A stretch of DNA of 64,000 nucleotides from contig VZSF01010126.1 of NCBI GenBank assembly GCA_013398295.1, forward strand, positions 124,398 to 188,397. Direction: 5' to 3'. Source of the DNA: Chionis minor (Eukaryota; Chordata; Aves; Charadriiformes; Chionididae). The notes below the pieces were generated by a model. That model was not told the origin of the DNA. It did not search any database and saw nothing but the letters and a program-made list of their open reading frames with translations. Position numbers and translations under genes: made by a program. This document shows, piece by piece, positions 1 through 64,000 of the stretch (the stretch's first letter is position 1; each line of letters opens with the position of its first letter).

Positions 1-168
1 ATACTTCAAATATCCTATGTGGCTAGCTATTTAGCTTGTGCCTCATGTACTCAACACTACTTAATCCTACTTTTAAGAGGAAATTCTCTTTCCTGTGTAT
101 GCTATACATTACTGATTAATGTTTGGAGAGATCGTTATTTCCAAATAATTAAGCAATGCTGTAGCTTA

Positions 169-22486
<22,318 letters not shown>

Positions 22487-23697
22487 CTATAGAAACAGTA
22501 ATACTGAATAAAGAGTCATTGTCCTCTACATGTTTTATAACATTTTATAGTAATATATGATTATAAAGCACTTGTTTAATACTGCTTAAAAAAATGTGGT
22601 GGATTGGCTTATTCATTTAGTAAAAACAGCCATAGTATATAAAAATTAAGCTACAGATATATTGTAGCTCTAAGCAAGGCATCTCTGCTGCTTAGTCATC
22701 TGATTATCTCTCCTTTTAAAGCCGTGCATGCTTTCTGGAAAAGAGCACAATCTGCTTTATGCCCAAATGTATTACATCTGCAGCACAACACAGAAGTCAT
22801 TACTGCAATGACAACAAAAGAGAAAACCCTTCTATTTACAGACCAGAAAAACATACCTAGTCCTGACAAGTGTGTTCCCTCAACTGGAAATTTCCCATTT
22901 CTTTCTTTCAACTGAAACAAATGCCACAGGAAAATGACACATGGAAAAGATAAAAAAGTAAAAATGTTCTTGCACCACATATATATATATACACATATAC
23001 CTATATTTATGTATTTTGTCTTAGCCTTGATAACCATACACTACAAAATGCTATGGAGGATCCATCATATTTCTACAAGTTTAGTATGGTTTGAGGTTAT
23101 CTTACCCAAGTGCGAAGAAAGCACGTCACGTCCTTTGCCCTGTACGTTCTAGAGTTCCAAAGGGAAGTGTTGTGCTAAGCTACCCACTTCGTTATGTCCC
23201 TGGTCACCAGACAGAGCCCAGCAGAAAGAGAATATTTGCATCGCACTCATCACACCCACTTGTTCTATCTAATGATCCCTACTTGAAACCAGAAAGCAAC
23301 AAATACCTAGTAGGAACAGTCTGAAGAGGAAAAGGTGGACTTTCCTAGGCATTACTTCACCACAGATATCTGGCTACCCTCCCTGTGGACAGGATGCCTA
23401 CTTACATCTTTCACCAACTCCCCTTTGGACAGACCAGTGAATGTTAGTGCCACTGGCGAGTCAGTTTAAAGGCAATCTTGCCATGGCACATGACATCTGA
23501 AAGAGATATGAGCTTGGGGTAGGTAAAGGAGGATTTGGGGCTGAAGTCTTTCCATTAAAATGTCTGCTCTCGTGTGGAGGAAAGGAGTGCCTACCTCACG
23601 TTAGGAGATTTTTCAGGTGTTATGTGGTAGGTACTTGCCCTGCCTGACTCTAGGAATAATTAGCACAAAGTTAGGAGTTAGTTCAATATATTATATT

Positions 23698-23731
23698 AAT
23701 CATATCATATCATATCATATCATATCATATT
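23698..23731. repeat. (TCATA)n microsatellite
   Basis: About six to seven tandem units of atcat/catat, directly upstream of the CR1 copy at 23762. Confidence 0.95.
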
Positions 23732-23761
23732 TATTATATATTTTTTCTCTATATAAAGAGA

Positions 23762-24127
23762 GAAAAGGAGGCTCAGGGGAGACCTTATGGCTCTCTACAA
23801 CTACCTGAAAGGAGGTTGTAGAGAGGTGGGGCTCATCTCTTCTCCCAAGTAACAAGCGATAAGACAAGAGGAAATGGCCTCAAGTAGTACCAGGGGTGCA
23901 GAGGTTTAGACCCGGTATTAGGAAAAAATTCTTCACCGAAAGGGTTGTCAAGCACTGGAACAGGCTGCCCAGGGAAGTGGTGGAATCGCCATCCCTGGAG
24001 GTATTTATAAGACAGTAGATGTAGTGCTGCAGGACATGGTTTAGTGGTGGCTTTGGCAGTGTTAGGTTGATGGTTGGACTTGATGATCTTAAAGGTCCCT
24101 TCCAACCTAAAAGATTCTATGATTCTA
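23762..24127 (+). mobile_element. CR1 LINE 3' end, plus strand
   Basis: Contains ggctcaggggagacctta, then ctacctgaaaggaggttgta, caggctgcccagggaagtgg and the terminus ttccaacctaaaagattcta tgattct. These are the last 366 bp of a CR1 with the usual ATTCTATG 3' repeat. It lies 1.3 kb upstream of the BMX start-codon exon and is antisense to BMX. Confidence 0.95.
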
Positions 24128-25849
24128 AATATATCAAATACAAATTACAAAATAAATAGTAAACTCCTACAAGATCTATTAAACATTTATTTTAGAAATT
24201 GAAAATATTTATTATAGTTAATTTTTTTTTTCTTGATATGGGAAAAAACACAGTCTTTCCAAAATAATTAGCTGAAAACAATATTCTCTTAAATTTAGGA
24301 ACTCACTGTCTAAATATGTCCTTGCACAGTAAATGACATAAGGGATCACCTTGTGATCTAACAGCATGCCTTCTGCCTTGTTGTCTGTGGACTTGTAGCA
24401 AGCACAGGACCTAGTTCTAAGGGTGCACTAGAAGGTGAAATGTATAGGTTAAGAGAAACACTTATAATACTTGAAAAAGCCTATAAAAATTGTTACATTC
24501 CTTAGTTTCTCTGAGGCAGAATACTGTGTATTCAGCCTTTGAGGAAGCAGCTGCTTGCACTGCAGCATATATAAGGCACTTCATTATTGGAGTGCTTTGG
24601 CTCAAATTTTAAAAAAACGCTTTCCAGATTTTGACTTCTCATTACCATTTGAGATAGAAAGCAATTTCAAACTCTAAAAAAAATATCTTGAGAGTGAAAC
24701 TACTTCCTGTCCAGATCCACTACACAATGCTCTTCTTTTTCCACTTGTGGTAAAGAAATGACAACAGCTGGAATTATGCCAAATGAAATACTCAACTTTT
24801 TTGTTCAGGTGGCTTTTGCTTTTTTAACAACTTTAACAGTGAAAAGCACTGCTTTTTCATTGCCCGGGCTGCCCTTCCCCTGTGAGCACACTCTTTTGTG
24901 CCGAATCGGAACGTGCTTGCAGTAACCACTCAGTCGTGCTGAAGGGATGACCCTTTGGTGCAGAAAGAGCAGACCAGAGAGTGGCCTGTGCTGTGTAGGA
25001 CTTTCTGCCTACCCAGAGAATTGCAAGTCAGGGTACCCTCCCTCTTTGCTGGATGGAGCTCAAAGCCCCCAACTGTGAAATCTCATTTCTCCCTGGAAGA
25101 AAATAAAAAACCATGTGGAATTAGCTGTAAACATTTTTTCCGTATGATTTGAAGAGACATGAAGCATCCAGGGATCTTTGATTCCTTTTTCATGCTTGGA
25201 ATTTGTGCCTTGTGTGCCTAACAGTTGTGTTTGTACTGAGGATATTTGCATTTTCTTTGCTTTCCAGAACGCAGTGACAAATATAAAAGGTTTGTTCCCC
25301 CAACACATCTTTAAAGTGTTAGAAACTACCCTGTCTTTCAGAAATAGAGCTGTTGTGAGACAGCTTGTCATAGCCGCATTCAGCAAGGAATGAGCAAAAG
25401 GGGCTGGGACATCCTGGAGGCAAGAGGCACTTTCTCTTGCATCAGCTGCTTTTTCTGTTTCCTTCTCGGGAAAAGTGGTTTGGATGTGATGGTCACTGAG
25501 AAACATCTTCTAATGGCAGGCTGTAATGCAGCCTGCAACCTGCAGGGTACTCCGGCTCCTTCCCTCCTGGTAACCTTCACCTTCAGAAGAGTGAGCAGCT
25601 GGAAAGTAAGAGGGAAAGGGACAGCAGATGTGACAGCACAAGCTTTGGAGAAGAACCTGTCTAAGCTACTGTGGCTGGGGAAACAGGAACGTTGGAAGCA
25701 TGGCTCCTGGCTCAGAAATGCTGGCAAGGTAGAGTTCCTGACTCCCAACCCAGCAGAAACATGTCCCTCCCCTGCATGAAAGAAGTAAACTTGTTGGAGA
25801 GTTCTTGCTGCTATGGCTTGGCTCCGTAACCTCAACAACATGACCCAGC

Positions 25850-26525
25850 AGGGGTAAGCTGGGGGTGGTGGGGCTGGATGTAGAGGGACCAGGACGAGAT
25901 GATGGGGTATGGGGTTGGCCAGAGGAGAGGTGGGATAGTGGCGGGCCTGGTGGGGAAGGCAGGACAGCAGGGAGCAGGGTAGGGTTGGGGAGATGGGAGG
26001 GAAGAACAGGTAGCTGTAGAGGCAACTGCCTGCAGCAGGCAGGGTCTTGTGCAGCCCTAAGCAGAGGCTTGGGCAGCTGGTAGGGAAAGTGCCATGGTCC
26101 TGAGCAGTAGGTAAGGCAGTTGGCAGGGTACTGTGTGGCTACTGGGGTAGAAAATAGGGTCTGGAGCACCTGGTGTGGTGGCAGACAGGGGCTTGGTGAG
26201 GGTGCAAGCAGAGCCATGGTAGAGTGTCAAGCAGGGGAGGGTGGCCCAGCAGCTGGCTGGGGACAGCAGGCAGGGGTCTGGCCAGCTGGTGGAGGTGGTA
26301 GGGTGGTGAGGCAGCAGGCATGGTCCTGGGCAGCTGGTGGGATGAGTGGTTAGATGGCAAAGCAGGGCCAGCTAGAGGTGCAGCAGGCAGAGGTTGCGTT
26401 CTACGGCCATGTCTAAGGATGTAGGTGCTTGGTGGGGAAAGTAACAGGGTTATGGGCTGGGCAACTAGTAGGGCAGCAAATGGGGTCGAAGTAGGCAGGA
26501 GAGGTGTCAGGCAATGGCCTCAGGG
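25850..26525 (+). repeat. Degenerate G-rich minisatellite
   Basis: Loose tandem repetition of a unit of about 40 bp resembling gcagcaggcagggtcttggg followed by cagctggtaggg. Variants recur near 26030, 26070, 26270, 26310, 26335 and 26380. The plus strand is strongly G-biased with many GGG runs. It produces long spurious open frames on both strands (for example 183 codons on minus at 25666-26217), which are not genes. Confidence 0.8.
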
Positions 26526-27924
26526 TGGTGGGCACATGTCCATCAGGGTAAACTGTTGCAGAACTAGATTACCCCCATTCTGCTGCAAGGACCATCCTTG
26601 AGAGAATCCATCATCTCCCTCCACCCCTGCCCCAGGGACATGACTATTGGGACATGCCAGCAGGCTTTGTTGGCATTCATGGTACAAAAGATGGCCAACC
26701 ACCACATAATTTCATAGAAATACTGAACCTTCTACAGCGTTGTCTCCTGCAGGTTCAGAGGGAACCCTTTCTTTCATTTTGGGTTAACTGTTGCAGCTCA
26801 GTAAACTGTTCATTCATAGCTCTGAAATAACACAGGATTTGGAATAATACCAATTTTCTTTCTTCTTCCAAATAAAGCAAGTGTAGAGGGTGAGAGATAT
26901 TAATTCTAAAATTTCCAAGGTGTGGGTAAACATGCAAAACCAATTATCTCTAGTTACTTACAACCAATATTAGTCTTACTAGTGAACCATAAAATTTTTA
27001 ACTTTGAATGTTTTCATAAACTGACCTTTTTGCAATCCACCACACTCAAAATACATTTTAGTTAATCAAACCAGTTGCAAAGAACTACCTTGCTCTTTAC
27101 AGTCTATGATTAAGGTGACTCTAACACAAACGGTCAATAAAAAGTTGAAACAAGATAAGCAATTTATTTTAATATGATGAAAGTGTAAACATAAAAAATC
27201 CAAACGCATTTCCATTAAATCATAGTATTTAAATATACATATTTATGATGCGTCGTCTTGGTATTCATTTTAGCAAGTCATATTTAGGCTAAGGGATGTA
27301 ACTGTTTCCTGATCCTGGTATAACGGAAACCAGCGAAGGAGAAAACTCAAATACACATGGAAAATAGTCTTAATAGCCTTAAGCTTTTCTGTCTTCTAAT
27401 TTTAAAACTTAGTTTAAAATGGTGGTTTAAGTTATCCTGCATTTCACTGCTTTTCAGTGAAAATGATCTGTTTGATATTGTGTATTTTTCCTCACATTAC
27501 AAGACATCTGAAATCTTTGCAATATTTCAGTTACTGTTTTGCATGTTGTGGCAGTCTAATTCACTACACACAACAAACTTATCTTTTCCTCCCAGAAGCT
27601 CTGTTGTTCCCTCAATCTTTTTCCTGTGCAATTTAAGCTTACTGAGGGTCAGAACTTTCTGTATGCAGGATAGAAAATCAAAACTAGTTTTGGGGGGCAT
27701 GCCACAATAATTCATTGTTTATCAAGGGGATATTAATGGGGTCTAGCCTCAAGTCCCTTAAAAAGAGTGTTTAAACATGCGTTTCATTTACTGTGGTTTA
27801 GGATTAGTCATTTGTTTATAAAGTACGAGCTGAATTCTATCTGAAATGGGATATTATTCCATGGGCTGACAAACTGCATTCTTACTTGTTCATGTGGCGA
27901 TGCAGTTGCCCATAGCTGGAGCTA

Positions 27925-28000
27925 TGCTCTGAGGAGGAGGTTGAATTCAATGACCCACTGAAGGTCGCTTCCAAACTGGACTATTCTACATCTGCGTTTG
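27925..28000 (+). mobile_element. Degraded CR1 3' remnant
   Basis: gaggaggttgaattcaatga, then gaaggtcgcttccaaactgg and actattctac resemble the CR1 3' terminus (gacctccagaggtcccttcc). It is short and diverged. Confidence 0.55.
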
Positions 28001-28639
28001 ATTGTTAGCTAACATTACGCAAACAGTACATCTTGCAGGAATAGGTGAAAACTTACTTTCTTGTTTGAAGGTCTCATCAGCCCTACACGCGGTGGCACAA
28101 AGCTCAGACCTGCCCTACAGACCTTTAGTAGGCAGGGCCGTGCCCCTTAAAGGAAGTTGGCTAGTAATTTCGTATTGTATGAGTGACTCTGCTTTTGTGA
28201 CCTGAGATTACTCTGAAAGCAGTACAGACTTAGTATAAATAAAATGCACAGTCTCTTACCCTGACTGATGTCAGTCAGCTATCAAATGACCATGAGATTA
28301 AAAACAAACATAATTTTTAAGGCTTTTTTTTTTATCACCTTCAGATCACTTTTATTTTTTTTTACACAAACTTGGAAGATAGTTTTATTGTCAATGAGAA
28401 CTGATTATTTTCACATACACCCTTGATTTCAGTAGCCAAAGATTTAACCAAGCCACAAGATGCCTTGGCATTGTTCTACTCAGGTTTTAAACAAGGTGTT
28501 CACAACAGACCTATATACGCGTGTAGCCACCACGACTGGCTCTGTGCCAAAGAACAAGGTTGAAAAGACACGCCAACAGTCGTAGTATCAAGTAGACTGG
28601 GGACTGTCTGTACAAATTGCAGGTAAATGTATAAAACAA

Positions 28640-30035
28640 AGTCTGTGGGATCTGCTGGGATGTATTTGAGGGTGCTAAAAGAGTTTGCTGATGTCATTAA
28701 AAAGCCACTCTTGTCATTTTTGAAAAGTCACAGAGATCGGAGGAAGGTCCTGGACAACAGGAAGAGGATAAGTAATATTCCTATCCATGAAAAGACAGAA
28801 CCAGGAAACTGCAGAGCAGTGAGTGCATCCTGGGAGCAGTACGTGACATGTCCTCATGGAAGCTGTTTGCCTGCATGTGAAGGTGGTTGGGACATGCCAT
28901 GTCAGATTTACCAAGAGTAGACAGTGCGTAGGTAACCTCATTGCCTCCTGAGATGGAGCAACTTGCTTACTGGGTGCAGGGAGAGCTGTGGGTATCAAAC
29001 CTTGGTATTTCGCAAGATGTTTGACACAGCCTACCCTGACAGCCTTGTGGACAAACTGGTAAGATATGAACTGGGCAGGTGGGCCACAAATTTGGTAGGA
29101 AACTCGCTAACTAGAGCTGAAAGGGTGATGGTTAACGGCTCAAAGCTGAACTGAGTGAGAGAGTCATACGTGGAGATCACAAGGGTCAATACAGGGTCTG
29201 ATATTATTCATACTGTATGTAGACGTGTGACAGACACATCTCATCACTCTCATGGGTGGTGAGACTGAATGTGCCCTCTCTGAGCTTGTGGACTCAGGAG
29301 GAGAGGTAGGTACACAGGAAGGAAGAACCACCGCACAGAGACATCAAGAGACCTTAGGGCCATCAAGGACTGTAGACTGCTGCTGGTGTGTTGGAATAAA
29401 CCCAAGCAGCCTTACAGCTGGGGAACTGGCGGGTGACAGTTTTGTGGCCAGGGCCCTGGGGCTCCTGGTTGACATTAACAAGCATGAACCAGCAGTGGGT
29501 CCTGGCAGCAAAGAGAGCCTACAGCATGCTGGGCTGTGTCAGCAGGAGTACAGCCAGCAGATCAAAGTATGTTGTTTAGCTGCTCTACACAGCGATTGTT
29601 AGGCAGCACCTGGTATACCATGCCCAGCTGTGGTTTCCACATTTTTAGAGAGACATTGAATAATTGGGAGCCAGCCATCAGGGTGGTTGGCATGTTGAAG
29701 TACTGGATGTACAAAGAAGGACTGGAGGAGTTGGGTTTGCTGAGCCTAGAGAACAGAAGTCTTGAGGGGAACAAGTTACATTCTTCAAATATTAAATTAA
29801 TCAAATATTAAAAGGTATTTCTGGAGGAGGTGGAGGCACTCTTCACAAAGATGCACAACGACAGGGCAAGAGGCAACAGGTAAGTTGCCTCTGGAAATTA
29901 TGCCTGCATATAGGGAAAAAATACTTCACTGTGAGAACAACTCAACATTAAAATAAGTTGCCCAGAGTGACGGTGGAATCTCCTTTGGTGGAAACAGTCG
30001 AGCCTCAGCCTGACATATTCAGGGCCATCCCTTCT
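28640..30035 (+). mobile_element. CR1 LINE, truncated and broken, plus strand
   Basis: Disjointed frames match CR1 ORF2 in order: LRVLKEFADVIKKPLL (from 28666), FDTAYPDSLVDKLVRYELG (about 29020), RVVGMLKYWMYKEGLEELG with LLSLENRSLEG (29680-29770), and the 3' untranslated phrase gttgcccagagtgacggtgg near 29960. Many frameshifts and stops; an older copy than those at 14.8 kb and 23.8 kb. The 5' limit is approximate. Confidence 0.85.
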
Positions 30036-31533
30036 GTCAGGAATTTGGGCAGAAGGCTCTCTGGAGCTCCTTTTCAGCCCGGGGAGCACTCTGTGATTTT
30101 TGAGCCCTCATCAGTCTGTCTTTCTCAGGAAAGCCAGCAGATGGCACAGTACAACAGCAATAAAAGTCCGCAAGCAGCAGTAAGGTGTGTTTGTGATCTT
30201 GGGATAAATACTAAAAAAACATGTTGATTTAGGGAAAAGGCCTTAATAAGGGGGATTCAGCATAGGGTTTTTATAAAAAAAGGTTCTTTTACAGTCGATT
30301 TTAATTTAAGGGTATGTTATGTGTCTGTGTGCTCAAGCCAGGTAACGCTACATTATTGTGGTAGGCCTTCCCGGTTTACGGTTCACTCCGTCGGTTAATG
30401 GTGATCTTCCCCCACTCTCCCTTTCTGGCAGGAAAGGCGTTTGACCTGTTAAGGAACATCTTGTAGGTGCCTTACGGGTAGGCAGTCTCGTGACCTCATG
30501 TACACATATAAGGTTGTTGAGGGAATGAAAGACACTGACCCTCCGACACAGCAGGGACATTGCAGGTTGGTCCCCAGAAAGGTGCATTGCCAGTCACCAG
30601 TGGGACCAGGACATGGGACTCTAAGGAGAAAAGGCATTTGGGATCTTGCTGCTCACCAATTTATCCCATATCTCATTCCTGGTGAGCGTCTGAGGAGCCT
30701 TTGGGAAACACAGAGGCAAGGAGCAGGCTGCACTCTGTACATGATTGTCTTCACGTGAACAGAAACAGTTGTTAGAGATGAGTAGGCTCCGTCTAATTTT
30801 ATTGTTCCTTTATTATGCTGTTGGTGTTACTGTACTCTGATACAAGCCATGAATACATCAAAACAAATGTAACAAGATAAACTATTCCTGTTGATGCAAA
30901 AGACTTCTGGTTAAGTAATATTTGCCTTGGTAAACAGATATGGGTGAGAAAGTGAGTAATTACAACATGCCACGTTCAGGTATATCCGGTGGCACAAGTG
31001 AATGTTGCAGGTGGCAGGCTTTCCCTAGCTCTCGTCAGCTTCTATGCATGAATCGTCTTAATCTCAGGGAGGAGCTCACGGAAATGAGCAGACATGTAAT
31101 ATAAACGGGGGGTTTTTAAAGCTCATGACTGCTTGCACCTGAAGGCTTTGTGATGACTGTCAGTTTAGAAATGTTAGCTGAGTGCTTGGAGTAAAAGTTT
31201 ACTTACCTTTTCAGTATTGAATTTCTTAGTATTGAAACCCTGTTGCTCCCAATTACACAGCAAGGATGCAGCGCCAAACTGAGCGGTTTGAAGGTGCTTA
31301 GTATGATGAAGTAGTAATATATTTGTACAAATGTTTAAGGGGGACAAACTGAGTTTTTAGAAGTGGCATTCGACTGATTAATGGTGGCAGTGGGGTGCAT
31401 TTGATGAAACTTATTTAAAATAAATTCAGAAACAATATTCAAAGGACATAGTTCTAGGCCTGGGAGCCCACCCTTGTAACACAGGCGTCAGAGTATTCCT
31501 TTTGAAGAGTATGAGGAAAAAGAGCACCTTTCC

Positions 31534-31848
31534 TTAAGTCCTTTCTTTGCCAGGTTTGGGAGACGAATTTGAACTGTGATCCTGTCTTTCCTGCGGAGCT
31601 TGTTTTGCCGTAGGCTGCAGGGGGTTCAGGGTGGTTTCTTCTGGTCTTTGAAAATGCTCCTCTGAAATATGTACTGGATTAAGAGCTGAAACCAAAACCT
31701 CTCCAAAGAATTTGTTAATTGCCATCACAGTGTCAGTCTCTTTCTCTGCGGCCAGTAGTTGTCTGAGTACTGGAACTGGTAGAAAAGGATGAATGTAATG
31801 GGTCTCCACCTCTGCTCCGAGCAGGAGACGAAGCTTGAGTTCAAACTT
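31534..31848 (-). other. Unassigned open frame, possible terminal exon
   Basis: From a possible acceptor near 31847 a frame of about 104 codons runs to a stop at 31534. It reads LKLRLLLGAEVE, VLRQLLAAEKETDTVMAINK and FFGEVLVSALNP, then a polar tail ending SSPKPGKERT. The first half looks like an amphipathic helix. AATAAA signals occur on minus near 30800. I do not recognise the family, and no partner exon or start codon context was found. Open frames of this length also arise by chance here. Confidence 0.2.
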
Positions 31849-34631
31849 TTACTCACAGAGAAGAAAAGTGAACTGCACTTCTCTGCAAAGGTGCCAAGAC
31901 TGGTATGGAGGACATTAGAGGGATTTGTGGGCTGTTTCTCTGCCCTTATGAGTTTAGCCTTGTATATTACAAAAAAAAAAGGCCCACAATGACTAGCTTA
32001 AACAGATTGTTTCTGGGATTTTTTTAAATGTTATTTTTGCCAAAATTGCTATTTTTCAAGTTTTGCATTAACACAAATGGATTTTTGTTTTGATTTAGCC
32101 ACAAGACCAGGGATCTTGAGTCTTGGAAACACTGTAACAGCATTAATGTGGTGCTTCTCAGCAAGGCTAATGAGCCCACAAACAGTGTGGTTCTGATGTA
32201 ATTGCCTTGCTCCTTGCTTTGCAGCTCATTTATTGTGTGATAGTTTGGGGATCTCTGTGCCATACTCCACTGCACAGTGTAAGGGTGCCCTCAGTCATCT
32301 TAATGTCTTCCTCATGTCTCACTCATGCTTTGAAAAAAAATTACTGCCTCTGTTCCTCTTAATGTTTAGCACTTACTGAATTTAGCAGACGAGGTGGGGC
32401 TTCAAAATTGAGTCAGTTAAATGAGTCGGTGGAAATTTACAGCAGCAGAGGTTGTCTAGTGGCCAGAAATGAAGGCCAAGCAGAGAAGGACAGAACATTT
32501 CAATCCAGCTTCATCAGGCGGGTAGAGTCTGTCAGGTCACTTACAGCCATGTGCTGAAGTAGGGAGCTCTTTGCCCTGGGAGTGTTGGAATTTCGGGAGG
32601 TTTGTTTGTCGTCAGCCTGATAATGCCAGAGCTCTGACATCGGGATCCAGCCATAGCAAAGGGTCATGCAGAATAACATATGGTTATTTTCAATCTAAAT
32701 TCCCTCTAATGTAAAAATAATGCCATTGAATAAGGCCCAGAGTGAGGATGGAAAACGAGGAGGAGTGGAAACAGGATGCGTCCTCAGAAATGTGATGCCA
32801 TGCACAGGAAACGCACTCACTGTGGATACATAGCCTCATCCTGTGGTGTGTTTATCCTTACACCCTCGTGTAAGGATGGCAGTGCATGGGCGCAACTGCA
32901 GTGCTTTCTAGAGAAAGAGGAAAACTTGTTCTGTCCTTTCATTTGCCCCTGCTTTTTTTGATCTTTAAAATGTGTGAAATGACAAAATAATTTAAAGGGC
33001 TTGCTTGTGCTCCCTGTTTACTGAATTGAACCCATGGATCTGAGTTGAGTGTGGTCAGGATACTGGTGTCATCTCTATAAACGAGGGAATGCTGACTTCT
33101 AAGTAAAAATGCCTGAAGAGCTCAGGGTTGGGCTTGGGGTTCCTCAGTGCTAAGCAGTATATATCCATAGATGTAGGCAAACAGAGCTCTTACTCCTGAA
33201 ACCACAAGCAAGGAACTCCTTTATTGCTCTGCAAAATGCACTGTCTTGTTCTTGGAGTGGTACTGCTGGTTTTCTTGTATTCCTTTATGAAACACCATTT
33301 GAAGAGTTTAAAAGCTTAGATTTCACTTCATGTTTTTCCAGACTTTCTGTGCATGTTACCAATCAAATTTTATCATTCTTGTTGGCTCTCTCTGGACTAC
33401 ATCAATGTCCTTTCTCTAGGAGGCTGCCAAATATTTCACAGATGATTATAAATGTTTTAAAGGAACTAGGTTTAATTCTGCTTTCTTGTTTATTCATAGC
33501 CATTTGTTGGTGTTGATGGTTTCATGAGTCTACCTCACACCCAGGCCCTCACTATGTGTTTGTGTAATATATGGGGTTCAATTTTCATGACCAGCGCAGC
33601 AAATTTAGGAAGCAATTCTGCAGTTAGGCTCAAACTCTAAATGGGGTTCATTAGGTACAAACCCATATAAAGCTTGAGACAAGAAAATATGCTGAATCTC
33701 AGGCAAATGAAAACTACATAGTGCTGCACATTGTTGTTGATGAGGTTTAACAGAAAGTGCAACATCCCACTATCTGGCTTATTTGAGCTTGAATTGTGTT
33801 TGTGAGTTGAGATGAAATTGCATAATGGCTTTGTCAAACCAAAATGTTTGCATTTGTAAACTCATTCTCTGAAAGGACTCCTGGCATATTCTGTGTTGCA
33901 GATGTTCCAACCAAAATGCTGAAATACATCGAGTTAGTGCTTAAGATAATAACTACCTTTATGACCTATTCTGAATCAAATTTGAGCCTTGATGACTCAG
34001 AGCAGTGAAACTGTGAGCAGATATACTGAGCAAGGGGCCAATCACTAATGTATCAGGCCATGCATTCTTCGTATCTGAGAGAACCTGTGTTATTCAGATA
34101 CGTCTGCTTTATGTGAAGGGCTGCAGTGAGGCTAAAAGTTAAATCTCAAGATTCAGAAGGTAATATCAAGAAAAAAACTAGAAAGAGTTGCTTCGGTGTA
34201 TTTTTAACTAGCATAAACTGTAGTGGACCTTTGTGATCTGTTCTTGTCCTAAGAATAACTTATTGATGAGTGTTCAAATTGCACTTCTTACAGAACAAAA
34301 ATGCTAGATGTCTGATACCTCTGTATCTGAAGTTTACTGATTTCACCTAAAAGGAAATTTTTCACTTAGGAGATGAAAACAAGAATCTATGGAGAGAGAA
34401 GCCTTTGTTATTGAGTGATCTAAATAATTCCTGATGCATACGACTCCTGAGAACACATATAGCGTTGGAGGGAGGGAATAGCCTTGGTTGTAGGACTTTG
34501 ATAATCCTTCCTACAATCTGAAAAGTTTCATATTTTTCAGGAATTGGTAGTTTCAAATGGGTTTTAAATGCTTTCTTTGTGTATCAGGCTTCCAATTGAA
34601 GTCAGGGGACCTCAAGGAAGATGCGAGTACT

Positions 34632-34659
34632 CTCACATCTCCCCTAGGGGAGATGTGAG
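34632..34659. repeat. Perfect 28-bp palindrome
   Basis: ctcacatctcccct followed without spacer by its exact reverse complement aggggagatgtgag. Symmetry ends sharply outside these bases. Confidence 0.97.
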
Positions 34660-37600
34660 CGAGGAGCTGGATTCCCACTCTTCTCCTGTACCTATCCCAC
34701 CTCCAAAGGTATGAATTCTGGTTTAAATTTGTCTTTGTAGAACTGCTGGTTCTGGAGACATCTGCCTGAGACGTTGGCAGCATGTAAGCAAAATTTACTT
34801 GCATTCACAATCCAGATGAAGGCGTTGAATTTCAGCTGGCTAGGAATGCTAAGCTGGTTCTCAGCCTCCTGTCTCCTGAAGCAATGTTGTGCCCAAACCT
34901 TTTGCAGGTTTACGCAGCAGAGAAGTAGCTCTGTGTTGGAAGAATTGCAGCCAGCTGTGCAGAGACTGATCTGCCTCCAGAAGACACAGCTACGCAATAC
35001 TAGTTAGCGCCTCGCATACTGGAGCAGCTCATGCTAGTCACAGACAGCGGGCAGTCTCTAAGAAGAGACTGCTGACTTCATTCTGTTTAGCCTCCAATTA
35101 GCAAGAAACTGGCTTCTGGTTAACTACAGGAAACTCAACACTTGGGAAAACAGAGACAAGTCTGGCCAAAACTACTGAATGAAGCTGATGAACATTGAGA
35201 AGAAAAACACCATTTCTAATAGCATGACTTCTTCTGCATGAGCCTTGTTTACAAAAAGGAAGCTGAGGTAAAGGAGAAAATGATCTATGCATGGTCACTT
35301 AGATTGCTTTCTCCTTGGTGGAGGCTGTTGGTTAGTGGCTCACCTTCCACTGAACTGATTTGACTCACTGAAACAGTAAAAGTGTCTTCATTTTTTGCCA
35401 GGTTGGTTTGGCGCATTGCGTAAGTTACACTGGCTCATGGAGAAATCTGATGAACAACATAAAAGCTGGCACACCCAAGGCAACAGGGAGTGTGCAGCTG
35501 GCAAGAGCAGGCTCTTACGGTAGTTCACCACATGTCATGGAACTGTTTCCACCATAGTGCTGGTGGCAGAGCATGGCAAGGAAGAGCAGCTGTTCTCAAA
35601 CTTCACTGATATGGTTGATCTCTTTGTTCCATCTGGGAGTGGATAAAGCCAATGGCAACCCTCTTAATTTTGTATTTATTGTGTGTGTCTAGAGGGAAAA
35701 GAACCTCTGCTTTGAGTTGCATTCACACTATATAGACAGGGGGAAGTTGATTTTTTTAGGGAGAAACCATGGACAAACTGAGGGGAAGCAACCCAGTGTC
35801 CTAACAAGTCAAATGCAGATGGGAGTGTTGCAGGTATTGAGCCTCATGCTCATGAGTCAGTCAAAGATGACATGAAATCAAGCCATTAACAAATTACTAA
35901 TTTCATGCAGCTTTTTTCCTTCTAGATGTGTTGAATCATCAGAGTTCACATTACCAAACTTGTCTTTCAAACCACATTTTTTTTTTTAATGTAAGTGAAT
36001 TTTCCTTGCTTGATTCCAGAGCAGAAGAGCTACCAGAAAATAGCTGGTATTGTGAAATTAATAGTACTATAGTAAATGCAACTGATCCTGAGAGGGAGTA
36101 GATATGCCGGGCCAAGGCCTGGGGAGTAGTTCTGGAGAGCCAGGAGCCTGGCTGAAGGCAGCTGAGCTCTCAGGAGGGAGCTCTGCAGTGTGTTTTCTTT
36201 GGAGACAAGACATTCTTGCCCTTTCCCATCTTCCGGCTGCTCTTTCCTATTCCTGCAACCTTCTCAGTTGTGCTAACATAATTGTGGTCTGTGCCATAAA
36301 TTCATTGCTATGTACTAAAAAGAATGTTCATTTTCATGATGAATTGTGATGCAGGGTTGACAATAAGGAACTGAGAAAGGAGGAGATGGGAGTGAGACGG
36401 GACTTTCATATGCCAGGTTTGCCACTAAAGAAAGTAAATAACGCTCTCTAAAGAAAAAACCCACTTTCAGAGGGAACTGAAATGCAACTTTCTAGCTAGC
36501 TGCTGCCTGCTTGCCTCCCTCTTCCTTGTTACTTAAAGGAAGCATGGGAACTGAGATGCTTGTCTGACAGAAAGCCACCTATGCCAGGTGCTGGCCAACT
36601 TCATTGCCTTGGTTCAATTGCTGATTCAACTCATTCTTCTCGGTGAAATTGTTCATTATTTTGAATTAGCAATTCTGTTAAAATATTCCCTGGAAAGCAT
36701 TTATTCTAGTACATCTTTTCTGTTGAGCTTCATGTGCACATCTTTCTCCTCCTCACGCCCCACCTTCAGGTGGCAGGGCCTTCCTGCTGTTACCCATCAG
36801 AGTAGTCTTGTCTAACCCTGCTGGCTCCTGCTCTTTGCCTCCGCCTCTCAGCCACGCTCTTGAAAGGAAAAACTGTCCAAGGCGTATTAGTGTTAGACGC
36901 ATTTACTAGATTCTCCTACGTGAAAATAAATCTAACAAAGTAGTCTCGCTCCTTTTGTACCCTCAGCCTTGTGTTGTTTCAGTGCAGCAGTATGTGTCTG
37001 TAGGAGGATGGTCATGCGGGCAGCAGTTAGAAATATTGCAACGTGCCTTCATCCCTAGCCTCAGGGCAACAGCTTCCCTCCCCCCTCCCCCCTTTCCATT
37101 TCTCTGAGGAGAATCTGGTTTCAAATTATGCTAAAAGAGTTATGGTTTCTTTTTTTTCTTGACTCTGCCCCAAACAAATATGTTCCATTGGCAAAAACAT
37201 TCTTTGTTCTTTAGTTACTATTAAAGTGGTTTTTATTCCTCCTCCTCCCCAAGTTTTAATCTGGCAGAATCTCCTAGACATAAAATTATGATCTGGTTGA
37301 GTCTACAAATGTTGCTGTGGGCAGAGCACTCTGAGTTGCTGGGACCATTATCCTATGTGTGTATCTGGTTTGGCTATTAATAGAGTTTGTCTGTAAAACT
37401 TCCTTCAACTATTTCATGAATGATAGTCTCCCTTTGGAGATTAAACTCTCATTCAGTGCAGTAAATGCTACAATTAAACCCAAGTACTGTTTCAGCATGA
37501 AGAATTGACTCTATCTGATGAACTTTTTATGGCACTTGCCTTGAAGTTGGAAGATGCTTCACACGTCCATTGCTAATAAGAGTAAGTGGTGATTAATGCA

Positions 37601-40600
37601 TCTCTAAATTGTTCTAGCCGTGCGTTGCATTTTAAATCACCTGAGCAAAGCCAGCAGTAACACTGCTGTGGAGTTAATAATTGTGGAGGAGCAATGGGTG
37701 CTTGATATTGTCCTCCTCAGAAAACAAAAATTTGAGGGTCTCTGCAAAGCAGAGGTAATCTTTACCCCTTACTGTTTGTTCTCTTCTCCACTGTTTTATC
37801 TCAGCAGTATTTCATTTCAGGAAGAGATCCAGAATCACCTGTACAAAGGCATGTGACTTTTTTTTTTTTTTCCTGGGCTTCTGGTAGCATTCACAGTTGG
37901 ATGAGCCGCCCCTCTGCCAGCGGCAGCTCTCTCAAACTGACCTTAAAGAGGTGATCCAAGGGTAACTGTATTACCTGCTCTCATAGCTTAGACACCTGGT
38001 AGTTCTTTTAAATTTATGCACATTATCTCTAGATTGATTGTCAGGTTTAGTAAAAAATCAAGCTGGGTCTTTTAAAGAAAAAGACCTGTGTAAAGGTGTT
38101 GCAACAAACTCTAAAGCAGCTTTAACTTTTCTGGACCTTTTCCTAATATGACAGAATGAAAGGGTGAAACATAATCTGTACGCCAAACAGATTTATCCAT
38201 ACAACTTTTCTCTTGCAGATCTTCATTCAAGGGCCTCATACAACAGCAGTTTTGTAGTGATGTAGGACTGTTGACTTTTTCTCACTGTGAGGTTTCAATC
38301 ACATAAAACTAAGTGTGGTAGTAGTAAATTAATACTTCTTTTTAGAAGAATAGCTCTCCTCATACCTTGGGGGAAATAATAAAACTCAGGTTTTAGTTGA
38401 TGACTATTAAATGATCCAAACATAACAGGAAGCATATATTAAGTAACTGTCTCAGTAAATTTAATAGCAAATAAGTTTTTACACAGGGGAGAAGACAAGA
38501 CATCCAAAGTTTAGTGAATGAAGAGGTGGAAAATCAGTGGAGAAATGCTACAGTTAGATTATTAGGGTGGCATTGAAAAAAGATACAACACTACAGATTA
38601 TAATCCGTACTGAAAATCATTGTTTTAACTGGGAAATATCTACCACAGATTTTCGTTTTCAAGCATTGTTAGGTCTTACTATATAATTCCAAAAGTTCAA
38701 AGTAAAGGACAGGGGTGTACTGAGAGCAGCAGAAGAATTAGATGGAAATTACCAGATTGTATATAAAATAATAAATATCCTGCAAAGATTGCATTTCACT
38801 TGATGCATGGTGTATTAAAACATCATAAAACACAAAAATCTAACTTTAGAGAGTTAGAAATGTTAGCCCCTGTAATTGAGTATACATTGAAGTAACTTGT
38901 TATATATCCAGGATAAATGATAGAAATAATTCAAGTTGAAGCTCTTTGATGAAAAGGGGATGGGGTTTTACTATAACCTCATACATGAGTTAGGTAAGAA
39001 TACTAATGCAGGTGTAATTCTGGAGATGGATTAGCCGTCCTTAAAATTTGATTTTCAGCAACCTTTTTATGCAAATGGTGAAACAAAGTCATAACTGTAT
39101 AAAATACTGTCTCACTGTAGCACAAAAAGAAATTGATGGCTGCAAAATGATACAGATGTTTTTGTTGAGGCAGTGATAATTTGTGCAGAAACTCTGCAAA
39201 ACGTGCTTTTTAGTATTTTGAAAAAGCTTTTCTTCGTCTTCATAAATATATAAAAAAAGTGTTCTGGACCAAATTCACCCATGGCATAAGTGAGCATATC
39301 ACTATTCTTCTCTGTGACATGTAGCTGTGACTTTAATCTTGTGATACTGAGACGTGCCCCTAATTTACAAGTCATTTCCATATTCCTGCCTTTCATCTCC
39401 TGGGATTTTATTTCCGTATTCAAAACAACTGCAGATTCCCAGCACTTTCAGTGGAGTCCGAGTGGAGCAGAATGGCTGTCATTTACTTAATATACTCATT
39501 TAAAGATGCATGCAACTTATTTAAAGAAAAAAAAAGAAAATAAAAGAAAATCTGCATTCTGCAGATGTGATTGATGGGTCTGGATGGGTGGGATGCAGTG
39601 GAAGAGAGATCGGGCAATGCAAGTGTGTGGGCAGACTGAGAAGATGAAGGAGATGACCTGGGAGGAGGCACGAGAAGGCACAAGAAATAGACGGTGCAGA
39701 TGAGACCAAAGGTGACAGGAGAGGGTGGCTAAAATACCCACCCGCCTGGTGCTGGGGATTTTGACACGATGGATGGAGCTTCCCTCCTACAGAGAGTAGA
39801 GGACTGTTATTTGCAGAATCCCTTTCGTAGTAACTATTGAAGTTGAACTGTTTACTTAAATACTGAAGTTAGGAGGATTCCTGTAAAAATAAGCACTTGC
39901 AATAGGCAATGTCTAAAAACACATATATATTTATTACAGCAGCATGATTCCTGGAGGCTTGACTTGTGGTTTGTAAGTGCTTAGGATGGGCTGTACTGAG
40001 GCTTTCCCTTGGAGTAGGAGGACAGAGGCTTTTTGATAATCTCTGTCCGCGTCAGTCCTTGCATAGGAAATCATATTTGGCTTAATTGGCTGTTTATTCT
40101 AGATGCCCACATATGTTACTTTATGTTTGACTTCTGACCCTCTCCTTTCCCATGTAATCATACTCCTGGCCTTTCTCAGTTCTTGGCTTTATTGTCCCAG
40201 ATCTGTAACTGGCTCGACCTTAGTTTTGCTCAAACTACAATTTCTTTTTGTGAAGTTTAGCCAGAGAGGAGATAGCACAGCACCATTTTGTAGCTTCAGA
40301 TTTTGGGGCTTATCTGAGGTGAGCAAAAGCAGGTGGAGAAATGCATGAGCCTGTGCCCAGCCGGCAGCTGGAACCAGCTGAGGCCCAGAGATGCTTGGCC
40401 AGTGCAAGGTATTCCTTCTTGCCTCAGCAGTTACAGTCCAGCTATCCAGGGAATTCAGCTGCTGGTTCACCCAGTTTTAATTTGCAGTTCTTTGAAAACC
40501 TCAAAGTGAGCATTATGTGCTTGTAGGAACAGCCAGACCTACACACTCCTCTGCAGATGTCTTGGCAGAGCTTTCCTCAATATGTTGTTGCAGGAAAAAT

Positions 40601-41076
40601 TGACCACAGCTTGTGGTGCAGTGCTTCTCCTCCTGCTTTCCTATTTGAGTGAAGTCTTTGCAAAATGTGAGGTTTTTTGTGTTAAAATTGTAACAAAACC
40701 TGTGGTGTGCAGGTTTAAGGTCCTAGCTTATTTCTTCTGCTCTTTCTCCTGCCCCAGAAACAAAACCAAAAATAAGGAGGAAAGGTCAAATGTGTAAGAA
40801 TGGAGAAGGCAGAAAAGGTGGAAATAAATTTCTTAATATGAGGAAAGGAAAGAGATGAAGAGAAAAAAACCAAAAAGTGTAATTTCCGTATCAGGTATGG
40901 AAACCACACAAAGTGACTGCAGCTGTTTGCTGCAGCGGAATAAACTATTTCTGTTATAACCACTGCCTATTCCATTAGAGTGTGTACTTTTATTTTCAGC
41001 ATAAAGTATTTGGGTTTGTGATTATTTTGAATGTAACTACACTTGTTGCATTAATCTGTATCCCTTGTTCTTCAAG
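34660..41076. other. Non-coding stretch between palindrome and PIR relics
   Basis: Includes T-runs near 37858-37871 and a short polypurine/A-run at 39526-39550. Apart from the weak PIR candidate at 38912-38993 nothing gene-like was recognised. Confidence 0.6.
38912..38993 (+). pseudogene. Possible PIR relic exon (LFDEFKGG segment)
   Basis: About 2 kb before the AHEDFCGH relic and on the same strand, 38942-38974 reads LFDE-KG-GF-like (ctctttgatgaaaaggggat and following), to be compared with human pirin LLFDEFKGGRPGGF. A cag lies at 38909-38911 and a good donor, TTAG|GTAAGA, at 38993/38994, where the pirin exon ending near HRGFET would stop. The His-Pro-His iron ligands are not recognisable. 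The similarity is weak and rests mainly on position and order. Confidence 0.35.
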
Positions 41077-41156
41077 GTAACTTAACTATTAGTGGTTTCA
41101 CAGCTTATAAAGATTTCTGTGGACATGTGACTAAACTGAAGCCAACCTATTTACAG
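41077..41156 (+). pseudogene. PIR: Pirin (PIR) relic exon, AHEDFCGH segment
   Basis: 41103-41156 translates to AYKDFCGHVTKLKPTYLQ, aligned without gaps to human pirin AHEDFCGHTGKMNPGDLQ (10 of 18 identical). It lies about 700 bp before the next relic, in pirin order and on the same strand. The probable acceptor is ttcttcaag at 41068-41076. The part upstream of the match is about 4 nt shorter than expected, so the frame is broken. The donor that should follow CAG reads TTAAAG, so GT is lost. The match is short but the context makes chance unlikely. Confidence 0.75.
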
Positions 41157-41862
41157 TTAAAGGAAGCTCGACAGCATAGAGTACTCAATATTTAGGAGAC
41201 TCCATCTGCCTTATGTGAATTGATGAAGACTTTGCAGCCTAAAAATATTGCATGTCTTTTTTACTGCATCTCTCTTCTATGCTGCAACCAGCTGTTGAAG
41301 TTAGCCAAAGTATTCTACTCTGCCCTCAGAAATGTAGCATGTTTACATTCCAGAAGAATTCTCAACATGCCATGCTTTACTGAGAATCTTTAGATTTGAG
41401 CTGCTTAAATCTCCACCAGCAATGAATTGTCATGCTTTCTTGATCTGCTAAAGCTGCTTAACATTTTAGTGATAATTCTCTATGCCACATTTCAACACAG
41501 AAAAATCAACAGGTAACAGCTATGAAGTGATTGTTTACCTAACTCAACTTCAAATCAGGTGAAAGCCTCAGCCATAGCAGTTTGTCCCATAAAATGCAAT
41601 TCTAGTATTTATTTTTCTCTATACATGCTTTCTCCATCCATGCATGATCTGAAGGAACATAGTATGTTTATGATGCCTTTTACACTGTGTGTTTTCCATC
41701 TATGGCACCACACTGTACTTTGTCTTTTAATATTTTCCTGTAGGTATTTCTTACACTGGAAAATGTTTTGTGGCATTGCTCCGCTCCTATGGCCTTGTGA
41801 TCTAAAATTCAGTGGCTGACTTCTGGTTTTTGTGTGCCAACAGTTATCCTTTTCTTCTTTAC

Positions 41863-42059
41863 TGGATGAGACAGACAAGTCTTCATGCAGACATCTCTTT
41901 CTCAGAGAAAATAGCCCATGGCCTGCAAATCAATCAATCCAAGCAGATCAGAGAAAATGGTAAGGCCTCACTACCAAGAAATGAAAACAAAGCAATGCCA
42001 AAACCCTGCAAGGATGGCGTAATCCCATCCATCATTTCAAGAGAGATGCTGAGGCAAAG
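41863..42059 (+). pseudogene. PIR: Pirin (PIR) relic exon, core cupin segment
   Basis: Pirin is a nuclear iron-binding cupin that modulates NF-kB. Three segments appear in order but not in one frame. 41863-41928 gives WMRQTS-LHADISFSEKIAHGLQ against human WMTAGRGILHAEM and CSEEPAHGLQ. 41948-41986 gives SEKMVRPHYQEMK in another frame (human SEKMVEPQYQELK). 41998-42059 returns to the first frame with PKPCKDGVI and IIS. A roughly 2-nt and a 1-nt deletion shift and then restore the frame, and a 6-nt deletion removes two residues near the start. The acceptor AG is changed to AC before TGG; the donor AAAG|GTAAAT survives. The iron ligands His101 and Glu103 of human pirin correspond to His and Asp in LHAD. 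The open frame through this stretch is accidental. Orientation (head-to-head with BMX) matches the mammalian locus. Confidence 0.88.
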
Positions 42060-42692
42060 GTAAATTCTTTGGAACACTGGGACAGCTGGTAGGTACATGC
42101 AAGGGATTTGCGTGCTGTAGAGCTTTATTTGTCATACATCTGTAGACAAGTTGAAACGACTCTTTTCTCAGTTTTCTTATATTTTAAGACTGAAGATTCT
42201 CTGAATTTCATAAAAAAATTTTGAGGGTTGCTGTTATGTGGTAAATGTTCCATCTTGTCATTTCTAATTAGCAACATATATTTCTTGCAATGCCTCATTT
42301 TATTACAATCATTCCTTCATATGGAATACTATAAATCATATTTATGGCATGGTTCTCAGCTGAGAATGAAAAAAAAATCTTACGTATACATATTGTTAGG
42401 GGAAGAATATCATCAATGTTTCTTTGCAAAGGGCTTGTCTGTACAACTGACTTGCATGAATAGTTTGAATCCACTCTGACTTGTTGTCTGGAGAGGGGTT
42501 AGTTGATGTCAGATTGCAGATCCTTAAAAAATAATATTTTAAGGAGGATAGCAGTGTTTCCTTGGAACAACTCATCCTCTTGGGGGAGTCCAGTCTTGCT
42601 GACATAGGGTCTTTTCAATACTGCTTGGGATGGGATGGGCTTAACAGTTCAAGGGAAGAGCAGTAGGAACAATCAAGTCAAGGTAGGTGGTG

Positions 42693-43339
42693 TGATGTTG
42701 TGGTTTGGGCTGGACTGGCCACTGAATGAATGATAGATGCTCTCTTTAACCTCTCTCCCTCCAGATGAGGAGAGAAACTAAGAAAGAGAGAGACTTATGA
42801 GTTGAAAAGAAATTAAACTACTTTAATGAAATAGTAATAATAAAATCATAAAAAGAAAAGACAACAATATTAGGAAGGAAATAATGAAATATATATAATA
42901 TATACAAAACTGTATCAAGCTCCCAGGATGACAATCACGTCACCGGCAGATGGGAACTGTCTGCAATCACATCACTGGACTCAGCAGCAGATGGGAACTG
43001 GATTCTGGATCTAGATTCAGGAATGCACAGGTCAGGATCAAAGGCAGATGAACAGAGAGAGTCCTGCTTGGACACTGGCCATTGAAGAAAGAGAGCCGAC
43101 CCTTTGATTCCTCAGCTTTTATACTGAGCGTGAGGCAACCGGGATGGAATACCCTGTCGGTCAGTTTTGGGTCACCTGTCCTGTCCCCTCCTCCCTGCAG
43201 GTGTGACCCCTCTACGCTTTTCTGCTTCTGACCCTCCAACGGGGTAAATAACAAAGTTGTCTGGCCTTGGGTGTTATAGCAATCAGGATAAGCAAGAGCC
43301 TCTTTGCATACCATGCCTTGGCATCAACTATAAACATCA
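42693..43339 (-). mobile_element. Solo LTR, avian ERVL-like, minus strand
   Basis: The ends are inverted, TGATGTT at 42693 and AACATCA at 43333-43339. On the minus strand a TATA box (agtataaaagctgagg, read from about 43115-43130) is followed by an ATTAAA signal near 42828, and the 3' end carries the reverse of gttgtggtttgggctggact, common at the end of avian ERVL LTRs. Length about 647 bp. No clear target-site duplication was found and no internal viral genes flank it. It inserted about 630 bp downstream of the PIR relic exon. Confidence 0.75.
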
Positions 43340-43919
43340 AGTGGCATCACTCTGGAAATAGACAATGTCTGAAGAAAATGCGGTTAATTTCAGAGAGTTA
43401 GAAGAGGCTTAACTGAAAAGTAAAATTACCAAGACGTAAATTAGTCCTGTTTTATCTCAAACCAGGGCATGAGAAAAGGGCTTTATGCTGCTCTTGTTCT
43501 TAGAAAACTCACTCTCTCTGCCCTGAATTTTCCATCATAGGATGTCTGTGCCATAAGGACTGAGTGTCAGATCAAGTCTGAAAAGCTGGATGTTTGCCTG
43601 CTCTTCCTGTCCTGCTGCAGTTGTGTTCCTCTGGCATGGAGGACCATTCTGCTGGTTGCTGGGTACCAGGGAAGTGCAGGAAGCAGGCTGCATAAAGGAG
43701 GCCTAGTTCTGCATGGTGTTATCTTTTGTGTTGTCACTTAAATCCAAGCAAAAGGAAGCAGAGGGACAGCCTTTCAGTCCTTTTCCACCTTTGAGAACTG
43801 ATGCCACAGACCATTACGAGGCCCAGAGGAAGGTCATCTCCTGCTAGTACAATAAAAACAAAGTTCTGGCCTATTGGCATAGCTGTATAAAGAGAAGCAT
43901 TACAATTTGTCTACTTTAA

Positions 43920-44004
43920 GGCAGTAGAGTAGCCTTAGAGTAGCCTTAGTAGCCTTAGCCTTAGTAGCCTTAGTAGTCTACTAAGCCTAGTAGAGTAGAC
44001 TTCT
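43920..44004. repeat. Short tandem array of GTAGCCTTA with fold-back
   Basis: Five near copies of gtagccttag with variable spacing are followed by the partly inverted tagtctactaagcctagtag. Local slippage and inversion explain it. It is not transcribed from any gene seen here. Confidence 0.85.
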
Positions 44005-44174
44005 ACTTTACCTTAAACCCTTCAACTCAACATGGATATTTTTTCCCTTTGGTAAGCAAGCTATTCCTGTGGCTTGTAAAGATAAAACTGATCACTAATT
44101 TTTACACTAAGTAAAATACAGATGAGTTTGACTATAATTTCAGCATAAATATTAGGTCAGTAGTCTATTCCTTA

Positions 44175-44912
44175 CAGAAACACAGAATCACAGAATGGTT
44201 AAGGTTGGAAGGCACCACTGGCGATGGTTTAGACCCACACTGCTGTTCAAGGCAGGGTCAAGCAAAGCAGACTGCTAGGGTTGTGTCCAGTTGAGTTTTG
44301 AATAGCTCCAACGATGGAGACCTGCTCCAGTGCTCTATCACTCTAACAGTAAAACAGTGTTTTTTTCTTACGTTCAAACAAAATTTCTTGCATTTCACTT
44401 CGTGTCCCTCCTGAGCCTTCTCTTCTCCAGGCTAAATGATCCCAGCTCTGCCAGCCTCTTGTTTTATGTCCGATGCTCCAGTCCCTTGATCATCTCTGTA
44501 ACCTCCTGTTGTGCTCAGTCCAGTATGTCTTTGTCTCTTGTGCTGCGGAGCCCAGAAGTAGACCCAGCACTCTGGATGTGTCTCACCAGTGCTGAGTAGA
44601 CGGGGAGGATCACCACCCTCAGCCTGTGGGCAATGCTCCTCTTAATGCAGCCCAGGATACCCTTGGCTTTTATTGCCATAAGGGCACATCACTGGCTAAT
44701 TACCTACTTGCTGTCCACCAGGGCCCCATCTCTTTTTGTGCAAAGCTGCCTTTGAGCTGGGTGGCCCTCAGCATGTACTGCTGCCCGGGGTTGTTCCTCC
44801 CCAGATGCAGAACTTGGTACTTCATGTTGAACTTCATGAGGTTCCTGATGGCCCATTTCTCCTGCCTGTCAACATCCTTCTGGACAGCGGCACAACCAGC
44901 TGGTGTCAAATG
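44175..44912 (-). mobile_element. CR1 LINE 3' portion, minus strand
   Basis: Begins cagaaacacagaatcacaga and aaggttggaaggcaccactg on plus, the reversed CR1 3' end. The minus frame at 44700-44909 encodes GCAAVQKDVDRQEKWAIRN and LMKF-VLHLGRNNP, a CR1 ORF2 C-terminal segment. 5'-truncated near 44912. Confidence 0.92.
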
Positions 44913-47900
44913 CTCCTTTATGTTTCTTTACATGGTTTTGCTTTCTTTAAAAAATATAAAGGCTGTTTATAGACAATGTAAAGATTATATTAGTGTCCAG
45001 ATTAGAAGATCTGCAGTGTATTTAAGATGTATAAATTAAATATATGTCAGAAGTATAAATTCCCTTTCACTGAGCCTCAGGAAATATTTTCTTTCTTAAT
45101 ACATACTTCTAGCTCATAGGAATGAAAGTCATGTGCATCAGAAAGACAGCGACCTTATTTGTTTTGTTGCTAAAAATAGAAAAAAACCTCCACCTTTTTT
45201 TCCAAATGTCTGGTCAAATAGGAACTTGTCTTGGAAAATTTCTATGGACTACTAGTGTAGCATGAAATGGAAAAATTTAAATAATGGCAAAAAAATAATA
45301 ATTTTTAAGTTCATCTGCTTATGTGATTTCCTATCCTAGTAATTTTCTTGTAGCAAATTCTTGTGTTGAAAGAATAAAAGCACGATGAAAAGTGCTTTTG
45401 TTTAACGTTTTACTTCCTGTTTCTGAATGATTTAAACAAAGAATTCAATCTTTCCCGTCTTTGGGGCAAGAGGTTTTGAACATGTAGGACTCAAGCTGCT
45501 TATTTTCACTCATAATTCTGGTATTAGAATGCAATGTGTTATTAGGGTTTGATTACACACAGATCTAGAAGTGGATGGAAGAGAGAGTCAGTTTCTTCAG
45601 ATACAAGGTTTAGGTAAGAAAGAATATCTTTGTCATCTACAGCCATGTGTCTCATCAAAGAAAACTGAGTTTTTGTCTTTTCTGTGAACCAGCAGGATTT
45701 TTTCATCAGAGAAGGCTGGGAAGGAAAAACAAAGCTTGCAGGGCAGCTTCTAGGTGCCCACGCAGGGAACTGGTTAGCCCACCCTCCTGCTCCCACCTTC
45801 AACCCTGACTTTGGCTTCTGCGTTCATCCCCTCCTTTTAACCTGACAGCCAGCTCTGTAGCAAGCCAAGAGCATGCAAGTGCCTCTGTCAGAATTACATG
45901 TCCTATTTGGTGTTTCCCAACCCAAGGGGAGTTGAAACCAGGTTCAAGGAATAGCTTTAGAGGAAGGATCCTGCAGGATTAGAAAGAAGATCTGTGAAAA
46001 ATAAACAGCATATGTAAGGAAATGTACTCACTGCATTACACCCTCTAGCAAATCCTTTTGTTTTCCTCCTTCCCGTTGCATCGAGATGAAACTTTCTGTG
46101 ATAATTTTTGGTGCCCTTAATAACTGCCTGCACCTTACTGGTCTGCCTGTGGTTCGGTGAGGATGAATAAGAGGTATCACTCAGATAAAAGATATCTCTA
46201 GGCTGTAACTTTTTCCATCAGAAGGCTTGTCAGTTTTGTACTTTTCCCACAAAGCATGCAGGGCTCTACAGAAATTAGCTGAACATCTGAACATTGTGTG
46301 CAATTAATGGAAAAAGGAGCATCTCTCTCTATTTTACACGTGTTCTTCAGACCAGATAAACTAAGTGGCCAGGTGCTTCTCTTTCTTCACTGCCTTCACA
46401 GAAAGTTAGGCAGCAAAACTGTTATGTAAAAGTGTAGGCTTGATGTGTAGTTTTTAGGAGACTAATGTTAGGCTGGATGTAAACAACGCAGTGTTGAAAG
46501 AGATAAACTATAAATGTAAACAACAGAGCACCATGACCATCTTATCTAGCAAGTCTCCACTTACAAGCACATGATACAGAGGGGCACATCTACACAGTGT
46601 TTGCAGACAGGTGTGGGCTTCTCCGTCCTTGGGATGTGTGAGCCAGATCAAGTTTGGACAGGGGAGCTGCGCTGCACAGCTTGGTGCTACGCTCAGGCTC
46701 AGGTAATCTATTTTTCACTAGGCTTATCTGCAGGTATCCATGACTTTATCCGTAAGACATCTGCTCCATAGTTGGTTTACATTTGACTCGCTTGCACTGG
46801 GGACAGAATTCACTCATAACTGTCTGGATAAACGCACCCAGAGCATCTGAGGAGCAGTACAAAGTGTACAGAGGAACCATTTCCTAACTGAGGAAGTGGG
46901 TGGTAATGGGTTCCATCTGTAACTGCAGACAGATAAATGAAGAGAAGGAAAAGCATCAACAGTTTCAGCTGTTTTTGGCTGTTCTAAAATGTTTCTGATA
47001 GGCAGATACGAGCTAGTATACTGGGGACTGTGGATGAGAAGGGATCCATTTTTTGTGTTGCAAACTGTAGCTTGGCACAGGAAATTTCTTCCTGGCCAAG
47101 CATTTTATGAAGCAAAGTAAGAGTGTACACAGAAGAAAAAAAGAAAAAAAAAACCGAAAACCCAACACCCAAACCCAGGCTTTTTTCACTAGGTATCAAG
47201 AGTGTAAGGGATGATAGAGGGGATTTTTTGTAGAGTAGCTTAAAAGAAAGTGCTAGGAATCCCACCAGAGAAATTAATCATATGAATGAGGTGTCTCCTG
47301 GGCCATCTTTCACAAAGTGTTACTGTATTTTTCTCTTTGTTCTGTAGCACTCTTTCTATAACTAGTAGATGCTGTCCCAACACATACCTTTACCCTGAAT
47401 TCCAGTTGTTTCATACCAACTCAACAATATGTAAGCTCCATGACTAAAACCAGAAACTCAAAATTATAGACCATTGCCCCATAGCACAGAGTTCATGTCA
47501 TTCAATGAATTTACCTAAGAAAAGTACTTGTAAGACTGATGAACAGCATTCTGCAAGTAGAAGGTATCGCAGCAGGAAATTCCTCTGTGTACAAAAGAGT
47601 TGTTATATATGAAGGTACTTACCTTTCATTTGGGAATTATACCCTGATTTAACAGGATTGCACCAAATATATTTTTTCTTGTATCCCAAGCAGGGTAGCT
47701 ACCTACTGCAGCATATTTAGCAATACTAGGGGTAATGAATATAGATGTATCTCCTCTGCAAGTCTGGAGGCATTTGTATCTGATGCTACAATGAATAGGA
47801 ATTTGTAGTGCGGTCATGCCACCACAACAACAGGAGTCACAACTGTTTATAAGAGATGCATTATAGGAGTGGGTGCTGGATTACTTCTAAGTGAAAGAGT

Positions 47901-50900
47901 TTGAGAATGTCTCTAAAAAGGTAGTAAAATAACAGATTGGCCTGAATGCATTACAATTTTAGTTCCTTACTACCTATAAGCAATGCCTATACTTACCATA
48001 GCCTTTCTCAATGAAGAGAATTAGGCACCTGCAAGATGCTGTGAAGCCTCGATCACACTGAGAAGTACCTCTTCTTTATTATCTAGGTAGTGTGGCTGGA
48101 CTTACAAGGCTCTTAATTTTAAACCCCCCACTGGGTGTGTAAAAAGTCTCAGGCTTGCACATACGCAGGTCACATGAAATGCTGTGATTGAATTTTTTTA
48201 CAAAAATTATTCATTTTGAAATAAGCAAGACAGCTAGTCTAGAAAAAGTATTTGATGCTTTCTGTGTTACTGGTAGATAACTAGGCAGGATTCCTTTAAC
48301 CACAGAAGACTCAACCCACAGGGAGACTAAAACATTCAGAAAAAAACAGGATTTTAGGGATGGACAGTCCCCCAAGAAATACTGCCAATCCTTGGCTATT
48401 CTTTTTCTGCAAGAAAAGTTTTACCATTGCAGGCTTTATGCTTAAAAACACAGATCTGATGGCAGCCTTTCTGAAAAACATTTTCAGTAGAGAGAATAGG
48501 TATGGAATAGACTGGACTGATCCCACAGCACAAGGAGATGGTGTTAAGCAAAACAGATTAACCCTATTTCATAACTGATGTAACCTGCAAAAGTGGTTCT
48601 AAGTGGTAAAGAGACCACTGTAATAACCACAAAAGAGAATTTAAGGATTTTGATTCCTTCATGCGCTTTAGGAAAAGAAAGGCAAAGCTGAGTAAGGCAA
48701 GGAAAACTGTAAAAATGGAAGAATGTTTTGGTAGAGTTTGGAGCCTTGGCTGTTTTAATTGTGTGATGATTGTACCAAACAATAAGTCCTGTAGTCTGCA
48801 GCAGTTGTCTTGTAGAAGGTTGTGAATCAGGGTTTTGATAGTATTAATGATGATAAGCACTGGCCTTCAATTACAGTTTCCAAAGATATAACCAAAGTTT
48901 TTTATGACATCTCCTCTCTCTAAAGGAGAAAAAACAACTAGCTGGACTGAAAATTTTAGGTAGTTAAATTTCTTCTAGCAGTGAATATGTACCGATCACC
49001 TCATTAGTTGTGGGAATAGACAAATGGTAGCTAAAAGGACAAACTACAGGATTGGGGTCTATTGCTACATCCAGAATGTTGGACAGACAGGTGAGTGAGT
49101 GCTTGCCAAAATCTTTCTTCTGACAAAAGAGAAAAAACAACTGCACGTCCCTGAATGATCTATGTTTAGGGCAGTAGTTTGGGACAGAAAACCCCACTAT
49201 GTTTAAATTACAACTTAATTTATGATGATTTTTAACTATACTGTCACATTGTTTTTTGCAAAGGGAATTGCACAGGTATAGCTTTTTGTTGTTGTTTAGT
49301 ACCCTCCTGCCCCTACTGCGGAGACCTCACTGTTGCTTGTTTCTATATTTCTATCTTTCTGCAATCCACAGCAGCTTGTCACTATTCTCATATTGTCTTT
49401 TCTTGTAGGGTGTTTTCAGCTTTCTTTTGCTGCCATCTATCCTCTCAGATGTTGTTCAATGCCAGAGCACCTACATGGGGAAGAGAACCTGGAGGCCGGA
49501 TATAGAAAGGGATAAATTGTGTGTCCTACACTTCCCTTAAAGTGCAGCCGTGTCGCAGCTAAAATCCTAGCATGGACCATGAGCTAAGGAATGCTTTAGG
49601 GGTGTTCTCTGACCTTACATTTCAGTCATGAACCATTATGGCTCTTGACCTGTATCTCCTACAAGAGCAAGTCTTGAAGGGCCGTGCTGGACCAGTCAGT
49701 GTCTACATGACCAGTGTCCTATAACAGGAGGTCAGAGATGAAAAAGTATTTTCATTCATGAGGCTGACGAGCCTAAGTGTTATGGGATATACCACTTCTG
49801 TTGGCATGCCTTATTTGTCAAGGAATTTCTAATATTCTTTAATTCTAATATTTTTGCTTGATTTCTGGTAAGGGATAGTAAAAGTGGTCGCACCTCCAGC
49901 ACGTTTGAGGCCAGGGGATTTCTCCTGCCTAGCCACCGGAGCTCTGTCCAGAGACCCGGGGGTGTCCATCCCAGGCCAACAGATGCTTTCCCATGTCCAG
50001 CACCGGGGCCACCGCTGCTGACCCCCTTGCTCCCTCTGGTCTGTCCCAGCAGCCGGTCTCCAGGACACGCACTGTTCTCACCCAGTGGCTGGCAGCCGAG
50101 GCTCCCACCAGGAGCTGGACCTATATTCCCTTGCGCCTGCCGCGCTGGGTGCGGGCACCTCGTCCCAGCAGCATTGGCACAGGACAGAGGGTGATGCTGC
50201 ACAGAGAGTTCAGAAAGGGTTTAATACGCAGATAGGACAGACTGCTGTGATCAGACACAGGGCTCAGTCATATGAGTGCACTGACCAGCAAGGTTTTACG
50301 TGCAACTGGCCCCTTTTATATGTTTTTCTGCTTTGTCCCTTTGTTACTCCCCAGTCCCCTTCCCTAAACACTCCTTAAGTTTGGCACAGTCCCACTGATC
50401 CCCTTGGAATATCCCAAATCCTTACATGCCTCCTGCTTCTATCTTCTTATCAGTTACAAAGCCCAGATTGGCCTTTTCCAAACGTAGGCCTGTAATTTCT
50501 CAATGGCCCTTCAATTAGTGACTGGAGACTTTTGGTCTTTGGCATTGCCTCTGTCATTGCTTGTCTACCAGGTTAGTGTCTCTGTGTGTTCTTGTTTATT
50601 GCTTTCTCCCTAATCTGTTATCCCCTTTGTCATTGACAAGGTCCTTGATCAGATAACCTTAATGGTGCATAACCTTATTTGGCACCTTCCCAATACCCTT
50701 ACACCCTTACAATTATTTTTTTTTGGTGATCTCATCCTGTGAGTCTCAGTACCTATAGCTGTTTTAAAAACTTTTATGACAGTATTTTGAATAAATCCAA
50801 TTGAAATTTAGAATCAGATCTTTGGGCAGATTTTTTTTTTTTTTTAAAAAGTTAATAAATATTACAGGTTACATAAAAATAAATAAAAAGTCAGAGATTG

Positions 50901-53900
50901 CTGCATAACTGTATTTCAGGACCTAGAGCATTAAAAAGCAGTAAATACCATGAGAATTAACAACGCTGAAATGGTGCATCACCTGCTAGCAAGTACTAGT
51001 GTTTTTTCCTATGTTGCATATACAAATCCTTAACAGTTTTAGAACCCTACTCTTTCTCCCAGTACAGTCTGTTTTCATTCCCCAGATCTCTTTTTTCAGA
51101 GATCTTTTTTTTTTGCCCCCAGAATGCTCGGATTCACTAGAAAGCTGATGCCCTGAAGCGAGGACAGTCTGTGGGAGTGGAAGCCATGTGCTTTCAGTGG
51201 GGCCACAAACCCTCATGGATGCTGTCCCACCTGGAGACAGAGCATTCACGGTGCTGATGGATGTGGAGGGAAACGAACCTGGAGAAACCACAATCTCTGT
51301 GGCCTGCCTCCCTCTCCCAATCCCTCGGTGCCCCAGCAGTGTCCCAGTAAGCACTTACTGGGTGTAATCGTGTGTGCGTGTGTGTGGTCTGCACTAGGGG
51401 ATTTCTCTGCACATGGAACTCCAAATTGCCTCCTGGGTTGTCTTGGGTACCACGTTGCAATATGAAGATCTCTCTCCTTTGCTATTCCTATTACCTGTTT
51501 GTGCCATTGAGCAGCACTGTTACTGTATCTCCTTCTTGTATGCAGCAGTTTTTCAGATTACTTCCTTTCCCCCAGTTGTATATTTCTCCCAGATGTGGTT
51601 TCACCAAGCTCCCAACCTCTGCTTTTGATCAAAGACTCTTTGCGTGCTTTCTCCCTTCTGACTGGTGGTTAACATTTCTCCCGGTTCAGTAACATGTAAA
51701 AATTACATTTATGTGGTATCTCCTTACTTTTCCTGATCCTAAATACACACTTTAAATAAAACCAGGTTTACAATGACCCCTAAATCTTCCATTAGCTGTC
51801 TCCCCTGACCTCTGTACTTAGCTCTTTATCATCACCCTTTGCTTGTGTTCATGGAGTTTTTCAGTCCACATGACTGTTTTCATGCTAGCTGGTTCACATT
51901 AACTTTGCAAGTGAGATTTTGTAAGGCAATGTGCTATAATTCAAGGGTGGTATTTGCTGCATTCTTTTAATCTTGTATTTCTGACAGAAAGCAGTCTTGA
52001 AGAAACAAGGAACGTAGTGCTGAAAGACAGAAGGTGCAGCCAAGTTCAAGATGTGCAAAATCAGGAACTCGCAGAGTAATACAGTAGAAACACTGTTCAT
52101 AGCTGAGGCTTCCACTTATGTGCACGCAGAAGTGTTTTCCTTCTGCCATTTGTCTAAATACACTCTGTCTGTGTGAACTACTGCAAATACGCCAAAAGAG
52201 CATAGTAGAGTTGGGGGAGATTTATGGTTCCCCTTGCCAGATGGAGCAAGTATATGTTTCCAGAAAGGGGAAGAAAATGATGTAACCAAAGTTTCAAAAA
52301 TCAGAGGTGGATGTTGAACAGGAGAACTCCGGGCTTGATGCTGTATTACAGCTTTCTGGAAATGCAGAGAGTGGAATAATTTCACCTGATTTTAAAGGTC
52401 TTGGCTGTCACTGGACCAGATAAGGACTTTATTTTTAATTTAGTTTTCCACTTCAGCTGAAGCTGGATCAGGCCTGCTGACCTCAGGAAGTAGCTTAGAT
52501 GCAGATGTCTGTGTTTTATACAGCCGCTTTTGATCAAACGAGACTGCTTCCTGATGTTATTAGAGAGGAGGAGCTTTAGTTGCCTGTTTTACCCCATGCT
52601 GTGACAGAACAGAGAGAACAGGAAGGCTCTCATTTCTTATGCCAAAGATGTACCTTTCTACAGGTCACTTACTGCATTACGTACAGCTGTTGGTGGCGTT
52701 ACAGGCACCCCTTTAAAGTGCTACCCAAATACCTCTTCCTGTGTTAGCGAAGGGTGCGTGGTCTGGAGGGGCTGTTGCAGGCGCTGCCACCTCCTCCTCC
52801 TTCACACATGAGTGTGGGATAGGGCTGGAAAGGTGTTTCCCCACACACTTTCACAGGCTCCGGACACAGAACTGGAGCTACTGTTGCCACCGCTGCGAGC
52901 ATATTTAAAAACACTTCTCATGAGGACGGCACGTAAGGACGTGAAGCTCAGGAAAGTTTCTTCATGGATTTGGTGGATACCAGTAAAAATGAGTTTAAAG
53001 AAAGCCTCGTCACCAAGGAGAAGAACGTTGCCTTCCCCAGCTCCTTCCCTTCTGCAGACAATGTTGCCAGGCCCTGTAGACTTAACATGAGGGTGTAGAC
53101 TACTTGATTTTTCTTTCAAAGCCAAATTTTCATACTGTTTTTTCCATCCAAAACAAAATCTTACTGCTCTCTGACAGCTGTGCCAGTATTTTGGGGGCCA
53201 CAGAGATGTGTCCTGGAGCTTATAAACAATTCAGCAAATCAAGATAAGAGTCAACTATTTGTTACTGACAGAATGGAGTCATTTTTTTCAGTACAAGTGC
53301 CATGGGAGACTTTCTTTGCCAGAAGATAATTGTTGCTTTGACTCAGTTTATAAAAGTGCACATGGCCTTTTGCAGTTTTCATAGTTGATAAAGCCATTGC
53401 AATTTAGACCGTCATCTCAGTGGAAGGACCGAATTAATGTTTATTAACTAATCACCGCTGGTTAATAACTCCCTAAAATTGAACATTGCATTACCTCTGA
53501 CATAAGCTCATTCCAGGCACCCCTGCTGCATGACGTAAGGCAATCATATGTAGCTCCTTCATTTTTAATCCTGTTGATCTATTGCGCAGAGATATATGGC
53601 TCTGTGGTTTTATTATCTTTATTAAGAATAACCTTTATGGGATAAAGAGAAGATGAATGCATATTGAAATAACATATCTATATCTAGAAATAACATTGTA
53701 ATCAGATGCCTCTCAGTTTTTCATGGATTCTCTCATGTGTGATGGTTAAGCACAGGTTTCTCATTGTTCTGCAGCTGTGACGCTTCCCCTTATCCATGGG
53801 AAAGGCACATTGGGAACAGTTCCATCCTCTTGAACTTTTTCTTCAAGCTGGCAACACATTACACTTGTGATAGTGGCTGGATGATGGTGGTATCTTTCCT

Positions 53901-56900
53901 GCTGCGACTGAGACTTCTGTTTAACCCACCAACACCCCCTCAAAAAACAGTGTCAGTGACGGAGTCAGTGTAAAATCTAAATCCCCAAAAAACAAAGAAA
54001 GCATAAGCTCTGTGTTAAGAGATCCTTTCAGGGGAAAAGTAGTGAGGAAATAACAGTGGACAAGGCTGCAGAGGTAACATGAATTTGGCTGCATTACATT
54101 CACTTTGTATCTTGCTTTTATAATCCTTTTTTTTTTTTTCGCCCAAGGTAATGATAAAGTGCATTATGTCTCAGTCTTTCATCAGAGGACAGTGTCTATG
54201 TGCAGCCACAGTATGTTGAACACTAAGTGGCTGTTTCCTATGATGTCTGCTAGCTCATTTGTTTTGACTTTGAGGAAATGCACCGTGGCTGCCTACCTTT
54301 CAGGTGCTTGTGGTCCACACAACTTCATCTATATAATTTTATTATAAAATAGAGAATAAGGCCATGATTTTGCACCAAGCTCTTTTATAGATGACCCTTC
54401 CCTGTCTTGCTCCACAATCCCCTGGATGTTGATGAGTAGGGGACAGATAAGGGCAGGAGTCTGCACTACCTGATCTAAATGCAGGTGGTGAACAAAGTCT
54501 TTAGTGGTAAGCAGTTGTGGTCACACAGATAGCTGCATTTCCAGTAAGGATTTTACTATCTATACAGGGTGGAGCACAGAAGAATTTGTAGATAGATTTA
54601 AAAAAGCCCTCAGACTTGTGCCTCCTCATACTGTTCAGATTTCATGTCCCTGTTCCCTCTCCAACACCAGATGCTTGTTCTTAATGGGTGCCTTTGAACC
54701 AACACAAGAAAAACAGCAGCTGCCCAGCCTACAAGTAGAGCATGATTTGTGGGATGGCCTTGATCACCTTTGACAAATGGCCATTGAAGGGCGGGTATTT
54801 ATACCCACGCTCAGTAGTTTGTTTGTTCGGTGATCTTGCTATTAGTAGTAAGGAAGGAATAAATGAGAGCAAACAAACATTTGGGCAGGATATGCATTTT
54901 TACGAGGTTAACTCATCCTTGGGGAAAGAAGAAAGGCTCCAATCAAAGCAGAGCCTTATTGCAGAAATCTGACTGCAGGGGTAGTTTAGTTTGTTGAGGA
55001 TTCAGTCTCTAGCAGGCAGCAGCGTTGAATGATTTAAGAGACTGGCCCAACAGAAAGACAACACACAGGAAGGGGTTACCGCTGCTGTGAAGTTTAATAG
55101 TTCTGAATTAAACTGGTTCATTTTCAAAGCAGGAAATATACTACAGTGCTGACATTTACTGCCCTCTGGCAAGAACGTAGTGGGTCCATGTGGTATGAGT
55201 GTTTTTTCTGAGTTTTTTTTTTTTCCCCTCCCTCATAAAAAAGGGAGGAAACCTCTTTTTCTTTTACCATTTTGCTTCTCTTTCGCCTATCTTCAGCCAG
55301 TAATAGGAAAAATACTTGGAAAACATGACAAAATAGGGCCACAGTGATTATTATGTCCACTAATAGATAAGGAGGTGTCTACCCAGCTAAGTAATTGACA
55401 GAAGGGCTGGATATAGAGCATGATCTCCTGACTTGCTGTCCACAGTCCTCTTTTCAGAACCACCCTTTTACTGCAGCTTGCTATGTTGTAAAGTACCCTC
55501 ACATAATCTTCCTTGAAGGGATACTCAGTCACACAGTGAGACTGTACACAGCTCAATATTTTCCATCATTGTCAATAAAATCAACTGGGAAAATATCATT
55601 GTCAGGTTTTTCCCATATTAGCATTTTTAATGATACAAATTACTCTACCTGAAAACTTTTGTAGTGAAATTCTGGCCCTCACGAAGTCAGCAGATATTTT
55701 GCCATCAACGGATGAAGAGAATATTCTGTGTATAATGCCTGCCTGAGGCAGGTGACATTCAGATGTCACACAACTTGATTGTGTTACGTCTAACTTGTTC
55801 AAAGTTGGAACTTAAATCATGATTCCTCATGACAAAAATAAAGTTTCTGGCGTTGCTCTTGCCTGTGCACAGAGGAGCATTTTCTGCTTCTTTGGCATTA
55901 AACTCTGTAAGACATCTGTACCCTGTAATTGGCAGGGACTCTTGTTTGCTAAAAAAGGGATGAGGTAATCAAGTAGTGAGTAAAACAGTTGATTGCTCAC
56001 CAGAACAGGCCTAGCAGGGCACACACAGAAGAAAAGCATATAAATCACTAGAATAAGTAACTAGATGAACAATTCTGTAGTACATCCGGGCATGGTAAGT
56101 CACTGCTATGCAGGCCATTCAGAAGCCTGTTCTGATCTTGTTGTTTGAAATTATTTTGAATTTAGCATATCAATGCAGAGTGCATGGAGTAAAAGAAATC
56201 CTGCCCGCTCCAACTGTCCCATTTTTCCCTAAGCATGTCATCCCGGACTTTCTCTCACATGCGTGAGGGGCAGCTCCCTACATGCATCAAAGAGGCAACC
56301 TGGATTCCACTCTTCACTACGGACTGGTAAGTGTCAGCCAAATGCTGTGTTAAATTAATACACTTTTAGGTTATGATAGCACACTGTGGCTGCACTATGG
56401 GTTTTCAGGATGTCTGTGAAGATAGGCAGCTTCACAGGAGCTATAAATTAAGGTGTTAAGACTACACTTAGTGGCTACCCAGCCTGCTTGCCAGCCCCAG
56501 TTGTTTGTGTACCTTTCAGCACTCTTCCTCATTCACTGAAGGATTAGTTTAAGAGCTCACAATAGTTGTATCCAGAATTGCTAATTTACACATGTTCACA
56601 TTACTAAAGATTCCTTCACTCCTCCTTTATAAACCATCTGTTTTCAGGCACTTTTAGAATGAGTTCTTGGGGAGTGCTTGATTCCTTTCCCTGTTTTTCT
56701 GTGTTTCAGAAAGCACCTGAAAATCTTTCGTGTGTTTAGGGTTACTCATTTCACCACCTTTAATTATTTATTTTTTTAATTAATTGCCTTATTTTGAATT
56801 GCAGAACTTAACAAACATATTAAAGATATGTAGTCTCTTGTAGTAAAAGAGTGAAGAAAAAGGAAGAAAGTAATAAAAACATCCTCTTTTTTTCAAGAAG

Positions 56901-57415
56901 ACAGCTTTGTCCCAGTGGAACAAGCCGTCTCCAAATATTTAACACATCTGCAGCATGTGATGGAAACAAGTTTTTGGGACACAAAGCTAACAGAAAATGA
57001 GATACAGGGCATCAGCGCTGTAGGTTGCAGTGGGAAAACCTTGAAGCACCAGCACCAAGTGAACAGTGATGTTTAATTTTGCAGAAAAACTTGTGAGTTC
57101 TTCACTAGCTTTATCTTTCCAAGGAAGACTTAATCCATCCTTTGTGTAAAATGTGTTGCAAAAATGCTATCTAAAGTTGGCAAAGATACAGTGAGACAGT
57201 CCTCCCTATCTCTTTCAGAAGAGAACTGACTGATGAAGAAGAAAGAATAGTATTTTCAAAGATATATTAATGACCCAGCTTTAACTTTGGAGATTTTATG
57301 ATAAATAAAGCTCCAATTAACTATAGGTTCACCAGTTAGTCTTACTACACAATTTTTTTATCAATAGCTAGGAGTAGTTAGATGCACATGATTCAAAAAA
57401 ACATAGTTCTGTGCA
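44913..57415. other. Non-coding stretch right of the PIR relics
   Basis: Holds the solo LTR at 49866-50711, and T-runs near 50828-50844, 51106-51114, 54128-54139 and 55208-55223. The last pirin exons (SKVYTRTPTLYLDFKL and GWTSFIYTISGDVYIG in human) were looked for on plus and not seen. They may be deleted, too decayed, or outside the window. Confidence 0.6.
49866..50711 (-). mobile_element. Solo LTR, minus strand (846 bp)
   Basis: Ends TGGTAAGGG (49866) and CCCTTACA (50704-50711) form inverted termini. Read on minus it has a TATA box atataaaaggggcc near 50310, an ATTAAA signal near 50222 followed by a GC-rich leader, and a U3 starting TGTAAGGGTG. This is LTR structure without internal sequence. 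Flanking bases are similar (atttc and attat) but do not make a clean target duplication. The exact family is not known to me. Confidence 0.75.
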
Positions 57416-57513
57416 AACTATATATAAACCATAGTAAACTATATATAAACCATAGCATAATATATATAAACTATAGTATAATATATATAGTAAACTGTAT
57501 GTAAACTATAGTA
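57416..57513. repeat. AT-rich minisatellite
   Basis: Four to five diverged units of about 20 bp resembling aactatatataaaccatag, with variants gcataatatatataaactat and gtaaactgtatgtaaactat. Confidence 0.9.
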
Positions 57514-57562
57514 TTTAGAGACTGTGAGAAATTTTAGTCTCTCCTTGAATATGCTAACATAC

Positions 57563-57595
57563 GTGTGTGTGTGTGTGTGTGTGTGGTGTGTGTGT
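57563..57595. repeat. (GT)n microsatellite
   Basis: An interrupted run of about 16 GT units with one GG interruption, about 50 bp after the AT-rich minisatellite. Confidence 0.95.
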
Positions 57596-58059
57596 ACACT
57601 AAAACTAAATGGTTGTGCTTTCTACACTTTGGAATTTTTGTCTTAGTCCTGTTAATACTGGTTAAGTAACCTAATCTCAACAGTCACATACTTTTTTGGA
57701 CATCTTAGCAGGGAAACCATGAGCTGATTTGGCATGGAGACTAACCCTTCACCCCTTGGGGTGGTCTCTTCAGGACATAAGGGAAGACACATTAAGTGGA
57801 TTAGTGCATGGAGGCTTACATTGCTGACAGTGATTTCCATCATTCCCCCCATTCCAACCCACATTCTTAGGGTTCTACCAGCAATACAGCCCTGCATAAG
57901 TGAAACTGTCCATCTATTTCAGTGTTATTTTTGTTCTGTTGGCTTTTCAAACCAAGGCTTTCTGCTACATATCCTCACTGCATAGTAACATCATGTGAAT
58001 GTGACTAATGAAGAGCAGTCGCCTAATGGTGTTTTAAGCACTAATGGCCAATGAGTTGG

Positions 58060-58131
58060 TTATTTCCTGGCAGTTAATGGCCATCTGGAGGAGATCTTAA
58101 TCCATCTGGTCATTAATTGCCAGGAAATGAT
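58060..58131. repeat. Long imperfect inverted repeat (hairpin)
   Basis: The left arm 58060-58088 (ttatttcctggcagttaatg then gccatctgg) pairs with the right arm 58102-58131 (ccatctggtcattaattgcc then aggaaatgat) around a 13-nt loop. About 25 of 29 positions pair, including an uninterrupted ATTTCCTGGCA. CCATCTGG also occurs in direct orientation on both sides of the loop. The pattern resembles old hairpin-type repeats conserved across vertebrates, but I cannot name a family. Confidence 0.85.
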
Positions 58132-61100
58132 TGACTTGAAGGTTGTTACTGCTCTTAAAAATGAAATAAATCTTTTTCCTTCTCACCCTCCTCACCAACA
58201 TGCCACTGGCTTGCAGTCCTTAAATACTGTCTCCAATGTGAATTTTTTTTCTTGGTTGCTGAAGTTTTTTTAGCTGTCCAAAGTGTTTTCTGCACTTTAC
58301 AGAATCACACAAATATGATCCCTGCCTGAAACACTCTGTAATCTGAGGCTACAATTTTGCATTTGTATCTACATAGGAAGAATCGTCAACTGGTGTGAAA
58401 TTACGTTTAACTGAAGGGAGTTCTATGGGCAAAAAGAGGTTTTGATCTCTCAGATGCAACTGATAGGCTGTGACCTTTGCAGAAAGGATACCTGTTGCAA
58501 GAGCAGAGAGCAGAAAGCAACAGAATGATAGCAAAAAATGGTTACGATTATCGAACTTAAGAAAAGTAAAAATTCACAAGGATAAAACTAAGAATTGCCT
58601 TGGCCATCTTTGCCTTCACACCTTTATCTTTCTTTATCTGCTATATGTTTAGGTACATTCTAGTGCACCATTTTAAAACTTATCTTTGTTTATTATGATA
58701 GTTATTTAAGGAAACCTGCATTTCTAAACCTCTCCATAAGAACTTACTTTGCCAGGTTGTCTACAGCAAGCTTGAGGTTGTGCTGAGCCTGCTGCCTGTC
58801 CGCCCCAGATTGTCTTATTAGTTCCTTTAATCCCCCATTTGTCTGTGCTGATCTTTATCCTAAAATAAGAAGAAGCCACAGTATAAGTTCTCTAGGACTT
58901 GCAGTCTTTTTATTTTGTATTTGTACAGGATGTGGCAGAGTTGCATGTGGTTGATGCCTGAAGACCTACATGTTACGTTACTGCAGAGCTGCTTGAGTAA
59001 AGTTGGACCTGAGACTTAAAGGATTTATGCTGAGAGCAGCGAGGAATTAAAAGGACAGAATGGTCGTGGAATGGCATCTTTGGGTTACAATTAATTGATG
59101 CTGAAGAGATGAAAAGGGGAGAAGGGGATGAGATATACAGCAGAAAAACAAAGGTAGGTGGAGTAACCTGACAGGTAAAATAAAGTAGTGCTGTAATATG
59201 TGAATAAAAACAAAAGCACAGATGATTGTCAACATATAGTTTACTTAACAAGCAGTAATTATTCCACAAGATGCATTGACTGGATCTGAGTGAGACCCAT
59301 AGAAGCAGCTGCTAGAAGAGTGGGTCTGTCCAATACAGAGCATCTAAACAAGAAAAACTGGAGAAAATCTTGGCTGATCCCATTCCAAAAATCTCTGGCT
59401 GCACAGCTTATAGTGTTCCTGGAATTATGAATAACACTACATAATACAGTATCCGGATGCAAACTATTTGGTTTCTTTATTCTATCAGGAAACAAGTATT
59501 ACTAGAAGAAAAAGAACGGTGAGGAACACATTTTTTATAATGTCTTAAGACATGGTGTTTCATACCTTAGTTGCAAGTTATAATTGGGTCAGGAAATTAA
59601 ACACAATATGCTGTAGAAATTAAAAAATAGGCAAGTTTGAAGAAAAACATTAAATAAAAGCGTCTTTTAAAATATGATTGTAAAATAGTTACGGATACAT
59701 TTGAAGCCACATGTCGAAAAATTTATGACCACTCTGGTATGCAGACCTCACTCTGTTTCAGCCTCTCCTTTATTTCACTTTTTATATTTTGGTTCAATTT
59801 GGCAATAAAATGGAGATATTTAAAAAGGCTGGTAAATCAGTTCTAATGTGTAAAAGAGGAATTTAGTGCGGACATACATATTCTTGCCTCTCATATTTGT
59901 GCTAGAAACTCCAGTGTCTCCCTGTTGGAGCAGCTGTGATTTTAATAGGCTGCGTAGCTTACGTGTGGCAATGATTTTTCTTATAATTAAGAACACATTT
60001 ACAAATAAAACCCAGGAAAGAAAGGAAAGAATGTTAGGGGTGATCAAATTAAAGACTTCTGAATGGAAACTCTTTGAAGGGCATAAAGTATAGGTAATTC
60101 TTCATTTCAGAATGGGAATTTATAAATTTAGTTTAGTTCTGATCTGTGTGTTTTCTGTGTTTTGAGACTGGGCATTTGGTTACAATGTGAGGCTGCTTGC
60201 TAAGGGTCACTTCCTCAGCTGGTTAAGTCCTTAATTAGGGAATCGTCTAGTGGTGGTGAAAGAGGTTGTATTGGTAAAATTACAAGAAAAAAAAAGAACA
60301 TAAAAGATCTTCAATTTTTAACCTTATTTAATGCTTGCTTAGGAGGTAGGTAGTTCCCCCCTTATCTGCCTGTACCCAGGGTTCCCTCCAGCTTTTCTCT
60401 GTTCCTCGGCAGACTCTCCAGTTTGGAGTGGTGCTCCAAGACCAAGGCAGACTGAGGCATTTGTCAGCAGTGAAAAGCCTGTCAATCATCCTCATCCCAA
60501 AGTAAATGCTCTGGGAAGTCTGTATGAACCAGAGGAGAAGGAAACATAGCTCTTTGTATGAAAGGGGACCTGTGAGACTGCAGCCTAATCTTCTGAAGTT
60601 TTTGTTGTAGAAGTCTTCACTCTTAAAAAATACAAGTCTGCCTTTCCTTGGTCTGTGCATAAAATTAAGTCCTAGGGTGTGTAATAGAATGTGTTAACCA
60701 GCAAGCAATTTAGAGCTGACTAGGCTTCATGTGCTTTAAATATCAGAATAGGCCTTTTCTATTTTAAATATGAATGATGAGGATATACCAGTTTCATGAC
60801 TCACACGTGCGACAGAAATCAGAGATGTGCCAAAACCTAGAAATTCTCAGTTAAAAAAAAAAGGGCTATGTCAGACAACTTATGATGTTTTTCCATACTC
60901 AGTATTTTGGAGTAATCTCTAACCCCTTTCTCAGCAGGGCGAGGAACGGTTCTGTGTCCCATCTTGTCTTATTTTGATGCCCTGATGTACACGACCATTG
61001 TATGAATTGAACAGGTTGCCCAGAGATATGCTGGAGTCTCCATCCTTGGAGATTCTTGAAACCTGACAGCACACGTTCCTGAGCACTGTAGTAGCTGCTC

Positions 61101-64000
61101 CTGCTTAGGCAGTCTCCAGAGGTCCCTTCCGACCTCAGAGACTGTGATTCTGTGATCTATTCTGTGCTGTAAAGCACATGTTCAATCTAATACTTCCTAA
61201 GTCTTTTTTCCTGGTTTCTTTATTGTTTTCCATTGTGAAACTTCCCTTTAAGTGCATGTAGACCAGGCTCAGATGTAAAATATCCAGTAAAACTTCTAGG
61301 ATGGCATTTACGTGCCCTAACTTTAGAAGTCCACAGCAGAGGCATCTGCTGCAGAGCTGGTTGCCCTAGATGCTCCTCACAGTACGTCAACAGATTTTTA
61401 GGGTTATGTTCACAGATGTATTTTTGTTGTTTATTTTAAGAGAAGATGAATAACCCCGTGAAGTGTCTGTTTCTCTCCATCAGCTATAAATGCATTCAAA
61501 AGCAACTACTTCAGATAATTCAAGCTATTGGTATGTTTTGGGTTGTTTCATTGAGTTTTTTCCAGTGTCCTTTTTCCAAAGTTTCAACTACCATTTCTGC
61601 TGGCCATTAGTGTCTGCGCTTCACCCGCTGAAAAAGCCAGGTGAACGGGACACACCATTTTGTTATTAGAATAATGAAATAGCACTGTTATTTTTTATTA
61701 AATTCTCATCTTCTGAAGCTTTGACACCCAGAACCTTTCTGAAATCTCTATTTTTGTGGGCACTCTTTTTTTATTTTTTCATGGGAAAAGTAGACAGGCA
61801 TAATACATTTGTTTACATATTTTGAAAAATAATAAACCTTACCTAATAGCACCGGAATGTATTGCATACATTTATTGTATGTTTGCAGTACTAGATTAAG
61901 TTTAAGTTTCACAGAGCATTGCCACAGTGAATTTCAAACTCCCTTTACTTCGTTTTTATCTGATGTGTATAAACAAATAGTGCACTGCGGGCAAGGTCTG
62001 CAAGAAGTTATCTACAAGAAGCGGTCTGCTATTTTGGTTTTGCAATTTCAGTAAAATTATCGCTGCAGCATTTCGATTAAATATTTGACGAAAAAGTCAA
62101 CTCAAAGCAAGGGCGATATGATCAAGTGCATAACTTAGTTCAGGAAATTGTCACCGTCTGGTTAGAGAGTCCAAGCTCTCCTGCCCAAGCAGAACACAGA
62201 GTCTCTGCTGAAAGGTGATTTCTCGCACGTGTCCAGTAACTGCTGTGCAGCCTGGCACCCGTGGACCTCCGCCTGGTGTGTTTATGGATGGTTAACTTTC
62301 CTGTCAAACAGAAGTATGAGTAGGTGAAGTTAATCACCAGAGGCGTGGAAAGATCATGTCTCTGATTGTGTGATATATGTGAACAGTCTCTGTGAGCACA
62401 GAGGATGACAGGCTTCCTGCTTCGCTATCGTGCGGGCATTTGCGGCCAGTTCAATATCAGCTTTTCCTTCGCGCTGTGTACAGACAGAGTACTGCCTTGT
62501 GAGGCCTGCCGTGGTCTGTGTGAGGAAAACACATTGTGGAATAGCATGGGGATGAAACAATTATGCCTTGATGGCTCCCTGAAAAGTTGCATGAGCTTTG
62601 AATAGCTTTTTAGACCTTTTTGGAATTCTTAAGAAGAAATGTAATTCTCTGCTAAGACAGTTTGATTTGTCTCAAGGATTTTCTTTTTCTTTGTCTGTTT
62701 TCAAAAAACAAAGGGCCTGATCTCAGCAGCAACTTTTCCAGGAATAATCCCTAAATTGTTAACTTTGAAAAGAAAAAAGCTGCCCCAGAATTGCAGGGTG
62801 ATCAAATCCAGCAGCAAGCATTCCACTGAGGAAAAGGTGATAGAAAAATGTCTGTCAGCATTTCAACCTAGGCAGTTTTCTGCTGACCTCCTGACCCTGC
62901 TCATCACTGCTGAATGGCTTCATAATAGGACAGTCCCTCTCAGTGACTAGCTGGGCTTCTTTTATTCAGCCGCAGAGAGATGAACACAGGAGCGCCCGGG
63001 GGCTGTTATACAATACTGCAGGAAGTTCCAAAGAATCCTCATTGCTTTTCTTTCAGGGAGGACTGATGTATATTTTGGAAAACTTAAATGTCTAACTTAA
63101 ATGCACTTGCACCGTCTTTTTATTTGGCAGAGGGAGGGAAATGAAAGGCTTTTCTTATGTACATCTGGAGTTGCCTCTTAACTAGAACAGTTTCCAAATA
63201 AGAGTAAGCCAAGTAAACACCCACTGGAAAAATTATTTTACTGGATTGCTATTCCTAGTGGGTATTTTCATTGGTACTATTTATTTGAGTTGTAGTCACA
63301 TCACTTGTATGGATAAGATTTCGTAATTGCTATTGATTTTTATAAAGAACATTTTTTTGTTATAAAATAGTGTGATATCACCCTTTGAACACCAGCATTT
63401 GGCAGTGAGTGTCAGTCCAAGGGTGGCAATTTCTCTGCTTTGCCTGTAATCTCTGAAGACAAGCGTAGCATTTCCAGTGAGGGGTAATATTGCTTAAAAT
63501 TCAAATTCTTCTAAGTTTCCCTTAATTTGCTTCACTATGTGAATGGTGATAGCAACAAGTCACATCTCCATAAACGCTATTAATTTTTTATCTCCATTTT
63601 CAAATTCCCTGTTGTCTTCCAAAGAGTTCATAGGTACATAAATACTTAGAGAATACAGAGAAAAATTAAGTTGTGCTAGAGCTGCCAAGCAGAAAGGAGA
63701 TGCAACTACTGCCCATGACCTTCTTCCTTCGTGACGGATGTTACATACTTCTGCTCAGTTTTAAATATTAACCTCAAACTGCTCTACCTCAGTCAGCTCT
63801 CCCATCTTTTTTTTTTTTTCCTGTTTCATACTTTGTCTTTGTCTTTTACAATGAACTTTTCTTTTCCTGTGTTTTCACATTATGTTTACACAGCTGCCAT
63901 TATAGCTTCTGTTACTACAGCCATAATGTTACTGATGTAGAAATCTTCCTCAACTACTACTCCATTTATCTAGGATGTAACAGCCAACTTCTGAGGAACA
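58132..64000. other. Right end of window, non-coding
   Basis: Apart from the CR1 scrap at 61010-61160 and A or T runs (60286-60295, 60853-60863, 63809-63820) no exon, RNA gene or mobile element was recognised. Confidence 0.6.
61010..61160 (+). mobile_element. CR1 3'-end fragment, plus strand
   Basis: gaacaggttgcccagagata, then ctccatccttggagattctt and ccagaggtcccttccgacct, ending tgattctgtga. A diverged copy of about 150 bp. Confidence 0.88.

Follow-up and report, generated by a model that had tools for sequence, protein, structure and literature searches.

The ancestral pirin gene (PIR) of Chionis minor is, with a probability of about 0.92, a unitary pseudogene that has decayed at its original site, with BMX on one side and VEGFD on the other, and a gene of wide conservation appears to have been lost from the lineage of this bird. 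Four relic pieces, designated A to D, are collinear with pirin residues 71–290 on one strand and span 41.5 kb. Over the relics, 77 of 141 aligned residues (55%) are identical to human pirin, and these 141 residues are interrupted by three stops and five frameshifts; one splice donor and one splice acceptor are also lost. Judged from its sequence, the locus fits a unitary pseudogene, as a first-pass annotation had proposed: it has homology to pirin, disabling changes and an ancestral address with relics separated as by introns, and no other pirin match above chance was found in the 1.146-Gb assembly.

Queries and regions searched

The window is the whole 64,000-nucleotide stretch of DNA that was analysed, and all positions are given on its scale. 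The region scanned was the window plus 20 kb before it and about 100 kb after it, joined into a stretch of 183.6 kb. The query was human pirin, in a sequence identical to PDB 1j1l_A over 290/290 residues. Matches were located by tblastn and by a frameshift-tolerant alignment; the laxer frameshift scoring used initially produced long spurious matches and was dropped for a stricter one, to which the scores below refer unless stated otherwise.

Genomic context

Human BMX matched the window by tblastn in 14 pieces in order, at 67–88% identity save for one piece at 38% that runs into an intron; residues 148–295 of BMX had no tblastn match at E values up to 1. Pfam SH2 and tyrosine kinase domains were found in two of the four frames scanned. 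The VEGFD and PIGA pieces are 78–98% identical to human. The gene order here is BMX (−), PIR relics (+), VEGFD (+), PIGA (+), and the human order is likewise BMX, PIR, VEGFD, PIGA, so that the neighbours of the human PIR locus are the same. The head-to-head arrangement of PIR and BMX described by the first-pass annotation is thus confirmed, BMX lying on the minus strand and the relics on the plus strand (Table 1). Window GC content is 0.36–0.45 in 2-kb steps, i.e. ordinary, which indicates that the ancestral PIR locus is not of the hard-to-sequence kind. Rfam gave no matches within the window.

Within BMX, 2389 bp are repeated exactly in tandem (15582–17970 and 17972–20360), the two copies separated by a single N at 17971. 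Almost certainly, two overlapping ends were joined here in the assembly without being merged.

Table 1. Features of the PIR locus and its neighbours, in window coordinates (positions above 64,000 lie beyond the window)
Feature	Position	Strand	Remarks
BMX	1–22417	−	First matched coding exon 22417–22292; kinase end runs past the window
Relic exon A of PIR	41077–41156	+	80 nt; human residues ~65–91; aligned part, residues 71–91, at 41094–41156
Splice donor of relic A, lost	41157–41158	+	TT in place of the expected GT; read directly from the sequence
Splice acceptor of relic B, lost	41861–41862	+	AC for the expected AG, after a pyrimidine tract; read directly
Relic exon B of PIR	41863–42059	+	Human residues ~92–160; lacks 6 nt and has two frameshifting losses
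Retained donor-position GT 3' of relic B	42060–42061	+	Read directly from the sequence
Relic C of PIR	72390–72467	+	Residues 205–231; score 68; tblastn E 3.9 (183.6 kb)
Relic D of PIR, C-terminal exon	82469–82571	+	Residues 256–290; score 75; tblastn E 0.098 (183.6 kb)
VEGFD	105375–108000	+	A 117-residue piece of the human protein was the only query
PIGA	126392–133178	+	Matched in pieces

Relic exons of PIR

Both relic exons that the first-pass annotation had placed with confidence were recovered. Relic B was matched by tblastn of human pirin in the window (residues 90–157 at 41857–42051, E 3.9e-6) and in the 183.6-kb stretch (E 1.1e-5), and a second frame of it, at 41807–42013 (tblastn E 0.028), contains SEKMVRPHYQEMK. 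In the frameshift-tolerant alignment it scored 144, with 32 of 58 residues identical over residues 100–157 (41881–42051). Two nucleotides are lost near 41931 and one near 41995, so that the frame is left and then restored, and the spacing from WM to LHA, six residues in human pirin, is four in relic B, which amounts to a deletion of 6 nt. These changes, and the destroyed acceptor, are those that had been claimed from the letters of the window.

Relic A was matched by tblastn at 41055–41156, with an E value of 0.004 when the window was searched and of 0.012 for the 183.6-kb stretch. It scored 61 in the frameshift-tolerant alignment, with 11 of 21 residues identical over residues 71–91. A pyrimidine-rich stretch ending in AG, resembling a splice acceptor, lies just 5' of it, and its donor is lost as claimed.

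Extension of the alignment beyond the window, which the first-pass annotation had suggested, added relics C and D in pirin order and strand. Relic C, which is bounded by AG and GT, contains one stop and two frameshifts. Relic D contains two stops and one frameshift, and CAG stands where the stop codon is expected. Successive relics lie 706 bp, 30 kb and 10 kb apart. The sequence TPLIHTKPGSVYVG at 70271–70312, some 2 kb 5' of relic C, forms a short match to human residues 191–204 in pirin order and strand; at a score of 37 vs. control maxima of 36–52, it was not counted as an exon.

A functional pirin would have an open frame with its metal ligands His56, His58, His101 and Glu103. The frame here is broken. 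The exon carrying residues 56 and 58 was not detected in the scanned sequence, and the stretch for residues 101–103 reads H-A-D in relic B, so that LHAD stands there in place of the human LHAE, in which Glu103 is an iron ligand.

Search of the whole assembly

The relic might be an old copy, the working PIR having moved to genomic sequence that is GC-rich or did not enter the assembly. The assembly (1,146,497,876 bases) is in 4057 contigs, and GC-rich sequence is known to go missing from bird assemblies, which leaves some room for such a move. Full-length pirin searched against the whole assembly at E values up to 10 matched relic B only (E 0.03). Two chance-level matches came from partial queries, one from residues 1–103 (E 4.7) and one, interrupted by four stops, from residues 144–290 (E 7.5). 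The same search for an intact PIR had been proposed from the window alone, and it returned relic B and these two chance-level matches only. As a control, the 117-residue piece of human VEGF-D was searched against the whole assembly and gave 19 matches, among them the two exons of the local gene, matches of 65% and 53% identity at another locus, and one of 36% identity at E 1.4e-6. Because this control reached relatives only 36% identical, the searches should have detected a working pirin if the assembly contained one, and no working PIR copy was found elsewhere within the assembly. The ordinary GC content of the window also speaks against the move, which we regard as improbable. Other decayed copies, or a copy in unassembled sequence, might escape, given that the genome search detected relic B only. 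A search of the assembly with the Pfam Pirin profile gave no candidates; it missed relic B too and so says little.

Less probable still is a processed pseudogene, or one that arose by duplication, in which case the true PIR would lie elsewhere. Beyond the possible missing sequence nothing speaks for it; the relics stand at the ancestral address with intron-like spacing (as above), which shows that they are not a retrocopy, and a second pirin locus above chance was not found in the assembly.

As a separate observation, the assembly contains four beta-globin-like genes within ~18 kb of one contig (G000:C2268:88076-105699), with exon 2 at 80–85% identity to chicken beta-globin, which supports a bird as the source of the genome. 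A joined adult-type chain had 12 PDB matches at E values below 1e-80, presumably bird haemoglobins; in three alignments none was identical.

Control alignments

The four top plus-strand matches of pirin in the 183.6-kb stretch scored 144, 75, 68 and 61, and the next 48 (frameshift-tolerant alignment). In the same stretch, the maxima were 47, 62, 54 and 57 for four reversed sequences and 53 for the minus-strand search with pirin. Sixty shuffled pirins were aligned to the 83 kb separating BMX from VEGFD: a single shuffle reached 61 or more, once (score 64), and no shuffle did so twice. Relic B, at 144, is far above all controls, and on these alignment scores chance is excluded for it. Taken singly, relic A does no better than the best control (61 vs. 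62), and relics C and D by their scores are likewise each near noise. Under the laxer frameshift scoring only relic B was separated, plus-strand scores being 164, then 97 and 90 for relics C and D; the controls reached 95–99 (none above 99) and the minus strand at most 109, neither of which relics C and D exceeded.

Chance similarity as the source of all the matches has a negligible probability: although a shuffled pirin reached 64 once, control maxima run from 47 to 62 and three of the relics are singly near noise, relic B lies far outside the controls, and no shuffle gave two matches of at least 61 vs. four collinear ones for pirin. Equally improbable is a working PIR disrupted by errors of sequencing or assembly, for which the exact tandem copy and the N at 17971 nearby can be cited. 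Such errors would not cut residue identity to 55% or hide several exons while BMX, VEGFD and PIGA stay readable, and the join artefact stops ~21 kb before relic A. The relics compare at 55% identity with 67–98% in the VEGFD, PIGA and BMX pieces (one run-on BMX piece at 38%).

In the expected intervals, nothing above controls was found for pirin residues 1–70, 158–204 and 232–255. Best scores there vs. control maxima were 30 vs. 37 for residues 1–36, 32 vs. 38 for residues 1–70, 37 vs. 52 for residues 158–206, 37 vs. 39 for residues 176–206 and 30 vs. 33 for residues 230–257; in the 26 kb upstream, residues 31–70 reached 32 vs. control maxima of 33–38. A third relic exon, which the first-pass annotation had placed with reservation at 38912, did not hold up, as the best match in 38800–39400 (LFDE-KG) scored 23 vs. 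control maxima of 20–22.

Age of the decay

Neutral decay was simulated: 0.16, 0.20 and 0.25 substitutions per site left 71%, 66% and 60% identity, respectively. On the assumption that an intact bird pirin is 80–85% identical to the human protein, the relics retain ~64–68%, corresponding to ~0.18–0.21 substitutions per site. The three stops observed compare with 2.0–2.6 simulated at 0.16–0.20 substitutions per site. The neutral rate is 2–3 substitutions per site per billion years, and a crude estimate from this model would place the PIR decay some 60–105 million years ago; the estimate is drawn from the best-kept pieces, which are the only ones seen, and the assumed identity matters to it. This modelled age suggests that related birds may share the loss.

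Interpretation

For a unitary pseudogene at this locus, the course of events would have been that PIR was released from selection and substitutions and small deletions then built up neutrally. As a consequence, pirin protein would no longer be made and the relics would be without function of their own; most likely they do nothing. Human pirin (PIR, PDB 1j1l; Pfam PF02678) is matched by the four relic pieces in order over residues 71–290; unlike it, the relics have stops and frameshifts, two of their splice sites are lost and several exons are undetectable. Unitary pseudogenes are known in primates, GULO and UOX among them, and there, as here, a gene has decayed at its ancestral address and no replacement has been found.

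A limited literature search found no published report of avian pirin loss. The main text of Lovell 2014, taken by itself, mentions PIR, pirin, BMX and VEGFD zero times, and the lack of PIR may already be apparent from orthologue databases. In the passages seen of one source, pir is given as a neighbour of ace2 in ray-finned fishes and not in tetrapods (PMC6278350). In another, the KEAP1-NRF2 antioxidant system is described as altered in Neoaves, with zero mentions of PIR in the passages seen (PMC7234996). That the loss of PIR is tied to this altered system is speculation. The degree of decay fits an old loss, and PIR may have disappeared early in bird evolution and be absent from a whole major clade, perhaps from most birds, within the rewiring of avian NRF2; this wider reading is tentative, and we place it somewhat below even odds.

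PIR is an iron-binding co-regulator of NF-kB and a target of NRF2, and the roles of pirin include ferroptosis. Pirins span bacteria and archaea to humans, by PDB matches and a profile search in which 8 of 14 control genomes had them, and the loss is moderately surprising since pirin is so widely conserved. With relics at a clear address, the loss could be dated across birds, and a bird without PIR would be a natural knockout for the role of pirin in NF-kB, NRF2 and ferroptosis biology.
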